The notes beneath the pieces were generated by a model that was not told where the DNA came from, made no database searches, and was given only the letters and a program-made list of their open reading frames with translations. The position numbers and the translations under genes were made by a program. Shown in pieces: positions 1 to 64,000 of a stretch of 64,000 nucleotides of DNA. Each line of letters opens with the position of its first letter. Position 1 is the first letter of the stretch. The stretch comes from an uncultured Polaribacter sp. (lineage in GTDB: Bacteria > Bacteroidota > Bacteroidia > Flavobacteriales > Flavobacteriaceae): positions 1,914,199-1,978,198 of the forward strand of contig OX044355.1 in assembly GCA_943846595.1 (NCBI GenBank), read 5' to 3'.

Positions 1-147
1 AGGAAACCCAGCTTCGATAACATTAACACCTAACAAATCTAGACGTTCCGCGATCACCAACTTTTGTTTTGTGTCCAGTTTACATCCTGGCACTTGTTCT
101 CCATCTCTTAGGGTAGTATCAAAAATTTGAACTTTATTATCCTGCAT
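1..147 (-). CDS. leuA: 2-isopropylmalate synthase, N-terminal fragment (cut by window edge)
   Basis: Reading the minus strand from an ATG at 147, 49 codons run in frame to the window edge. The peptide begins [20 protein letters not shown] and continues through a leucine-rich stretch to IEAGFP. The [10 protein letters not shown] motif is the metal-binding start of the DRE-TIM metallolyase barrel, and the following GxKL region fits LeuA, which condenses acetyl-CoA with 2-oxoisovalerate in leucine synthesis. Homocitrate or citramalate synthase share this motif, but LeuA is the usual flavobacterial member. The rest of the gene lies outside the window. It is divergent from the next gene, with 132 bases between the two starts. 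Confidence 0.85.
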
Positions 148-279
148 CTTTATATTTTGTATTTCATATATATAAATCAAATGTATATCTTGGGCTTCTT
201 TAAAAGGATGTTTTAAGCGTAGTAAATACGATTGCTACTTCTTTTTTTTGATACTCAAATTATTTATAATCAGTATTTT

Positions 280-1845
280 ATGAGCAAAAGCATTACATCA
301 CTCAACCAACAAAAGGATTCCTTGTTTATTTTGGTAAAATCCTTGTCAAAATCAGAAAAGAGGCAATTCAACCTTTATGTGAGTAGATTGGGTGGAAATG
401 TAGATGCTAAATTCTTTTCATTGTTTAAGTTTTTAGACAAAATGAAGGCCTATAATGAAAAGGAAATCATAAAAAGCAATATTGTCACCAAACAACAATT
501 ATCCAACCTAAAAGCGCATTTGTACAAACAAATTTTAATCAGTTTACGTTTAAATCCTTCCCACCAAAATATTCGCTTACAAATAAGAGAACAACTTGAT
601 TTTGCCACGATTTTGTATCAAAAAGGATTGTACAAACAAAGTCTAAAATTACTAGAGAAAGCAAAGGGATTGGCTATTGATAATGAAGAAAAGAATGTCG
701 CTTATGAAATTGTAGAGTTAGAAAAAGTAATTGAAACACAATACATTACCCGAAGTATTAGTTCTCGCGCTGATTTTCTTTCTGTACAGGCAAAAAACTT
801 AAGTCAATTAAATGTAACCACGAGCAAACTCTCTAATTTATCGCTGCAATTGTACAGCCATTTATTACAAAATGGCTACGTAAAAAACAATGAGGAATTG
901 CATTTTATCACGACTTATTTTAATAATAAATTGCCAAAATATAATTTTTCTGACTTTGGGTTTCGAGAAAAATTATGGCTATACAAATCACATTTATGGT
1001 TTAGTTTACTTACGCAAGATTTTTTACAAAGTTATAAGTATGCTAGCAAATGGGTCAACTTGTTCAAAAATCATAAAGAGCTCATTTCATTGCATCCCGT
1101 CTTTTATTTAAAAGGGAAAAACTATCTATTGGAGGCCTCTTTTTTAGTGAAAAACAACCAAAAATTTAAAGAAGAACTCAGTTACTTCGAGAATGAAATT
1201 GAGAATAAAAGCATTCCATTTAATAGCAATACAGAGATTCTCATCTTTCTCTATTTTTACACCAATAAGTTGCATTTGCATTTTCTAGAAGCGACCTTTA
1301 GTGAAGGGGAATATTTAGTAGCCATTATCAATACAAAAATAGAGACGTATCAATCTAGATTGGACAATCATCATATTGTGACTTTGTATTACAAAATAGC
1401 TTGTTTGTATTTTGGAATGAATAAAAACAAAGAATGCATCGCCTATTTAAGTAAAATTATTAACACTAAAGATTTAAAAGTTGCTGAAGATTTGCAGTGT
1501 TTTGCAAGAGTCTTAAATTTAATAGCCCATTATGAATGTGGGTTGGATTATGATTTGGAAAGACAGTTTATAGACACCTATAAGTTTTTATTAAAAATGG
1601 AAAACTTACAAGAGGTACAAAAAGAGTTCATCACCTCCATCCGGGATTTAAGCGATGTATATCCGCATGAAATTAAAAACGAGTTTAAAAAAATACATGC
1701 CCGGTTAAGCAAATATGAAAATCATCAATACGAAAAAAGAGCTTTTTTATATTTAGATATTTTGTCATGGTTAGAAAGTAAAATTAAAAACAAACCCATT
1801 GCAATCATTATTAAAGAAAAGGCAAATAAACACTCTAAAAGATAG
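280..1845 (+). CDS. Conserved hypothetical protein, helical-repeat-like, 521 aa
   Basis: I do not recognise a named family. The protein is about 520 residues, rich in Lys, Leu, Asn and Phe, has no signal peptide and no clear membrane segment, and reads as a succession of amphipathic helices, as in TPR-like scaffolds. The N-terminus (SLNQQKDSLFILVKSLSKSEKRQFNLY) looks like a small helical bundle. The ATG at 280 is preferred over an upstream in-frame TTG at 232, because the intervening residues are low-complexity and the sequence just before 280 is AT-rich untranslated-like DNA. It stands alone between leuA and the thr operon, and the function is unknown. Confidence 0.7.
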   Translation: MSKSITSLNQQKDSLFILVKSLSKSEKRQFNLYVSRLGGNVDAKFFSLFKFLDKMKAYNEKEIIKSNIVTKQQLSNLKAHLYKQILISLRLNPSHQNIRLQIREQLDFATILYQKGLYKQSLKLLEKAKGLAIDNEEKNVAYEIVELEKVIETQYITRSISSRADFLSVQAKNLSQLNVTTSKLSNLSLQLYSHLLQNGYVKNNEELHFITTYFNNKLPKYNFSDFGFREKLWLYKSHLWFSLLTQDFLQSYKYASKWVNLFKNHKELISLHPVFYLKGKNYLLEASFLVKNNQKFKEELSYFENEIENKSIPFNSNTEILIFLYFYTNKLHLHFLEATFSEGEYLVAIINTKIETYQSRLDNHHIVTLYYKIACLYFGMNKNKECIAYLSKIINTKDLKVAEDLQCFARVLNLIAHYECGLDYDLERQFIDTYKFLLKMENLQEVQKEFITSIRDLSDVYPHEIKNEFKKIHARLSKYENHQYEKRAFLYLDILSWLESKIKNKPIAIIIKEKANKHSKR

Positions 1846-1946
1846 TAATTTAATATTTTTTAGTTACTAATTTTAATCATTTCATATTAATCAGATGTTA
1901 ACACAAAATAGTCTTTAATAAAAGTTACTTTATTGATTATTAACAA

Positions 1947-1954
1947 TATTTTTG
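1947..1954 (+). promoter_or_regulatory. Candidate -7 promoter element for the thr operon
   Basis: TATTTTTG matches the Bacteroidota -7 consensus TAnnTTTG. It lies 62 bases before the leader-peptide ATG and 209 bases before thrA. Transcription would start near 1960, giving a leader RNA of about 200 nt. I see no strong -33 TTTG at the expected distance, so this is tentative. Confidence 0.5.
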
Positions 1955-2008
1955 CCTTGTGAATAACATAAATCTACATATTATCTCATTAACCATTTCA
2001 GCAATTCT

Positions 2009-2087
2009 ATTTGATATGGCTACTATTGGTACCATTTGCATTTCTACGATTATTACCCTTTAGGGGTTCTTATTTTTCATATCAAAT
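2009..2087 (+). promoter_or_regulatory. Candidate thr leader RNA structure: long-range stem enclosing the leader ORF
   Basis: ATTTGATATG at 2009-2018, which contains the leader-peptide ATG, is perfectly complementary to CATATCAAAT at 2078-2087. The 10-bp stem would enclose the whole leader ORF and hide its start. A second small hairpin, ACCC at 2055-2058 with GGGT at 2064-2067, overlaps the leader stop codon and is followed by a T-rich stretch (2068-2077). A third, TTTTTCGA 2100-2107 with TCGAAAAA 2115-2122, lies further down. No GC-rich intrinsic terminator of the enterobacterial kind is seen, so the exact mechanism (attenuation or translation-coupled) is open. Confidence 0.45.
2016..2063 (+). 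CDS. Thr/Ile-rich leader peptide of the thr operon
   Basis: An ATG-to-TAG ORF encodes MATIGTICISTIITL: 4 Thr and 5 Ile in 15 residues, ending 100 bases before thrA. Regulatory Thr and Ile codons are what the thrL leader of enterobacteria contains, because the ThrA pathway feeds both amino acids. The peptide lies inside the predicted leader transcript, and its start codon and downstream sequence take part in base-paired structures. Enrichment this strong directly upstream of thrA is unlikely to be chance, although no homologue could be searched. The expected role is ribosome stalling at Thr or Ile starvation to raise thrABC expression. Confidence 0.7.
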   Translation: MATIGTICISTIITL

Positions 2088-2162
2088 TAGGTCATCATAT
2101 TTTTCGAGAAAGATTCGAAAAAAAATTCATAAAAATTATTCATCAACTATTTCAGCATCAAA

Positions 2163-4607
2163 ATGAAAGTCTTAAAATTTGGAGGTTCCTCTTTAGCCAG
2201 CTCAGAAAACATAAAAAAAGTAATAAATATTATTATTGCTGCATCTAAAAAACAAAAAGTAATCGTGGTAGTTTCTGCCTTTGGCAAAACAACAAATGCA
2301 TTAATTGAAGGAGCACACTTGGCACAAAATAAAAATAGCGGCTATAAAGAGATCATTCAAAAGTTAGAAAAACATCATTTTGATGTCATTCAAGAATTAA
2401 TTCCTAGACAGCAGCAGTCTAAGATCGTTGCTCATATCAAAGAATTATTTAACCAATTAGAAACAATTTATAAAGGGTGTTATTTATTGGAAGAATTAAG
2501 TCAAAAAACATTGGCTACAATTTCTAGTTTTGGTGAATTACTATCGGCTGCAATCATTGCAGAAATTTCCAATTTAGCACTCGACACCAACTACAAAGAC
2601 AGTCGAGATTTAATAGTTGCCTCTGAAGTATATTTAGATGCTGTGGTCGACTTCCCTGCAACGAACAAAAATATTACGGACTATTTTAAGGACGCTACAG
2701 CACTAGTTACGTTATTACCTGGTTTTGTTGCTCGGACAAACCAAGGACAAACAACCACATTAGGTCGAGGTGGGTCTGATTATTCTGCAGCAATCTATGC
2801 AGCAGCTTTAGATGCGGAAGAATTGCAAATTTGGACAGACGTCAGCGGAATGTACACTTCCAATCCAAGCATTGTAAAGCAAGCATTTGCAATCCCTCAT
2901 ATTTCGTATCATGAAGCCATGGAATTGTCACATTTTGGAGCAAAAGTAATTTACCCTCCAACAATTCAACCTGTTTTGCAAAAAGAAATCCCAATGGTCA
3001 TTAAAAACACATTTCAACCTGAAGATATCGGGACTCGAATTACCAAAGATACCCACACCAATAACCAACCCGTAAAAGGAATTAGTTATATAGAAAACAT
3101 AACACTCATTACATTAGGTGGTACTGGTATGGTAGGAATGCCTGGATTTTCTAAACGTTTATTCGAAGTACTTTCTTTACATGAAATCAACATTACCTTA
3201 ATTACACAAGCATCTTCTGAATTGTCTATTTGCATTGGTGTTGAAAATAAAGACGCAGATCGAGCACAAAAATTAATTGACACCATCTTTGAATATGAAA
3301 TTCATCAGCAAAAAGTAAGACCTGTTATTTTAGAGCAAGATTTATGCATTATTGCTTTGGTTGGTGACAATATGAAAAACCACCAAGGATTGAGTGGAAA
3401 AATGTTTAGTTCTTTAGGAAAAAACAATGTCAATATTCGCGCAATTGCTCAAGGAGCCTCAGAAAAAAATATTTCAGCAGTCATTAACAAAAAGGACGCA
3501 AAAAAAGCCTTAAATACGTTACATGAACAATTTTTTGAAGAAAAGATAAAGCAATTGAATCTCTTTGTAACTGGTGTTGGTAATGTTGGAGAACGCTTTT
3601 TATCACAAATTCATCAGCAAAAAGAGTACTTAAAAAAGCATTTAAAATTAAGTATTAAAGTTGTCGGAATTTCAAACTCTCGAAAAATGTTTTTCGATCA
3701 AAATGGGATTGACTTAGAAAACTGGAAAAAACCATTGGAAAACGGAACACCAACCAGTTTGACAGCCTTCTTTGAAAAAGTAAAAAGCAGTAACTCAAGG
3801 AACAGTGTTTTTGTAGATAATACCGCCAATCAGCAAGTTTCAGAATTTTACGAAAACTATTTAAGTGAAAGTATTGGTGTCGTAACATGTAATAAAATTG
3901 CCTGTGCCTCTACTTTAAAAAATTATAAAAAACTAAAAGAAACTTCAAGAAAGTACAATGCTCCTTTCTTATTTGAAACAAATGTGGGCGCAGGTTTACC
4001 CATCATTGATACCCTAAAAAACTTAGTTGCCTCAGGCGATCGAGTTCATAAAATTCAAGCAGTGCTATCTGGAAGTTTAAACTTTGTTTTTAACAATTAT
4101 AATGCGGACAACACTTTTCACGACGTAGTAGCACAAGCCCAAAAGGAAGGCTATACAGAACCAGATCCAAAAATTGACTTGAGCGGTATCGATGTGGCAC
4201 GAAAAATTTTAATTCTGGCCCGAGAAAGTGGCTATGATTTAGAGTTAGAAAATATAGAAAATAATGCTTTTTTACCTGAAAATAGCTTAAAAACAGCAAA
4301 TAATGATGCTTTTTATGCATCTTTAATACAAAATGAAGCACATTTCAAAAAAATATTCTCAGAGGCGAATGCTAAAAATTGTCGTTTAAAATATGTGGCA
4401 GCATTTGAAAATGGAAATGCCAATGTTGGTTTGCAACAAATTGCTCCAGAACATCCTTTTTACAATTTAGAAGGAAGTGACAACATTGTGTTGTTTTTTA
4501 CGGACAGATACCCTGTAAACCCCCTAATAATTAAAGGAGCGGGTGCAGGAGCTGATGTAACTGCATCGGGTATTTTTGCAGACATTATCAGAACTGGAAA
4601 TTTGTAA
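2163..4607 (+). CDS. thrA: Bifunctional aspartokinase / homoserine dehydrogenase
   Basis: This cytosolic enzyme phosphorylates aspartate and reduces aspartate semialdehyde to homoserine, the first and third steps to threonine and methionine. At 814 aa it has the usual fused length. The kinase domain opens with MKVLKFGGSSLASSENI and contains TTLGRGGSDYSA near residue 200. Paired ACT regulatory domains follow (about 310-460; ITLGGTGMVGMPGFSKRLF). The dehydrogenase domain starts with the NAD(P) loop VTGVGNVGERF near 463 and includes TCNKIACA, GAGLPIIDTL and DPKIDLSGIDVARK. It is the first gene of thrABC and is preceded by the Thr/Ile leader peptide. The ATG at 2163 gives the canonical start. Confidence 0.97.
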   Translation: MKVLKFGGSSLASSENIKKVINIIIAASKKQKVIVVVSAFGKTTNALIEGAHLAQNKNSGYKEIIQKLEKHHFDVIQELIPRQQQSKIVAHIKELFNQLETIYKGCYLLEELSQKTLATISSFGELLSAAIIAEISNLALDTNYKDSRDLIVASEVYLDAVVDFPATNKNITDYFKDATALVTLLPGFVARTNQGQTTTLGRGGSDYSAAIYAAALDAEELQIWTDVSGMYTSNPSIVKQAFAIPHISYHEAMELSHFGAKVIYPPTIQPVLQKEIPMVIKNTFQPEDIGTRITKDTHTNNQPVKGISYIENITLITLGGTGMVGMPGFSKRLFEVLSLHEINITLITQASSELSICIGVENKDADRAQKLIDTIFEYEIHQQKVRPVILEQDLCIIALVGDNMKNHQGLSGKMFSSLGKNNVNIRAIAQGASEKNISAVINKKDAKKALNTLHEQFFEEKIKQLNLFVTGVGNVGERFLSQIHQQKEYLKKHLKLSIKVVGISNSRKMFFDQNGIDLENWKKPLENGTPTSLTAFFEKVKSSNSRNSVFVDNTANQQVSEFYENYLSESIGVVTCNKIACASTLKNYKKLKETSRKYNAPFLFETNVGAGLPIIDTLKNLVASGDRVHKIQAVLSGSLNFVFNNYNADNTFHDVVAQAQKEGYTEPDPKIDLSGIDVARKILILARESGYDLELENIENNAFLPENSLKTANNDAFYASLIQNEAHFKKIFSEANAKNCRLKYVAAFENGNANVGLQQIAPEHPFYNLEGSDNIVLFFTDRYPVNPLIIKGAGAGADVTASGIFADIIRTGNL

Positions 4608-4712
4608 ATTTGAAGACAATAAAAGACTAAAAAAGTGGAAAATAATAATACTTTAGATTTCAATAGGCTATTATTTAATTTTCTCATTTTCAATCTTTAT
4701 AGACAATAAATC

Positions 4713-5636
4713 ATGGATTATTTAAAAATATTTGCCCCAGCTACAGTCGCTAATGTTTCTTGCGGATTTGACTCTTTGGGTTTTGCAGTAGATACAATTG
4801 GCGATGAAATGACCTTTACAAAAACGAGTAAAAAAGGGGTAAAAATAACCAATATTACGGGTGCAGATTTACCCTACGACGTGGATAAAAATGCGGCAAG
4901 TGCCGTAATTAAAAAAATACTATTAGATGCAAAAGCAGATTTCGGTATTGCACTTACCATTCATAAAGGTTTTTCTCCAGGCAGCGGTCTAGGGAGTAGC
5001 GCAGCGAGTGCTGCGGGTGCAGCATTTGGAGTAAATCAATTTTTAGCAGATAAATATTCCAACTTAGAGTTGACAAAATTTGCCATGTTTGGTGAAGAAG
5101 TTGCTTGCGGATCTGCAATTGCTGACAATGTAGCTGCAGCAATTTACGGTGGATTTGTTTTAGTGAGAAGTTATGAACCGTTAGAAATCATAAAACTTCC
5201 TGTCCCAGAAGCGCTAAGAGTCGTTGCAATTCATCCTCAAATAGCAATAAAAACAAAAGATGCACGAGAGGTCTTGCCAAAAGAAATCGCCTTGAAAAAT
5301 GCTGTTACACAATGGGCAAACGTAGGAGGTTTGGTAAGTGGACTATTTACAAATAATTACGAATTGATTAGCAACTCATTAGTAGATGTTATTGTAGAAC
5401 CTTTTCGAAAAGGGTTAATTCCTTTTTTCGATGAAGTAAAAACAAATGCGTTGAATGCAGGAGCTTTAGGAGCAGGAATTAGTGGGTCGGGCCCCACAAT
5501 TTTCGCCTTATGCAAAGGAGAAAAAAGTGCAAAAGACGTGTATAAAGCCATTGAATCCACCTATAAAGAAACAGGTATCGGTTTTGAAATATTTATTTCG
5601 AAAATCAATCCACAAGGCATGAAAATTATTGAATAG
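4713..5636 (+). CDS. thrB: Homoserine kinase
   Basis: ThrB phosphorylates homoserine to O-phosphohomoserine using ATP. The 307-aa length is normal. The GHMP-kinase ATP loop reads GFSPGSGLGSSAASAAGAA (about residues 86-104), and the C-terminal GHMP motif GALGAGISGSGPTIFAL is present near 250. The N-terminal APATVANVSCGFDSLG is the substrate-binding motif of the family. It follows thrA after 105 bases with no terminator visible between them, and precedes thrC, so the three genes form one pathway operon. Confidence 0.96.
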   Translation: MDYLKIFAPATVANVSCGFDSLGFAVDTIGDEMTFTKTSKKGVKITNITGADLPYDVDKNAASAVIKKILLDAKADFGIALTIHKGFSPGSGLGSSAASAAGAAFGVNQFLADKYSNLELTKFAMFGEEVACGSAIADNVAAAIYGGFVLVRSYEPLEIIKLPVPEALRVVAIHPQIAIKTKDAREVLPKEIALKNAVTQWANVGGLVSGLFTNNYELISNSLVDVIVEPFRKGLIPFFDEVKTNALNAGALGAGISGSGPTIFALCKGEKSAKDVYKAIESTYKETGIGFEIFISKINPQGMKIIE

Positions 5637-5691
5637 TTTTTAAAAATCCATTTTTGCTTTGACAATAGCTTAAAATAAAAAAATTTCAACA

Positions 5692-6978
5692 ATGAACTAT
5701 TACAGTTTACATCGAAAGTCACCAAATACAACGTTTAAAAATGCAGTAATTGAAGGGCTTGCAAAAGATAGGGGGATTTATTTTCCAGAAAATATTACGC
5801 CACTATCAAAAGATTTTATCGATAACATTGAACAGTATTCTCATGAAGAAATTGCCTTTGAAGCCATTAAACAATTTGTAGGAGATGAGATTCCTGAAAC
5901 CGAATTAAAAGCGATAATCAAGGAAACCGTTTCCTTTGATTTCCCGGTAGTAGAAATTGAAGAAAACATTGGTACCCTTGAATTATTTCACGGTCCCACA
6001 ATGGCTTTTAAAGACGTTGGTGCCCGTTTTATGAGTTCATGCTTGGCCTATTTCAATCGTAACAATGACAAAGAAATTACGGTATTAGTAGCAACTTCTG
6101 GAGATACGGGGGGCGCCGTTGCAAATGGTTTTTTAAGTGCGAAAGGAATAAAAGTAGTGATTTTATACCCTAGTGGAAAAGTAAGCGATATTCAAGAGCG
6201 ACAATTGACGACCTTAGGAAACAACATTACTGCCTTGGAAGTAGATGGCGTATTTGATGATTGCCAAGACATGGTAAAAACAGCCTTTTTGGATAAAAGT
6301 ATTCAACGCACATTGACCTCTGCAAACTCCATAAATGTGGCACGGTGGTTGCCGCAAATGTTTTACTTTTTCTTTGCCTACAAACAACTAAAGAAGCAAA
6401 ACAAAGAATTAGTTTTCTCAGTACCAAGTGGAAATTTTGGAAATATTTGCGCAGGAATCATGGCAAATAAATTGGGGCTACCCATCAAACACTTTGTAGC
6501 AGCAACCAATATCAACGATACTGTTTCCAATTATTTAGAGAACGGAAACTACGTTCCAAAACCATCCAAAGCTACAATATCAAATGCAATGGATGTTGGA
6601 AACCCTAGTAATTTTATTCGCATTCAAGAATTATTTAATAATGATTTGGTGGCCTTGAAAAATAAATTCTCATCGTATAGCTTTACTGATGAGGCTACCA
6701 AAAAAGCAATGCAGTCTATTTTCACAGATACAGGCTATGTAGCAGATCCACATGGAGCCGTAGGATATTTAGGCTTGCAAAAATATGATGTAAAAGAAAA
6801 TGAATATGGCGTTTTCTTAGAAACAGCTCATCCTGTAAAGTTTTTAGATGTTGTAGAAACAACGCTTCCCGTTAACATTGAAATTCCAGAACAAATAAAA
6901 AAAGTAATTGGTAAAGAAAAAGTATCCCTGAAAATTCAAACATACGAGGAACTAAAGAGTTATTTAAACGCAGAATAG
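5692..6978 (+). CDS. thrC: Threonine synthase
   Basis: ThrC is the pyridoxal-phosphate enzyme that converts O-phosphohomoserine to threonine. The 428-aa length fits the family. The N-terminal YYSLHRKSP and RGIYFPE motifs, the PLP-lysine motif HGPTMAFKDVGARF (about residues 100-113) and the phosphate-binding ATSGDTGGAVANGF loop are all visible. It ends the thrABC cluster, 55 bases after thrB. I see no clear terminator between it and the convergent gene ending at 7031. Confidence 0.96.
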   Translation: MNYYSLHRKSPNTTFKNAVIEGLAKDRGIYFPENITPLSKDFIDNIEQYSHEEIAFEAIKQFVGDEIPETELKAIIKETVSFDFPVVEIEENIGTLELFHGPTMAFKDVGARFMSSCLAYFNRNNDKEITVLVATSGDTGGAVANGFLSAKGIKVVILYPSGKVSDIQERQLTTLGNNITALEVDGVFDDCQDMVKTAFLDKSIQRTLTSANSINVARWLPQMFYFFFAYKQLKKQNKELVFSVPSGNFGNICAGIMANKLGLPIKHFVAATNINDTVSNYLENGNYVPKPSKATISNAMDVGNPSNFIRIQELFNNDLVALKNKFSSYSFTDEATKKAMQSIFTDTGYVADPHGAVGYLGLQKYDVKENEYGVFLETAHPVKFLDVVETTLPVNIEIPEQIKKVIGKEKVSLKIQTYEELKSYLNAE

Positions 6979-7030
6979 TATAGAGACTTAATCTAAAGGC
7001 TTTTCGGTTATGTAAACGAGAAGCACTTAT

Positions 7031-7252
7031 TTATTTCAACATGGTTTTCTCATAGAGTCTCTCTACTTTCTCTCTCGCCCAAGGTGTTGTTCTTAGGAAT
7101 TTTAAACTTGATTTATAGGTTGGATTGTTCTGAAATGCTTTCATATTTAAAATAACGCCTAGTTCTTCCCATCCATATTCTTTGAACAGTTCTTCTAAAA
7201 TAGTTGCTAATTTAATCCCATGCATGGGATTATTTGGTTGTTCTTTGCTCAT
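7031..7252 (-). CDS. VF530-like small DNA-binding protein (DUF2132)
   Basis: This 73-residue protein carries NNPMHGIKLATILEELFKEYGWEELG in its first half and a PTYKSSLKFLRTTPWAREKVERLY tail, which is the signature of the VF530/DUF2132 family, known from structure as a small helical double-psi-like DNA-binding fold and common in proteobacteria and Bacteroidota. The role in the cell is not established. It is convergent with thrC and divergent from gcvT; the start at 7252 gives the family's usual length. Confidence 0.8.
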   Translation of the reverse strand: MSKEQPNNPMHGIKLATILEELFKEYGWEELGVILNMKAFQNNPTYKSSLKFLRTTPWAREKVERLYEKTMLK

Positions 7253-7325
7253 TATATATCTAAATCGGGTATAACAAAATCATTCTAAACAGCTGTATCG
7301 CGCTATTTTTCAAAATTACTACAAT

Positions 7326-7365
7326 TTCCTGAACCAGGAACACCTAAAGTATACTTTAAGTGTTC
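7326..7365. promoter_or_regulatory. Two overlapping inverted repeats upstream of gcvT
   Basis: TTCCTG-AAC-CAGGAA (7326-7340) is a perfect 6-bp dyad. Its last three bases are shared with a larger dyad at 7338-7365, a 28-base near-palindrome with arms GAACACCTAAAGTA and TACTTTAAGTGTTC (one mismatched pair). The two structures cannot form together as RNA. They lie in the divergent region between the VF530-type gene and gcvT, 122 bases before the gcvT ATG. No T-tract follows, so an operator or an RNA switch is more likely than a terminator. Confidence 0.5.
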
Positions 7366-7487
7366 TCGCTACTTAAATTCATACATGGAATTGTCTAGAG
7401 TTCTTATTTTAGAAAATTAACCAAAATTTAGTGATTGATTTTTATCTATTTTTCAATAATTTAGCGAAAAATTTAAGAAAACTACAA

Positions 7488-8573
7488 ATGAAAAATATAG
7501 CACTGCACAATACACATATCTCTTTAGGCGCAAAGATGGTTCCTTTTGCAGGATACAATATGCCCGTTCAGTATGAGGGTGTTACAGCAGAACATCTTAC
7601 CGTAAGGCAATCTATTGGTGTTTTTGACGTAAGTCATATGGGTGAGTTTTTGGTAAGTGGTGAAAATGCATTGGCACTCCTTCAGCGAATAACTTCAAAC
7701 GATGTCTCTAAATTGGGGGTTGGTGATGCTCAATACAGTTGTCTTCCTAATGAAAACAATGGAATTGTAGACGACCTTATTTGCTATAAAATAAAAGAAA
7801 ACCAGTATTTACTCGTTGTAAATGCTTCAAATATTGAAAAGGACTGGAATTGGATTTCAAAACACAATAAAACCTTTGGCGCGGAGCTAAAAGACCTTTC
7901 AGAAGCCTACTCCCTATTGGCTATTCAAGGACCAAAAGCGGTAGCCGCAATGCAATCGTTATCTTCCTTAGATTTGGCAGAAATTCCTTTTTACACTTTC
8001 AAAGTGGGCGATTTTGCAGGCATCGAAAATGTGATTATTTCTGCAACTGGGTATACGGGTGCTGGTGGATTTGAAATTTACTGTAAGAATGATGAAGTGG
8101 AACAAATTTGGAATACCGTATTTGAAGCCGGAGAAGAATTTGGAATTAAACCCATCGGTTTGGCAGCAAGAGATACTTTGCGTTTAGAAATGGGATATTG
8201 CCTATATGGAAATGATATTGACGAAACAACATCTCCAATAGAAGCAGGCTTAGGTTGGATCACCAAATTCACAAAAGATTTTATAAATGCAACAGCATTA
8301 GCCGTCCAAAAAGAAGCAAAACCAGCAAGGAGACTTGTTGCTTTCGAATTGAATGAAAGAGGGATTCCAAGACAAGGCTACGACATTATTGATGCTGACG
8401 GAAATATTATTGGAAATGTAACCTCTGGAACCATGAGTCCGTGTTTACAAAAGGGAATTGGAATGGGCTATGTAGCAGGAGCTTTTGCCAAATCTGGAAC
8501 ACAAATACACGTTCAGATTCGTAAAAAAGCAATTCCGGCAACGGTCGTTAAATTGCCTTTTTACAAAGGATAA
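7488..8573 (+). CDS. gcvT: Glycine cleavage system aminomethyltransferase (T protein)
   Basis: GcvT transfers the methylene group from lipoyl-bound aminomethyl on the H protein to tetrahydrofolate, releasing ammonia. The 361-aa product starts [29 protein letters not shown], the normal T-protein N-terminus, so the ATG at 7488 is chosen over an earlier in-frame GTG at 7431. Motifs [40 protein letters not shown] and the C-terminal barrel [19 protein letters not shown] are all present. It stands alone, as is common in this phylum, with gcvH and gcvP not nearby. Confidence 0.96.
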
Positions 8574-8596
8574 TAAAGAGTATCTAAAAATAGAGC

Positions 8597-8639
8597 AGCG
8601 ATTATTTCTGGAATTTATTTCGAGCAATAATCGCTTTTA
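8597..8639 (+). terminator. Candidate gcvT terminator inside the 3' end of the opposing gene
   Basis: AGCGATTATT (8597-8606) pairs with AATAATCGCT (8626-8635) around a 19-base loop and is followed by TTTTAATTTTCTTTTT. It starts 24 bases after the gcvT stop and lies mostly inside the last codons of the convergent lipoprotein gene. The large loop makes it a moderate candidate. Confidence 0.4.
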
Positions 8640-9789
8640 ATTTTCTTTTTAAATCGGTACCTGTATCATAAATCATTTGTTCGTTACTAGGAAATGTAAC
8701 GGAGGTTACTTTTAACAAACTCAAGAAAGAACGTTCTAAGGCTCTTTTATCTCCATCATAATTTGCGTATTGATGTTCAAAAACAAATTCGCTTTGTATT
8801 GGAAATACTTTAATCGTTTGTTTTGTTTGAAAATCTACATAGGTCACTTGTCCAGATACAATTGCAGATTTAAACTGTGTAAATTGATATAATTCACAAC
8901 GTACATTTACGAATTTATCAACTTTAATCTTGTTCCCCAAACTATCTTTCACTTGATTCCCATCTGTGTCCAATAAGTATTTATATCCGTCCTTTATTTG
9001 TTTTTCTTTTATAAGCTGCTTTTCTCTCACCTGCTCTGGAGAAACTTCAATTTTTCTTAAGTTTAAGGACAATCCAAAATCATATCTAATTTCAGTATCT
9101 CTTTTACTGTGATATACAGTCCATAAATCATTTAAGCCATAGGTGTCAAAATTCAACAAATCTTTTTCTAATTTTTTTGGAACTACTTGCGCTGTCTCGT
9201 TTTTCATTGAAACATAAACATAATCGATTCCCTTGGCATTCGCTTCTTGCATTAAAACGCGTGTATCTCTATAGTTTGGATTTATTTCTTCTATATATTT
9301 TAACTCCTCATATGCTTTTCGATAGTCGTATTTGTGATTCGAGGCAAATAATGCTTTTGCTTTAGAATACAGGTGATTTGATAGCTCCTTTTTTAATGTA
9401 ATAATCGCTTCATCATAATTCTTAAAGTCAAAACGTGCATTTGCCTTCTTTTTTGAAATTTTAAGAGGCAACAGAGGTTTGATTTTTTGTTGTCTTTCTT
9501 TTAAACGAAGGTATATATTGTAAATTCTTTCTAAATTTTCAGGATTTGCATCTTTCTTTAAAAAAGCAATTTCTTCTTGGTCTCTCTGAGATGCTTTGCC
9601 AAAGGCCTCTTCTAACATTAAAATATAAGGCTGAGTTTTCTTTTTCGATTTATTGCCATTTAAATTCCGAACAGCCAAACTAATGGCTTTGTCATAATTT
9701 CCTTTATGAATCGCTTCTTGTGTTTTCTTGATACTGTTACACGCTAAAAAGAAGAGGGTTAAAAATAAAATAAGTAGGTGTTTTTTCAT
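8602..9789 (-). CDS. Putative lipoprotein with TPR-like helical region
   Basis: The 395-aa product opens MKKHLLILFLTLFFLACNS, a signal peptide with a lipobox ending in Cys17, so it should be an exported lipoprotein. The following KTQEAIHKGNYDKAISLAVRNL is a TPR-like helix pair, and similar FDFKNYDEAIITLKKEL and HKYDYRKAYEELKYIEEI repeats occur around residues 115-175. The C-terminal half (about 210-390) is beta-rich with no family I can name. It lies between gcvT (convergent) and ychF (same strand) but is separated from ychF by a strong terminator, so it has its own transcript. Confidence 0.75.
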   Translation of the reverse strand: MKKHLLILFLTLFFLACNSIKKTQEAIHKGNYDKAISLAVRNLNGNKSKKKTQPYILMLEEAFGKASQRDQEEIAFLKKDANPENLERIYNIYLRLKERQQKIKPLLPLKISKKKANARFDFKNYDEAIITLKKELSNHLYSKAKALFASNHKYDYRKAYEELKYIEEINPNYRDTRVLMQEANAKGIDYVYVSMKNETAQVVPKKLEKDLLNFDTYGLNDLWTVYHSKRDTEIRYDFGLSLNLRKIEVSPEQVREKQLIKEKQIKDGYKYLLDTDGNQVKDSLGNKIKVDKFVNVRCELYQFTQFKSAIVSGQVTYVDFQTKQTIKVFPIQSEFVFEHQYANYDGDKRALERSFLSLLKVTSVTFPSNEQMIYDTGTDLKRKLKAIIARNKFQK

Positions 9790-9852
9790 GTTGTTAAATT
9801 TTCTGTTTTTCTAATCAATTAGAGTGCCAAATTACTTTTTTAATTTTAAAAC

Positions 9853-9880
9853 AAAAAAAAAACGCTAATAGCGTTTTTTT
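9853..9880. terminator. Bidirectional terminator after ychF
   Basis: Arms AAAAAAACGCT (9856-9866) and AGCGTTTTTTT (9870-9880) form a perfect 11-bp stem with a 3-base apex and T-tracts on both strands. It lies 23 bases past the ychF stop codon and before the start of the lipoprotein gene, so it should stop ychF transcription. Confidence 0.8.
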
Positions 9881-9903
9881 AATAGCACCTCTTTAGATAA
9901 GAC

Positions 9904-10995
9904 TTACACATTAAATCGAAAATGCATTACATCTCCGTCTTTAACAATGTATTCCTTCCCTTCTACTTTCATTTTCCCTGCTTCTTTTACTTTGGCTTCG
10001 CTACCAAAAGTTATATAATCTTCATAAGCAATTGTTTCTGCACGGATAAATCCTTTTTCAAAATCCGTATGAATGACACCTGCTGCTTGAGGGGCTGTTG
10101 CTCCAATTGGAATGGTCCAAGCCCTCACTTCTTTAACACCTGCCGTAAAATAAGTCTGTAAATTTAAAAGTTTGTATGCAGAGCGCACTAAACGCGAAAC
10201 ACCAGCTTCTTCTAGACCAATATCTGCTAGAAACATTTGTCTTTCTTCATAATCATCTAATTCTGTGATATCTGCTTCTGTACCTACTGCTAAAACAATT
10301 ACCTCTGCGTTTTCATCTTTCACCGCTTCACGAATTCTTTCTACATAATCATTCCCAGATACTGCTGAATTTTCATCAACATTACACACATACAATACTG
10401 GTTTCGAAGTTATGAATTGAAGCGGCTGTACATATTCCATTTCTTTTTCTGAGAATTCCAATGCTCTAACAGAAACACCTTTTAAGAGCGTTTCTTGAAT
10501 TTTCAATAAAACAACCAATTCGGTTTGTGCGTCTTTATTCCCAGTTTTAGCGGTTCTTTTTACACGCTCTAAGCGCTTCTCAACGGTTTCTAAATCTTTT
10601 AATTGCAATTCAATATCAATGGTTTCTTTGTCTCTAACAGGGTCAACAGAACTATCGACGTGAATAATGTTGTCATTATCGAAACAACGTACTACGTGTA
10701 GAATAGCGTCAGTTTCTCTAATATTGGCTAGGAACTGGTTTCCTAAACCTTCTCCTTTACTTGCTCCTTTTACCAAACCAGCAATGTCTACAATTTCTAC
10801 AGTGGCTGGCAACACTCGTTCTGGATTTACCAATTCTTCTAACTTTTCCAAACGGGCATCTGGGACATTTACAACACCAATATTGGGTTCAATGGTACAA
10901 AAAGGAAAGTTGGCACTTTGCGCTTTTGCATTCGACAAACAGTTAAATAAGGTTGATTTTCCTACATTTGGTAATCCTACAATTCCGGCTTTCAT
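9904..10995 (-). CDS. ychF: Redox-regulated ATPase YchF (Obg-family)
   Basis: YchF/OLA1 is a universal TRAFAC-class P-loop protein that hydrolyses ATP and associates with ribosomes and stress responses. The 363-aa length is typical. [21 protein letters not shown] holds the P-loop at the very N-terminus, [20 protein letters not shown] is the G3 region, and the family's non-canonical G4 is [10 protein letters not shown] coiled-coil insert (about 130-170) and the C-terminal TGS domain ([21 protein letters not shown] onwards) are present. It is transcribed from a TATATTTG promoter at 11016-11023. Confidence 0.97.
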
Positions 10996-11015
10996 CTCTA
11001 TAAATTTTGCGTGAG

Positions 11016-11023
11016 CAAATATA
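11016..11023 (-). promoter_or_regulatory. Candidate -7 promoter element for ychF
   Basis: The minus strand reads TATATTTG, a TAnnTTTG match, 20 bases before the ychF ATG. Transcription would begin near 11010, giving a leader of about 15 nt. Confidence 0.55.
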
Positions 11024-11120
11024 TAGGAAGTTTCATAAAATGAGGAATAAAATCAATAAAGAAAACAGGAATTCATATTTTTCTTTATCTTGGACATTAT
11101 TTTAAACTTTTTACTAATTC

Positions 11121-11243
11121 ATGGAGAAATTGACGGATAAATATCTTTGGAAATCACTTAAGGAAGGCGATCTAAATGCTTTTGCAGTGCTTTTTGAAAC
11201 CTATTATCCCTTACCAATTTTAATCAGACATCTTATGATGTAA
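11121..11243 (+). pseudogene. Truncated ECF sigma factor (N-terminal stub)
   Basis: A 40-codon ORF from ATG 11121 encodes an N-terminus containing LWKSLKEGDLNAFAVLFETY, which is the sigma-70 region 2 start of ECF sigma factors of the Bacteroidota (W-x-L-K-x-GD-x-x-AF-x-x-LF). After Tyr-Tyr-Pro-Leu the sequence departs from the family and stops at TAA 11241. The rest of region 2 and all of region 4 are missing, and a strong terminator follows at 11267. It looks like the remnant of a deleted sigma/anti-sigma pair of the kind that controls TonB-receptor loci. No FecR or SusCD gene is nearby. Confidence 0.6.
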
Positions 11244-11266
11244 GCATAAAATAAGTCTTTATAATG

Positions 11267-11300
11267 AAAACACCCAACACTTCATGTGTTGGGTGTTTTT
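11267..11300 (+). terminator. Strong intrinsic terminator
   Basis: AAAACACCCAACAC (11267-11280) pairs perfectly over 14 bp with GTGTTGGGTGTTTT (11286-11299) around a TTCAT loop and runs into T's. It lies 23 bases after the sigma-factor stub on the plus strand. Confidence 0.85.
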
Positions 11301-11334
11301 TATTGGAAGAAGTTTCAGTTAATTATGAAAATAA

Positions 11335-11362
11335 AAAAATCCTGAATTTCTTCAGGATTTTT
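11335..11362 (-). terminator. Terminator of the ferredoxin gene
   Basis: AAAAATCCTGAA (11335-11346) pairs with TTCAGGATTTTT (11351-11362) around a 4-base loop. It lies 25 bases beyond the ferredoxin stop on the minus strand; the A-tract gives a T-tail in that direction. It also faces the preceding terminator. Confidence 0.8.
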
Positions 11363-11387
11363 ATAATGATATTAGAAACAGTTCGTT

Positions 11388-11738
11388 TTATTTCGAATGC
11401 ATAAATTTTTGTTTTGCAAGCAATGCTTCTTTGGTTTCCACATGATCATCATCTGGCACACAACAATCAACAGGGCATACAGCAGCACATTGAGGCTCTT
11501 CATGAAAACCAACACATTCTGTACACTTGTCGGCTACAATATAATAGATCTCATCAGAAATAGGCTCCTGCGCTTCGTCTGCATTCATTGCTTTTCCATT
11601 GGGCAAAACAATGTTTCCTGTCAAATCAGTACCATCTGCATGTTTCCAATCATCGGCTCCCTCATAAATTGCTGTATTCGGGCATTCTGGCTCACATGCT
11701 CCACAGTTAATACATTCATCAGTAATTATAATTGCCAT
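11388..11738 (-). CDS. 4Fe-4S dicluster ferredoxin
   Basis: This small electron carrier has 116 residues. The first cluster motif [12 protein letters not shown] is at the N-terminus; the second, [22 protein letters not shown], is split by a longer spacer, as in ferredoxins of the FdxA/YfhL kind. The ATG at 11738 giving [13 protein letters not shown] is chosen, since the longer in-frame reading from 11801 would add an unlikely extension across the promoter. It is divergent from the acyl-CoA reductase gene with interlocking promoters, an arrangement that suggests shared control; the ferredoxin could supply electrons to metabolism nearby, but that is inference. Confidence 0.93.
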
Positions 11739-11760
11739 CGTTTTTTTCTTTGAGTTTATG

Positions 11761-11782
11761 TAACTTTGCAATTGCAAAAATA
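11761..11782. promoter_or_regulatory. Interlocking divergent promoters of ferredoxin and acyl-CoA reductase
   Basis: The plus strand has TAACTTTG at 11761-11768 and the minus strand has TATTTTTG at 11775-11782. They face each other across the palindrome TTTGCAATTGCAAA (11765-11778). The minus promoter has TTTG at 11803-11806 at about the right -33 distance. The plus start would be near 11774 and the minus start near 11769, so the two initiation sites overlap and RNA polymerase could use only one at a time. Confidence 0.6.
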
Positions 11783-11811
11783 ACGCCAATAAAACAGACA
11801 ACCAAAATATA

Positions 11812-12873
11812 ATGGATCGTATTGAAAATAGAATAAATGCTTTTGTAAAATTAGGTGATTTTTTAAGTCAGTTTTCCAAAGAGGGCATCCAAAAAAAAGA
11901 AGCCGTTCTTTTAAATGAGCTGTTTTTTGACGGCTTTAAACATCAAATAAAAATTGCACAAGAACACAATTCTTGGTTTACGAAAGAGGCCATTTTAGAA
12001 GCGCTCTCCAGCTGGTCTAAGGCACTTACAGATAGTAATTTACATACATTTACCAAGGAATATAAATCCACCTCAACATCCTCCAAAAAAGTAGCAATTG
12101 TAATGGCAGGGAATATCCCCTTGGTCGGTTTTCATGATTTTTTGACGGTCTTAGTTGCTGGTCATACTGTTTTGGTAAAACAATCTTCAAACGACAAACA
12201 CTTATTACCGTTCTTGGCAAAGTATTTGGAACATATAGATCCCTATTTTAAAGATAAAATCACTTTTACAGAAGATAAATTAGCTGATTTTGATGCCGTA
12301 ATAGCCACTGGAAGCAACAATACTGCACGGTATTTTGAATATTATTTTAAAAACAAACCCAATATCATTCGAAAAAGCAGAAATTCTGTTGCTGTTTTAA
12401 CAGGAAGGGAATCGGATTTGGAATTAAAAAAGCTCTCTAATGATGTTTTTAACTACTTTGGTCTCGGTTGTAGAAGTGTATCCAAATTGTATGTTCCAAA
12501 AGGATATCATTTTGATGCTTTTTTTAATGGCATGTACAACCAAAGAGAGATTATCAACAATGCCAAATACGCCAACAATTATGACTATAACAAAGCCGTT
12601 TACTTAATGAGTGAATTTGATTTGTTAGAAAATGGTTTTTTGATGATTAAAGAAGATGAAAGCTACTCCTCTCCTATTGCGACTGTATTTTATGAATATT
12701 ATGAGGATGCAAGGCTCTTAAAAAATAAATTAGAAGCCGACAGTGATAAAATTCAATGTATTGTATCGAACGGGTTTATAGCAAATGAAATTGCTTTTGG
12801 TGAAACTCAGCAGCCACAATTATGGGATTATGCAGATGGAATTAATACCTTAGATTTTTTAGCTGGAATTTAA
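11812..12873 (+). CDS. Acyl-CoA reductase (LuxC-like)
   Basis: The 353-aa protein matches the LuxC/acyl-CoA reductase family, which reduces acyl groups to aldehydes with NADPH. Its middle contains the nucleotide-binding [21 protein letters not shown], and the nucleophile-bearing [15 protein letters not shown] (catalytic Cys near residue 223). No luxD, luxE or luciferase genes accompany it, so light production is not implied; flavobacteria commonly keep this gene next to serC. It is the first gene of a plus-strand run, 27 bases before serC. The physiological substrate is unknown. Confidence 0.8.
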
Positions 12874-12900
12874 AAAAGTGACACATTAAGAATTCAAAAA

Positions 12901-13965
12901 ATGAAAAAACATAATTTTAGCGCAGGACCTTGTATTCTGCCACAAGAAGTATTGCAGAAAGCATCGGAAGCCATCCTCAATTTTAATAATGATGATTTGT
13001 CTTTGATTGAAATTTCACACCGTAGTGCCTCTTTTGTAATCGTTATGGAAAAAGGAAGACAATTGGCATTGGAATTATTAGGCCTCGAAAACAAAGGCTA
13101 CAAAGCCTTGTTTTTACAAGGAGGAGCCAGTTTAGAATTTTTAATGGTTGCCTACAATTTACTAGAGAAAAAAGCAGCCTATTTAAATACCGGTACATGG
13201 GCAGACAAAGCCATTAAAGAAGCCAAGGCTTTCGGAGAAGTGGTTGAAGTGGGATCCTCCAAAGACAAAGGATTTTCCTACATTCCAAAAGAATATACCC
13301 TTCCTGAAGATATCGATTATTTTCACTGTACAAGTAACAATACCGTTGCAGGTACACAAATGAAAACATTTCCAAACACCAATGCACCCTTGGTTTGCGA
13401 CATGAGTTCAGATATCTTTTCACGTCAATTAGATTTTGAGAAATTCGATTTAATTTATGCGGGAGCGCAAAAAAATATGGGACCTGCCGGTGCTACTTTG
13501 ATCGTTATTAAGGAAGAAATTCTGGGAAAAGTAACCAGGCACATCCCATCAATGCTCAATTACCAAACCCACATTGACAAAGACAGTATGTTCAATACGC
13601 CTTCTGTTTTTGCCGTATATGTTGCTACATTAACTATGCAATGGTTGAAAGATTTAGGAGGTATTCCGTTTATAGAAACCGTAAATAATAAAAAAGCAGC
13701 ATTACTGTATGCAGAGATTGACCGAAATCCCTTGTTTGAAGGCATAGTCGCAAAAGAAGACCGAAGTACGATGAATGCTACATTTGTCTTGACAGACCCT
13801 TCATTAAAAGAAACCTTTGATACCCTATGGAAAGAAGCTGGAATCAATGGTTTAACTGGGCATCGAAGTGTTGGTGGCTATAGAGCAAGCATGTACAATG
13901 CACTACCACTATACAGCGTACAAGTATTGGTAAACACCATGCAAGCATTAGAAAAAAATAAATAA
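12901..13965 (+). CDS. serC: Phosphoserine aminotransferase
   Basis: SerC is a class-V PLP aminotransferase converting 3-phosphohydroxypyruvate and glutamate to phosphoserine; it also acts on the pyridoxine precursor. At 354 aa it has normal length. KHNFSAGPCILPQEVL is the family start, ISHRSASF and LFLQGGASLEF follow, and FDLIYAGAQKNMGPAG holds the PLP lysine near residue 193. The C-terminal GLTGHRSVGGYRASMYNA is the substrate-phosphate motif. It is 70 bases upstream of the serA-like gene, forming the serine pathway pair. Confidence 0.97.
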   Translation: MKKHNFSAGPCILPQEVLQKASEAILNFNNDDLSLIEISHRSASFVIVMEKGRQLALELLGLENKGYKALFLQGGASLEFLMVAYNLLEKKAAYLNTGTWADKAIKEAKAFGEVVEVGSSKDKGFSYIPKEYTLPEDIDYFHCTSNNTVAGTQMKTFPNTNAPLVCDMSSDIFSRQLDFEKFDLIYAGAQKNMGPAGATLIVIKEEILGKVTRHIPSMLNYQTHIDKDSMFNTPSVFAVYVATLTMQWLKDLGGIPFIETVNNKKAALLYAEIDRNPLFEGIVAKEDRSTMNATFVLTDPSLKETFDTLWKEAGINGLTGHRSVGGYRASMYNALPLYSVQVLVNTMQALEKNK

Positions 13966-14035
13966 TTAAGCAACTTAAAGAAATAATGCATCCATTATTT
14001 ACTTTTAAATTGTTCACCTTAGAAAGAATTTTAGC

Positions 14036-14986
14036 ATGAAAATATTAGCAAACGACGGAATTTCACAAAATGGAATGGACGCTTTAGAAGCTGCAGGCTT
14101 TGAAGTCCTCAACATAAAAGTGGCACAAAATCAATTAGAAAGCTATATCAATGATAACGGTATTGATGCTGTTTTGGTTAGAAGTGCAACCGAAATCCGT
14201 CAAGAATTATTGGAAGCCTGTCCAGGTATTAAATTAATTGGACGCGGAGGAGTTGGTATGGACAATATCGATGTGCAGTATGCAGAAGATCAAGGGATTC
14301 ATGTCATCAATACTCCTGAAGCCTCTTCAGTTGCAGTAGCAGAATTGGTCTTTGCACACTTATTTGGATTGGCTCGTTTTCTTCACCAAGCAAACAGAGA
14401 AATGCCATTAGAGGGAGATACCCGTTTCAATGATTTGAAAAAAATGTATGCCTCGGGGATTGAGTTACGAGGCAAAACACTTGGACTTATTGGTTTTGGA
14501 CGTATTGGTCAAGAAACGGCAAAAATTGCTTTAGGCATAGGTATGAACGTAATTGCTACCGATATTTTTATTCAAAAAGCCACCATTACATTGGACTTTT
14601 TCAATGGGCAGAAAGTGAATTTCAACATCGACACAGTCTCTAAAGAGGAAGTATTTAAAGAAGCTGATTTTATCTCAATTCATACGCCAAGCACTGAAAA
14701 TTATTTAATTGACCAAAAAGAAATCCAACAAATGAAACCCGGTGTTGGAATCATAAATACCGCTAGAGGTGGTGTTCTCAATGAAGTTGCCCTAGTTAAT
14801 GCCATTGAAGATGGAAAAGTATTGTTTGCTGGATTGGATGTTTTTGAAAAAGAACCAACTCCAGAAGTGCAACTATTAATGAATCCAGAACTTTCTTTAA
14901 CTCCACATACTGGGGCAGCGACCAAAGAGGCACAAGACAGAATTGGTACAGAGTTAGCGAGTCAGATTATAACGCTATTGCGTTAA
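14036..14986 (+). CDS. serA: D-2-hydroxyacid dehydrogenase, likely 3-phosphoglycerate dehydrogenase
   Basis: The 316-aa protein has the substrate-binding half, NAD-binding GLIGFGRIGQETAK (about 144-158), and the catalytic Arg-Glu-His set in NTARGGVLNE, GLDVFEKEPTPE and LTPHTGAAT. IGRGGVGMDNIDV is typical of phosphoglycerate dehydrogenase. It ends without an ACT or other C-terminal regulatory domain, so it is the short form, which should be less sensitive to serine. Immediate linkage to serC supports the SerA role; another 2-hydroxyacid substrate cannot be excluded. It is 13 bases upstream of the YggS-like gene. Confidence 0.88.
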   Translation: MKILANDGISQNGMDALEAAGFEVLNIKVAQNQLESYINDNGIDAVLVRSATEIRQELLEACPGIKLIGRGGVGMDNIDVQYAEDQGIHVINTPEASSVAVAELVFAHLFGLARFLHQANREMPLEGDTRFNDLKKMYASGIELRGKTLGLIGFGRIGQETAKIALGIGMNVIATDIFIQKATITLDFFNGQKVNFNIDTVSKEEVFKEADFISIHTPSTENYLIDQKEIQQMKPGVGIINTARGGVLNEVALVNAIEDGKVLFAGLDVFEKEPTPEVQLLMNPELSLTPHTGAATKEAQDRIGTELASQIITLLR

Positions 14987-14999
14987 GCAACAAAAGAAA

Positions 15000-15671
15000 A
15001 TGATTAAAGACAATTTACAGAAAATAAAAGCATCCATTTCAGAAGACGTAGCCCTAGTAGCTGTTTCAAAAACAAAACCCATTGCAGACTTACAGGAAGC
15101 CTATGATGCTGGGCAACGCATTTTTGGAGAGAATAAAATCCAAGAAATGGCAGAAAAATTTGATGACCTACCCAAAGACATTGAATGGCATATGATTGGT
15201 CATTTACAGCGAAATAAGGTGAAATATATGGCCCATTTTGTGGATTTAATTCATGGCGTAGATTCCTTTAAAACCTTAAAAGAGATTGACAAACAAGCAA
15301 AAAAACACAATCGTGTAATTCACTGTTTGTTACAAGCAAAAATAGCCAAAGAAGATTCTAAATTTGGATTGTCTTTTGATGCCATTGAAGAAATTATTAC
15401 TTCAGAAGAATTGGCAGCATTGCAGAATATTTCCATTGTTGGATTAATGGGGATGGCCACATTTACTGACAATCAAGAACAATTGGAAGCAGAATTTAAA
15501 TCCTTAAAGCTATTCTTTGACCATCAAAAGGTAAAAACGCTTCGATCCAATTGCGCACTGAAAATACTCTCAATGGGGATGAGTGGAGACTATCCGTTGG
15601 CAATTAAAAACGGAAGTAATATGATACGGGTTGGGAGTGCCATATTTGGTAGTCGCAATTACATTGCCTAA
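15000..15671 (+). CDS. YggS-family PLP homeostasis protein
   Basis: The YggS/PLPBP family (COG0325) binds pyridoxal phosphate as a single alanine-racemase-like barrel without known enzyme activity and buffers free PLP. The 223-aa protein has ALVAVSKTKPIADLQEAYDAG, whose Lys is the PLP ligand, plus FGENKIQE, EWHMIGHLQRNKVKY, SKFGLS and the C-terminal LSMGMSGDYPLAIKNGSNMIRVGSAIFG. It follows two amino-acid enzymes, one of which (SerC) is PLP-dependent. It lies 13 bases after serA. Confidence 0.93.
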   Translation: MIKDNLQKIKASISEDVALVAVSKTKPIADLQEAYDAGQRIFGENKIQEMAEKFDDLPKDIEWHMIGHLQRNKVKYMAHFVDLIHGVDSFKTLKEIDKQAKKHNRVIHCLLQAKIAKEDSKFGLSFDAIEEIITSEELAALQNISIVGLMGMATFTDNQEQLEAEFKSLKLFFDHQKVKTLRSNCALKILSMGMSGDYPLAIKNGSNMIRVGSAIFGSRNYIA

Positions 15672-15694
15672 ATTTATCATTAAAGAAAAGAAAT

Positions 15695-16804
15695 TTGTAC
15701 GCAATTTTAGATATTGAAACTACCGGAGGAAAATTTAATGAAGAAGGCATTACAGAAATTGCCATTTATAAATTTGACGGTCAAAATACTGTAGACCAAT
15801 TTATAAGTTTGGTAAACCCTGAAAAAGAAATTCAAGAATTTGTTGTAAAACTAACAGGTATCAATAGTAAGATGTTGCGAAATGCTCCCAAATTTTATGA
15901 GGTCGCAAAGCGAATTGTAGAAATTACAAAAAATTGTATTCTCGTTGCGCACAATACCGCATTTGATTATCGCATTTTGCGTACTGAATTTTCTAGACTG
16001 GGATTTGAGTTTGACAGAGACACCTTGTGTACGGTTGAATTGAGCAAAAAACTTATTGTAGACCAACCGTCCTACAGTTTAGGAAAGTTGGTGAAATCGC
16101 TCGGAATTCCGATTACAGACAGACACAGAGCAAATGGAGATGCTTTGGCCACCGTTCAGTTGTTTAAGTTGTTACTTCAGAAAGATGTGCATAAAGACAT
16201 CTTGCAAAACACCATTAATTACTTTGACAAAAGAACAGAAAAAGAAAAGTTTCAATTCATCTTGGAAGGTTTACCTACTGCACAAGGACTTTTTTATGTG
16301 CACAATGAAAAGGGAACCATCATCTACATTGGAAAAGGAAAAAATATAAAAGCAGCAGTAAATCAATTATTTACAAAAGAAGGCAAAAGAGCGGTAAAAA
16401 TTCAAGAAAGAACCGCCTCTGTTAGCTTTGAAAAAACTGGAAATGATTTGTTTACAAAATTAAAATACCAGATAGAATTGGCGGCATTGGCCCCAAAATT
16501 CAACTTTAAGAAACACGTTAAACGCAGCAATGATCATTTTAATAATAACGATTTTTTAATTATTGAAAAAGGGCGTGAAGTGGGAGAAAACGCTATTATT
16601 TTAGTGGAAGGAAATGCATTGTATGGCTACGGATATACCAATCTAGCCTTCCAAGAAAATAAAATTGATGTCCTAAAAAAGGTACTAACACCTTTTGAAA
16701 ATAAAGAAATTTCAAAAACAATTATAAAAAACTACCTCAAAAAAAATAATGTCCAAAAAATAATCCGCTTGTCGCCATCATCATCTCTCAAAATAAATTT
16801 TTGA
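15695..16804 (+). CDS. Exonuclease (DnaQ-like) fused to GIY-YIG domain
   Basis: The 369-aa protein starts with TTG at 15695: TTG-TAC-GCA gives MYAILDIETTGG, which fits the family start, and no ATG is available nearby. The N-terminal DEDDh exonuclease shows DIETTG, AHNTAFDYRIL and HRANGDALATVQLF (about residues 1-160). The second part, from about residue 190, has GLFYVHNEKGTIIYIGKGKN, a GIY-YIG core as at the N-terminus of UvrC. The pairing is seen in several Bacteroidota and suggests a DNA repair or processing role; the substrate is unknown. It is 23 bases after yggS. Confidence 0.85.
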   Translation: MYAILDIETTGGKFNEEGITEIAIYKFDGQNTVDQFISLVNPEKEIQEFVVKLTGINSKMLRNAPKFYEVAKRIVEITKNCILVAHNTAFDYRILRTEFSRLGFEFDRDTLCTVELSKKLIVDQPSYSLGKLVKSLGIPITDRHRANGDALATVQLFKLLLQKDVHKDILQNTINYFDKRTEKEKFQFILEGLPTAQGLFYVHNEKGTIIYIGKGKNIKAAVNQLFTKEGKRAVKIQERTASVSFEKTGNDLFTKLKYQIELAALAPKFNFKKHVKRSNDHFNNNDFLIIEKGREVGENAIILVEGNALYGYGYTNLAFQENKIDVLKKVLTPFENKEISKTIIKNYLKKNNVQKIIRLSPSSSLKINF

Positions 16805-16849
16805 CAAAAATAACATAACTTCGTTACTTTAAACACACAAATAAAACAC

Positions 16850-17677
16850 TTGAACACTAGAATAAAAAAAACAACTTGGAAACAGCGCCTTCATGAAATT
16901 ATTTATGAAGCAGATACCAAAGGTGGGAAACTCTTCGATGTCATTCTTTTAATTGCCATTATTGCAAGTATCCTGCTCGTAATGTTGGAGAGTATTGAAA
17001 GTTTCGATGCCAAATACCATACCTTTTTAGACATTTCTGAGTGGGTCATTACATTGCTTTTCTCTTTGGAATATATCTTGCGCTTGATTTCAATAAAAAA
17101 ACCTTTCAAATATATTTTCAGCTTTTATGGTATTGTCGATTTGCTCTCGACCATCCCCAAATACCTCTCTTTTATTTTTGTAGGTTCACATCATTTGGCC
17201 GCATTAAGAGCATTGCGGCTATTAAGAGTTTTTAGGATCTTAAAACTTACACGCTATGTAGGTGCTTCCAATACCTTGTTGGTTGCCCTAAGATCTAGCA
17301 GAGCCAAAATTGCAGTTTTTTTATTTTTCGTAGTCATCGTTTGTATTATTTTGGGAACCATTATGTACATGATCGAAGGAGAAGAAAATGGATTTACGAG
17401 TATCCCCAGAAGTGTCTATTGGGCAATTGTAACCCTTACAACTGTGGGTTTTGGAGACATTGCTCCGCAAACACCCCTTGGGCAATTCATCGCAAGTATC
17501 ATTATGATTTTAGGATATGGAATTATTGCTATTCCCACCGGGATTGTGAGTTCTGAAATTTCTAAAAACACCAACAAAATCGACAGCAATACACAGTCCT
17601 GTCCAAGTTGTTTGAAAGATACACATAAAGACAATGCAAAATTTTGTGATCACTGCGGAAGTATACTCAACGAATGA
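16850..17677 (+). CDS. Voltage-gated potassium channel with C-terminal zinc ribbon
   Basis: This inner-membrane ion channel has 275 aa and starts at a TTG (16850). Four voltage-sensor segments span about residues 20-145; S4 reads RALRLLRVFRILKLTRY with Arg/Lys every third position. S5 and S6 flank the pore filter TLTTVGFGDIAP (TVGFGD). After S6 there is no RCK domain; instead the tail has CPSC and CDHC pairs, a zinc ribbon (about 244-270). The stop overlaps the miaA start by four bases (ATGA), so the genes are translationally coupled. Confidence 0.9.
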   Translation: MNTRIKKTTWKQRLHEIIYEADTKGGKLFDVILLIAIIASILLVMLESIESFDAKYHTFLDISEWVITLLFSLEYILRLISIKKPFKYIFSFYGIVDLLSTIPKYLSFIFVGSHHLAALRALRLLRVFRILKLTRYVGASNTLLVALRSSRAKIAVFLFFVVIVCIILGTIMYMIEGEENGFTSIPRSVYWAIVTLTTVGFGDIAPQTPLGQFIASIIMILGYGIIAIPTGIVSSEISKNTNKIDSNTQSCPSCLKDTHKDNAKFCDHCGSILNE

Positions 17678-18603
17678 AAGACTCTCAAAATTTTTTAATT
17701 ACCGTAGTTGGTCCAACAGCCATTGGAAAAACTGCACTCAGCATTCTACTCGCAAAACATTTTAAAAGCGATATTATTTCTTGTGATTCTCGACAATTTT
17801 TTAAAGAAATGAAAATTGGCACGGCGGTTCCAGAAAAAGCTGAACTTGCTGCTGCTACCCATCATTTCATTCAAAACAAAAGCATTTTTGAAGCGTATAA
17901 TGTAGGGCAATTTGAAAGAGATGCCCTCAAAAAACTCGCGGCATTATTTCAAGAAAATTCCGTGCAAATTATGGTAGGTGGAAGTGGCTTGTATGTAGAC
18001 GCTGTATTAAACGGTTTGGATGCATTTCCAAGAGTAGCGCCGTCCATTCGGGAAAAGTTAAATTTAGAATTGGAATCCAAAGGCTTGGAATCACTTCAAA
18101 ATCGATTAAAGGAGATGGACATAGAAACCTACAAGAATATTGCAATAGACAACCCACAACGAGTGATAAGAGCTTTAGAAGTATGTATTGGAAGTGGAAC
18201 CCCCTATTCCACTTTTAAGAACAAACCCAAAGCACCTAGGAATTTTACTTCCATAAAAATTGGATTGGAAGCAGAAAGACCCTCTATATATGACCGCATC
18301 AATCTACGTGTAGACCGTATGTTAGAAAATGGTTTGTTGGAAGAAGCAAAAGCCCTCCATGAATACAAACAACTCAATGCGCTGCAAACAGTAGGATATC
18401 GAGAATTATTTTCTTTTTTTGAGGGAGAAGTTACCCAAGAATTTGCAGTGTCAGAAATTAAAAAAAATACACGTCGTTTTGCAAAAAGACAATTAACCTG
18501 GTTCAAAAGAGACAAAGAAACCCTCTGGTTTGACTCTCTAACAGATATTGAAAAAATCATTACCGATATTTCAGAAAAAATGAACGCTTTTAAGGAACCT
18601 TAA
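17674..18603 (+). CDS. miaA: tRNA dimethylallyltransferase
   Basis: MiaA adds a dimethylallyl group to A37 of tRNAs that read UNN codons. The 309-aa protein has the P-loop VVGPTAIGKTALS at residues 11-23, the catalytic DSRQFFKEMKIGTAVP, and GGSGLYVDAVLNGLD. The later VGYRELFSFFEGE and the zinc/tRNA region KKNTRRFAKRQLTWFKR are family features. It overlaps the channel gene by four bases. Confidence 0.96.
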   Translation: MKDSQNFLITVVGPTAIGKTALSILLAKHFKSDIISCDSRQFFKEMKIGTAVPEKAELAAATHHFIQNKSIFEAYNVGQFERDALKKLAALFQENSVQIMVGGSGLYVDAVLNGLDAFPRVAPSIREKLNLELESKGLESLQNRLKEMDIETYKNIAIDNPQRVIRALEVCIGSGTPYSTFKNKPKAPRNFTSIKIGLEAERPSIYDRINLRVDRMLENGLLEEAKALHEYKQLNALQTVGYRELFSFFEGEVTQEFAVSEIKKNTRRFAKRQLTWFKRDKETLWFDSLTDIEKIITDISEKMNAFKEP

Positions 18604-18627
18604 TTTTTTCTAAGCCAATCCCTTTTA

Positions 18628-18635
18628 TATCTTTG
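18628..18635 (+). promoter_or_regulatory. Candidate -7 promoter of the OmpH-like gene
   Basis: TATCTTTG is an exact TAnnTTTG match followed by CC, 19 bases before the ATG at 18655. It lies just beyond the miaA stop, so the OmpH-like gene can be transcribed independently. Confidence 0.6.
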
Positions 18636-18654
18636 CCGAACAAAAATAAAGAAC

Positions 18655-19179
18655 ATGAAATCAAAAATAAGTATCTTATTTGCCATCTTAATAAGCAGTA
18701 TTGCGCTAGCACAATCTAAAGTAGGAACTGTAAACAGCGATTATTTACTGAGTGTAATGCCTGAAGGTAAAATCGTAGTTAAGCTAACCCAAGAATATGC
18801 AGAAAGATTGGATTCTGTTTTTGCCCTTAAAGTGGTAGCTTATCAGAATAGTTTGAACGAATTTAGAGATATCAATGACAGCATTTCTCAGGATACAAAA
18901 ACTTTAAAATTAATTGAAATTCAGAAATTTGAAGCTGAAGTGAATCAGGCAAAAGAAGCAGGAACACAATTAATGCGACAAAAAGAAAATGAGTTGATGA
19001 AGCCCTTGTACAAAAAATTGGGTGAAGCAATTAGAACAGTCGCCAAAGAGAACAACTACACACAAATTTTAACCCTTCAGGGAAATGAGTTTGCCTATGT
19101 AGATAGTGCCTTTGATATTACGGAATTGGTGATGGTGAAGTTGAATATTGAAAAACCAAAAGCAACAACAGAAGAATAA
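18655..19179 (+). CDS. OmpH/Skp-family periplasmic chaperone
   Basis: Skp/OmpH proteins hold unfolded outer-membrane proteins in the periplasm. The 174-aa product has a signal peptide (MKSKISILFAILISSIALAQS, cleavage after the AQ region), then KVGTVNSDYLLSVMPEGK, the conserved family start, a long coiled-coil middle rich in Gln, Glu and Lys, and a C-terminal ANENNYTQILTL-like beta segment (KENNYTQILTL here). It stands alone, away from bamA. A strong terminator follows. Confidence 0.88.
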   Translation: MKSKISILFAILISSIALAQSKVGTVNSDYLLSVMPEGKIVVKLTQEYAERLDSVFALKVVAYQNSLNEFRDINDSISQDTKTLKLIEIQKFEAEVNQAKEAGTQLMRQKENELMKPLYKKLGEAIRTVAKENNYTQILTLQGNEFAYVDSAFDITELVMVKLNIEKPKATTEE

Positions 19180-19200
19180 TTATAAAACGAGTATCTTTTT

Positions 19201-19229
19201 AAAAGAGAAGCATCTGCTTCTCTTTTTTT
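19201..19229. terminator. Terminator between OmpH-like and DUF58 genes
   Basis: AAAAGAGAAGCA (19201-19212) pairs with TGCTTCTCTTTT (19215-19226), followed by TTT. It separates two convergent genes and can act in both directions thanks to the A-tract at 19201. Confidence 0.85.
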
Positions 19230-19232
19230 GTT

Positions 19233-20564
19233 TTAAATGAGACCTTTCGATTTGAATTCTAAATACTTATTAATGACATTTACAGACAACAGATTTGGTT
19301 TTGTTAAAATGGAATGTACTCCCGACTTCTCTAATTCTTTCACAATCAAGCGTTTTTCGTAGGAAAACTTCTCTGCAATGGTTTTGTGATAAATTCCCTG
19401 AACATCTTCTGCCCTTTCCTTGATGAGTGCGTCCAATGCTGTATTTTCAAAAAATACTGTAACCAATAAGTGCTTTTTTGCAATCGACTTTAAGTAAGGC
19501 AATTGTCTTTTCAAAGCAGAAATATGTTCGAAGTTGGTATATAAAATAAGTAAACTTCGCTGGTTTATCTTTCGTTTTATCATGCCATTTAAGAATCCAA
19601 AATCGGCATCATTAAACTTCGTATTTACATTGTATAAAACTTCATTTAAGATCGATAGGTTTGTTTTTTTATTGCTCGCTGCAACTACATTATCAACCTT
19701 CTCTGCAAAGGTCATCATGCCCACTTTGTCGTTTTTCAACAAAGCAATATTAGAAAATGCCAAGGTTGCATTGATCGCATAATCTAATAATTTCAATTTT
19801 TCAAAAGGCATTTTCATCGCCCTACTGGTGTCTATAATAGAATAGATGGGCTGCGATTTTTCGTCTTGATATTGATTGATCATTAAAGCGGCTCGCTTTG
19901 CAGTTGCTTTCCAATTAATTGTTCGAACATCATCTCCTGCAACATAGTTTTTAATTTTCTCAAATTCCATGGTGTGACCAATTCTTCGTATTTTTTTCAA
20001 TCCAAATTCAGTCAATCGATTGCTCATGGCTAAGAATTCGTATTTTTTCATTTGAATGTAAGAAGGATATACTGCTACTTTTTTCTCGTTATCAAATTGA
20101 TATTTTTTTGCAAATATTTTCAAGGAAGTAGAAGCATAGACATTGATATTCCCAAAAAAATACTCCCCTCTTTCAAAAGGAATTATGGGATACTGAAACG
20201 TTTCACTTTCGGAAGCTTTGAGAGTAGTTGTATATTCAAAATCTCTTTTTTGAAATTGTATGGGCAATTCGTCAACAATACTCAAAAATACGGGCATCGC
20301 ATAGTTATTTTCCAAAAAAATAGCAACTTGATTTTCATCGGAATTGGAAAAATTGTCCGGTAGGGTTCGCTTGGAAAGAATTCCTTTTTTTGTCTTGAAA
20401 AGTAAAAACAAGTCAAACAATCCAAAAACAACTACAATAAGTATAGCTACCCATGCAAGATTGTAAAAGATTTGAAACCAGTACGAAATTAAAAATAGCG
20501 CAGCTACTCCGCTTATATAAGCGAAAAAACGACTGTGAATATAAAGTGATTTATAAAACTTCAA
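19233..20564 (-). CDS. DUF58 family protein (vWA-like)
   Basis: The 443-aa protein has two N-terminal membrane segments (about 12-55) and then a large soluble part. The DUF58 core is RIGHTMEFEKIKNYVAGDDVRTINWKATAK near residue 195, followed by a vWA-like fold whose metal-site segment is YSIIDTSRAMKM. DUF58 proteins pair with MoxR ATPases; the general idea is chaperone-like maturation of membrane or secreted complexes, but no specific partner is established. It ends a six-gene minus-strand cluster and starts one base after the MoxR stop. Confidence 0.88.
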   Translation of the reverse strand: MKFYKSLYIHSRFFAYISGVAALFLISYWFQIFYNLAWVAILIVVVFGLFDLFLLFKTKKGILSKRTLPDNFSNSDENQVAIFLENNYAMPVFLSIVDELPIQFQKRDFEYTTTLKASESETFQYPIIPFERGEYFFGNINVYASTSLKIFAKKYQFDNEKKVAVYPSYIQMKKYEFLAMSNRLTEFGLKKIRRIGHTMEFEKIKNYVAGDDVRTINWKATAKRAALMINQYQDEKSQPIYSIIDTSRAMKMPFEKLKLLDYAINATLAFSNIALLKNDKVGMMTFAEKVDNVVAASNKKTNLSILNEVLYNVNTKFNDADFGFLNGMIKRKINQRSLLILYTNFEHISALKRQLPYLKSIAKKHLLVTVFFENTALDALIKERAEDVQGIYHKTIAEKFSYEKRLIVKELEKSGVHSILTKPNLLSVNVINKYLEFKSKGLI

Positions 20565-20565
20565 A

Positions 20566-21567
20566 TTATCTTGGTACTTCTACGGATTGAATAATCATGT
20601 CGATGACCTTGTCGGTGGTCATCCCCTCCATTTCTCTTTCTGGGGTTAACATTACACGATGTCTTAAGACAGGGAATAAACTTTTCTTCACATCTTCTGG
20701 TATTACAAAATCACGCCCATTAATGGCCGCAAAAGCCTTCGATGCCATTAATACCGCAATACTTGCTCTTGGAGAACCTCCTAAAAATAAATGCGGGTGA
20801 TTTCTAGTATTCGAAATGATTGCCGCAATGTATTGTATGATGTTTTCTTCGACTAGAATATCAAATATTTGGTCTCTAAACTGCCCTAATTCCGCTTCTG
20901 TCAATACCGGTTTCACCAAGGTTTGTGCTGCGGCACCTCTACGTTTATTATGTGCCGTTATAATTTGAACTTCTTCCGCTACATTGGGATAGCCAACATT
21001 GACTTTAAACAAAAAACGATCTAGTTGTGCTTCTGGAAGTGCATAGGTTCCCTCTTGTTCAATGGGGTTTTGGGTGGCCAATACCATAAAAGGAGGTTTC
21101 ATTTTATACTGGGTGCCGTCGATGGTAATTTGCTTTTCTTCCATGACCTCAAACAGGGCAGCTTGCGTTTTTGCAGGCGCTCTATTAATTTCATCAATCA
21201 GCACTAAATTCGAAAAAACAGGTCCTTTTTTAAATTCAAAATCGGAAGTTTTCATATTTAAAATAGAGGTTCCTAAAACATCTGAAGGCATTAAGTCGGG
21301 TGTAAACTGGATTCTGCTAAAATCAGTAGCAATTGTTTTTGCCAATAATTTTGCAGTAATTGTTTTTGCAACTCCCGGAACTCCTTCTATTAAAACATGT
21401 CCATCTGCCAATAAGGAAACCAACAACAATTCGATAAAATCGTCTTGCCCAACAATCACTTCTTTTAACTGTGATTTAATGGCTAAAATTGCTGCTTTTA
21501 ATTGGGATAAATCGATTCTGTTTGAAAAAGAATTGTCTTCCTGAGCTTTGTTTTCTCTATTTTCCAT
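20566..21567 (-). CDS. MoxR family AAA+ ATPase
   Basis: The 333-aa cytosolic AAA+ protein has Walker A GVPGVAKTITAKLLA, Walker B LVLIDEINRAPAKTQAALFE, sensor 1 LATQNPIEQEGTYALPEAQLDRF and the C-terminal GGSPRASIAVLMASKAFAA. Such ATPases work with vWA-domain proteins; here the partner is presumably the neighbouring DUF58 protein. A MoxR-DUF58 pair with SpoIIM, DUF4129, DUF4350 and RDD genes is widely conserved in Bacteroidota, which supports one functional unit of unknown purpose. Confidence 0.95.
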   Translation of the reverse strand: MENRENKAQEDNSFSNRIDLSQLKAAILAIKSQLKEVIVGQDDFIELLLVSLLADGHVLIEGVPGVAKTITAKLLAKTIATDFSRIQFTPDLMPSDVLGTSILNMKTSDFEFKKGPVFSNLVLIDEINRAPAKTQAALFEVMEEKQITIDGTQYKMKPPFMVLATQNPIEQEGTYALPEAQLDRFLFKVNVGYPNVAEEVQIITAHNKRRGAAAQTLVKPVLTEAELGQFRDQIFDILVEENIIQYIAAIISNTRNHPHLFLGGSPRASIAVLMASKAFAAINGRDFVIPEDVKKSLFPVLRHRVMLTPEREMEGMTTDKVIDMIIQSVEVPR

Positions 21568-21582
21568 AGGATTATTATTTTT

Positions 21583-22785
21583 TTAAGATCTTGATTGTTT
21601 CTCCATAAAAGACTCAATCTTTTTATTTAAATTGATTAACTGTTCTTTTGTAATGTTTTTTAATTGACCAATAGTAGTTATTGTTTTAAACAATGAAATA
21701 ATGTCTTCTTTTTTGTTACCACTTCTAGCGGCTAAATGATTGTAAAAGGACTCATTAATAACACTAGTTGGCAGATGTAACTTTGTTCTAATATGTTCTT
21801 GGAAATATGTTATTTTGTGTGTAGCGATATTTTTATGTTCGGATTTCTCATAATACATATTCGCTACCGTTCTCGTAAATGCAAGAGTTTGGTTTTTTAA
21901 AGGCTCCACAACAGGGATCAATCTTTGCACTCTTTTTGACTTGAAAACCACAAAGAAAAGAACTCCAATCAATGCTATATAATAAGCCCATTTTAGGTTC
22001 TCTGAACCTAAAACATAGTGCATTGGTGAACTTATTTTACTTTTTCCGTTCTTATAGTAGGCATCCCATAGAATAGGTTGATCGGCAGGGATATACGAGA
22101 GTGCATTTGCTACATAGGTGGCATTGGTTTCTTTTAAGAGGTTGTAATTTGTAAATAACAATGGGGCTGTATGAAAGTAAAAATTCCCTTTTCCATGCTG
22201 ATGTTTGATAAAGTTAACCCCTTCTGCAACGAATTCCTTCTCTTGGTTTGTGATCTTTAATTTCCCTAAAGCTGTTGATTTTAAAGTATCTATTTTAGAG
22301 AAAACTAAATTTGCAGAAGGTCTGTCAAAGGTAAAAGTAGTTTCGCTAAAAGCTGGATTTAATAATGCTATTTCAAAATTCTCATCAAATTCGGTGGTGA
22401 TAATTTGTTGAGTTTCTAGCCCTAAAGTATCAATATTAGCACCATTGGTAGCTACAAAAACAGTATTTCCTCTCGCTACAAAAGCAAGGAGTTTTTTAAA
22501 TTCAGCTTTGTCAAAATTTAGAGAGCCATTTAAAAAGAAATAGGTTCCTGATTTTGTGGAATCGGCTAAAAATTGAAATGGAGATTGATGAATTTCTTGA
22601 ACAATCGTTTTGGGGAACAAACTTGGTAACTCCGCTTTTAAAACATAAGTACCATAAGGTATTTTATGCGTAGCAACAAAACTTGGAAACCAATTAATTG
22701 GTTTTGGTTTTGTGGCATCTGCATACATTAATCCCCCAACGATGGCGATAAAAAGAGCGATGTATATTTTGAGTTTTTTATCCAA
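21583..22785 (-). CDS. DUF4350 domain protein
   Basis: The 400-aa product opens with a hydrophobic segment (KIYIALFIAIVGGLMYAD) anchoring it to the membrane. The next 230 residues form a periplasmic DUF4350/GATase-like part with GTYFFLNGSLNFDKAEFKKLLAFVARGNTVFVA. A second membrane segment (YYIALIGVLFFVVFKSKR) is near residue 265, and a cytosolic helical tail follows. It overlaps the DUF4129 gene by eight bases, a sign of tight coupling. Biochemical function is unknown. Confidence 0.8.
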   Translation of the reverse strand: MDKKLKIYIALFIAIVGGLMYADATKPKPINWFPSFVATHKIPYGTYVLKAELPSLFPKTIVQEIHQSPFQFLADSTKSGTYFFLNGSLNFDKAEFKKLLAFVARGNTVFVATNGANIDTLGLETQQIITTEFDENFEIALLNPAFSETTFTFDRPSANLVFSKIDTLKSTALGKLKITNQEKEFVAEGVNFIKHQHGKGNFYFHTAPLLFTNYNLLKETNATYVANALSYIPADQPILWDAYYKNGKSKISSPMHYVLGSENLKWAYYIALIGVLFFVVFKSKRVQRLIPVVEPLKNQTLAFTRTVANMYYEKSEHKNIATHKITYFQEHIRTKLHLPTSVINESFYNHLAARSGNKKEDIISLFKTITTIGQLKNITKEQLINLNKKIESFMEKQSRS

Positions 22786-23512
22786 GAATTTTATTTTTCA
22801 AGGTGTTAAATAAAGTGGTTGCTTTTAAAAATTCAGGTTCATTAATCTCAAAATTACCATACCAAACAAAATCATACAATTGGGTGATTTCTGTAAAATC
22901 TGAGGCAATTTTGAGCTTTGCTACTTCTCGTATAAAATCTTCGTTTGTTTTCTCTTGCTGCCAAACAATCAATTCTTTGTCTGTTAGCTTTTGTAAAATT
23001 AGTAAATAATAAAAACGAACTGCCAGACGGTAGTCTTTTACTTGAATCGCTTGCGCAATCAATTCATTTAACTGCATATTGTTTATGAGTTCTTCATCAT
23101 TGGTCAATTGAATGGAGGGTATTGTTTCGAGTACATCGGTAGCATTTCGAGTATTTACTTTCAAGAAAAACTTGAGTATAAAAAACAGTAATAGGCCTAA
23201 AACGATCCATGGAATTGCTTTTACTATTGCCGCCAACACACCGACAGCTGGGCCAATATCATCAAAAATAAAGGATAGCATTCTTTTCACCACTCTGCCT
23301 AGCCATGCCCATATTCTTTCAAATACATTTGCTTCATTGGGTGCAATACTATAATTAAAATCGTCCTGAGTTTTAAAACTTTCCAACACTTTTTGGTCAA
23401 ACTTTTTTTGTATTACCTGAGAAGAATCTATTCGAATACCCGTAATTTTTTCTTGTGAAAAAAGAGTGATTGTAAAGCACAAAAACGATATGTAAATGAG
23501 GTTTTTCAGCAC
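22778..23512 (-). CDS. DUF4129 domain protein
   Basis: The 244-aa product has a signal peptide (MLKNLIYISFLCFTITLFSQ), a periplasmic segment, and a membrane helix (AIPWIVLGLLLFFILKFFL, about 103-122). The C-terminal DUF4129 region has LIAQAIQVKDYRLAVRFYYLLILQKLTDKELIVW and PEFLKATTLF. DUF4129 is found with transglutaminase and MoxR/DUF58 systems. It starts three bases before the upstream membrane protein stop and overlaps the DUF4350 gene by eight bases. Confidence 0.82.
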   Translation of the reverse strand: MLKNLIYISFLCFTITLFSQEKITGIRIDSSQVIQKKFDQKVLESFKTQDDFNYSIAPNEANVFERIWAWLGRVVKRMLSFIFDDIGPAVGVLAAIVKAIPWIVLGLLLFFILKFFLKVNTRNATDVLETIPSIQLTNDEELINNMQLNELIAQAIQVKDYRLAVRFYYLLILQKLTDKELIVWQQEKTNEDFIREVAKLKIASDFTEITQLYDFVWYGNFEINEPEFLKATTLFNTLKNKILG

Positions 23513-23515
23513 TGG

Positions 23516-24409
23516 TTATCTTCCTAAGCTATTTATTTGATCGATTGTCCCTGCGGCATTTTTTTGTTCGTTGATGTCAAAATAAATGAGAACTGTTGCA
23601 ATTAAAGTAATGATAGCAAAAAAACTCTTTCCTACATTTACAATAATATTTAGTACTAAATATATGGGATCGGAAAGCATACTCATCATCTGAGATGGAT
23701 CATCTGATCCCAACAAAGACATTCCTTGAATTAGTTGATATATAACTGCTGGTATTGAAAAAATATACCCTAAAATTGAGACTAAAATACCAATAACAAT
23801 CGAAATTCCAAAAGTCTCCCACCAATGTCCTTTTATAAAATTAAAACTATCTCCAATGGCATCTAAGACGCTTTTGTTTTCAAAAACTAAAATAGAAGAG
23901 GCTAAAGACAAAACAATACCTGTATAAATTGCTGGAAAAAAACAGAGCAACATACTCACAAAAACAATAAGTCCTATTAAAATACCTAAGCCAACAAAAG
24001 CCCAAAATTTTTCTCCAACCTTTTGCTTAATCTCCTCAAAATTTACCTGCCCGTTGTTTTCAATATATGATTTAATGTAGTAAAGTGAACCAATATTAAT
24101 CATGACATAGGCAACTAAATAAAAAATCAGCATTAAAAAAACAGCAACAATAATTTCTACAGAATCCCCATAGAAACTTCCATCCTTAACTGTAGCTAAA
24201 TTTTCAAAATCTATCCCCGAAAATGCCTTTGAACTGGCATAGGAAATATATAAAACGGAGGCCACTGCTAATAAAATTGGGACAATTGCAATTTTAAGAA
24301 TATAGCTAAAAAAGGGCTTCCATTCCAAGCGAATGAATTTAAATGTGTCGGTAATAATAGCGCCTAAATCTCTTTCTTTTCTGAATGTTACAAAATTATG
24401 TGCTTCCAT
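23516..24409 (-). CDS. Polytopic membrane protein of the MoxR cluster
   Basis: The 297-aa protein has about six membrane segments (near residues 35-60, 88-118, 133-180, 193-225, 245-275) and a short cytosolic N-terminus (FVTFRKERDLGAIITDTFKFIR). I cannot name its family with confidence; similar proteins are annotated only as membrane proteins in this cluster. It overlaps the SpoIIM gene by 14 bases. Confidence 0.7.
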   Translation of the reverse strand: MEAHNFVTFRKERDLGAIITDTFKFIRLEWKPFFSYILKIAIVPILLAVASVLYISYASSKAFSGIDFENLATVKDGSFYGDSVEIIVAVFLMLIFYLVAYVMINIGSLYYIKSYIENNGQVNFEEIKQKVGEKFWAFVGLGILIGLIVFVSMLLCFFPAIYTGIVLSLASSILVFENKSVLDAIGDSFNFIKGHWWETFGISIVIGILVSILGYIFSIPAVIYQLIQGMSLLGSDDPSQMMSMLSDPIYLVLNIIVNVGKSFFAIITLIATVLIYFDINEQKNAAGTIDQINSLGR

Positions 24410-25367
24410 CTGTTTCTATTTTATGATTTAATTTTATTGGATATAGGATGTAATAATAAATTATTGTAAAGAAGGAGGTGGCGATGATAAATATGGCCAA
24501 CCAATCAGGCATTTCTGTATAACGGGTAACAAAACCCTCTAAAAAACCTGCAATTACGAAAAAAGGAAGGGTGCTAACCATAATTTTCAAACCTGCTTTT
24601 GCACTTCTTTTAAAAGATTCGGAACGGCTGAATGTTTTCGGAAATAGCAAACCGTTTCCTAAAACCAGTCCAGCACAACCAGCAATTATAATGACAGAAA
24701 TCTCGATAGTCCCATGAATCCATATAGTTCGAGAAGATTCCCATAACAAGCCTTGATCATAGAAAAAATACAAAAAGGACCCCAGCATAATACCATTCTG
24801 CATCATAATATAGAGGGTTCCAACAGAAAATAGCATTCCAAAAATGAAAGCATACATAGCAACTCGAATATTGTTGATGGTAATTCCTAAAAACATTTCT
24901 ATTTCATTGGCGTCTTTATAAACTGCCATCGGATCGCCTTTTCCAATATTCTCTAAGGTCATGTTTACATAGCCGTCTCCTAAAATAAGTCGAACAAAAT
25001 CGATGTCATTGCCGGCAGAAAAAGCACCAATTAATGTAAAAAAAACAAACACTAGAAATGCAATTCCCAATTGGGTATGATGCTGATAAAAAGCGGTAGG
25101 GAAGCCAATTTTAAAAAAATTTACAATGCTGTTTTTCCCTTCTTTCTTTGTTTTGTAAATTTTTAAATGAGCGGAAGCGGCAACTGTATTTAAGTAGTTT
25201 GTTGTGTTGCTTCTAGGATAGAATGTTTTGGCATAACTTAAATCGTCTGTAATCTCAATGTATAAATCCGATAATTTGTCCGGAGAAACCTGTGTTTTTT
25301 TTGTAAGAACATTTTCAAAAAGCGCCCATTTTTCTTTATTTTTTCGAACAAAAGCAGCCTCTCTCAT
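24396..25367 (-). CDS. SpoIIM-like membrane protein
   Basis: The 323-aa protein belongs to the SpoIIM/DUF95 family. After a cytosolic helical N-terminus (about 1-95) come five or six membrane segments; the motif WIHGTIEISVIIIAGCAGLVLGNGLL near residue 220 is the family hallmark. In sporulators SpoIIM acts in engulfment, but non-sporulating Bacteroidota keep this gene with MoxR-DUF58, so sporulation is not implied. It is the first minus-strand gene of the cluster, divergent from the RDD gene. Confidence 0.88.
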   Translation of the reverse strand: MREAAFVRKNKEKWALFENVLTKKTQVSPDKLSDLYIEITDDLSYAKTFYPRSNTTNYLNTVAASAHLKIYKTKKEGKNSIVNFFKIGFPTAFYQHHTQLGIAFLVFVFFTLIGAFSAGNDIDFVRLILGDGYVNMTLENIGKGDPMAVYKDANEIEMFLGITINNIRVAMYAFIFGMLFSVGTLYIMMQNGIMLGSFLYFFYDQGLLWESSRTIWIHGTIEISVIIIAGCAGLVLGNGLLFPKTFSRSESFKRSAKAGLKIMVSTLPFFVIAGFLEGFVTRYTEMPDWLAIFIIATSFFTIIYYYILYPIKLNHKIETDGST

Positions 25368-25477
25368 AGACAGAAAGATCTTTTATTGTTAAAAACTAAA
25401 TGCTGAAATTCAGAACTCATAGAAACTTATTACCTTAGCAACTCTTTAAAAAGTTGGTATAACAAATAAAAGGAAAA

Positions 25478-26194
25478 ATGAATAACTTTCAAATAGAAAC
25501 TGCTCAAAATATTAGCATTCATCAAAATGTTGCGCACGTTACAACGCGCCTTGGGTCTTTTTTATTAGACCTTCTCATTATCATTTGTTATATCATTTTA
25601 TTGGCTTTCTTAATTTCTTGGTTAGACCTTAAGTTTGGCATGCAACAATGGGCCATATCACTCATTCTAAGCTTGCCGATACTATTTTATACGTTGATTT
25701 TTGAAACGTTGTGGAACGGACAAACACCAGGGAAATGGGTCAATAAAATTAGAGTGGTCAAATTAGACGGTTCTAAACCTACCTTGGGCAGTTATGTGCT
25801 GCGATGGTTAATGCGAATTATTGACATTCAAATGGCAACAGGCTCTGTTGCTGTTTTAACTATTTTATTGAATGGAAAAGGGCAACGTTTGGGAGACATT
25901 GCTGCAGGCACTACCATTATTAGTGAAAAGAAAAGAGTGACCTTGCAGGAAGTTCTTTTGGCAGATGCACCAGAAGACTACACCCCTACTTTTCCGCAAG
26001 TAACTTTACTTTCAGATGCAGATGCTCACACTATAAAAAAATTGTACCACACTGCGCTTCAAAAAAGAAAGCATGCCATTATTTTAAAACTACATGAACG
26101 TGTGGTTGAGATTACTGGAATTAAAACGGATCTAAAGCCGATTAATTTTCTGAATGTTGTACTCACCGATTACGATTACTACACGCAACAGTAA
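25478..26194 (+). CDS. RDD family membrane protein
   Basis: The 238-aa protein has an N-terminal soluble segment, then TTRLGSFLLDLLIIICYIIL (RDD start), a second helix pair and the family's NGQTPGKWVNKIRVV, followed by KGQRLGDIAAGTTIIS. RDD proteins are small helical membrane proteins, some of them proposed transporters. A C-terminal cytosolic region follows (about 150-238). It is divergent from the SpoIIM gene with which it is conserved; the shared 110-base intergenic region probably holds both promoters. Confidence 0.88.
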   Translation: MNNFQIETAQNISIHQNVAHVTTRLGSFLLDLLIIICYIILLAFLISWLDLKFGMQQWAISLILSLPILFYTLIFETLWNGQTPGKWVNKIRVVKLDGSKPTLGSYVLRWLMRIIDIQMATGSVAVLTILLNGKGQRLGDIAAGTTIISEKKRVTLQEVLLADAPEDYTPTFPQVTLLSDADAHTIKKLYHTALQKRKHAIILKLHERVVEITGIKTDLKPINFLNVVLTDYDYYTQQ

Positions 26195-26207
26195 ATAAGA
26201 AACCGCT

Positions 26208-26297
26208 TTACATAAGCGCCAGTTTAGGACACGACGTGGAAAGAAACCCAATAATAACAACCGCTAAGAAACTTTTACTATTGCAATGAACCGGCAT
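26208..26297 (-). other. Micro-ORF 1 with lipobox-like Cys (29 aa)
   Basis: From ATG 26297 the frame encodes 29 residues, with the hydrophobic segment FLAVVIIGFLSTSC followed by PKLALM and stop. It looks like a lipoprotein signal peptide that ends right after the lipidation Cys. The bases encoding CPKLAL are the 19-bp repeat. Whether it is translated is unknown; it may be a decayed gene. Confidence 0.3.
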
Positions 26298-26387
26298 ACC
26301 TCTCAAAAAAGCGGGCCTTTTTTTTGTAAAACCCTGATTGTCAATAACTACATATAAGCATTTCCCAAAAGCGCCAGTTTAGGACAC
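26214..26387. repeat. 19-bp direct repeat, two copies 155 bp apart
   Basis: AAGCGCCAGTTTAGGACAC occurs at 26214-26232 and again at 26369-26387 without mismatch, in an otherwise AT-rich region. Just upstream of the first copy CGCTT-TACAT-AAGCG forms a small hairpin that shares its right arm. The GC content is well above the surroundings. It could be a mobile-element end, a conserved coding fragment or a regulatory motif. Confidence 0.85.
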
Positions 26388-26442
26388 AACCCATTTGAAT
26401 ACTGAAGAAAATTGCACCGAACATTAAAATTATCTTTTTCAT
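26341..26442 (-). other. Micro-ORF 2 with lipobox-like Cys (33 aa)
   Basis: From ATG 26442 the frame encodes MKKIILMFGAIFFSIQMGC, a classical lipoprotein-type signal, then VLNWRFWEMLICSY and a stop. The 19-bp repeat lies directly after the Cys codon, as in micro-ORF 1, but is read in another frame. Possibly a truncated lipoprotein gene or a small peptide; not supported beyond its composition. Confidence 0.35.
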
Positions 26443-26820
26443 ATTTTTTATTTTTTAACCATTAAACGATTCTTATTTCATCAGAAAAAACACCACAAAA
26501 ACAGCTTCAATTAATTAGAAAAAACAGTTCTAAGAGTGCTTTTCAACTTTTATAGGGCCAAAATAATAAAAAAAATTTAAATTAACTTATGTTAAATAAA
26601 TAATTTTAAAAAAATAATAATATATTGATTTAGAGCGTACTAATGATAAATAGAGCCAGAAATTAAAATCCTATTTCCAAAAACCTAGTGAACAGTTTTA
26701 TAAAAAATAATTGAGCGATAAAAAGCTTGATTTATAAAAAAAAAGAACATCTAAACTGTCGGGAAATAAGAAAACCCCAAAATAAAATTTGGGGAATTGA
26801 AGTCGAAATACTAATGCACA

Positions 26821-26850
26821 AAAAAACTACGAAAATTACTTTTCGTAGTT
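26821..26850 (-). terminator. Terminator of the 75-aa conserved gene
   Basis: AACTACGAAAA (26825-26835) pairs with TTTTCGTAGTT (26840-26850) around TTAC. On the minus strand it is followed by a run of T's (26821-26826). It lies 66 bases beyond the stop of the gene at 26916. Confidence 0.75.
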
Positions 26851-26915
26851 CAATAGGATTATCATTTTTAATTGCATTTCAAAAAAGAAATGAAAGATGG
26901 TTCTAAGGTTAAAGT

Positions 26916-27143
26916 TTACGCGTTGTATTGCCCAATTTCTTTGTCATAAAACATACCTGCTTTGTCCATTAAATCGGCCAATTCAGTGGCAATATCATCT
27001 TCATTTTCTCCGGTTAAGTCTTCAAACCATTCGATTTGATCGTCTTTTAAATTGATTAAAAAACGAGGATACTCGGTATGAAGAATAAAAATATCTTCTG
27101 GATACTTGCTATTGTCTGCTAGTAAAAATTTGGGGATTTCCAT
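26916..27143 (-). CDS. Small acidic conserved hypothetical protein, 75 aa
   Basis: No named family recognised. The 75-residue product is acidic with MEIPKFLLADNSKYPEDIFILHTEYPRFLI at the N-terminus, a Trp-containing middle (QIEWFEDLTGENEDD) and no export signal, so it should be cytosolic. Composition and codon use match neighbouring genes, and a dedicated terminator plus a palindrome upstream support a real transcription unit. It lies 75 bases beyond the MATE stop on the same strand. Confidence 0.7.
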   Translation of the reverse strand: MEIPKFLLADNSKYPEDIFILHTEYPRFLINLKDDQIEWFEDLTGENEDDIATELADLMDKAGMFYDKEIGQYNA

Positions 27144-27163
27144 GAGTTGCTTTTTAGATCAGC

Positions 27164-27178
27164 TTGGACAATGTCCAA
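27164..27178. promoter_or_regulatory. Palindrome upstream of the 75-aa gene
   Basis: TTGGACA-A-TGTCCAA is a perfect 7-bp inverted repeat with a single-base centre, 20 bases before the ATG at 27143. It could be an operator or a 5' UTR hairpin; no T-tail follows on either strand. Confidence 0.4.
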
Positions 27179-27218
27179 ACGGAAGTGCTATAAATATCAT
27201 TTTAACACAAATGTAAGG

Positions 27219-28625
27219 TTAATTCTGTTGATCTCTAATTAGTTTTAACGTTAAATAATTAAAACGCATATAAAGGAAAATCGCTGCGGTAGACAAGCCT
27301 GCTAACAAACCTAGCCAAATACCAAAACTACCATACATAGAAGCTTTCCCTAAAAAATAACTGATTGGAAACCCAATGACCCAATAAGAAATAAAAGTAA
27401 TAATGGTGGGTATTTTAACATCTTGTAGACCACGTAAGGCCCCCAAAACAACCACTTGTATGGTGTCCGAAATTTGAAAAATAGCCGCCGCAAACAAAAG
27501 TTGTGAAGCAATACGTACAACTTCTAAATTGTCTGCATAGTTGGCAGCATCTGTAAAATCTACATAAATTTTTGGCAAACTCTTGTGGAATAAGAAGAAA
27601 ACACTGCCAAAGAAAATCGCTAACAAAATTCCTAATAGAAAAATAGAAAAAGCAATTCTTCTCAATTCTTTAAATTTTTGCAATCCTTTTTGATTGCCAA
27701 CCCGAATCATAGAGGCTACACTTAAGCCCATGGCCACCATAAAAGTCATCGAAGATAGGTTTAAGGCAATCTGATTTGCCGCTTGGGCATTTTTCCCCAA
27801 CAAACCACTCAACCAAATTGCAGCCGTAAAAATAGCCACTTCAAAAAGCATTTGCATTGCACTGGGTGCTCCTAAATTGATGAACTTCTGAAGCATTAAC
27901 TTTTCTAAAATAAAAAACTTAATATTCGTAACCAAAGCTTTCGTGCGTTCTTTCTTTGCCAAAAGCCACCAAAGATATGCAAGCATGATAAAACGAGAAA
28001 TTACCGTACCAAAAGCAGCACCAACAATTCCTAATGCTGGAAAGCCAAATTTTCCAAAAATCAACAAATAGTTTAAAACAATATTGACAATATTGGCAAT
28101 TAATGTTGCATACATTGGATATCTGGTCATCGACATGCCATCGCTAAATTGCTTTAATGCTTGAAAAACCACCAAAGGAATTAATGAAAAAGCGACCAAA
28201 TCTAAATACGGGATTGCCAATGCTACCACCTCTTCGGGTTGCTGCATCAAATACATCAACGGTTTTGCAAAAAAGACACCCAAGAACAAAATAATTCCTA
28301 AAACGGTACATAAAAACAATCCATGTTTAAAAGTAGATTTTGCTTGTTTAAAATTATCGGCACTATCTGCTTCCGCAATTAAAGGTGTGATGGCAGTAGA
28401 AAAACCAATTCCTACAGACATGGCAATAAACATAAAACTATTTCCTAAAGAAACCGCAGCCAATTCAGCCGTACCAATCTGACCAACCATGATATTATCA
28501 ACAAAACTAACAAAAGTATGCCCTAACATGCCCAGCATTACCGGGGCAGCCAGCTTCCAATTGTATTTAAATTCTGAAGTATATTGGGAAATATTCACGT
28601 TTAATTGCTGATTTTCTGACGGCAA
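27219..28625 (-). CDS. MATE family efflux transporter (NorM-like)
   Basis: A 468-aa inner-membrane protein with twelve predicted helices. The MatE domain repeat starts at LAAPVMLGMLGHTFVSFVDNIMVGQIGTAELAAVSLG, and the second half opens with LMLQKFINLGAPSAMQMLFEVAIFTAAIWLSGLLG. Such pumps export cationic drugs or flavonoid-like compounds using Na+ or H+ gradients. The substrate cannot be told from sequence. It is divergent from tpx (93 bases between starts). Confidence 0.92.
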   Translation of the reverse strand: MPSENQQLNVNISQYTSEFKYNWKLAAPVMLGMLGHTFVSFVDNIMVGQIGTAELAAVSLGNSFMFIAMSVGIGFSTAITPLIAEADSADNFKQAKSTFKHGLFLCTVLGIILFLGVFFAKPLMYLMQQPEEVVALAIPYLDLVAFSLIPLVVFQALKQFSDGMSMTRYPMYATLIANIVNIVLNYLLIFGKFGFPALGIVGAAFGTVISRFIMLAYLWWLLAKKERTKALVTNIKFFILEKLMLQKFINLGAPSAMQMLFEVAIFTAAIWLSGLLGKNAQAANQIALNLSSMTFMVAMGLSVASMIRVGNQKGLQKFKELRRIAFSIFLLGILLAIFFGSVFFLFHKSLPKIYVDFTDAANYADNLEVVRIASQLLFAAAIFQISDTIQVVVLGALRGLQDVKIPTIITFISYWVIGFPISYFLGKASMYGSFGIWLGLLAGLSTAAIFLYMRFNYLTLKLIRDQQN

Positions 28626-28689
28626 AGGTATTTATAATAACTGAAGAATATTAACAAAAGAGTAACAGTTTAAATTCAACAAAAAAATG

Positions 28690-28697
28690 TATTTTTG
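28690..28697 (+). promoter_or_regulatory. Candidate -7 promoter of tpx
   Basis: TATTTTTG is an exact TAnnTTTG match, 21 bases before the tpx ATG at 28719. Confidence 0.6.
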
Positions 28698-28718
28698 ATT
28701 TTACTAAATATCAAAAAA

Positions 28719-29216
28719 ATGGCAAACATTACATTGGGCGGAAATCCAATATCAACAATAGGTAGCTTACCAAAAACGGGCGAAAAAGCACCAGAATTTA
28801 ACCTAACAGCAGTCGATTTAAGTCATAAAAGTCTCGTGGATTATGCTGGAAAAAACATTGTTTTAAATATTTTTCCAAGCATCGATACAGGGACCTGTGC
28901 AACTTCTGTTAGCGCATTCAATAAAAAAGCAGCCAGTCTAGAAAACACAGTGGTTTTATGCATTTCAAGAGATTTACCATTTGCTCAAGCACGTTTTTGT
29001 GGCGCAGAAGGAATTGAAAACGTAATAATGTTGTCTGATTTTGCAACAGGAAGTTTTGGAAAACAATATCAATTAGAAATGACCAATGGTCCCCTGGCAA
29101 ATTTGCACTCGAGAGCCATTGTCGTTATCAATACCGAAGGAACCTTAGTCTATACAGAACAAGTATCGGAAATTGCTGAAGAACCAAATTATGACGCTGC
29201 ACTAAAAGCACTATAA
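28719..29216 (+). CDS. tpx: Thiol peroxidase
   Basis: Tpx is an atypical two-Cys peroxiredoxin that reduces peroxides with thioredoxin. The 165-aa product begins MANITLGGNPISTIGSLPKTG; the ATG at 28719 is chosen since an earlier in-frame start would place the promoter inside the gene. The peroxidatic Cys is in FPSIDTGTCATSVSAFNKKA and the resolving Cys in LPFAQARFCGAEGIENV. It is followed four bases later by the diacylglycerol kinase gene. Confidence 0.95.
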   Translation: MANITLGGNPISTIGSLPKTGEKAPEFNLTAVDLSHKSLVDYAGKNIVLNIFPSIDTGTCATSVSAFNKKAASLENTVVLCISRDLPFAQARFCGAEGIENVIMLSDFATGSFGKQYQLEMTNGPLANLHSRAIVVINTEGTLVYTEQVSEIAEEPNYDAALKAL

Positions 29217-29220
29217 ATTC

Positions 29221-29601
29221 ATGAAAAACACAAAAGATAGTTTTTTAAGAGGAAGGCTTCGCAGTTTAAAATTCGCTTTGAAAGGAATGTGGTTATTAAT
29301 AACCACCGAAGACAGTATTAAAGCACAATTATTTTTTGGAACTGTCGTCGTAGGTTTTGGTTTGTATTTTAACATTTCAAACACAGAATGGATGATTCAA
29401 TCCCTCATTATTGGAATGGTTTTGGTTGCAGAAGCATTGAATACAGCTATTGAAAAATTGGCCGATTTCGTTCACCCAGACTACCATAAAAAAATTGGTT
29501 TTATAAAAGACATTGCTGCAGGAGCATCAAGTTTTGCTGCATTTACTGCCCTCATTGTTGCAGGTTTTATTTACGGCCAAAGAATGATCGAATTATTTTA
29601 A
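29221..29601 (+). CDS. dgkA: Diacylglycerol kinase (DagK, integral membrane)
   Basis: This 126-aa inner-membrane enzyme recycles diacylglycerol or phosphorylates undecaprenol. It shows the family motif LLITTEDSIKAQLFFGTVVVGFG near residue 27 and the catalytic EALNTAIEKLADFV (about 71-84), with three membrane helices. It starts four bases after tpx and 39 bases before ftsK. Confidence 0.93.
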   Translation: MKNTKDSFLRGRLRSLKFALKGMWLLITTEDSIKAQLFFGTVVVGFGLYFNISNTEWMIQSLIIGMVLVAEALNTAIEKLADFVHPDYHKKIGFIKDIAAGASSFAAFTALIVAGFIYGQRMIELF

Positions 29602-29640
29602 TAAAAAGGTATCTTTACCGAACACCTAGGAACAATTTCA

Positions 29641-32058
29641 ATGATTAAAAAAGCAACTAAAAACACCGCTAACAAGACCTCTAAAACACCTGTTTTTGCA
29701 TTTCTAAAAACAAGACAGTCTCAAACCATTATTGCCGCGTTTTTAGTTTTATTTGCCTGCTTTTTAGCCATTGCTTTTGTATCCTTCTTTTTCAATTGGC
29801 AAGAAGACCAAAGCACCCTTACCCAACTCACCAATAAAAAAGTATTGAGCAAGAACCTCTTGGGCAAAATCGGAGCAAATTTAAGTCACTTTTTCATTTA
29901 TAAAGGTTTTGGTATTGGCGCATTTATTTTTGCTTTTCAGTTAGGAATTACAGGGTTGTATTTAATTTTTCAAAAGAAAATTGGCAAAATCATCCTTTCC
30001 TGGAACTGGGGATTATTAATGATGCTTTGGATTTCCATTTTTTTTGGATTTATGGACGCATCCTCTGCCCTTCTTTCAGGAACCATCGGATATGAAGTAA
30101 ATGATTACCTGCAACGCTTTTTAGGAAAAACAGGTTTGGTCATCGTTTTAACCTTCTTTTTAATTAGCTATTTGGCCATCCGTTATAAATTAACCGCAGA
30201 TCGGTTTGTTGAAAAACTCAGAGAAAGAAATGCTAGAAAGGCAACCTTAAACAAAGCCACCAATGCAACTGAAACAATTCTTCCAGAAGAAACGGTAGCA
30301 ATTGCCAATGATCTGGTAACTGATGACCCGTTAAAATCTGAATTTGAATTGTCTTTGGAAAACTTACAACCTACCATTTCAAAACATTCAGCGCCAGTTA
30401 ATAAAGCGGAAGAAACGCTATTGAATGTAGAAGAGCAGAAAAGCCCTTCCCCAACAGTAGAAGTCCCCTCCCTAGAAATTGAAGTTGAAGAAATAGAAGA
30501 AGAAAAGAGCCTTACTGAAAATCTATCCGATAAAATTGTAAAAGATTTTGGCGAATTTGATCCTACACTGGAATTGTCAAATTTCAAATTCCCAACCTTC
30601 AACCTTTTAAAACAATACAACGAAACCATTTCTATAGATCCTGAAGAATTAGAAGCGAATAAGAATCGGATTGTTGAAACCTTAAAAAATTACAAGATTG
30701 GAATTGCCGAAATTAAAGCAACCGTAGGCCCTACCATTACCTTATATGAAATTGTACCCGATGCCGGTATTCGAATTTCAAAAATTAAAAATTTAGAAGA
30801 TGATATTGCCTTGTCTTTGTCAGCATTGGGGATTCGTATCATAGCACCCATTCCAGGGAAAGGAACCATTGGTATTGAAGTACCCAATAAAAAAGCAACC
30901 ATCGTATCCATGCATTCTGTGATTGCATCTAAGAAATTTCAAGAGTCAACAATGGAATTGCCGATTGCATTGGGAAAAACAATTTCGAATGAAACCTTTG
31001 TAATTGATTTGGCAAAAATGCCACACTTACTAATGGCAGGAGCTACTGGGCAAGGAAAATCGGTGGGATTGAATGCCGTTTTAACATCGCTGCTCTACAA
31101 AAAACACCCGGCAGAAGTAAAGTTTGTTTTGGTAGATCCAAAGAAAGTAGAACTGACTTTGTTCAATAAAATTGAACGGCACTATTTGGCAAAATTACCC
31201 GATGCACAAGAAGCAATTATTACCGATACCACCAAAGTTGTGCACACCTTAAATTCGATGTGTACCGAAATGGACAATCGCTATGATTTGCTTAAAAACG
31301 CGATGGTTCGAAATATCAAAGAATACAATATCAAATTCAAATCACGGAAATTAAATCCGAATGACGGACATCAATTTTTGCCCTATATTGTTTTGGTCAT
31401 TGATGAATTTGCAGATTTAATTATGACTGCTGGAAAAGAAGTAGAAACTCCCATAGCACGACTTGCACAATTGGCAAGAGCCATTGGAATTCATTTAATC
31501 GTTGCCACACAAAGACCGTCCGTGAATGTAATTACAGGAATTATTAAGGCGAATTTCCCTGCAAGAATTGCCTTTCGAGTAACTTCAAAAATAGATTCTA
31601 GAACGATCTTAGATGCCGGTGGTGCCGATCAATTGATTGGACGTGGAGATTTATTATATACTAATGGAAATGAAATCAATCGAATTCAATGTGCCTTTGT
31701 AGACACCCCCGAAGTTGAAAAAATTACCGATTTTATTGGTTCCCAAAGAGCCTATGCAGAAGCACATTTATTACCAGAATATATAGACGATGAAAGTGGC
31801 ACTACTATTGATATAGATATCGCAGACCGAGACAAACTCTTTAGAGAGGCTGCTGAAATTATTGTAATTGCCCAACAAGGTTCCGCTTCTTTATTGCAAA
31901 GAAAACTAAAACTAGGCTATAACAGAGCGGGTCGATTGATAGATCAGCTAGAAGCCGCCGGTATTGTTGGTGGATTTGAAGGCAGTAAAGCAAGACAGGT
32001 ATTAGTGACCGATTTAGTGGCACTCGATCAATTCCTAGAAAACGAAAACAATATATAA
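29641..32058 (+). CDS. ftsK: DNA translocase FtsK/SpoIIIE
   Basis: FtsK couples chromosome dimer resolution and segregation with septation. The 805-aa protein has four N-terminal membrane helices (about 25-180), a Glu/Pro-rich linker (about 200-310), and the motor with Walker A GATGQGKSVGLNAVL near residue 465 and Walker B IVLVIDEFADLI near 580. The conserved FPARIAFRVTSKIDSRTILDAGGADQLIGRGD and the C-terminal gamma winged-helix (QGSASLLQRKLKLGYNRAGRLID) that reads KOPS-like sites are present. Next come lolA, lptF and ribBA in order. Confidence 0.97.
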   Translation: MIKKATKNTANKTSKTPVFAFLKTRQSQTIIAAFLVLFACFLAIAFVSFFFNWQEDQSTLTQLTNKKVLSKNLLGKIGANLSHFFIYKGFGIGAFIFAFQLGITGLYLIFQKKIGKIILSWNWGLLMMLWISIFFGFMDASSALLSGTIGYEVNDYLQRFLGKTGLVIVLTFFLISYLAIRYKLTADRFVEKLRERNARKATLNKATNATETILPEETVAIANDLVTDDPLKSEFELSLENLQPTISKHSAPVNKAEETLLNVEEQKSPSPTVEVPSLEIEVEEIEEEKSLTENLSDKIVKDFGEFDPTLELSNFKFPTFNLLKQYNETISIDPEELEANKNRIVETLKNYKIGIAEIKATVGPTITLYEIVPDAGIRISKIKNLEDDIALSLSALGIRIIAPIPGKGTIGIEVPNKKATIVSMHSVIASKKFQESTMELPIALGKTISNETFVIDLAKMPHLLMAGATGQGKSVGLNAVLTSLLYKKHPAEVKFVLVDPKKVELTLFNKIERHYLAKLPDAQEAIITDTTKVVHTLNSMCTEMDNRYDLLKNAMVRNIKEYNIKFKSRKLNPNDGHQFLPYIVLVIDEFADLIMTAGKEVETPIARLAQLARAIGIHLIVATQRPSVNVITGIIKANFPARIAFRVTSKIDSRTILDAGGADQLIGRGDLLYTNGNEINRIQCAFVDTPEVEKITDFIGSQRAYAEAHLLPEYIDDESGTTIDIDIADRDKLFREAAEIIVIAQQGSASLLQRKLKLGYNRAGRLIDQLEAAGIVGGFEGSKARQVLVTDLVALDQFLENENNI

Positions 32059-32090
32059 CACTCTTTAAATAGAACCATTAATTTTTACAA

Positions 32091-32750
32091 ATGAAGAATT
32101 TTGGAATTGTAGTAATCAGTTTTTTCATCAGCTTACAAATTGCAGGGCAAAGCTCCGAAGCGGCAAAGTTGCTTTTGGATGCTGTAGCAACAAAAATGGA
32201 AGGGCATGAAAATATGGAGATTAAATTTCGTCAAACCCTCGTCAATGAAGATGCTGGAATTTATGATGGAGACGAACCTCCGATTGTTGGAGAAATTATC
32301 CTTCAAAAAGAAAAATACAATTTGAAGTACTTAGGAAATACTTTTCTTTTTAATGGATTCACAATGTATGTAATTAACGAAGAAGAAAAAGAAGTTACGG
32401 TTTCAAAAGGTGATATTGATGGAGAAGATGGTTTTATTTACCCCTCAAAATTAGCAACGTTTTACAAAGAAGGATACACCTATGCTTTGGGAGAAATAAA
32501 AAAGGAAAACGGACGCAACCTTCAGTTTGTCAACCTATTTCCAATGGATAATACATCGAACATTATAAAGGTGGAGTTGGTAATTGATCCAGAGACAAAA
32601 CAGATTTACCAGTTAATACAAACTGGTAAAAACGGCTCTAAAACCACCTTTACCATTACCACATTTAAGTCCAATCAAAAAATACCAGAAAAAATGTTTT
32701 CTTTCGATAGCCAAAAGTATTCTGAGGAAAATGGATACACAATAGATTAA
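32091..32750 (+). CDS. lolA: LolA-like outer-membrane lipoprotein carrier
   Basis: LolA escorts lipoproteins through the periplasm. The 219-aa protein has a signal peptide (MKNFGIVVISFFISLQIAGQ) followed by SSEAAKLLLDAVATKMEGHENMEIKF, the typical LolA start, and a beta-barrel-half fold (GEIILQKEKYNLKYLGNTFLFNG). The C-terminal FTITTFKSNQKIPEKMFSFD matches. It is 32 bases after ftsK and 58 before lptF, a conserved envelope cluster. Confidence 0.88.
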   Translation: MKNFGIVVISFFISLQIAGQSSEAAKLLLDAVATKMEGHENMEIKFRQTLVNEDAGIYDGDEPPIVGEIILQKEKYNLKYLGNTFLFNGFTMYVINEEEKEVTVSKGDIDGEDGFIYPSKLATFYKEGYTYALGEIKKENGRNLQFVNLFPMDNTSNIIKVELVIDPETKQIYQLIQTGKNGSKTTFTITTFKSNQKIPEKMFSFDSQKYSEENGYTID

Positions 32751-32795
32751 CCCTCAATTAACAGAAAATTAGTAGCATCTTATGGTTTAAGAAAC

Positions 32796-32803
32796 TACTT
32801 TTG
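32796..32803 (+). promoter_or_regulatory. Candidate -7 promoter close to the lptF start
   Basis: TACTTTTG is an exact TAnnTTTG match ending six bases before the lptF ATG at 32809. If used, transcription would begin at or within a few bases of the start codon, giving an essentially leaderless mRNA. Confidence 0.45.
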
Positions 32804-32808
32804 CATGC

Positions 32809-34257
32809 ATGAAAATTCTTGATAGATACATACTCAAAAGTTTTTTAGTCCCTTTTTTCGCAACCTTTCTAATTGTCTTATTTGTCTTGGTCATGCAAGC
32901 ATTGTGGCAAACGTTTGAAAACATTGCTGGAAAGGGTATCGGTTTGGCTTTTATCTTTAAGTTTCTATATTATACTGCCTTAATGATCATTCCTCAGGCA
33001 TTGCCTATTGGAGTGCTCCTCTCCTCGATTATGGCACTGGGGAGCTTGGGTGAAAACTATGAATTTGCTGCTGCAAAATCTGCAGGTATTTCCCTACAAA
33101 GACTGCTAAGGCCCTTGGCAATTTTAGCGATCTTTTTGAGTGGAATTAACTTCTTCTTTTTAAATAATGTATATCCATATGCAGTATTTAAACAATTAAA
33201 CTTAAAACAAAATATCAAAAAGAAACAGCCTGCAATGGCATTGATACCTGGAAGTTTTAATACCGAAATCCCTAATTATCAAATAAAATTTGAAGAAAAA
33301 TATGGGGAAGAAAAAAACTTACTGAAAAAGGTTTTAATTTATGATCTAAAAAGTAGAAAAGGGAATCAGAAAGTAATTACTGCTGAAAGAGGCAAAATTG
33401 TTTCAGAAGAAGGAAGTAAGTACATGACCTTTATTCTATACGATGGCAATTATTATGAAGAGCATATTAAATCAGGGTCATCTCTGATAAAAAGGAAGCG
33501 GATGCCTTCGTCGCATGCTACCTTTAAAGAATACGAAATGAATATTGACATCTCTTCCTTGTCCCAAGAAGACTTAGAGGATGAAAAGTACAAAGGACGT
33601 CATAATATGCTCAGCATTCAACAAATTAATGATACCCTACCCGATTTAAAAAACAATTACGATGAATATGTGGGCTTGAGAACCAAAAGTTTGAATTCAA
33701 TTCTAAAAGTTAAAAAACTATACGCATATCACGATTCACTAAAGACAAAAAATATTGCATCCAATCTGTTAGAAAATTTTGATTTAAATAATAAAATTAA
33801 TATTCTCAACAATGCGATTTCAGTTACCAGTAGAGCCGAAAACAATATAAAATCGAATACCAATAATTTTAAATTCAAAAGAAAGAATTTAAATCTCTAC
33901 GATACCGAATTTTACAATCGAATTGCTTTTTCGTTGTCTTGCTTGTTGTTGTTTTTTATTGGAGCACCTTTAGGATCTATAATAAGAAAAGGAGGCTTTG
34001 GATTGCCTATGATATTAGCAATAGCCATCTATGTCACTTATTTTTTCAGCAATACATTTGGAAAAAATTTAGCGGAGGAAAGCACCGTTACCTCTATGCT
34101 AGGAGGCTGGATAGCCATCTTAATAATGCTACCAGTCGCAATTTTACTAACAAGAAGAGCCACCAGAGACAAAGGACTCTTTAATATTGATGTTTTTACA
34201 CAACCTATCATTCACTTTTTCAAGAAATTTACGTCCAAAAACACCCACAAACTATGA
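32809..34257 (+). CDS. LptF/LptG-family permease for LPS export
   Basis: The 482-aa inner-membrane protein matches the YjgP/YjgQ (LptFG) family, the permease part of the LPS transporter. Three N-terminal helices (LKSFLVPFFATFLIVLFVLVMQALWQTF, then about 55-85 and 100-125) and three C-terminal helices (from FSLSCLLLFFIGAPLGSIIRKGG near 377) flank a periplasmic region of about 240 residues, longer than in E. coli. The SIIRKGGFGLPMI signature is clear. The stop overlaps the ribBA start by four bases (ATGA). Confidence 0.9.
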   Translation: MKILDRYILKSFLVPFFATFLIVLFVLVMQALWQTFENIAGKGIGLAFIFKFLYYTALMIIPQALPIGVLLSSIMALGSLGENYEFAAAKSAGISLQRLLRPLAILAIFLSGINFFFLNNVYPYAVFKQLNLKQNIKKKQPAMALIPGSFNTEIPNYQIKFEEKYGEEKNLLKKVLIYDLKSRKGNQKVITAERGKIVSEEGSKYMTFILYDGNYYEEHIKSGSSLIKRKRMPSSHATFKEYEMNIDISSLSQEDLEDEKYKGRHNMLSIQQINDTLPDLKNNYDEYVGLRTKSLNSILKVKKLYAYHDSLKTKNIASNLLENFDLNNKINILNNAISVTSRAENNIKSNTNNFKFKRKNLNLYDTEFYNRIAFSLSCLLLFFIGAPLGSIIRKGGFGLPMILAIAIYVTYFFSNTFGKNLAEESTVTSMLGGWIAILIMLPVAILLTRRATRDKGLFNIDVFTQPIIHFFKKFTSKNTHKL

Positions 34258-35399
34258 CCCCTATCAAAACGCAAAATAACACCCAATTACATGCTATAGA
34301 AGCTGCTATTGAGGACATAAAAAATGGAAAAGTAATCATTGTCGTAGATGATGAAAACAGAGAGAATGAAGGTGATTTTTTGGCAGCAGCTGAAATGGCA
34401 ACTCCAGAAATGGTGAACTTTATGGCAACGCATGGTCGTGGATTGATTTGCACACCACTCACCGAAAACCGATGCCAAGAATTAGGATTGGGAATGATGG
34501 TACAAAACAATACCGACCCCATGGAAACCGCTTTTACCGTTTCAGTAGATCTCCGAGGGAAAGGAGTTACCACAGGTATTTCAGCAGCAGATAGAGCACT
34601 TACCATAAAAGCCTTGGTGGACAAAGAAACAAAGCCCGCCGACCTCGCAAGACCAGGACATATCTTTCCATTAAAAGCGAAAGAAGGGGGTGTTTTGCGA
34701 CGAACAGGACATACCGAAGCAGCCATAGATTTTGCACGCTTAGCTGGCTTAGAACCCGCAGGAGTCATTGTAGAAATCATGAATGAGGATGGTACAATGG
34801 CACGCCTCCCAGAACTGTTGAAAGTTGCTAAAAAATTTGATATTAAAATTGTTTCTATAGAAGATTTAGTTGCCTATAGAATGGAACATGATTCTTTGAT
34901 TGAGAAGAAAGAAGATTTTCAATTGGAAACTCGTTTTGGTGAATTTCGTGTAAGGGCCTATCAACAGACTACTAACAATCAAGTACATTTAGCCTTAACG
35001 AAAGGAACTTGGTCCAAAGAGGAACCCATTTTAACACGCGTAAATTCGACCCTAGTAAACAATGACATTCTTGGAACGCTCACCAATAATGCTGATAAGA
35101 AGTTGGATCAAATGTTTCAAGTCATCAACGAAGAAGGCAGAGGAGCAATTCTATTTATCAACCAACAGAATCAATCACAGAACTTATTGGGAAGATTGGG
35201 AATATTAAAGGAAAATCAGGCAAACGGACAATTAAAAGCTCCAGCGATAGGAATGGATAATAAGGATTTTGGAATTGGTGCGCAAATCTTACATGATATC
35301 CATATTAGCAAACTAAGACTAGTGACCAATACCAAGCAAACAAAACGTGTTGGGATGATTGGATATGGCTTAGAAATTATAGACTATATAGCGTATTAA
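34254..35399 (+). CDS. ribB: 3,4-dihydroxy-2-butanone-4-phosphate synthase fused to a degenerate GTP cyclohydrolase II domain
   Basis: The first half (about residues 12-210) is a complete RibB: VVDDENRENEGDF, GRGLICTPL, FTVSVD, PGHIFPL and RRTGHTEAAIDFARLAGL are all intact, so it should make the four-carbon precursor of riboflavin from ribulose-5-phosphate. The second half (about 220-381) aligns with RibA, but at 262-285 all three zinc-binding Cys are gone (RVNSTLVNND and TLTNNADKK where HSECLTGD and RCDCG are expected) and the QEGRGIGL motif reads QQNQSQNLL. It should lack GTP cyclohydrolase II activity, so a separate RibA is expected elsewhere in the genome. Confidence 0.9.
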   Translation: MTPIKTQNNTQLHAIEAAIEDIKNGKVIIVVDDENRENEGDFLAAAEMATPEMVNFMATHGRGLICTPLTENRCQELGLGMMVQNNTDPMETAFTVSVDLRGKGVTTGISAADRALTIKALVDKETKPADLARPGHIFPLKAKEGGVLRRTGHTEAAIDFARLAGLEPAGVIVEIMNEDGTMARLPELLKVAKKFDIKIVSIEDLVAYRMEHDSLIEKKEDFQLETRFGEFRVRAYQQTTNNQVHLALTKGTWSKEEPILTRVNSTLVNNDILGTLTNNADKKLDQMFQVINEEGRGAILFINQQNQSQNLLGRLGILKENQANGQLKAPAIGMDNKDFGIGAQILHDIHISKLRLVTNTKQTKRVGMIGYGLEIIDYIAY

Positions 35400-35406
35400 A
35401 TAATCG

Positions 35407-35862
35407 CTATAATTTATTTAATTTTGGTTTTTTAAAATACTTAAAAGGAACAAACAGCATCCCAAAACATTGACTATCTGTTTTACCCATATTTTTGTGA
35501 TGAATTTTATGCGCTTTACGTAAGCCTTTTAGATAGGAATTATCGGTGTTCTTAAACCATTTGAAACGTTGGTGAATTAGCACATCATGGACTAAAAAAT
35601 AAGCCAATCCGTAGCATAAAATTCCCAAACCAATAAAAAACAAATAGGTGTGTACTGTGTAGGTTCCGAAATAGAACAACGCAATACTTGGGATTGCAAA
35701 TACAACGAAGAAAGCATCATTTTTCTCAAAACCATTGTATTTAGGTTGGTGATGATCTTCATGTAAGAACCAGCCAAAACCATGCATTACATATTTGTGA
35801 GTGCACCATGTGACTCCTTCCATTGTTAAAAAAACACCTAAAGTAATTAATGCGTAAATCAT
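35407..35862 (-). CDS. crtZ: Beta-carotene hydroxylase
   Basis: CrtZ hydroxylates the beta-ionone rings to make zeaxanthin and related pigments. The 151-aa membrane protein belongs to the di-iron fatty-acid-hydroxylase superfamily. His clusters THKYVMHGFGWFLHEDHHQP, HDVLIHQRF and HKIHHKNMG are the iron ligands, with helices between them. Its ATG overlaps the crtB stop by one base (TAATG), so it is the last gene of crtI-crtB-crtZ. Lycopene cyclase is not in the window. Confidence 0.93.
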   Translation of the reverse strand: MIYALITLGVFLTMEGVTWCTHKYVMHGFGWFLHEDHHQPKYNGFEKNDAFFVVFAIPSIALFYFGTYTVHTYLFFIGLGILCYGLAYFLVHDVLIHQRFKWFKNTDNSYLKGLRKAHKIHHKNMGKTDSQCFGMLFVPFKYFKKPKLNKL

Positions 35863-36704
35863 TAGATAATATTCAATTTGTATTTTACGTAACTTCTTGC
35901 TAAAAGATTAATTTTCATTGGATCAGAAATACGAACCCTTGAATCCATAATTTTTTCTGATGGAATTTTATGCAATTTCTTGAGCAGCCTTCTATAATAT
36001 CTGTAGGCCATATAGACTCCAAATTTTGCTTCAGTAGGAAGGTTTAAAATTCCGTTTGAAAAAGCATATTCAAAATCAGCTTCGATTTCTTCGATAATTA
36101 AATCTTTTGAAGCAGCATCTAACTTTCCTAGATCAATATTTGGAAAATACGAACGATTCAATACTTCATAATCATCTTTTAAATCTCTTAAGAAATTTAC
36201 CTTTTGAAAGGCAGAACCTAAACGCATTGCAGCATCTTTAAGATCTTCATACATTTTGTCATCCCCATTTACAAAAACCTTCAAACACATCAAACCAACA
36301 ACATCAGCCGAGCCATAAATATATGCATCATACTCTTCTTTGGTTGTATATTCCGTTTTGTGCAAATCTGCTTTCATACTTTTCAAAAATGCTTGCACCA
36401 TTTCATCCGGGATATCATATCTAGTTACTGTTTTTTGAAAAGAGTTTAAAATAGGATTTAAACTGATTCCATGCGTTTTAGCAGCATAATAGTCTTTTTC
36501 AAAGTGAGCCATAAGGTCCACTTTATTATACTCATGAAAAGTATCTACGATCTCATCAGCAAAACGAACAAAACCATAGATGTTATAAATATCAGCCCTT
36601 ATTTTTGGTGACAACATATTTACCGCCAAGGAAAATGAAGTGCTATACTTTTGTGTTACTAATTTACTACACCCGTCGGAAACATCATCAAATAAATCTT
36701 TCAT
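35862..36704 (-). CDS. crtB: Phytoene synthase
   Basis: CrtB joins two geranylgeranyl diphosphates into phytoene. The 280-aa protein has the first aspartate-rich site in RFADEIVDTF and the second in NFLRDLKDDYEVLNRSYFP, plus YIYGSADVVGLMCLKVF. The start follows the crtI stop after one base. Squalene synthase family members are similar, but the crtI and crtZ neighbours settle the role. Confidence 0.95.
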   Translation of the reverse strand: MKDLFDDVSDGCSKLVTQKYSTSFSLAVNMLSPKIRADIYNIYGFVRFADEIVDTFHEYNKVDLMAHFEKDYYAAKTHGISLNPILNSFQKTVTRYDIPDEMVQAFLKSMKADLHKTEYTTKEEYDAYIYGSADVVGLMCLKVFVNGDDKMYEDLKDAAMRLGSAFQKVNFLRDLKDDYEVLNRSYFPNIDLGKLDAASKDLIIEEIEADFEYAFSNGILNLPTEAKFGVYMAYRYYRRLLKKLHKIPSEKIMDSRVRISDPMKINLLARSYVKYKLNII

Positions 36705-36705
36705 A

Positions 36706-38172
36706 TTACGACTGTTTTTTTATAATTAATTCTGAAGCTAATTTTCCTGAAATTAATGCAGGTGGCACTCCTGGACCAGGAACAGTTAATTGTCCCGTAA
36801 AATACAAATTCCCCACTTTACTACTTTTAATATTGGGTCTTAAAAAGGCAGTTTGCATCAATGTGTTTGCCATACCATATGCATTTCCTTTGTAAGAATT
36901 ATAGGCTTCTTTAAAGTCATTTACACAAAATGATCTTTTAAAGAGTACACTGTTTCTGACTTCTTGATGCGTCAAATTTTCGAAACGGTCCATTATTTTC
37001 TCAAAATACTGTTCTCTTAAAGCTTCAGTATCTTCGATGCCTGGAGCCAATGGGATTAGAAAAAAACCTGCTTCTTTTCCTTCTGGTGCTGAAGTAGGAT
37101 CGGTCATCGATGTAAAGTTCGCATAAAACAACGGATCTGTTGGCCATTTTGGATGGTCATAAATTTCAGCAGCATGAGCATCAAAATCAGTATCAAAAAA
37201 GAGCGTATGATGGCTCGCATTTTTTATTTTTTTATCAAAACCAACATAGAAAAGTAATGACGAAGGTGCAAAGGTTTTTTTGTCCCAGTATTTTTCTGAA
37301 TACTGTCTCACATTTTCATCTAGTAAGGTTTCTGTATGGTGATAATCAGCACCACTTAAAACTAAATCTGCTTCAATTTTCTCACCATTAAGCAACAAAC
37401 CATTTACATTTTTGTTTGCATCAGTGAAAATTTTAGAAACCGTTGCATTGGTTTTGAATTGAACACCCAAGGTTGCTGCTAATGCAACCATCCCTTCCAC
37501 TACTTTGTACATTCCACCTCTTGGATGCCAGGTTCCCAATCCAAAATCTGCATAATTCATGAAATTATAAAATGCTGGAGTATTGTCAGGCTTTGCCCCT
37601 AAAAACAAAACAGGAAATTCTAAAATCTGAATTAATTTTGAGCTCTTTATATTTTTTCTTACTTGCTTTCTAATTGTTGAAAAAAACTGAGTAACTCTAG
37701 AAATTGTCGTGGTATTTACCAACTCTAATGGAGAAATTCCAGGTTTGTAAACCAAATCTTTAATGGCCGTATCATAATTTGCTTTTGCAGAATCTAAAAA
37801 TGTTTTTAAATGCTTGGCACTTCCAGTTTCTTCTTTTTCAAATAAATCATAAATTTCATCCAATTTACTTGCTATTTTCACAGAAGAATTATCACCGAAA
37901 TACACTTCGTAACCTGGAGACAATTTGTCTAGAGTATAGTAATCTGAAGGTTTTTTACCAAAATCTGCAAAAAAACGTTCAAATACATCTGGCATCCAAT
38001 ACCAAGAGGGTCCTAAATCGAAGGTAAACCCTTCTTTTTTGTATTGTCTCGCACGCCCACCCAAAGTGTCGTTTTTTTCTAAAACAGTAACGTCAAAGCC
38101 TGCCTTGGCTAAGTAACAAGAAGCAGATAGTGACGAGAATCCAGAGCCTATAATATAAACTTGTTTTTTCAT
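36706..38172 (-). CDS. crtI: Phytoene desaturase
   Basis: CrtI introduces the double bonds that convert phytoene to lycopene. The 488-aa protein starts with the FAD-binding KQVYIIGSGFSSLSASCYLAKAGFDVTVLEKND, then DLGPSWYWMPDVFERFF, and ends with the FAD-ribityl segment GNLYFTGQLTVPGPGVPPALISGKLASELI. It is the first gene of the carotenoid operon, with a TATATTTG promoter at 38228-38235 and the CarH-like regulator 91 bases upstream on the same strand. Confidence 0.96.
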   Translation of the reverse strand: MKKQVYIIGSGFSSLSASCYLAKAGFDVTVLEKNDTLGGRARQYKKEGFTFDLGPSWYWMPDVFERFFADFGKKPSDYYTLDKLSPGYEVYFGDNSSVKIASKLDEIYDLFEKEETGSAKHLKTFLDSAKANYDTAIKDLVYKPGISPLELVNTTTISRVTQFFSTIRKQVRKNIKSSKLIQILEFPVLFLGAKPDNTPAFYNFMNYADFGLGTWHPRGGMYKVVEGMVALAATLGVQFKTNATVSKIFTDANKNVNGLLLNGEKIEADLVLSGADYHHTETLLDENVRQYSEKYWDKKTFAPSSLLFYVGFDKKIKNASHHTLFFDTDFDAHAAEIYDHPKWPTDPLFYANFTSMTDPTSAPEGKEAGFFLIPLAPGIEDTEALREQYFEKIMDRFENLTHQEVRNSVLFKRSFCVNDFKEAYNSYKGNAYGMANTLMQTAFLRPNIKSSKVGNLYFTGQLTVPGPGVPPALISGKLASELIIKKQS

Positions 38173-38183
38173 TCATTGATTTT

Positions 38184-38235
38184 TTCAACAAATAATAGCT
38201 ATTTGAAGAAGAGGGTTCGTTGTTCAACAAATATA
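38184..38235 (-). promoter_or_regulatory. crtI promoter region with repeated motif
   Basis: The minus strand carries TATATTTG at 38228-38235, a good -7 element, giving a leader of about 50 nt before crtI. TTCAACAAATA (plus strand) occurs twice, at 38184-38194 and 38223-38233, 39 bases apart; the second copy overlaps the -7 element and an 11-base near-palindrome TTGTT-C-AACAA (38220-38230). These are candidate binding sites for the regulator. Confidence 0.5.
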
Positions 38236-38263
38236 ATGATATATTCAATATTTAAAGAGAGAT

Positions 38264-39157
38264 TTACAACACTTTTAATAAATCTTTTATAGAGTCATAT
38301 AAAGTAATCTTCGATTTAAAATCAGCAGTCTGTACTACTTTCGTTTTTTCACCAATTGCAATAAAATGATGCTTAGAATCTTTTAAAATAGTATCTATTT
38401 CATTGAAATAACCTGTGATATTATCATCATAGGGCTGTATTGTAAGTGAAGTGACGAACGTAATTTTTCGATCACTTTTGAAAAAATAACTCAAATTATT
38501 TAAAGGCAGACTCTGTCCTAAATAAATCGTATGACTTCCTCTTAAAACAAGTTCATAGTTTAAATACAATAAGCCCAATTCATGAATTTCATTTTCTGGT
38601 AAAAACAACACATAGGTATTCTTAGAATCTAAAGAGATTGACTGTAACTTCTCTGTATTTATTTGTATTTTTTGCGCAATCAAATTGGAGATAAAATGCT
38701 CGTGTGCAGGAAGTAACGTTTCTGTTTGCCAAAGCAATCCGACTTGTTCTAAAAAAGGGATAAACACCTCTTTAAAAACATCTCTAAAGGTTATTTTGTG
38801 TAGTAATTTGTTGTAGGTTTCATTAAATAAAATTTTATCAAATTGAAACATTGCCAATTTCAATGAATTAATTGCTTCATCATTGATCGCAACTTCAAAG
38901 GCAAGAGCTCTCGCATTTTGAATAATCTCCGCTTCGGACATCTCCGCAATTTTCGAAATTTTGAAACTATTTTTATTCAGCAAAGAAATATTTAACAGCT
39001 TGGTTAAATTTTGATTGGAGTAAGAACGAATATTTGTGTCTGTTCTTTTGGGCTGGAGTAAATTGTATCTTTTTTCCCAAATTCGGATCGTATGCGCTTT
39101 GATTCCAGAGATATTTTGTAAATCTCTTATCGTAAAATCTTGCTTAATATTATTCAC
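38264..39157 (-). CDS. MerR-family regulator with cobalamin-binding-like domain (CarH/LitR type)
   Basis: The 297-aa cytosolic regulator has a MerR helix-turn-helix (FTIRDLQNISGIKAHTIRIWEKRYNLLQP, residues 8-37), a helical bundle and a Rossmann domain. W143-x9-E153-H154 (LLWQTETLLPAHEHF) is the motif that cradles adenosylcobalamin in CarH, and E190-x-H192-x2-G195 (ENEIHELG) is the lower-ligand motif. In Thermus CarH the residue after the Trp is His132, which forms the light adduct; here it is Gln144. It sits upstream of crtI on the same strand and is divergent from an ECF sigma gene, so control of carotenoid genes by light or B12 is likely. Confidence 0.88.
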   Translation of the reverse strand: MNNIKQDFTIRDLQNISGIKAHTIRIWEKRYNLLQPKRTDTNIRSYSNQNLTKLLNISLLNKNSFKISKIAEMSEAEIIQNARALAFEVAINDEAINSLKLAMFQFDKILFNETYNKLLHKITFRDVFKEVFIPFLEQVGLLWQTETLLPAHEHFISNLIAQKIQINTEKLQSISLDSKNTYVLFLPENEIHELGLLYLNYELVLRGSHTIYLGQSLPLNNLSYFFKSDRKITFVTSLTIQPYDDNITGYFNEIDTILKDSKHHFIAIGEKTKVVQTADFKSKITLYDSIKDLLKVL

Positions 39158-39179
39158 ACTAATCTTTTTGGTTGCAGAA

Positions 39180-39187
39180 CAAAGATA
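39180..39187 (-). promoter_or_regulatory. Candidate -7 promoter of the MerR-like regulator
   Basis: The minus strand reads TATCTTTG, a TAnnTTTG match, 23 bases before the regulator ATG at 39157. Confidence 0.55.
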
Positions 39188-39207
39188 CTTGTTTTTAATA
39201 AAAAAGG

Positions 39208-39226
39208 AAGTTTTGTTTCAAAACTT
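39208..39226. promoter_or_regulatory. Candidate operator between the regulator and the ECF sigma gene
   Basis: AAGTTTTG-TTT-CAAAACTT is a perfect 8-bp inverted repeat with a 3-base spacer, in the 117-base divergent region. A TGTACA palindrome lies at 39237-39242, close to the sigma-factor start. Autoregulation and control of the sigma gene by the CarH-like protein are plausible. Confidence 0.45.
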
Positions 39227-39274
39227 GTAACTTTTTGTACATTTTTGTGACTTATAATAAAATCAATTACAAGA

Positions 39275-39769
39275 GTGCTGAAAGATTTAGAAGCTAAATT
39301 TTTATCGGACTTTGAAAAAAATCAGAATATCGTTCATAAAATTTGTAGAATGTACACTACAAATAGAGAGGCGCATAATGATTTGTTTCAAGAAGTGACT
39401 ATTCAACTTTGGAAAAACTATGAAAAGTTTCGAGGCGAAGCAAAGTTTAGTACCTGGATGTATCGAGTTGCCTTAAATACTGCAATTTCGCTATATAGAA
39501 AATCGACTAGACAGTTAAAAACAAAGGATATTAGTGCTTTTGAATATAAAATTAAAGCGGTTGATTATGATGATACAGAAGAGTTACAATTAAAAGCACT
39601 ATATAATGCAATTCAACAATTAAATGATATTGAAAAAGCATTAATATTTTTGTATTTAGAAGACAAACCCTACAAAGAAATATCGGAGACATTAGGGATT
39701 TCGAATGGAAATGCAAGAGTCAAAATGAACAGAGCTAAGGAAAAACTTAAAAATATATTAAACCCATAA
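39275..39769 (+). CDS. ECF sigma factor
   Basis: The 164-aa protein begins at GTG 39275 and carries region 2 (DLFQEVTIQLWKNYEKFRGEAKFSTWMYRVALNTAI, residues 36-72) and region 4 (FLYLEDKPYKEISETLGISNGNARVKMNRAKEKLK), with no extra C-terminal domain. It is followed eight bases later by a four-helix membrane protein that could hold it at the membrane. Its position opposite the CarH-like regulator resembles photo-oxidative stress circuits in which a light sensor switches on a sigma factor, but this is inference. Confidence 0.9.
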   Translation: MLKDLEAKFLSDFEKNQNIVHKICRMYTTNREAHNDLFQEVTIQLWKNYEKFRGEAKFSTWMYRVALNTAISLYRKSTRQLKTKDISAFEYKIKAVDYDDTEELQLKALYNAIQQLNDIEKALIFLYLEDKPYKEISETLGISNGNARVKMNRAKEKLKNILNP

Positions 39770-39777
39770 GATAACCC

Positions 39778-40392
39778 ATGGATTTATTAGACAATTATAA
39801 AAAAGCTTGGGACAATCAGCCCGAAGAAATGAAGAAAATTTCTGCCTTAGAAATTTATAAAATGACACAGGCAAAATCATCATCAATTATAAAATGGATT
39901 TTTGTGATTGGACTCTTAGAGTTTGCTTTTATGATTCTTTCTACCTTTATTTTTGATGTTTCTAATGACGAAAAAATCATGATGGCTATGGGCGTCTATG
40001 AGTTGGTTCAAATATCACAATACTTGACCATTCCCGTACTCTTTTATTTCCTCTTCTTGTTTTATAAAAATTATAAAAACATTTCGAGTATCGACAATAC
40101 CAAGAAATTGATGACCAAAATCAGAAAAACAAGAAGAACGGTGAGAAATTATGTCATCTTTAACCTACTTTACATTGTTTATATTGCTGCAATAATGACT
40201 TTTGGAATGGTCGAGACTCCACAAGGAAGTTTTCAAAATACTCCCGGATGGATTATTGTTTTAATCATGATGCTTGTCACCGTAATTATGTTATTACTCT
40301 TCTGGGGCTTCTATCAGCTCCTCTATGGAATTTTATTAAACAAATTAAATAGAAACTACATCGAATTGGCAAAATTGGATCAAAAAGAATGA
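39778..40392 (+). CDS. Four-helix membrane protein, possible anti-sigma partner
   Basis: The 204-aa protein has a cytosolic N-terminus ([29 protein letters not shown]) and four membrane segments (about 39-60, 83-100, 121-142, 160-185). No anti-sigma zinc motif is seen. Immediate cotranscription with the sigma gene makes an anti-sigma or accessory role possible, but the family is not known to me. Its last 13 bases overlap the threonine aldolase gene on the opposite strand. Confidence 0.7.
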
Positions 40393-41408
40393 TCTTCTTT
40401 TAACTCTCTTAGGAGTATTTCATGCATTTCATCTGTATAATCTAAATGAGTAACGATTCGAATTCTCCCTTCTCCCATTGGGGTTAGAAAAATGTTTTTG
40501 TCCTTCATTTTCTCAATAAAATGAGCTGCACCAATCTTCTCATCTACATAAAAAATAATGATATTGGTTTCTATTGGTTCTACTTTAGTAACATAGGAAG
40601 CCTCTTGTAAAACAAGCCCCAATTCCTTTGCTTTTAAATGATCATTTGTCAACCTTTCAACATGATGGTCCAACGCATAGATTGCCGCAGCAGCTAAAAA
40701 ACCGGTTTGTCGCATAGCACCTCCAAATAATTTTCGAACTCTTAACGCTTTTGCAATATGTGCTTTTGAACCTAGGAGAATAGACCCGATTGGCGCACCC
40801 AATCCTTTTGACAAGCAAATAGAAATTGTATCAAACAAAGCTCCATATTGGGCTGGGGTTTCCTTTTTTGCGACCAAAGCATTGAACAACCGCGCGCCAT
40901 CTAAATGAAACGCTAAATTGTTCTTTTTTGCCACTTTTTGTACGCTTTCTAATTCGGAAAAGTCCCAACAGGCTCCACCACCCTTGTTGGTTGTATTTTC
41001 AATACAAACCAATCGTGAAAATGGCACATGAATATCTGCTCTTCCCGCAATTGCTGCTTCGAGTTGTGCTGCTGTAAACATCCCACGATCTCCATCAATT
41101 AATTTACAGGTAACTCCAGAGTTAAACGCAGCTCCACCCCCTTCATAGTGATATATGTGGGCATATTTGTCACAAATCAACTGATCTCCGGGTTGCGTAT
41201 GTAATTTTATAGCGGCTTGATTCGCCATGGTTCCCGAAGGAAAAAACAGTGCCTCCTCCATGCCAAATAATTTGGCCACTTTCTCTTGCAAAGCATTTAC
41301 AGTAGGATCCATTTTAAAAACATCATCCCCAACTTCTGCATGCATCATTGCCTCCATCATTGCTGGAGTGGGTTTTGTTACCGTATCTGATATTAAATCT
41401 ATTGTCAT
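40380..41408 (-). CDS. ltaE: Low-specificity L-threonine aldolase
   Basis: A PLP enzyme that cleaves threonine or allo-threonine to glycine and acetaldehyde. The 342-aa length is typical. [18 protein letters not shown] is the family start, [13 protein letters not shown] the cofactor pocket, and [18 protein letters not shown] holds the PLP lysine near residue 204. It is convergent with the sigma-factor pair and separate from the thr operon. It could provide glycine to the GcvT pathway. Confidence 0.93.
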
Positions 41409-41479
41409 ATTTTTATTTTAATCACGATTTTAACGAATGACTAAAAATATATAATTCGTAAACTTCGTGTAATTGATAA

Positions 41480-43903
41480 TTAATGGTCACTCCCAATTGG
41501 AGAACCATCTGGAATTTTTGGGGCAAATGTCTTTTTAAAAGAAGTTGGATTTTCAATAAATTGATCCACCTTTTGAACCATCGCTTCCTCATATATTTTC
41601 TGAATCCCTTCAGCTTTTTTTTCTGTAATAATCTCCTTAATTTCTCTCAACTTAAAGTGAACAATAGCGGACACTTGTGGGTACAGATTTTTCACTGTTG
41701 AAAGCCTAAATAATTGTTCCAATACGTTATTATTAATCGTATTTTGCAATTCTTGGTAATAGGGATCATCATGCGATTTTTTAATTGTTTTGGCAATTAA
41801 TTCATCCAACAATTCCACCAAACCTAATTGTCTCTTATTTAAACTTTTGTGAGTAATTAAACGGGAAACTCTTTGGGGATGCAATAGCAAACTTAAGGTC
41901 ATTTCTGAAGCCGTTGCTACTACCGAAAAAGGATCAAAAGCAACGCCCAACTTACTACTAAAAGATTCTCTTGTTCTTCCATATCCCATGGCTCGGGGAG
42001 GAAACAAAGCTAGTTTTTCTTTCGGAATTGCAATTTCTTCCACTTGCAGGGTTTGTAAAACTGCCTGCAATGCAATTCGTTCCGAAATTCCAGAAACAGG
42101 TTTTACTACTTTTTGATTTCCTCCTGTAACCGTATAATTATAGCGAAGTCCACCTATCAGTTTTACTGTTGCTGCTGTTTGATATCTGTGGAAAAAATAC
42201 AAAGGCACAAAAACATCTTCTAAAACACTATATGGCGTATTCTTTTTGACATTATCTGTTGAAAAATTGTCAATCGCTATTTTTCTAATTTTTAAGACAT
42301 TGTACAACTCATCATGGATATTTCCACCGTTATCCCATAAATGGGCAGCAGCACTGGCACTTCCTCCCGATCTCGCATCCGCATCTGATAAATATTTTAA
42401 TCCACTAGAAAATGCATTTTCTAAAATCGAATTCAATGCAATTTCTTCGTTTACTTCTGAAGGGAAATCTTGATAAAAATAAGCAACTGTTATCTTATCC
42501 CATGCGCCAATTTTGGTATCATAAGCAGCTGAAAAATCAATTTCATTATCTTCATTTAAAGTGAATTTTGGATGTGGATAATCCATTACAGAAGCTCTGT
42601 TATTGGTACTTGCTGCAAAATTATGTGCAAAGCCTAAAGTATGTCCAATTTCATGTGCAGACAGCTGACGAATTCTCGCAATGGCCATTTGCAATGCAAA
42701 AGAATCATCTATCGTATCCTTTTTATAAGGCGCTTGTAAAGCTTGCGCAATCAAAAAATCTTGACGAATTCGCAAACTTCCTAGGCTCACATGTCCTTTG
42801 ATAATTTCACCCGTTCTTGGATCAGCAATACTCGCACCATAGCTCCATCCTCGCGTAGAGCGATGCACCCACTGTACCATATTGTACCGAATGTCCAACG
42901 GATCTGCACCTTCTGGCAATAGCTTCATTTGAAAGGCATTTTTATAACCAATCGCTTCAAAAGCTTGGTTCCACCAACGACCACCATCTAACAAAGCAGA
43001 ACGAACCGGTTCTGGGGTTCCTCGATCTAAATAATAGACAATGGGTTCTTTAGCTTCTGAGACAGCAGCATTTGGATTTTTCTTTTCCAAGCGGTGTCTA
43101 TAAACGAAACGTTGCCTAATGGATTCATTTACAGGAGTTGCATAATCTAAATACGACATCGCATATCCGCCTGAACGGGTATCGAACTTTCTTGGTTTGT
43201 AGGCGTTGTCTGGTAATGCTACAAAAGAGTGATGTTGATGTACCGTAACCAAACTCGCATCGGGCGTAACACTTTGAAGCAATGCTCCTTTTGGCGACCC
43301 TTTAAAGGTTAGCATCACATCAAATTCTACATTTTTAGGAAATGCCTTTGTTCTTTGCGTATAAAAAGCACTCTTACTCGTATCTAAATTATAAGTTCCT
43401 TGTTTATTTCTTGCCAATGTTTTGGCAACTCCATGTGCATCTCGCATGAAAAAAGAAGTCGCATCGACTAAAAACACACCCTTTTTTTCTTGCTTGATGA
43501 CAAAACCGTGTAAAACGGATTTTGCAAAGGCTTCTTTTACAGCTTGTTTCTCCTCCTGATTTGTAGTAATCGCTCTGTAATCTTGGTTGGGCTGAATCAA
43601 CATGATTTTATTCCCAAATCTTTGAAAAGAAACCACCACACCGTCGCCTAACTGTCCGCGATCTAATCCAATATCGTTGGAACCAATACCCTCGGAAAGA
43701 GAACGCATGTATAGAAATTCTTTATCTAACGCTTCTATCTGTAAAAAAATTTTGTCTGTATTTTTATCATGATAAAAATCATAAAACCCTTCATATTTTG
43801 TAATCCCTTTCTGAAGCTTACTGCTTGATTTTTCAGTAAAAAACTGCGAAAATCCGTTGAAAGAAATTGAGATAAAAAAAAGAATAAACACTGCTTTTTT
43901 CAT
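41480..43903 (-). CDS. Secreted zinc-dependent metalloprotease (DUF5117/DUF5118 type)
   Basis: The 807-aa product has a signal peptide (MKKAVFILFFISISFNGFSQ); ATG 43903 is chosen over 43912 since the added residues would weaken the signal. The active-site helix RQLSAHEIGHTLGFAHNF (HExxHxxGxxH) and a downstream SVMDYPHPKF Met-turn mark a metzincin. The N-terminal DUF5118/5117-like region includes LQIEALDKEFLYMRSLSEGIGSNDIGLDRGQ. Such proteins are common in Bacteroidota and their substrates are unknown. It should act in the periplasm or outside. Confidence 0.9.
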   Translation of the reverse strand: MKKAVFILFFISISFNGFSQFFTEKSSSKLQKGITKYEGFYDFYHDKNTDKIFLQIEALDKEFLYMRSLSEGIGSNDIGLDRGQLGDGVVVSFQRFGNKIMLIQPNQDYRAITTNQEEKQAVKEAFAKSVLHGFVIKQEKKGVFLVDATSFFMRDAHGVAKTLARNKQGTYNLDTSKSAFYTQRTKAFPKNVEFDVMLTFKGSPKGALLQSVTPDASLVTVHQHHSFVALPDNAYKPRKFDTRSGGYAMSYLDYATPVNESIRQRFVYRHRLEKKNPNAAVSEAKEPIVYYLDRGTPEPVRSALLDGGRWWNQAFEAIGYKNAFQMKLLPEGADPLDIRYNMVQWVHRSTRGWSYGASIADPRTGEIIKGHVSLGSLRIRQDFLIAQALQAPYKKDTIDDSFALQMAIARIRQLSAHEIGHTLGFAHNFAASTNNRASVMDYPHPKFTLNEDNEIDFSAAYDTKIGAWDKITVAYFYQDFPSEVNEEIALNSILENAFSSGLKYLSDADARSGGSASAAAHLWDNGGNIHDELYNVLKIRKIAIDNFSTDNVKKNTPYSVLEDVFVPLYFFHRYQTAATVKLIGGLRYNYTVTGGNQKVVKPVSGISERIALQAVLQTLQVEEIAIPKEKLALFPPRAMGYGRTRESFSSKLGVAFDPFSVVATASEMTLSLLLHPQRVSRLITHKSLNKRQLGLVELLDELIAKTIKKSHDDPYYQELQNTINNNVLEQLFRLSTVKNLYPQVSAIVHFKLREIKEIITEKKAEGIQKIYEEAMVQKVDQFIENPTSFKKTFAPKIPDGSPIGSDH

Positions 43904-43911
43904 GAGAAACA

Positions 43912-43981
43912 TATTTTTGTTAAATCTATAAAATAAGGAGCGATTTTAAAAGAAGATATCTTAAAAATTCATTTATTTTTG
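43912..43981 (+). promoter_or_regulatory. Two candidate -7 promoter elements of prfB
   Basis: TATTTTTG occurs at 43912-43919 and again at 43974-43981. The first gives a leader of about 65 nt; the second would start transcription within a few bases of the prfB start codons at 43984 and 43990. Confidence 0.45.
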
Positions 43982-43989
43982 TGATGCTT

Positions 43990-45093
43990 ATGATTACACA
44001 AGAACAACTGAAAGATATTTCTGTAAGAATCGAGAAATTAAAATCTTACTTAGAGATCGACAAAAAACGGATTGAAATTGCCAACGAAGAAGAAAAAACG
44101 GCAAACCCGGCTTTTTGGAACGATCCTAAAAAAGCAGAAGGAATCATGAAAGAACTTCGCTTTAAGAAAAGGTGGGTGGAAGATTTTGAAAAAGTCATTT
44201 CTTTAAATGAAGACATGCAAGTGTTGTATGAATTCTATAAAGAAGAGGAAGTGGATGAAATCGAAGTAACAACACAGTATCAAATCCTAAGTTCTTTCTT
44301 AGAAGACATTGAGTTTAAAAATATGCTTTCTGAACCCGGAGATTCTTTATCTGCTACGATACAAATTACAGCTGGGGCGGGTGGAACTGAAAGTTGTGAC
44401 TGGGTAGAAATGCTTTCTCGTATGTATACCATGTGGGCAGAAAAACAAGGGTATAAATTAAAAACACTGAATTACCAAGCTGGAGATGTGGTTGGAATTA
44501 AAACCATTACCATAGAAATCGAGGGTGATTATGCCTTTGGTTGGTTGAAGGGTGAAAATGGTGTGCATCGTTTGGTACGCATCTCCCCTTTTGATAGTAA
44601 TGGAAAACGACATACCACCTTTGGTTCTGTCTATGTATTTCCTGTTGCCGATGATACTATTGAAATTGACATCAACCCAGCAGACATCGAAATTGTAACC
44701 GCTAGATCTAGTGGTGCGGGTGGACAGAATGTAAACAAGGTAGAAACAAAAGTGCAACTGACACACAAACCAACAGGCATCCAAATTTCGTGTTCTAATT
44801 CTCGTTCTCAGCACGACAATAGAGCCACAGCACTAAAAATGTTAAAATCTCAATTGTATGAAATTGAACTGCAAAAACAACAAGCTGCAAGGGATGATAT
44901 TGAAGCAAATAAAATGAAAAACGAATGGGGAAGTCAGATTCGAAATTATGTAATGCATCCTTATAAATTAGTAAAAGACGTTAGAACAGGCCACGAAACT
45001 GGAAATGTAGACAACGTGATGGATGGGCAAATCAATCCGTTTTTAAAATCCTATTTGATGTTGAATGGGCAGAAGAAAGAGGGGAATTTGTAA
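43990..45093 (+). CDS. prfB: Peptide chain release factor 2
   Basis: RF2 reads UAA and UGA stop codons. The protein, about 367 aa from ATG 43990 (ATG 43984 and GTG 43981 are alternatives), has the stop-codon tripeptide SPF in [15 protein letters not shown] and the GGQ motif in [20 protein letters not shown], then [13 protein letters not shown]. Unlike in many bacteria there is no UGA frameshift site after the first 25 codons: [11 protein letters not shown] is read straight through. So expression is not controlled by the classical programmed frameshift here. Confidence 0.95.
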
Positions 45094-45100
45094 TAAGCAT

Positions 45101-45130
45101 CAATTATCAGTTAGCAATTAACAATTATCA
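45101..45130 (+). repeat. Short direct repeat between prfB and the ArsC-like gene
   Basis: CAATTATCA occurs at 45101-45109 and 45122-45130, 21 bases apart, in a low-complexity stretch that also contains GTTAGCAATTAA. A related TAATTGATAATTAA lies at 41470-41483. This looks like simple flavobacterial intergenic sequence. Confidence 0.4.
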
Positions 45131-45141
45131 AAACTTAAAAA

Positions 45142-45483
45142 ATGATCAAAATATACCACAATCCAAGATGTTCAAAATCAAGACAGGCTGTTGAACTTCT
45201 AGAAAAAACTGGTAAAGAATTCGAAATTATCAAATATTTAGAGGCCAAATTTACAAGAGAATCATTGATGGAGGTAGTTCAATTTCTAAACATAGCGCCT
45301 ATTGAATTGGTTCGAAAAAATGAAAAAATTTGGAAAGAAAATTTCAAAGGAACTCCAATGTCAGATCCTGAAATTGTTAGCGCCATGGTCAACAATCCAA
45401 AATTAATTGAACGACCAATTGTTATCCATAAAAATAAAGCAGTAATTGGAAGACCTACTTCGGACATTTTATCAATTATTTAG
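45142..45483 (+). CDS. ArsC/Spx-family reductase-like protein
   Basis: The 113-aa thioredoxin-fold protein has the N-terminal IYHNPRCSKSRQAVELLEKTG with the redox Cys10, and RPIVIHKNKAVIGRP with the cis-Pro/Arg region. The pattern suits glutaredoxin-dependent arsenate reductases and the related YfgD group. No other arsenic gene (arsB, arsR) is nearby, so arsenate reduction is not certain. It starts 48 bases after prfB. Confidence 0.85.
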   Translation: MIKIYHNPRCSKSRQAVELLEKTGKEFEIIKYLEAKFTRESLMEVVQFLNIAPIELVRKNEKIWKENFKGTPMSDPEIVSAMVNNPKLIERPIVIHKNKAVIGRPTSDILSII

Positions 45484-45576
45484 ACGTCAATTAAATAAAT
45501 TCTTTAACGTTTCTTTAACAAAAAGTACATTAAACTTTGTGCAATCTTTGCAGTCAAAAAATAAACAAGATAAGCT

Positions 45577-48045
45577 TTGATTAAAAAACTCCCCCTAGTA
45601 TTCTTTTGCCTTTTTACTAGCCCCCTATTATTCTCACAACAACCAACAAATACAATAAACGTCTCTCTAAAGGGAAAAGTTATAGAAGCAACCAGCAATG
45701 CGCCTTTAGAATATGCAACCATTGTTTTAAAAAATACTGAAACCCAAAAGATTTCTGGTGGAATTACCAACGAAAAAGGATTTTTCGATATTACAACTCC
45801 TACTGGAACCTATGAAATAAGTGTAGAATATATTTCTTTTAAAAGCATTCAACTGCCAACCCAAAAGTTAACGGCAGACAAAAATTTTGGAACCATCAAA
45901 CTTTCTGAAGATGCAAACAGCTTGAATGAGGTAGTGATTATTGCCGAAAAATCCACGGTAGACATACGCCTAGACAAGCGGATTTACAATGTAGGAAAAG
46001 ACATGACCGTCAAAGGTGGAAACGCTTCTGATGTATTGGACAATGTGCCTTCTGTAAGTGTGGATGTCGAAGGAAATGTAAGCTTGCGTGGCAATGAAAA
46101 CGTTCGTATTTTAATTGATGGAAAACCATCTGCTCTGGTGGGCTTAAGTGGTGCAGATGCACTGAGACAATTGCCAGCCGATGCCATCGAGAAAGTAGAA
46201 GTCATTACGTCTCCTTCTGCTAGATATGATGCTGAAGGAACCGCAGGAATCCTAAATATCGTTTTACGAAAAGGAAAAGCGTTGGGCTTTAATGGTTCTG
46301 TAAATTCAACCGTTGGAACACCGGATCAATTTCAATTAGCGACCAACTTGAATCAACGAGGGAAAAAGACCAATCTCTTTTCTAACTTTGGTTATCGTTA
46401 CAGTAAAGGACCTGGAAATTCTTATACCGATTTAAGAAATTTCACGAATGGTGTTGTTACTAGTTCGCGAATTGAAGACCGAATCTGGCAACGAGGAAGA
46501 AAAAGTTTTAATGCCAATGTTGGCTTGGAATATTTTCTGACTAAAAAAAGCAATCTTACTGGATCGTTCTTTTATCGAAATACTAAAGGCAATAATTATT
46601 CAGAAAACAGCATTGAGGAATTTGACGAGAATGATTTGAACACCGACAGCGTGGTTCGAATTCAAGAGGAAGATGGAGACGATGAAACACTGCAATATTC
46701 TTTAAACTACACCAATAACTTTACGAATGACGGTCACAAACTAACGGTTGATTTTCAATACAGTGATAGTAAAGAAAACGAAACAGCGATCAACACAGAA
46801 CCTGGTTTTGCAGATGAAACCAATATTACCAATGAAGCTTCTAAAAACACGTTGGTGCAAGCAGATTATGTGTTGCCTATTGGAGAAAACACCCAGTTTG
46901 AAGCGGGATATCGTGGTGATTTTCAAAAGTTGACTTCTGACTTTTTAGTGACCCCAGTTTCGGACCCTGATTTTGATCCTTCCAACAACTTGGAATTTGG
47001 TCAAGACATTCATGCATTTTATACCCAATACGGAAATAAGTTCAAGCAATTTTCATTCTTGTTGGGACTGCGTTTAGAAACCACCGATGTAAAAGTACAA
47101 TTATTAGGCACCAATGAAAATAATGATTTTAACTACACCGAATTGTTTCCAACGGTAAATATTGGCTTTGAAGCCACCGAGAAACAAAGTTATACTTTAG
47201 GTTACAGCAGACGTTTGCGAAGACCTCGTTTCTGGTATCTAAATCCGTTTGAATCTCGAAATAGCCAAAACATTATCTTTAAAGGAAACCCAGGATTGAT
47301 TCCTACGTTTACAAATTCTTTCGATTTGGGGTATTTAAACAGAATAGGAAAGTTAACCCTTAATGCTTCTGTGTATTACCAACATTCTACGAACAATATC
47401 AGTAGAGTTACGCGTCAAGAAATAAGAGAAATTAACGGAAATGATGAATCTGTTCTTATCAGAGAGCCTATCAATTTGGCTACAGAAGATCGGTATGGTT
47501 TTGAATTTACCTCCAATTACAACGCTTCTAAAAAACTCCGTTTTGATGGAAGTTTCAATTTGTTCAACTCTAGAACAGAAGGAATCTATACCTATAATTT
47601 TTTAGATCCAGACACCAATGAAACTAGCATCATTACAGATGATTTAGGCAATAGCAATACCAGTTGGAGAGCACGTTTTAATACACGTGTGACGCTGCCT
47701 TATGCCATAGAATGGCAAACAAGACTGTCCTATAGAGGACCTAATGAAAGCGCACAAAATGTGACGAAAGGAATCTTCTCAGCAAACTTAGCCTTCAGTA
47801 AAGAGGTCTTTAAGGAAAAGGGCACTTTGGTATTGAATGTAAGTGATGTGTTCAATTCTAGAAAAAGGAGTACTGTAAACTATACCCCCAATAGAGAGAA
47901 CCCAACCAATATTTCCGATCAAACCTTTCAGTGGAGACAGCGTCAAATTTCTTTAAACTTTAGTTATCGTTTCAATCAAAAAAAGAAAGAAGCGCAAAGA
48001 GGTGGTAGAAATGATGGCGATGGTGGGGAAGGTTTCGAAGGGTAA
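45577..48045 (+). CDS. TonB-dependent outer-membrane receptor
   Basis: The 822-aa outer-membrane protein starts at TTG 45577, giving a signal peptide (IKKLPLVFFCLFTSPLLFSQQ). Residues 28-105 form a carboxypeptidase-regulatory-like domain (LKGKVIEATSNAPLEYATIVLK), 115-230 the plug (KDMTVKGGNASDVLDNVPSVSVDVEGNVSLRGNENVRILIDGKPSA), and the rest a 22-strand barrel of the outer-membrane beta-barrel type. No SusD partner follows, so it is not a SusCD pair; its substrate is unknown. The C-terminus is Gly/Asp-rich, and a terminator follows. Confidence 0.92.
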   Translation: MIKKLPLVFFCLFTSPLLFSQQPTNTINVSLKGKVIEATSNAPLEYATIVLKNTETQKISGGITNEKGFFDITTPTGTYEISVEYISFKSIQLPTQKLTADKNFGTIKLSEDANSLNEVVIIAEKSTVDIRLDKRIYNVGKDMTVKGGNASDVLDNVPSVSVDVEGNVSLRGNENVRILIDGKPSALVGLSGADALRQLPADAIEKVEVITSPSARYDAEGTAGILNIVLRKGKALGFNGSVNSTVGTPDQFQLATNLNQRGKKTNLFSNFGYRYSKGPGNSYTDLRNFTNGVVTSSRIEDRIWQRGRKSFNANVGLEYFLTKKSNLTGSFFYRNTKGNNYSENSIEEFDENDLNTDSVVRIQEEDGDDETLQYSLNYTNNFTNDGHKLTVDFQYSDSKENETAINTEPGFADETNITNEASKNTLVQADYVLPIGENTQFEAGYRGDFQKLTSDFLVTPVSDPDFDPSNNLEFGQDIHAFYTQYGNKFKQFSFLLGLRLETTDVKVQLLGTNENNDFNYTELFPTVNIGFEATEKQSYTLGYSRRLRRPRFWYLNPFESRNSQNIIFKGNPGLIPTFTNSFDLGYLNRIGKLTLNASVYYQHSTNNISRVTRQEIREINGNDESVLIREPINLATEDRYGFEFTSNYNASKKLRFDGSFNLFNSRTEGIYTYNFLDPDTNETSIITDDLGNSNTSWRARFNTRVTLPYAIEWQTRLSYRGPNESAQNVTKGIFSANLAFSKEVFKEKGTLVLNVSDVFNSRKRSTVNYTPNRENPTNISDQTFQWRQRQISLNFSYRFNQKKKEAQRGGRNDGDGGEGFEG

Positions 48046-48069
48046 TACACTTCAAAACATATATTATAC

Positions 48070-48102
48070 AAAACCTTGTTTATTGCTAGAACGAGGTTTT
48101 TT
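48070..48102 (+). terminator. Terminator of the TonB-dependent receptor gene
   Basis: AAAACCTTGTT (48070-48080) pairs with AACGAGGTTTT (48090-48100), one T-G wobble, followed by TT. It lies 25 bases after the stop. Confidence 0.75.
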
Positions 48103-48248
48103 GTTTGTCAAGCTTTTTTTGTGATTCTTATTCTATTTTTTAATATATTAACATAGATTTATTTATTTTTGGTTTTTAAATCAGATTTTAATAGCTTGCG
48201 GATATGACTGTACTGAGATTATAGGATTGTAGTAAAATATTCAAGAAA

Positions 48249-48868
48249 ATGGAAAAACCAGTATTTAAAGTAGTTTCAAATCATGAAAATCTACGACTGT
48301 GCATAATAGAAAACTGTATATTTATTGAAGAAAGAATATCTAAAGTACTTGGGGAAATATTAAATATTGACTGGAAGTAATCTAAATCATTCGGTTTTAG
48401 TTCATCAGCATTAGGTTTCAATCAAAAATTGCACCTAATTATGGATATAAAAGGATTGGAATCGAATGAACTTAAGTAACTTACAACTTTAATGAACATT
48501 AGAAATAAATTTGCCCACTTATCTGAAATCAAAACTTTTGACGATTTATTTTCAAAAACCAGGATTGGCAAAGAAGTTAAAAAAAATTTTCATACTTGGT
48601 ATTTTGACGAAAAGTGACTGACAGATATTCCTGAAAAAATCACGAAAAAGTGCTTAGATATTGTTTCTATCTTCTTGTGCATAATATTTTTGAAATTCTT
48701 TTAAAAATAGTTGGAGACCATATGTATGAACTTGGAATGTCTGATGGGGAAAAGGAATTTACCGAACTACTCAATTTTGAAATTCTAGAGTCACTAAACA
48801 AAAATAACAGTGGTAAAAAAATAATAAAAGATGTTTTGAGTAAGATAGAAAAAAACAACCTTCGCTAA
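48249..48868 (+). pseudogene. Decayed HEPN/MltR-like gene
   Basis: One frame from ATG 48249 is interrupted by stops at 48378 (TAA), 48477 (TAA) and 48615 (TGA), and coding then moves to another frame around 48650-48680, ending at TAA 48866-48868. Conceptual read-through gives a helical protein with MNIRNKFAHLSE, an R-N-K-F-A-H (R-x4-H) motif as in HEPN and mannitol-repressor (MltR/DUF4145-like) proteins. The C-terminal part (GDHMYELGMSDGEKEF to SKIEKNNLR) is an intact frame. Multiple lesions mark a non-functional relic. Confidence 0.7.
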
Positions 48869-48922
48869 GTTTAAGAAACTATCCCTTAGGCATAATTTTA
48901 GGAAAATAATACAAAGTAAAAA

Positions 48923-48948
48923 AACCTCTCAATATATATTGAGAGGTT
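48923..48948. repeat. Perfect 26-bp palindrome upstream of the Abi-like gene
   Basis: AACCTCTCAATAT and its exact complement face each other (48923-48948), preceded by a run of A's at 48917-48922. On the minus strand this would be a terminator with a T-tail, but no minus-strand gene ends nearby. It could close the decayed gene (weaker T-tract on the plus strand) or be a remnant of an inserted element. Confidence 0.6.
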
Positions 48949-49057
48949 CTATATATCTTTCACTTAATTACGTTTCTATAAAGAAAGAGGCTTTATTAAG
49001 CATTACAACACAAAATTAGAGTTTCTATTTGAAAAAAACAAATAAAAAAGGTAAATA

Positions 49058-49738
49058 TTGGAATATCAAAAACTAGAGTACTACTTGTCGCAGCCTAGAT
49101 TAGATCGTTTTTTAGTAGCGACCGGTAATTCAAAGTCTAAAGCTCAAAAATTATATAGAATTAATTTAAGAACAGCACAAGCCTTCTACCCTGTGTTAAA
49201 CTTATTTGAAATATTCTTTAGAAATATGGTACATTATCAAGTATCGTCATATTTTGCCAATCCAAATTGGATAATAACGGAAAAAAATGGATTTATGAAT
49301 CATCCATCATTAACTTCATCTAGGTTCTTTCTTAAAACCTCAATTAGTAAGGCAGAAAGAACCATTCACAGAAAAGGTGGAATTGTAACAACAGGAAGCA
49401 TAATCGCTGAACAGTCTTTTGGGTTTTGGACAAGTTTATTTGATACACATCATTACAGATTGATAGGAGGAATTGTTATTCATTGTTTTCCAAACAAACC
49501 AAATCATGTGAACCGAAATATTATCAATCAGAAACTCAACAATATTAGAGGGTTTAGAAATCGTGTGTATCATAACGAACCCATATGCTTTAATAGAAAT
49601 GCCATTGATTTTACGGAAGCGGCAAATATAAAAACCGAGATTTACGAATTATTGAAATGGATAGATGCTGACTTAATTGATTATGTGGAATATTTCAACG
49701 GAATAGACATGAAAATTAGTATGGCAAATAATATATAA
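49058..49738 (+). CDS. Abi-like (HEPN-type) protein, possible abortive-infection factor
   Basis: The 226-aa protein starts at TTG 49058. LNLFEIFFRNMVHYQVSSYF, IIAEQSFGFWTSLF and NNIRGFRNRVYHNEPI are typical of Abi-like (AbiD/F, Abi_2 family) proteins; R167-x4-H172 is the HEPN catalytic motif that, in this family, can cleave RNA. It has no partner that I can see. It lies next to the decayed HEPN-like gene, so both may derive from a small defence or toxin island. Function is inferred from the family only. Confidence 0.7.
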   Translation: MEYQKLEYYLSQPRLDRFLVATGNSKSKAQKLYRINLRTAQAFYPVLNLFEIFFRNMVHYQVSSYFANPNWIITEKNGFMNHPSLTSSRFFLKTSISKAERTIHRKGGIVTTGSIIAEQSFGFWTSLFDTHHYRLIGGIVIHCFPNKPNHVNRNIINQKLNNIRGFRNRVYHNEPICFNRNAIDFTEAANIKTEIYELLKWIDADLIDYVEYFNGIDMKISMANNI

Positions 49739-49840
49739 ACACAATGCTCATTAATAGTATCATAAATCTTGCTCCTTAGTCTGCACTTAGCGGAACATAA
49801 AAGAAATTCACATTATCCTATATCTCCCCTTTTACCCCCC

Positions 49841-50695
49841 TTACTTCTTCTTTCGAAACATCAACCAAAGCCCTAATAAGATCAGAGGAATACTTAACAC
49901 TTGCCCGGTATTTAATGGGCTAAAGAACCATTCTTCGCCTCTTTTTTGTACTTGCGGTTCTTTTAAGAACTCAATCACAAAACGTAGCGACCATAAAACA
50001 GCAGTAAAAAGACCAAATAAGTAGCCTAATTTTTGTTTTTTATCGGTTTTCCAGTAGAAGTGCCACATTACAAAGAATAATGCCAAATAACTAAAGGCTT
50101 CATAGAGTTGTGTTGGATGCCTTGGAACTGTTTCTCCTGCAACTTCAAAAATGACTCCAAAGCTAGATCCGGTTTCTTTTCCGTAAATTTCTGAGTTGAA
50201 AAAATTTCCAAAACGAATGAAAAATCCAGCCAAAGCAACCATAATTCCTAGTCTGTCTAAAATAAATAACCAAGGTTTTTGTAGGTGTTTCTTCGCATAA
50301 AAATACATTGCAATCGGAATTCCTATGGCGGCACCATGACTTGCAAATCCTGAGATTCCTGTAAACTTCCAGCCCTCAATCAAACCAAAAATCATGGCAG
50401 CGCCTTCTTGCTTTCTAAAAGGCAATATAATTTGCCATAAGTTGTCTTGGTAATTGTCCCAACTATAAAAGAAGACTTCTCCAAAACGCATTCCTAACAA
50501 CATAGATATGAAAACGTACATAAACAAGGGGTCTAATTTATCTAATGAAATTTTATCTTGGATATATATTTTTTTCATCAGCCGAAGGCCCAATAAAAAA
50601 GCGGTGATAAACATGACACTATACCAACGGATGCTAATTCCTCCAATGTTTAGGATTTCGGGATTCCAATTCCAATTTATTGCTAAAAAACTCAT
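49841..50695 (-). CDS. lgt: Prolipoprotein diacylglyceryl transferase
   Basis: Lgt attaches diacylglyceryl to the lipobox Cys of prolipoproteins in the inner membrane. The 284-aa protein has seven helices, the conserved GFFIRFGNFFNSEIYGKETG (Lgt signature near residue 162) and PRHPTQLYEAFSYL. It lies downstream of yidD in a cysS-yidD-lgt minus-strand order. The window holds many lipoproteins it could serve. Confidence 0.95.
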   Translation of the reverse strand: MSFLAINWNWNPEILNIGGISIRWYSVMFITAFLLGLRLMKKIYIQDKISLDKLDPLFMYVFISMLLGMRFGEVFFYSWDNYQDNLWQIILPFRKQEGAAMIFGLIEGWKFTGISGFASHGAAIGIPIAMYFYAKKHLQKPWLFILDRLGIMVALAGFFIRFGNFFNSEIYGKETGSSFGVIFEVAGETVPRHPTQLYEAFSYLALFFVMWHFYWKTDKKQKLGYLFGLFTAVLWSLRFVIEFLKEPQVQKRGEEWFFSPLNTGQVLSIPLILLGLWLMFRKKK

Positions 50696-50714
50696 AAGTT
50701 ATCTATTTTATACT

Positions 50715-51002
50715 TCAATCTTTTAAGACTGTATTCTTCTTTTTTTCTGGTACCGGATCGTAGCCACTTCCCCCCCAAGGATTACAACTGAAAATTCTTT
50801 TTAAGGCCAACCAACCTCCTGCTATCAAGCCTTTTTTTTGCAAAGCTTCTATGGTATAATGAGAACATGTAGGACTGTATCTACAGGTAGATGGTGTAAA
50901 AGGTGAAATGGCAGTTTGATAAAAACGAACCAACAAAATAAACGGATATGTGATTCTTTTTTTCAAATTATTGTATTGAAAATGTGGTGCCTTCTCTTCC
51001 AT
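50715..51002 (-). CDS. yidD: Membrane protein insertion efficiency factor YidD
   Basis: YidD is a small protein that helps YidC-mediated membrane insertion. The 95-aa product has [38 protein letters not shown], the conserved Cys-containing signature, and [19 protein letters not shown]. The ATG at 51002 lies inside the cysS 3' end (35-base overlap); a TTG at 50966 just after the cysS stop is an alternative start that would remove the extension. Confidence 0.93.
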
Positions 51003-52446
51003 CTTTTAACTGAATGCCCAGGGCCATCAATTCATCTCTAATTTGATCTGACAAGGCCCAGTCTTTATTTTCTCTGGCTTCTTTTCTTAATTTAATCAAC
51101 AGCGCTACCACTCCGTTTATTTTTTCTGAATTCTCTTGATTGGTTTCATTCATCAATCCTAAAACATCAAAAACAAATGCGTTCAACGTTGTTTTAAGAG
51201 TTATCAAATCTGTGGCATTTAAGCTTGCGTTTTGCTCTTTGATTTGATTGATTGCTTTTACGGCTTCAAATAAATGTGCTATTAAAACTGGGGTATTAAA
51301 GTCATCATTCATGGCAGCATAACAGTCCTTCTCCCATTTCTGAACGTCAAAAGTAGAGGTTTCAGCTGCAGGAATATGATCGAGTAGACGAAGAGCTTCC
51401 ATCAACTTAGCATGTCCTTTTTCTGAGGCCTCAAGGGCTCCTCCGGAAAAGTCTAAAATACTTCTATAATTGGCTTGTAAGTTAAAGAAACGCACTACAC
51501 TAGCTAAAAATGGTTTTGGTAAAATATCATTTTCTCCTGATAAAATCTCATTGGGCAAAATAAAATTCCCGGTAGATTTAGCCATTTTTTGACTATTTAA
51601 CAACAACATGTTGGTGTGCATCCAGTAGTTGACGGGTTTTACACCGCTACAGGTTTGAGATTGTGCAATTTCACATTCGTGATGCGGAAATTTCAAATCC
51701 ATTCCACCCCCGTGGATATCAAATTGCTCTCCTAAATATTTTGTACTCATTACTGAACATTCTAAGTGCCAACCTGGAAACCCGTCTGACCAGGGTGAAG
51801 GCCAACGCATAATATGTCTTTGATCTGCTTTTTTCCAAAGGGCAAAGTCTTGTGGATTTTTCTTGTCTGATTGTCCGTCTAACGTTCTGGTGTTATGGAT
51901 TAAATCTTCTACTTTTCTACCAGATAAAATTCCGTAATGACTCTTTTCATTGTAGGCCAAAACATCAAAATAAACGGATCCATTTACTTCATAGGCAAAG
52001 CCTTTTTCAATGATTTCTCTAATCATTTCTATTTGCTCTACAATGTGACCTGTTGCTGTAGGCTCTATGCTTGGTGGTAAAAAGTTGTAATTTTTTAAAA
52101 CGTCATGAAAGTCTACAGTGTATTTTTGAACCACTTCCATAGGTTCAATTTTTTCTAAACGTGCTTTCTTAGAAATGCGATCTTCGCCTTCATCTGCATC
52201 ATTTTCCAAATGCCCTGCATCGGTAATATTTCGCACATACCGAACTTTATAGCCCAAATGCAATAGGTAACGGTACACCACATCAAAGAACATAAAGGTT
52301 CTTACATTGCCTAAATGGGCATTGCTATATACGGTGGGTCCACAAACGTACATGCCTACATATCCGTCTGTTATGGTTTTAAAATCCTCTTTCTTTTTAG
52401 AAAGCGAATTGTATACTTTCAATTGATTTTCTTTGTAACGTTCCAT
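50968..52446 (-). CDS. cysS: Cysteinyl-tRNA synthetase
   Basis: Class I synthetase charging tRNA-Cys. The 492-aa protein has [23 protein letters not shown] (HIGH-like HLGN), zinc ligands CSVMST and HHECEIAQS, and the KMSKS variant KMAKSTGNF. The C-terminal anticodon and DALR regions are present. It begins the cysS-yidD-lgt cluster. Confidence 0.97.
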
Positions 52447-52660
52447 TAAAAAAGTGCCTATTTACAGTTGATAAATATAGGAACTTTATAAAGAATAGCG
52501 AAATAGAATTTAGGGGATATAGAATGTGTTTTTTCGACTCAATTCGGCTGTTTAGAATTCACAGGATACCCTATAAGTTCATCTGTTTTGTGAATTTTTA
52601 GAGAGAAACAAAGGAGCAAGTTCTCATTTTTATACTTAAATTTACATATTAGCTGTTGCC

Positions 52661-53728
52661 ATGGATAAAAAAATATCTGCATTGACTGAAAATGAAGGGG
52701 TTTCTCTACCGGAAACCACCAACAATAGCGCTGCTCAAAAAATAAAATTGAGCAGGGCTAAACAGCATTCGGTGGAAGCGTTTGTAAAGAATATTTTGGC
52801 AGGAGACATTCCTTTTTTAAGCCGTGCCATTACCTTGGTAGAAAGCACAACAGTAAAACATCAACAGAAAGCGAATGCTATTTTGGAGCATTGTTTGCCC
52901 TTTGCGAACAATTCTGTAAGAATTGGAATTACAGGAGTTCCTGGCGTTGGAAAAAGTACATTCATTGAAGCTTTTGGCAAACATTTAACTTCACAGGGGA
53001 GAAAAGTTGCGGTGTTGGCAGTAGACCCAAGTAGCGCGCTAAACAAAGGAAGCATTTTAGGCGATAAAACTCGCATGGAAGAATTGGTTACTGATAAAAA
53101 TGCATTTATCAGACCTTCTCCTTCTGGGGCTTCTTTGGGAGGAGTTGCTCAAAAAACTAGGGAAAGTATCATTCTTTGCGAAGCTGCTGGTTTTGATACC
53201 ATTATTATTGAAACGGTGGGTGTTGGACAGTCTGAAACAGTGGTACACTCGATGGTTGATTTCTTTTTATTATTGAAACTATCGGGGGCTGGTGATGAAT
53301 TGCAGGGAATGAAACGGGGCATTATTGAAATGGCGGATGCAATTGTGATTCACAAAGCGGATGGAGATAATATTCAACGAGCGAAGATGGCCAAAGTAGC
53401 GTTTACAAACGCCTTGCATTTATATCCTTTGAAGGAAAGCAAATGGCAGCCAAAGGTAGTCACAGCAAGTGCTTTAGAAAATCATGGAATTGCTGAAATT
53501 GAACTTTTAATTTCTGAATACATCCAACTAACAAAACAGAATACTTCTTTTGAAAATAAAAGAAATGCGCAAAATAAATTTTGGCTTTTGTCTACAATTG
53601 AACAGCAACTAAAAACGAATTTTTACCAAAATCCGTTGATTAAAGCGGCTATGTCTGAAGAAATTCTTGCTTTAGAGAATGGAAAAACGACGCCTTTTAA
53701 TGCTGCCAAAAGACTTTTGGATATTTAA
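52661..53728 (+). CDS. meaB: Methylmalonyl-CoA mutase-associated GTPase MeaB
   Basis: MeaB/ArgK is a G3E-type P-loop GTPase that protects and reloads the B12-dependent methylmalonyl-CoA mutase. The 355-aa protein has Walker A GITGVPGVGKSTFIEAF, VLAVDPSSALNKGSILGDKTRM, PSPSGASLGGVAQKTRE, IIETVGVGQSE and DAIVIHKADGDN. It implies that adenosylcobalamin enzymes operate in this organism, which fits a B12-dependent regulator elsewhere in the window. It stands alone, without mutase genes. Confidence 0.95.
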   Translation: MDKKISALTENEGVSLPETTNNSAAQKIKLSRAKQHSVEAFVKNILAGDIPFLSRAITLVESTTVKHQQKANAILEHCLPFANNSVRIGITGVPGVGKSTFIEAFGKHLTSQGRKVAVLAVDPSSALNKGSILGDKTRMEELVTDKNAFIRPSPSGASLGGVAQKTRESIILCEAAGFDTIIIETVGVGQSETVVHSMVDFFLLLKLSGAGDELQGMKRGIIEMADAIVIHKADGDNIQRAKMAKVAFTNALHLYPLKESKWQPKVVTASALENHGIAEIELLISEYIQLTKQNTSFENKRNAQNKFWLLSTIEQQLKTNFYQNPLIKAAMSEEILALENGKTTPFNAAKRLLDI

Positions 53729-53751
53729 ATTATTATTTTTTTCTTTATAAA

Positions 53752-53781
53752 AAAATCGCCTACATTGCTGTAGGCGATTTT
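53752..53781. terminator. Terminator between meaB and the repeat protein
   Basis: AAAATCGCCTACA (53752-53764) pairs perfectly with TGTAGGCGATTTT (53769-53781) around TTGC, with A- and T-tracts, so it can stop both convergent genes. Confidence 0.9.
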
Positions 53782-53805
53782 ATTTTCTATGAAAAGAATG
53801 TTTGT

Positions 53806-56800
53806 TTATTCTTTAATAAACTTCATCGTTCCTACTGCATTGTTTATCGTGTATTTTAAAATGTAAACACCCGTTTTTAATGAAGATACATCAAGTACGT
53901 CTTCTTTTTTATTGATGGTTGCATTCACGACTCTTTTTCCTAAGACATTGTAAATGGTTACGTTTTCAATAAGGTCTTGTGCACTAATTTTCAATTCATT
54001 TTTCGCTGGAACTGGAGACAAACTTACATTTAATAAGTTCTCTGTGTCTACGCTAGCGGTTGCAGGTCTGTAGATATAGATATTGTCAACATAAACAACA
54101 TTTAAATCACTGGTGATTAAAAATTGTGCCAAGTCATTTCTTGAATCATTTCCAATTCCTGTCCAATCAGAAAAAGGAATGTCTAAAGAAATCCAAGTTC
54201 CTGGATTCGGATTTGGAATCGCTGGATTACTTGCATTTGTTACTGAAAACTCAATGGCATTTGCTTCTGCAGCGCCACCATCCCAATTCGAAAACTTCAA
54301 ATTAAAACTTCTGTCTAAAGTTGCCTCAGTGACAAAAACATCCAAATGAAAATGCGTAAATGGAGTAGCATCGAATCGACTGCTATTTTGGAATTCAACA
54401 CCTAAGAAGTTTTCAAAAGTTATTTTCTTAGTATCATTTCCAACAATTTGAACATCTTCTATTGCAGCACTGTCCCAACTTGCAGACCAAGTGTCTATGG
54501 TAATGTTGTCATAGGCATTACTGAATAATGAAATCACATCCCAAGCATTTCTTGCTGGAGGTGTTGGTGCAGCCACTGTTGGTGCTTCAGGATCTGTTGG
54601 AGGTGCAACATTGGTACCACCCTGAATGTCGTCCACTAAATAGGTATCTGTAGCTCCACTTCCAGCATCTGTAAAGAGTACTAGTTTTGAATAACTTCCT
54701 AAACCTGCTGGAAAGTTTAAACTAATGGTTTCCCAATCGGTTCCCGTAGTATTGAATGCTAATTCTGTATTAGATCCTCCATTTGCTTCCCCTTCAAATT
54801 TTAACAAGTGATTTCCAGACCCAGAACCATTCATTGGTTTGATTCTAAAAGTAATGGTATTGTTATCATCGTCTGATAAGTTCACATTTAAATCTAAATT
54901 AGAAATTACATTGTCCCAATCTCCGGCACTTCCTAAAATTTCTAGTACTTTATTTGAAGCATCTGTTGGGTCTTCGATTACCGTCCCAACATTTGGATTT
55001 GCTGTAAATGGGTTTTCTCCATCTTCAAAATCAAATGGCAAAGCAATTCCATTAAAGGCTGGTGCTTTATAAAAGTATACATTGTCAATATAGATTGTGG
55101 AAGGGTTTGAACCAGCTTGTCCATCAAATTTCATTTGAATTAAAGAATCCCATGTCATCCCTGTAAAATCAGCAATCGCAATATCAACACTACTCCATGC
55201 TCCAGTAACAACAGGAACATCCACTAAAATTTCACCAACACCTGAACCGTTATTTACAGGAGTAAACTTTACATTGGTCGCATCGGCTGTCCAAATATCG
55301 ATATGTACAAACTCCATTGCTGAAGCATCTGTAGCGTCAAATTCTGTTCCTTGATAATTAAAGTTTGAATATTCTAAAACCGTGTTTACACCATTTCCAG
55401 TAGGGTCATAAGCGGCATCAACAGCTCCTGACTGTCCCCAACCTGGATTAAAGTTGGTCACATTTATATTGGTGTACGCATCACTATAAATCGAAATAAC
55501 ATCTGCTGCATCTCTTTCTGGTGGCGTTGGTGCATCAGTAGTTGGAGCCGTTGCAACTGGTATCTTGTACATGTAAATGTTATCTACAAATACTTGTCCT
55601 AAATTAGAGGTGATTATAAATTGTGCCAAATCACTTCTCGAAATACCGTTTACTCCTCCCCAACTTGAAAATGGAATGTCTAAAGAAATCCATGTTCCTG
55701 GATTTGGGTTTGGTAGCGCAGGTGTACTTACATTGGTTGTTGAAAATTCAATAGCATTTGCTTCAGCAGTACCTCCAGCCCAGTTAGAGAACTTCAAATT
55801 GAAACTTTTATCGAGTGTTTCAGTTTCCGTATAAATATCAATATGAAAGTGCGTAAATTCTGTTGCGTCTATTCTTCCAGCATCTTGAAATTCTACACCA
55901 ATAAAGTTTACGAAATTTATTTTTTTGGTATCATTTCCTTGAATTTGAATGTCTTCAATCGAAGAATCATCCCATGTTGCAGACCAAGTATCAATTGGTA
56001 TGTCTGTATAGGCATTACTAAATAGAGAAACTACATCTTCTGCATTCCTAGCTGGTGGTGTTGGAGCTGCTTCAGATGGACCTTCGACTACAAATGAAAT
56101 TGTATACTCATTGGTTTGAGAACCATCTTGAGAAACTACGACAACGCTTGCATCTCCAGGAACTGAAGTCGCTTGTGTTATTGTAATGCTTGTAACATTG
56201 GCATCTGTTGCGGTTGCAGTAACTTCTGGAACAGCTCCACCAACTGCTACTCCAACAGTGTATGCAAAAGTTGTAGGGCTAAAACCTGATACGATTGCTC
56301 CATTGACGTTTAAGTTAGTTAAAGAAGCATCGGTTCCTTCAGCTACAGGTTCTTTCCAAAAATAAATATTGTCTATATAAATGTCTGTGGTAGAATCTCC
56401 ACCATCAAATTTCAATTCTTTGATATCAGCAATCGACATTCCTTGGTCTGTAAAATCCGACAAAGGAATTTCTACACTCGACCATGAACCTGCGTTTGCA
56501 GGAACATTGACAGATTTTTCTCCTGTTGTTGCACTTATTAAAAATACATTTGGAGAAAGTCCGTTTGTCCAGATATCTACATGCATTGTTGTCATTCCTG
56601 AGATATTAATCTCAGAACCAATTACGATTCCTTGATAATGAAAAGCAGGGTATTTCAATACATTGTCACTGTTGAGTGTTTCTGTTATAACATTTCCAGA
56701 GGTAGATCCCCAATTTGGATTGAAATCTGACACTGCAATATCATCATACACCGTTGTTGCGGCATCGGTTGTTTGTGTAAACAAGGAAATTACATTCTCA

Positions 56801-56898
56801 GCATCTCTTGCTGTGGGTTCTGTTGCAGCATTGCCTGGTGCTTGTGCATACATCAATGATGATAAAATCATTGCAAAGTATAAAGTAATTTTTTTCAT
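53806..56898 (-). CDS. Large secreted repeat protein with T9SS sorting domain
   Basis: The 1030-aa protein has a signal peptide (MKKITLYFAMILSSLMYAQ), four related beta-sandwich repeats at about 29-184, 279-447, 448-613 and 780-945 (each starting AxDVISLFSxAY and ending VDNIYxY), a cadherin-like beta-sandwich at 185-278, a CBM-like region at about 614-763, and a type IX secretion C-terminal domain (SLSPVPAKNELKIS to GVYILKY) from about 950. Repeats 2 and 4 are very similar (SNWxGGxAEANAIEFS). No catalytic motif is visible. Next to a glucan cluster, it most likely binds polysaccharide at the surface. Confidence 0.82.
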   Translation of the reverse strand: MKKITLYFAMILSSLMYAQAPGNAATEPTARDAENVISLFTQTTDAATTVYDDIAVSDFNPNWGSTSGNVITETLNSDNVLKYPAFHYQGIVIGSEINISGMTTMHVDIWTNGLSPNVFLISATTGEKSVNVPANAGSWSSVEIPLSDFTDQGMSIADIKELKFDGGDSTTDIYIDNIYFWKEPVAEGTDASLTNLNVNGAIVSGFSPTTFAYTVGVAVGGAVPEVTATATDANVTSITITQATSVPGDASVVVVSQDGSQTNEYTISFVVEGPSEAAPTPPARNAEDVVSLFSNAYTDIPIDTWSATWDDSSIEDIQIQGNDTKKINFVNFIGVEFQDAGRIDATEFTHFHIDIYTETETLDKSFNLKFSNWAGGTAEANAIEFSTTNVSTPALPNPNPGTWISLDIPFSSWGGVNGISRSDLAQFIITSNLGQVFVDNIYMYKIPVATAPTTDAPTPPERDAADVISIYSDAYTNINVTNFNPGWGQSGAVDAAYDPTGNGVNTVLEYSNFNYQGTEFDATDASAMEFVHIDIWTADATNVKFTPVNNGSGVGEILVDVPVVTGAWSSVDIAIADFTGMTWDSLIQMKFDGQAGSNPSTIYIDNVYFYKAPAFNGIALPFDFEDGENPFTANPNVGTVIEDPTDASNKVLEILGSAGDWDNVISNLDLNVNLSDDDNNTITFRIKPMNGSGSGNHLLKFEGEANGGSNTELAFNTTGTDWETISLNFPAGLGSYSKLVLFTDAGSGATDTYLVDDIQGGTNVAPPTDPEAPTVAAPTPPARNAWDVISLFSNAYDNITIDTWSASWDSAAIEDVQIVGNDTKKITFENFLGVEFQNSSRFDATPFTHFHLDVFVTEATLDRSFNLKFSNWDGGAAEANAIEFSVTNASNPAIPNPNPGTWISLDIPFSDWTGIGNDSRNDLAQFLITSDLNVVYVDNIYIYRPATASVDTENLLNVSLSPVPAKNELKISAQDLIENVTIYNVLGKRVVNATINKKEDVLDVSSLKTGVYILKYTINNAVGTMKFIKE

Positions 56899-57139
56899 AA
56901 ATAGTTGTTTTAATTTAACTTTATAATGTTACCATATTTTTTTGTTTAATACGATAATGTGGACCTATATAAAATACATACATTAAAGATTAAATTTTAT
57001 TAAAATAATAAAACCTCAAAAACAAGGATTATAAAGGGATGCAATGAAATTCCGTAACTTTTATAATTTAAGATTGAAACCATTTGTATGGTTTTTGTAT
57101 TGGTGAGCACTGACAGACTCAAGCGGTCAGCCATTTTTA

Positions 57140-57616
57140 TTAATTAAAAAATGCACAAGAATATTCTAAATCAATCCCAACAAACCCAGTTGCTGCAACC
57201 ATGTCAAATACTACACGACTATTTTCGAGTCCAAAATTTGCAGTCAGTGTTAATATATAAGATTGAGAAGTTGTAGATAAAGTTATTGTTTCATTAACAG
57301 AAGTCCAAGGAGCTTCATTCAGACCTATTCCAGCTATAATTGTTCTATTTGTGTCTAACCATGCGTCAAACCTTAATGTATATGTTTCTCCATTTGTAAT
57401 GGATACAACTTGACTTAAAGAAACATCCCAAGCATTGCCAGCTGCTTCAACATTTGCAGAATTATAACTATTATTATTATTTTCGGTTACTACATTCGCA
57501 GCATTCCCTATCCAACCAGTTTCATCTCCAGTTTCAAAGTTTCCGTTGGTTATTAATTCTTGTGATAATCCGATTGATGTTATCAATAAGATAAATAATA
57601 AAGTAATTTTTTTCAT
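57140..57616 (-). CDS. Short secreted protein with CBM4/9-like domain
   Basis: The 158-aa product has a signal peptide (MKKITLLFILLITSIGLSQ) and a beta-sandwich ELITNGNFETGDETGWIGNA, typical of the carbohydrate-binding-module 4/9 start. It continues through WDVSLSQVVSITNGETYTLRFDAW and ends VVFDMVAATGFVGID, after which a short unrelated tail (LEYSCAFFN) follows instead of the usual last strand or more domains. ATG 57616 is preferred over 57643. It may be the N-terminal remains of a longer PUL binding protein or a stand-alone CBM. Confidence 0.7.
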   Translation of the reverse strand: MKKITLLFILLITSIGLSQELITNGNFETGDETGWIGNAANVVTENNNNSYNSANVEAAGNAWDVSLSQVVSITNGETYTLRFDAWLDTNRTIIAGIGLNEAPWTSVNETITLSTTSQSYILTLTANFGLENSRVVFDMVAATGFVGIDLEYSCAFFN

Positions 57617-57982
57617 AAGTTTTGATTTAAAATCATAAACCAATGTTAATAAATTTTAGTTAAGAATGTAGAAAATGAAACCAAACAAAAAACATACAAG
57701 AGGAAATATTCATGTATAAAGACATAACTGGTCTTCTTAGGGAATAAGTGGTAAAATACGAGTATAAGTGGAAATTGTTTAATTTCAAAAAATTGAAATA
57801 TAGGGGTATTGTATTGATTTTTTATCAATTAATTGATTTTTAAAAAGATAAGAACAAAGGAGTATTGCCCGTTTTTTTTCTTTAATAAAGGAATCTGGAA
57901 ATAAAAATGGTTACTATGATACTAAAAAAAATGATCCCAATTGATATTGGAATCATTCATTGATAATATAAAAAGTGCTTTT
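57617..57982. other. 366-base intergenic stretch
   Basis: No gene is supported; a 60-codon minus-strand ORF at 57646-57828 is AT-rich and hydrophobic without family features. The stretch should contain the promoter of the CBM-like gene and holds the terminator of the MFS gene at 57924-57957. Confidence 0.5.
57924..57957 (-). terminator. Terminator of the MFS-GH30-GH17-GH149 run
   Basis: On the minus strand ATGATTCCAAT and its partner ATTGGGATCAT (57931-57957) pair with one G-U wobble, followed by a run of T's (57924-57930). It lies 26 bases beyond the MFS stop, closing the operon. Confidence 0.75.
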
Positions 57983-59419
57983 CTATGACTTTTCTTCGGC
58001 TGCTCTTGCAACTAATTGTCGACTTACTGCTCGCGCTTTTTCTTCAGTATGATCGTAATTACGCATTATCCAAATTGCTCCCAAGGTACCAAGTATTGGC
58101 AACCCGGAATAAAATAATCTTATTCCTGTAATGGATGCTTCCGAGTTAATGGTATCGGGAACAAAGCCTACTAATGACATGATAGCTCCGGTTAATAATC
58201 CAGCAATTGCAAAACCAAATTTTACCATCCACCAGTAAATCGCTCCAAATACACCTTCTCTTCGTTTACCAGTATTCAATTCATCGATATCAATAATATC
58301 TGAAGTCATTGACATCATTATGGTAAACAAACTTCCGATTCCAAAAGAGAAAAAGGGCAATGCAAATAAAAACATATAAGGTTTCCCTGGAATGAATAAA
58401 AACCAAAGCATTAAATATCCAATAACTGAAATTCCTTGTGAAACTAAAAATGTCTTCTTTTTACCTATTTTTAATGACATTTTTGCTACGGTTGGTATTA
58501 CTAAAAAAGTAGTTGACAGAGCTCCAATACTTCCCAACAGCGTTGGCCAGAGACCTGCAGCCTCTGTGCTTCCCTCAAAGAGATAGTAAACTACGATAAA
58601 AAATGAAAAACCTGCAACCGTATTGAACGCGTTAAAAATTAGAAAAGTTGAAAAACATAGTTTTCTAAAAGCCTCCATTTTAAAAGCTTCTTTAAAGTTC
58701 TCTGAAATCTGTTTCAGACTTCCACCAATTGTTTTCATTGATAAAGGTGATAAATTTTCATCATCGGCAGTAGATTCACTTTTGATAAAAATAGCAGGCA
58801 CCATTGCTAATAACGCAAAAATAACACCCACCCAAACACCAAGATATTTAGTGGTTTCGGCTGTATCACTTCCAAACCAATTTTCATCATACATAACCAC
58901 CCAAAACCAAGGAGCTATTACCCAAGCCCATTGACCAATCCATTGTGCAATCGCCATGATGTTTGTGCGTTCATGAAAATCATCACTCATTTCATAGCCC
59001 ATTGCTACATAAGGAACACTGAAAATTGTTAAACCCAGATAAAAAATCAAGGACCAAATCAAAAAATAAGTAAAATTATAGTTGATACTTTCTTCAATAT
59101 TAACTGCTTGAAGTTGCCACATTAAAGCAAAAGACACTCCCATAATAATGGCTCCTAAAAAAACGTATTGTCTGCGTCTTCCCCAAATAGATCTTGTGTT
59201 GTCTGAAATAAACCCCATGATTGGATCTGTGATAGAATCAAAAATACGAGGAAGAAAAAATAAGATTCCCCACATCCAAGTAGGAATTTTATAATCTTGA
59301 ACTAAAACCACCATAAAAATACCTAGCGCAGCAGGAAACATTTGATTGGCCAACATTCCCAATCCAAAAGCTATTTTTTGCCCCATTGGGATTTTATTAG
59401 GGGTATTGATATTTGACAT
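57983..59419 (-). CDS. MFS transporter, glycoside-pentoside-hexuronide:cation symporter type
   Basis: The 478-aa inner-membrane protein has twelve helices and the GPH/MFS_2 signature DSITDPIMGFISDNTRSIWGRRRQYVF near residue 60. Such symporters import mono- and disaccharides or oligosaccharides with cations. It is encoded 15 bases after GH30 on the same transcript, so its likely cargo is glucose or short beta-glucans produced by the enzymes. The substrate is inferred from context. Confidence 0.88.
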   Translation of the reverse strand: MSNINTPNKIPMGQKIAFGLGMLANQMFPAALGIFMVVLVQDYKIPTWMWGILFFLPRIFDSITDPIMGFISDNTRSIWGRRRQYVFLGAIIMGVSFALMWQLQAVNIEESINYNFTYFLIWSLIFYLGLTIFSVPYVAMGYEMSDDFHERTNIMAIAQWIGQWAWVIAPWFWVVMYDENWFGSDTAETTKYLGVWVGVIFALLAMVPAIFIKSESTADDENLSPLSMKTIGGSLKQISENFKEAFKMEAFRKLCFSTFLIFNAFNTVAGFSFFIVVYYLFEGSTEAAGLWPTLLGSIGALSTTFLVIPTVAKMSLKIGKKKTFLVSQGISVIGYLMLWFLFIPGKPYMFLFALPFFSFGIGSLFTIMMSMTSDIIDIDELNTGKRREGVFGAIYWWMVKFGFAIAGLLTGAIMSLVGFVPDTINSEASITGIRLFYSGLPILGTLGAIWIMRNYDHTEEKARAVSRQLVARAAEEKS

Positions 59420-59434
59420 ATGCGTTTTTGTTTA

Positions 59435-60931
59435 TTATATGGTTGATGCTATAACAATCGTTTGCAATGCTTGCGCATTGATATGAATTGTGGTTTCTTT
59501 TTCGCCGAGGCGTAGTTTAAAATCTTTTTCTTTTTTCCCTTCATTAAATACAATGACTGCAATCGAACCGTCTGGGTTTTTTGCGGCAGTAACTTGTAAT
59601 TCTTTATCAGAACTTTCCAAGCCAATTACTTGTGCATTGGGTCGAATGTATTTGCTAAAATGTGCCATGGTATAATACAATGGCGTAAAATATACTTCAT
59701 CTTTTTCTGGATCTACTAATATGGGTGCTACACACCAGTTTTTAAACCAGTTTGGACCTCCTTGTTTGTCCAATACCATATTCCAATCTATCCAACCGTC
59801 TACCCAATTGTTTAGGCAACCAATAATATCTCTCGCATATCGGTTTACAGGCGCATATTTAGGATGTAAATACTTGTCTTTTTCAGATGCCCAGTCCCAA
59901 CCCCAATCGGTTGCTTCTTTTGACCAATACCAAGCGTCATTTTTCCATTCAGGAATTTGAGAATCGATACAACCTTCGGTTTCTATTAAATATTTATTAG
60001 GGGCTTTATTATGCGCATATTGCAATGCCTCTGGAAAAACTTCATAGGTGCTTTCGTACCAATGAATTGCAGTTCCATCATAATATTTTGAAGAGGCTTC
60101 TGTCGCATACATTACATCTACCCATTCTTTGATACCGGCTCTATTTTGATCATATCCTAGAATAATTTTATCTCCATAACCGTCCGCTGCTAACTTTGGC
60201 CCTAAGTGATGTTCCACAAAAGTGGTCATTTCTTTGGGGGTATAATGCATGCTTTCCCAATTATTACCATTCCCGTGCGGTTCATTTTCTACTGTAAAAC
60301 CCCAAAGATCTATCCCTTCTTTTTTGTAGGCATCTAGATATTTAGAAAAAAACAAAGCCCAAGTATCATAGTATTTTGGCAATAGCTTCCCACCTACCCA
60401 TTTTTTATTGTCTTTCATCCAAGGGGCAGCGGTCCATGGGGAAGCAATGATTCTAAAGCCGTCTTCAGACACCCTCAAAGCTTCTTTGATCATTGGTATT
60501 AGATCATCTTGATCTTCTTGAATGGTAAAATGTTCCAATGTCATGTCTTCTGCAACCGGAGAATAGGAATACTGAGACAGGGAAAAGTCACAGGAATTCA
60601 TATGGGTTCTTGTCAAAGAATAATTGGCTCCCTCTTTTCCAAAATAAGCTTGCATGATGCTATCTCTATTTTTCTCACTTAATTGATTTAGTAAGTAAGC
60701 AGATGATTCTGTAAACGCACCGCCAAATCCCGAAATCGTTTGAAATTTTTCTGCTGGATTTAAAACAATAGTTGCTGCGTTTTCAACTGCTGTGAAACCC
60801 GAAACTTTTGTTAGGTGATTCCCACTCTCCGAAGTTTCGTATACAGTAACCATTAATTCACTTTCTTTTTGATTGCAACTCATGACAATCAATAGAAGTA
60901 TTATTTGATATATGTAGATTGTTTTTTTCAT
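59435..60931 (-). CDS. GH30 family glycoside hydrolase lipoprotein
   Basis: The 498-aa lipoprotein has a signal with lipobox IVMSC (Cys19), so it should sit on a membrane facing the periplasm or surface. Catalytic residues of clan A are E217 in FTVENEPHGN (acid/base) and E319 in LIETEGC (nucleophile). SGFGGAFTESSAYLLNQLS and IIASPWTAAPWMKDN are GH30 features. Family members in marine flavobacterial laminarin loci act as beta-1,6-glucosidases that remove side chains; glucosylceramidase activity is the other family role. It is five bases from GH17, which favours branch removal from laminarin. Confidence 0.9.
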   Translation of the reverse strand: MKKTIYIYQIILLLIVMSCNQKESELMVTVYETSESGNHLTKVSGFTAVENAATIVLNPAEKFQTISGFGGAFTESSAYLLNQLSEKNRDSIMQAYFGKEGANYSLTRTHMNSCDFSLSQYSYSPVAEDMTLEHFTIQEDQDDLIPMIKEALRVSEDGFRIIASPWTAAPWMKDNKKWVGGKLLPKYYDTWALFFSKYLDAYKKEGIDLWGFTVENEPHGNGNNWESMHYTPKEMTTFVEHHLGPKLAADGYGDKIILGYDQNRAGIKEWVDVMYATEASSKYYDGTAIHWYESTYEVFPEALQYAHNKAPNKYLIETEGCIDSQIPEWKNDAWYWSKEATDWGWDWASEKDKYLHPKYAPVNRYARDIIGCLNNWVDGWIDWNMVLDKQGGPNWFKNWCVAPILVDPEKDEVYFTPLYYTMAHFSKYIRPNAQVIGLESSDKELQVTAAKNPDGSIAVIVFNEGKKEKDFKLRLGEKETTIHINAQALQTIVIASTI

Positions 60932-60936
60932 CGCTT

Positions 60937-62250
60937 TTAGATTTCCCTTTTATAAGATGTATTAGGAACCAATACGGTTTTCATTAATTCCTCTTTATGA
61001 CCATTAAATGTTTTTGTTATTGGATTTCCATTTCTTTTCAAACCCTTAAAAACTTCTTTATCTACTAAATTCCACAACCCAAATTTTACAGCGCCATCTC
61101 GCGTAATCAAACCAAAATTATTTTCAGAACCACTGACATTATTAGGATCTTTCCAAGGCTCATCAAAAGCTTCAAAAAAGAAACAAGAAATCCCTTCTTT
61201 ATTGGTCCATCTACGAAGTGCATTGTAGTACAAACCTTGTTTGTATTCATCCGTTGCTCTGGATCCATCGACACCGTACTTTCCATTTGAAACCGTAGCC
61301 CATCCTGTTTCACCAATATGGATTGGCTTCTCAATTCCAAGACTTTTCATATAGTTTGAAACTCCATAATATTGGTTTTTTGCAAAATTTAGCGCGCGCG
61401 TCATGGCAGCATCAATTTTTTCATTCTCAGAAAGATTCACTAAATGGTCTGGTGTTTTCCAAAAAGAAGGATTGTAATGAGAATTATGATAAGGATAGGT
61501 ATGCATTGAAACAAAATCTACAGCCTGCATCAAAGCTTCTAAATCTTTGGTATGATAACTAGCATCTCCTCCACCCCATGAAGAAAAATCATCGGAACTT
61601 GTAATCCAAAGGTCTTTACTCAATATACCTTCTTTCTTTAATTCTTGAAGGTGGTTGACCCATTTTAAGATTATTTTAGGTTGCACATAGTAACTTGTAG
61701 CCCATTTTACCATGGCCTCATTTCCCACTGCAATAACTTTTACAATATCTGGATATTGTTTTGCCAAAGCAACAGCTCTATCAATCTCTCCTGCATTTTG
61801 AAAACTTTCTTTGTTGTGGTCTGGTGCTGATGCAGACCATGCATTTAAGCAATCCATCCAAGCACCCAACATCACATACATTTCGAAATTGGGATCTTCT
61901 TTTTTAAGCTCGGTAATTGCTTTTAAAACATTGGATGCATGAGGGAATTGAATTTGTACATTGTAGGTGCGAATGATTTTAACACCCATAGCAGAGAGAA
62001 TTTTCAAATCTTCTTTCAATGCTGCTATCGAGGGTTGTATGTCTCTTGAGTTTTCTCTATAACCACCGTAAGACATTGCCAAGTAATTCGGATTCCCGAA
62101 GAGCTGTGCAGCCGTCTTAGATGTCCTTTCGACCCTTACATCTTTAGGAGCTGAGGTGGTACATGAAAAAACAAAAACCACTAGCGCAATACTCAAAATA
62201 AATATTGCTTTTCTAGAATTTCGATAAGTAAACATTCGCTGCTTTTGCAT
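60937..62250 (-). CDS. GH17 family beta-1,3-glucanase lipoprotein
   Basis: The 437-aa lipoprotein has a signal with VFSC (Cys30). ATG 62250 or 62235 may start it; the latter leaves 17 bases after the upstream stop. Catalytic residues are E178 in VIAVGNEAMVKW (acid/base) and E314 in HIGETGWATV (nucleophile), the clan A pair of GH17. GH17 enzymes act on beta-1,3-glucan such as laminarin, as endo-hydrolases or transferases. It sits between the phosphorylase and GH30 genes in one transcript. Confidence 0.92.
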   Translation of the reverse strand: MQKQRMFTYRNSRKAIFILSIALVVFVFSCTTSAPKDVRVERTSKTAAQLFGNPNYLAMSYGGYRENSRDIQPSIAALKEDLKILSAMGVKIIRTYNVQIQFPHASNVLKAITELKKEDPNFEMYVMLGAWMDCLNAWSASAPDHNKESFQNAGEIDRAVALAKQYPDIVKVIAVGNEAMVKWATSYYVQPKIILKWVNHLQELKKEGILSKDLWITSSDDFSSWGGGDASYHTKDLEALMQAVDFVSMHTYPYHNSHYNPSFWKTPDHLVNLSENEKIDAAMTRALNFAKNQYYGVSNYMKSLGIEKPIHIGETGWATVSNGKYGVDGSRATDEYKQGLYYNALRRWTNKEGISCFFFEAFDEPWKDPNNVSGSENNFGLITRDGAVKFGLWNLVDKEVFKGLKRNGNPITKTFNGHKEELMKTVLVPNTSYKREI

Positions 62251-62252
62251 GC

Positions 62253-64000
62253 TTATTTGGGGATAAAAACAATTATCTTTTTTACTTCACCGGTTCTTTC
62301 AAATATTTTTTGACTCACCGCTGCCTCAATCATTAAGTCTTCATAGGTTTTGGTTGATGCATCTTCAAAAAACACTTCGACACCCTTCTTATTTGAAGTC
62401 TTATAAATGACTGGAATTTGACAATAGGTAAAACAAAAAGTATTTGTTTCCAAGTGCAAGGTCTTTTTGCTACTGTCAAGATCGACGCAGGTAAAGTCTT
62501 TCGAAGCGGTAAGAAACTCTTCTTTTCTTAATAACCTCGGGTTGAACTGCAACTGTCCTGCTTTTACAAAAACACCAATTTCACCAAACCTCGAAAGAAT
62601 ATCTTCTTTCACTTGGCCTGTCATTCCTGGTTGTTGTGCTCCTTTTCCTGCTGGGGTATGTGAATAGGGATCTGTTGGAAATGCTCCATATAACTCAGGT
62701 GATTTATGCACTCCAATCCCTTCATTTATTTCATAATAATGCTCCAACAATCTTCCGATTACTTCCTCACTTTCATTTTCTTCAATTGCCAACAAACAGT
62801 TTTCTTGAGCTGCGATTAACAACTTCGAAACCATATGCCAGTAAATAGATCCTAAACCTTCATAGCCAAAAAATGTTCCAGATCTTCCTGTAAAGGATTT
62901 ATGATCAAACATTTCTTCATAAATTGCTAAAATGAGTTTTTCATCCTTTGCTAATAATGAATGGTACTTATCTGAAAGCGTATCCAAAGTTTCTTTTAAT
63001 CGAATGCCATTGTTAAAATTGGCATTAAAATGATAAGCGCCTGTAATGTCTTTTTCAATGATCTGTGTATTGCCATCTGCGAGAAGTTGACCTAATAATT
63101 CCGATTTTTCTACCGATGCAGCTGGGATGATATTCTTGCTAGTAAACCTTGGCAGGTCTTTATTCGGATATAGAATATAACTGTATTGATCGTCTCTAAA
63201 GAGAGCACTCGCTTTTAAACCATCCAACACCGACAAGGCTTCTTTTGCAGATAAATAACCGGAACTTAAAACAGCTACTTGACCTTCTAACATTTCTGAC
63301 AAATAGGAAATAGACACCTCAGCATCGTTTTCTACCGTCATCAGATTATAAGCATGATACAGATTGTCTGTACGTTTGTTCGCAACAATTGTGTGGTCTA
63401 AATATTTTTTAAGCACATTGAAGAACGAAGTTAAATCATCTTTCGTAATTGCTTCTTTATCACTAGTAAAACCCGTTTCATATATTGTGGCTCTATAGGT
63501 ACTTCCTGCTTTTCCAAGGATATCTAAAAGTGTTTTACGGTCAGTATCTGAAATTTTGCCTGACAATATCCCCTGTTGACTGTGTAATCCTGAAGCTACA
63601 GATTGGAAAAAGTGTGTTAGTTCTTTTGAAACTGCATAGGATGCTTCCGAAGATTTTTCTACAATATTTTCAAAGAAATTAATAAACCTTCTTAGATAAT
63701 ATAGTGTCACCATAGAAACCCCATTTCCTACTAAAGCATTGTTGGCATCGTTCCATTCTGGTCTTTGTGTATTTAACCAAATACCTCCTTCCGGAATAAA
63801 GTTGGAAACTTTCGCCAATACAGTGGCCAATAATTTTTCGATTAAATTCACTTTGTGTATAAAGAAATTTTCGTCTCTTAACAAAGCGCCATCAGCACCA
63901 AGTCTTTCTTTCTCTTCTTGAATTTTTTGGTCTAATTTTGCATCGAAATCAATGGTGTCTTTTGGATCTTTTAAGGTGTCCTCGTAACTTTTAATTACAT
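62253..64000 (-). CDS. GH149-like beta-1,3-glucan phosphorylase, C-terminal part (cut by window edge)
   Basis: The frame is open from the window edge to TAA 62253-62255, so the 5' end lies outside; at least 582 codons are present. A methionine-like start near 63884 is TTG and the frame continues upstream without a stop (SYEDTLKDPKDTIDFDAKLD). The core TQRPEWNDANNALVGNGVSM, followed by YYLRRFINFF, matches GH149 and the related GH94/GH161 phosphorylases, with the Asp of WNDANN the expected catalytic acid. There is no signal in view. It would release glucose-1-phosphate from beta-1,3-glucan oligomers in the cytosol. GH17 follows after two bases. Confidence 0.82.
   Translation of the reverse strand, partial: VIKSYEDTLKDPKDTIDFDAKLDQKIQEEKERLGADGALLRDENFFIHKVNLIEKLLATVLAKVSNFIPEGGIWLNTQRPEWNDANNALVGNGVSMVTLYYLRRFINFFENIVEKSSEASYAVSKELTHFFQSVASGLHSQQGILSGKISDTDRKTLLDILGKAGSTYRATIYETGFTSDKEAITKDDLTSFFNVLKKYLDHTIVANKRTDNLYHAYNLMTVENDAEVSISYLSEMLEGQVAVLSSGYLSAKEALSVLDGLKASALFRDDQYSYILYPNKDLPRFTSKNIIPAASVEKSELLGQLLADGNTQIIEKDITGAYHFNANFNNGIRLKETLDTLSDKYHSLLAKDEKLILAIYEEMFDHKSFTGRSGTFFGYEGLGSIYWHMVSKLLIAAQENCLLAIEENESEEVIGRLLEHYYEINEGIGVHKSPELYGAFPTDPYSHTPAGKGAQQPGMTGQVKEDILSRFGEIGVFVKAGQLQFNPRLLRKEEFLTASKDFTCVDLDSSKKTLHLETNTFCFTYCQIPVIYKTSNKKGVEVFFEDASTKTYEDLMIEAAVSQKIFERTGEVKKIIVFIPK

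What the first reader, a model, noticed from the sequence alone, without database searches (positions are those of the whole stretch)
38264..39157. CarH-type photoreceptor motif with Gln in place of the light-adduct His
W143-x9-E153-H154 and E190-x-H192-x2-G195 are exact CarH motifs, but the residue following the Trp is Gln144, where Thermus CarH has the His that replaces the adenosyl group after light. The gene sits next to crtI-crtB-crtZ and an ECF sigma factor. MeaB in the window shows that adenosylcobalamin is probably used by the cell.
Basis: partly seen in the sequence, partly recalled or inferred. Interest (0 to 1): 0.62.

Follow-up and report, generated by a model that had tools for sequence, protein, structure and literature searches.

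The report
B12-type light repressor of carotenoid genes
The gene encodes a CarH-like, vitamin-B12-binding repressor at the head of a carotenoid operon in a Polaribacter-type marine bacterium, and the glutamine that was flagged is the usual residue among its relatives and is already known from another light-sensing B12 protein.

Summary
In detail: ORF 38264-39157 (-) is a 297-aa MerR/B12-binding protein with W143-x9-E153-H154 and E190-x-H192-x2-G195, and Q144 aligns with His132 of Thermus CarH.

The implied oddity is ordinary. Among 226 distinct close orthologs examined, residue 144 is Gln in 209, His in 15, Leu in 2; W143, E153, E190 and H192 are in all 226. Published light-responsive B12 proteins also lack this His: CtMerR has Arg, SasPcob has Gln.

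New here: in Flavobacteriaceae, carH usually precedes crtI-crtB-crtZ. A TTTGTTWAAC repeat overlaps the promoter box of carH and crtI in most orthologs examined, though in the window only at crtI. His appears repeatedly inside Gln clades.

Best reading: an AdoCbl-dependent dark repressor of its operon, released by light without the bis-His adduct. It departs from textbook CarH in the GG motif, the dimer salt bridge and probably the operator, so it is filed as a variant. B12 binding and light response are inferred, not shown. Interest moderate to low.

The parts
38264..39157 (-). carH-like gene, 297 aa, GTG start
   Evidence: Pfam MerR_1 and B12-binding_2 over cut-off
38933..39136 (-). MerR DNA-binding domain, residues 8-75, with RIWEKRY in the recognition region
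   Evidence: Pfam MerR_1 52.2 bits; R25, W27, E28, R30 in 226 of 226 orthologs
38663..38872 (-). four-helix cap of the cobalamin domain, residues 96-165
   Evidence: Pfam B12-binding_2 39.2 bits; AF2 model and fold matches
38267..38617 (-). Rossmann-like half of the cobalamin domain, residues 181-297
   Evidence: AF2 model and fold matches; Pfam B12-binding PF02310 not detected in this protein
38729..38731 (-). codon of W143 (TtCarH W131)
   Evidence: 226 of 226
38726..38728 (-). codon of Q144 (CAA; TtCarH H132)
   Evidence: Gln 209, His 15, Leu 2 of 226
38696..38704 (-). codons of H152-E153-H154 (TtCarH E140-E141-H142)
   Evidence: His152 204, Glu153 226, His154 218 of 226
38573..38590 (-). 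E190-x-H192-x2-G195, expected lower cobalt ligand
   Evidence: H192 226 of 226
38222..38235 (-). TATATTTGTTGAAC, -7-type promoter box of crtI merged with the proposed operator repeat
   Evidence: only match in the window, but 18 of 100 shuffles also have at least one
39180..39187 (-). TATCTTTG, -7-type box of the carH promoter (here without a good operator repeat)
   Evidence: sequence; box present upstream of 210 of 226 orthologs
36706..38172 (-). crtI, proposed target
   Evidence: NCBIfam CrtID NF058655 736.6 bits over cut-off 640
35862..36704 (-). crtB, proposed target
   Evidence: Pfam SQS_PSY 155.7 bits
35407..35862 (-). crtZ-like hydroxylase, proposed target
   Evidence: Pfam FA_hydroxylase 44.8 bits; the name CrtZ rests on operon position and was not tested separately

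Best explanation
A CarH-type adenosylcobalamin repressor. In the dark, AdoCbl, held by H192 below and capped by W143/E153/H154 above, lets the protein oligomerise and bind TTTGTTWAAC-type repeats that overlap the promoter boxes of crtI and, in most relatives, of carH itself, so carH-crtI-crtB-crtZ is kept low. Blue/green light breaks the Co-C bond and the adenosyl group leaves. Because residue 144 is Gln, cobalt then takes water or hydroxide and not a second His, as in SasPcob, CtMerR and TtCarH H132A. Loss of the adenosyl group alone weakens the oligomer, the promoter opens and carotenoid is made. Shown here: domains, fold, conserved ligands, conserved operon order, conserved promoter repeat, AdoCbl-related genes in the genome. 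Inferred: AdoCbl binding, that the repeat is the operator, repression, light release, and the aquo/hydroxo light state.
For: Ligand and cap residues conserved. Fold matches TtCarH, CtMerR and SasPcob cobalamin domains at Z 18.7-19.4, above MetH 1bmt 16.2. crtI downstream on the same strand in 38 of 39 loci and 18 of 20 further family loci. TANNTTTGTTNA upstream of carH in 184 of 226, against a shuffle mean of 2.55 and 53 of 550 other ORFs, most of these 53 being crtI. Same motif in 76 of 93 carH-crtI gaps of at least 40 bp. Adenosyltransferase, mutase and MeaB in the genome. carH and the adenosyltransferase co-occur over 199 family genomes: 157 both, 4 carH only, 27 transferase only, 11 neither, p 2.5e-6. 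CtMerR, with Arg at the site, goes from tetramer to monomer in light (PMC11796333 section 10).
Against: No spectrum, binding or expression data. Not met: GG motif and x22-27 spacing, salt bridge pair (I191/S216), G174 (N189), CarH NCBIfam cut-off (65 of 400 bits). TtCarH H132A stayed mostly tetrameric after light in one study (PMC10442372), so Gln might impair release. CtMerR crystals lit without oxygen changed without monomerising. SasPcob without biliverdin is a monomer in dark and light. The window's own carH promoter lacks the repeat, and the pattern is not enriched genome-wide: 8 matches against 7 for the reversed control. Two near-complete genomes (G008, G064) have carH but no Cob_adeno_trans match.
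Confidence: 0.7

Rival explanations
1. B12-status sensor: it represses crt genes when AdoCbl is plentiful and releases them when B12 is scarce; light matters little in the cell.
For: Gln144 removes the bis-His light state; TtCarH H132A mostly keeps its tetramer after light (PMC10442372 passages). carH tracks the adenosyltransferase across genomes.
Against: CtMerR (Arg) still goes from tetramer to monomer in light. Target genes are carotenoid genes, the usual light-protection output. The genome also has photolyase-family and rhodopsin genes, so the cell lives in light.
Confidence: 0.15
2. A different His (H152 or H154) takes over as upper ligand, so the light state is still bis-His.
For: H152 is in 204 of 226 close orthologs where TtCarH has Glu140; H154 is in 218.
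Against: H152 is Asn in 14 and Gln in 6 of the same set, all of these with Gln144, and 13 of 15 His144 proteins keep H152, so there is no sign of exchange; in the 37 more distant proteins Leu/Gln is the commonest 144/152 pair. H154 exists in TtCarH too (H142) and is not its light ligand. Geometry could not be measured: no coordinates are handed out.
Confidence: 0.1
3. B12-independent repressor like CarA of Myxococcus, controlled by another partner such as the ECF sigma factor next door.
For: Divergent nucleotide-tail motif without GG; sigma factor beside carH in 31 of 39 loci; CarA is the precedent (PMC8156234).
Against: CarA lacks the Trp of Wx9EH (PMC9304148 passages), whereas W143 and H192 are in 226 of 226 here. 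The sigma factor is absent from the carH loci of 20 further family members.
Confidence: 0.05

Closest known systems
CarH / class I LitR of Thermus thermophilus (PDB 5C8D, 5C8E, 5C8F, 8C31-8C37)
   Same: MerR DNA-binding domain plus AdoCbl domain; Wx9EH cap; lower-ligand His; beside carotenoid genes; same fold
   Different: Gln for His132; Asn for Gly174; Ile/Ser for the Arg176-Asp201 pair; no GG; about 20% identity; proposed operator TTTGTTWAAC repeats 21 bp apart and not three 11-bp repeats nAnnTnnACAn
CtMerR of Chloracidobacterium thermophilum (PDB 8JBS, 8JBT)
   Same: MerR-type B12 photoreceptor without His at the site (Arg), tetramer to monomer in light, aquo/hydroxocobalamin (PMC11796333); fold Z 19.2
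   Different: 16% identity over the matched domain; Arg and not Gln; no carotenoid link read for it
Photocobilin SasPcob of Saccharothrix syringae (PDB 8J2W, 8J2X)
   Same: Gln at the equivalent site; AdoCbl photolysis to water/hydroxide-ligated cobalamin without bis-His (PMC10979010 passages; PMC11796333 section 11); fold Z 18.7
   Different: Carries a biliverdin domain and no MerR domain; dimer to monomer only with biliverdin bound
CarA of Myxococcus xanthus (PDB 2JML)
   Same: MerR-B12-domain repressor of carotenoid genes
   Different: Lacks the Trp of Wx9EH and acts without B12 (PMC8156234, PMC9304148); here the Trp is in 226 of 226

Membership tests
CarH (definition in PMC8156234 and PMC9304148) | MerR DNA-binding domain followed by a cobalamin domain | tested here: met
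   Pfam MerR_1 and B12-binding_2 over cut-off; fold
CarH (definition in PMC8156234 and PMC9304148) | intact Wx9EH | tested here: met
   W143, E153, H154; in relatives W and E 226 of 226, H 218 of 226
CarH (definition in PMC8156234 and PMC9304148) | D/ExHx2G/P then x41 then SxT/V | tested here: met
   E190-H192-G195, S237-x-T239; in relatives position 237 is Tyr in 113 and Ser in 91 of 226
CarH (definition in PMC8156234 and PMC9304148) | x22-27 then GG | tested here: not met
   single G269 after 29 residues, followed by Glu; position 270 is mostly Arg or Lys in relatives
CarH (NCBIfam NF052513) | score over the curated cut-off | tested here: not met
   65.4 bits against 400
CarH as in Thermus | His as upper ligand after light (His132) | tested here: not met
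   Q144; the literature treats this as variable
CarH as in Thermus | Arg176-Asp201 salt bridge at the dimer contact (residue numbers recalled) | tested here: not met
   I191 and S216
Light-responsive cobalamin domain (SignatureFinder: GxxW, EH, GxxH, GxxxP) | all four elements | tested here: not met
   GxxW, EH, GxxxP present; NxxH for GxxH; Gly there in 10 of 226 relatives
CarH | AdoCbl-dependent oligomer and DNA binding, reversed by light | not testable with these tools
   needs protein
CarA | loss of the Trp of Wx9EH | tested here: not met
   W143 present; 226 of 226 relatives

The most novel reading that the evidence does not exclude
The carotenoid-linked CarH-type repressors of Flavobacteriaceae, and probably of other Bacteroidota, switch by loss of the adenosyl group alone, without the bis-His adduct that ends the Thermus cycle, and through a different dimer contact and operator. 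His132 would then be a refinement gained several times (11 changes of state among the close orthologs on the tree) and not the core of the B12 switch. Gln and His sister species of Polaribacter would be a natural experiment on what the adduct adds, for instance a longer-lived light state.
Probability: 0.4. Interest if true: 0.5.

Novelty: new variant of a known kind. Interest (0 to 1): 0.33.

Why it matters
It removes a false alarm: the Gln is normal here. It also points to a large set of marine bacteria whose carotenoid operon is probably under B12/light control but which strict CarH models and the published GxxH signature would pass over. The recurrent Gln/His change gives natural pairs for the disputed question whether the bis-His state is needed for disassembly (PMC10442372 against the earlier report that it cites). 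The promoter-embedded repeat gives a ready target for a binding test.

Tried and rejected
Ten-bp repeats TTGTAACTTT/TTGTACATTT/TTGTGACTTA at about 39224-39258, seen by eye, were first taken for the operator. In most Polaribacter relatives printed only the TGTTACA part is kept, and the block faces the sigma-factor gene, so it is more likely that gene's promoter; dropped.

A wider regulon was sought with TANNTTTGTTNAAC in the own genome: 8 matches against 7 for the reversed control. Besides crtI, two sites stand within 20 bp of an ORF start read by script (a dUTPase-like and a small lipoprotein-like ORF, named by eye); not followed.

Exchange of His between sites 144 and 152 was tested on residue pairs and not supported.

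A 'blind spot' from missing Pfam PF02310 was considered: 15 of 118 members of A2 match at 1e-3, but TtCarH itself scores 23.8 bits, below that family's cut-off of 32.1, so the point was kept only for the GxxH signature.

Literature: searches on CarH/LitR/MerR with Bacteroidetes, Flavobacteri-, Polaribacter or Bacteroidota returned 1, 2, 1, 1 and 0 papers. From their listings, and from passages of one of them (PMC7064467), none is a study of a Bacteroidota CarH; this covers only the held open-licence library. Chryseobacterium lacus (PMC7064467, passages) has light-induced crt genes; its authors name no CarH gene and speculate that a hypothetical protein acts like CarA/LitR. Dokdonia PRO95 (PMC3587595, passages) showed no light/dark crt data in the passages seen.

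Sampling limits: the 226 are distinct ORFs of at least 320 bits out of 294 hits (273 distinct; 37 at 150-320 bits and 10 below 150 are counted apart). They come from loci that I fetched, which lean to top hits: of the 161 matched genomes, loci of about 111; of the 107; plus the 39 and loci. Twelve family genomes whose best match is weak (E between 1e-40 and 1e-52) were left out save G032 (L129, Gly at the site). The 320-bit line is a stand-in for the family: it lets in L102 (another family) and leaves out L159 (same family, His). Alignment A2 holds 118 of the 132 representatives chosen; I left out 14 divergent ones. The tree is a FastTree tree, so the number of changes is approximate, and the direction Gln to His is inferred.

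Full report
Observation. The ORF at 38264..39157 on the - strand codes for 297 residues from a GTG. Pfam finds MerR_1 (52.2 bits) and B12-binding_2 (39.2 bits), both over their cut-offs. An alignment that includes T. thermophilus HB8 CarH, read from the pTT27 record, pairs W131/H132/E140/E141/H142/H177 with W143/Q144/H152/E153/H154/H192; phmmer against PDB sequences agrees. The neighbours are as described: crtI, crtB and a CrtZ-like gene on the same strand, an ECF sigma factor divergent, MeaB at 52661-53728.

What it is. The AF2 model (118 aligned sequences, pLDDT 89.4, pTM 0.81) matches the TtCarH cobalamin domain (8c33 Z 19.4, rmsd 2.5, 190 residues), tied with TtCarH H132A structures (19.4), CtMerR (19.2) and SasPcob (18.7), above MetH 1bmt (16.2). 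Foldseek puts full-length TtCarH on DNA first (5c8e, E 4e-13). The genome is one contig of 2.3 Mb; the nearest named records are Polaribacter genomes and MAGs, the best at 95% protein identity (records very near the window's genome may be left out there).

Is Gln144 special? Orthologs were found in 161 of 199 family genomes, 107 of 116 genus genomes (84 of 84 of the good ones) and 78 of 345 phylum genomes. Of 226 distinct proteins of at least 320 bits, residue 144 is Gln in 209, His in 15, Leu in 2; W143, E153, E190, H192 are in all 226, H154 in 218 (Arg 7, Asn 1). In 37 of 150-320 bits the site is Leu 9, Gln 6, Ile 4, Met 4, His 2, Val 2, Arg 2, Gly 2, Thr 2, and Ser, Ala, Asp, Phe once each, with Trp in 35 and the lower His in 30. 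Outside the phylum, T. thermophilus and T. brockianus have His, one Caballeronia Arg, one Rhizobium Ala. On a FastTree tree of 263 proteins with column 144 masked, the Gln/His/other state changes 11 times among the close orthologs and 18 times overall, so His most likely arose several times from Gln, a one-base change (codons CAA 177, CAG 32, CAT 14, CAC 1).

What is known of the site. PMC10442372 (passages): TtCarH H132A binds AdoCbl and forms the dark tetramer normally; after light it holds hydroxylated Co(III) (352 nm against 359 nm) and mostly stays tetrameric, against an earlier report of disassembly that it cites. PMC11796333 (sections 9-12): the residue is Arg in CtMerR, Gln in SasPcob, Tyr in AbDPcob; all respond to green light. 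CtMerR goes from tetramer to monomer in solution, though its crystals lit without oxygen did not monomerise; SasPcob without biliverdin is a monomer throughout. PMC10979010 (passages): the SasPcob light state is a monomer with water/hydroxide on cobalt and lacks the large domain shift. PMC9304148 (passages): many CarH have His after the Trp. A missing His is therefore no evidence against light sensing.

Target. crtI lies downstream of carH on the same strand in 38 of the 39 loci (the 39th ends there), in 18 of 20 further family loci, and in 16 of 40 loci taken from the phylum search (L102-L141, mostly other families; flanks 4 kb or less). The sigma factor is beside carH in 31 of the 39, in none of the 20; in 7 of the 40 an ECF-like gene lies downstream on the same strand and in one it is upstream.

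Operator. The -7 box TAnnTTTG of this group (consensus recalled) occurs within 100 bp upstream of carH in 210 of 226, against 119 of 550 other ORFs in the same loci. TANNTTTGTTNA occurs in 184 of 226, against 53 of 550 and a shuffle mean of 2.55; TTTGTTNAA starts 25 bp before the start codon in 141 of the 160 that have it. Among upstreams with TAnnTTTG in ATG-started ORFs, TTNAA follows in 39 of 63 (carH), 37 of 44 (crtI), 8 of 63 (unannotated others) and 1 of 5 (threonine aldolase-like, crtZ and sigma genes together). Of 124 orthologs with crtI visible downstream on the same strand, 93 have a gap of at least 40 bp; 76 of these 93 hold TANNTTTGTTNA. TANNTTTGTTNAAC occurs within 110 bp after the carH stop in 132 of the 226, with a second TTGTTNA-like copy 21 bp upstream in 103 of these 132. 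That copy falls where the -33 TTG box is expected, so part of the fixed spacing is promoter geometry. The complement, GTTAAACAAA, holds TnnACA, part of the published TtCarH repeat nAnnTnnACAn (PMC8156234 section 10). In the window the crtI site TATATTTGTTGAAC is at 38222-38235, the only match in 64 kb (0.20 expected; 18 of 100 shuffles have at least one). Against: the window's own carH promoter has only TATCTTTG, its copy at -21 is degenerate, and genome-wide the pattern is not enriched (8 against 7).

Cofactor. The genome has a Cob_adeno_trans adenosyltransferase (206.9 bits), methylmalonyl-CoA mutase, MeaB and a second B12-binding_2 protein, probably MetH, plus three FAD_binding_7 (photolyase/cryptochrome) genes and a rhodopsin. 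Over the same 199 family genomes carH and the adenosyltransferase co-occur: both 157, carH alone 4, transferase alone 27, neither 11 (p 2.5e-6); in the 165 good genomes 144/2/14/5 (p 2e-4) (cells tallied by hand). Shared ancestry and genome reduction could make part of this.

Differences from TtCarH. I191/S216 stand for R176/D201, S175 for G160, N189 for G174; G207 keeps G192; GG is absent. NCBIfam's CarH model scores 65 bits against a cut-off of 400. As a part of the published definition was tested and not met, I file it as a variant that works like CarH, not as CarH proper.

Mechanism and verdict. Most likely an AdoCbl-dependent dark repressor of carH-crtI-crtB-crtZ, released by light through loss of the adenosyl group, with a water/hydroxide light state (0.7). 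Rivals: B12-status sensing (0.15), another His as ligand (0.1), B12-independent CarA-like action (0.05). Light response and B12 binding were not tested. Interest 0.33: the flagged residue is ordinary, but the clade-wide state, its repeated change to His and the promoter repeat make an open mechanistic question easy to test.

Noticed in passing
38264-39157 and orthologs: The codon aligned to residue 1 of carH is TTG in 85 and GTG in 2 of 87 orthologs at least 60% identical to the window protein, but ATG in 102 of 128 others (11 of 226 not scored): a lineage-wide weak start codon.
   Followed up: partly
L066, L067, L068, L157, L158, L160: His154 of the otherwise fixed Wx9EH is Arg in 7 of 226 close orthologs, with W143, E153 and H192 kept. 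Effect on AdoCbl unknown.
   Followed up: no
39158-40392: ECF sigma factor with a membrane protein right after it, divergent from carH; a TGTTACA block upstream is kept in Polaribacter relatives and looks like the sigma gene's promoter. It recalls CarQ-CarR of Myxococcus (recalled), but is not kept in other family loci.
   Followed up: partly
L105, L107, L113, L116-L119: In some Bacteroidota outside the family an ECF-like sigma gene lies downstream of carH on the same strand, before crtI where crtI is in view.
   Followed up: no
L128, L131, L134, L136, L138, L108, L164: CarH-like proteins of other Bacteroidota that have lost the lower cobalt ligand His (7 of 37 at 150-320 bits), possibly B12-independent regulators.
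   Followed up: no
G008 and G064 (family genomes): Near-complete genomes with carH but without a Cob_adeno_trans match; other adenosyltransferase types were not searched.
   Followed up: no
own genome G000:C1:2158734-2171406 (L170-L172, L174, L176): Three photolyase/cryptochrome-family genes stand close to the methylmalonyl-CoA mutase genes.
   Followed up: no
G007, G014, G025, G028, G032, G038, G040, G066, G098, G106, G168, G184: Twelve family genomes whose best match to the window protein is much weaker (E 1e-40 to 1e-52); the one fetched (L129) has Gly at the site and crtI about 2 kb away on the other strand.
   Followed up: partly
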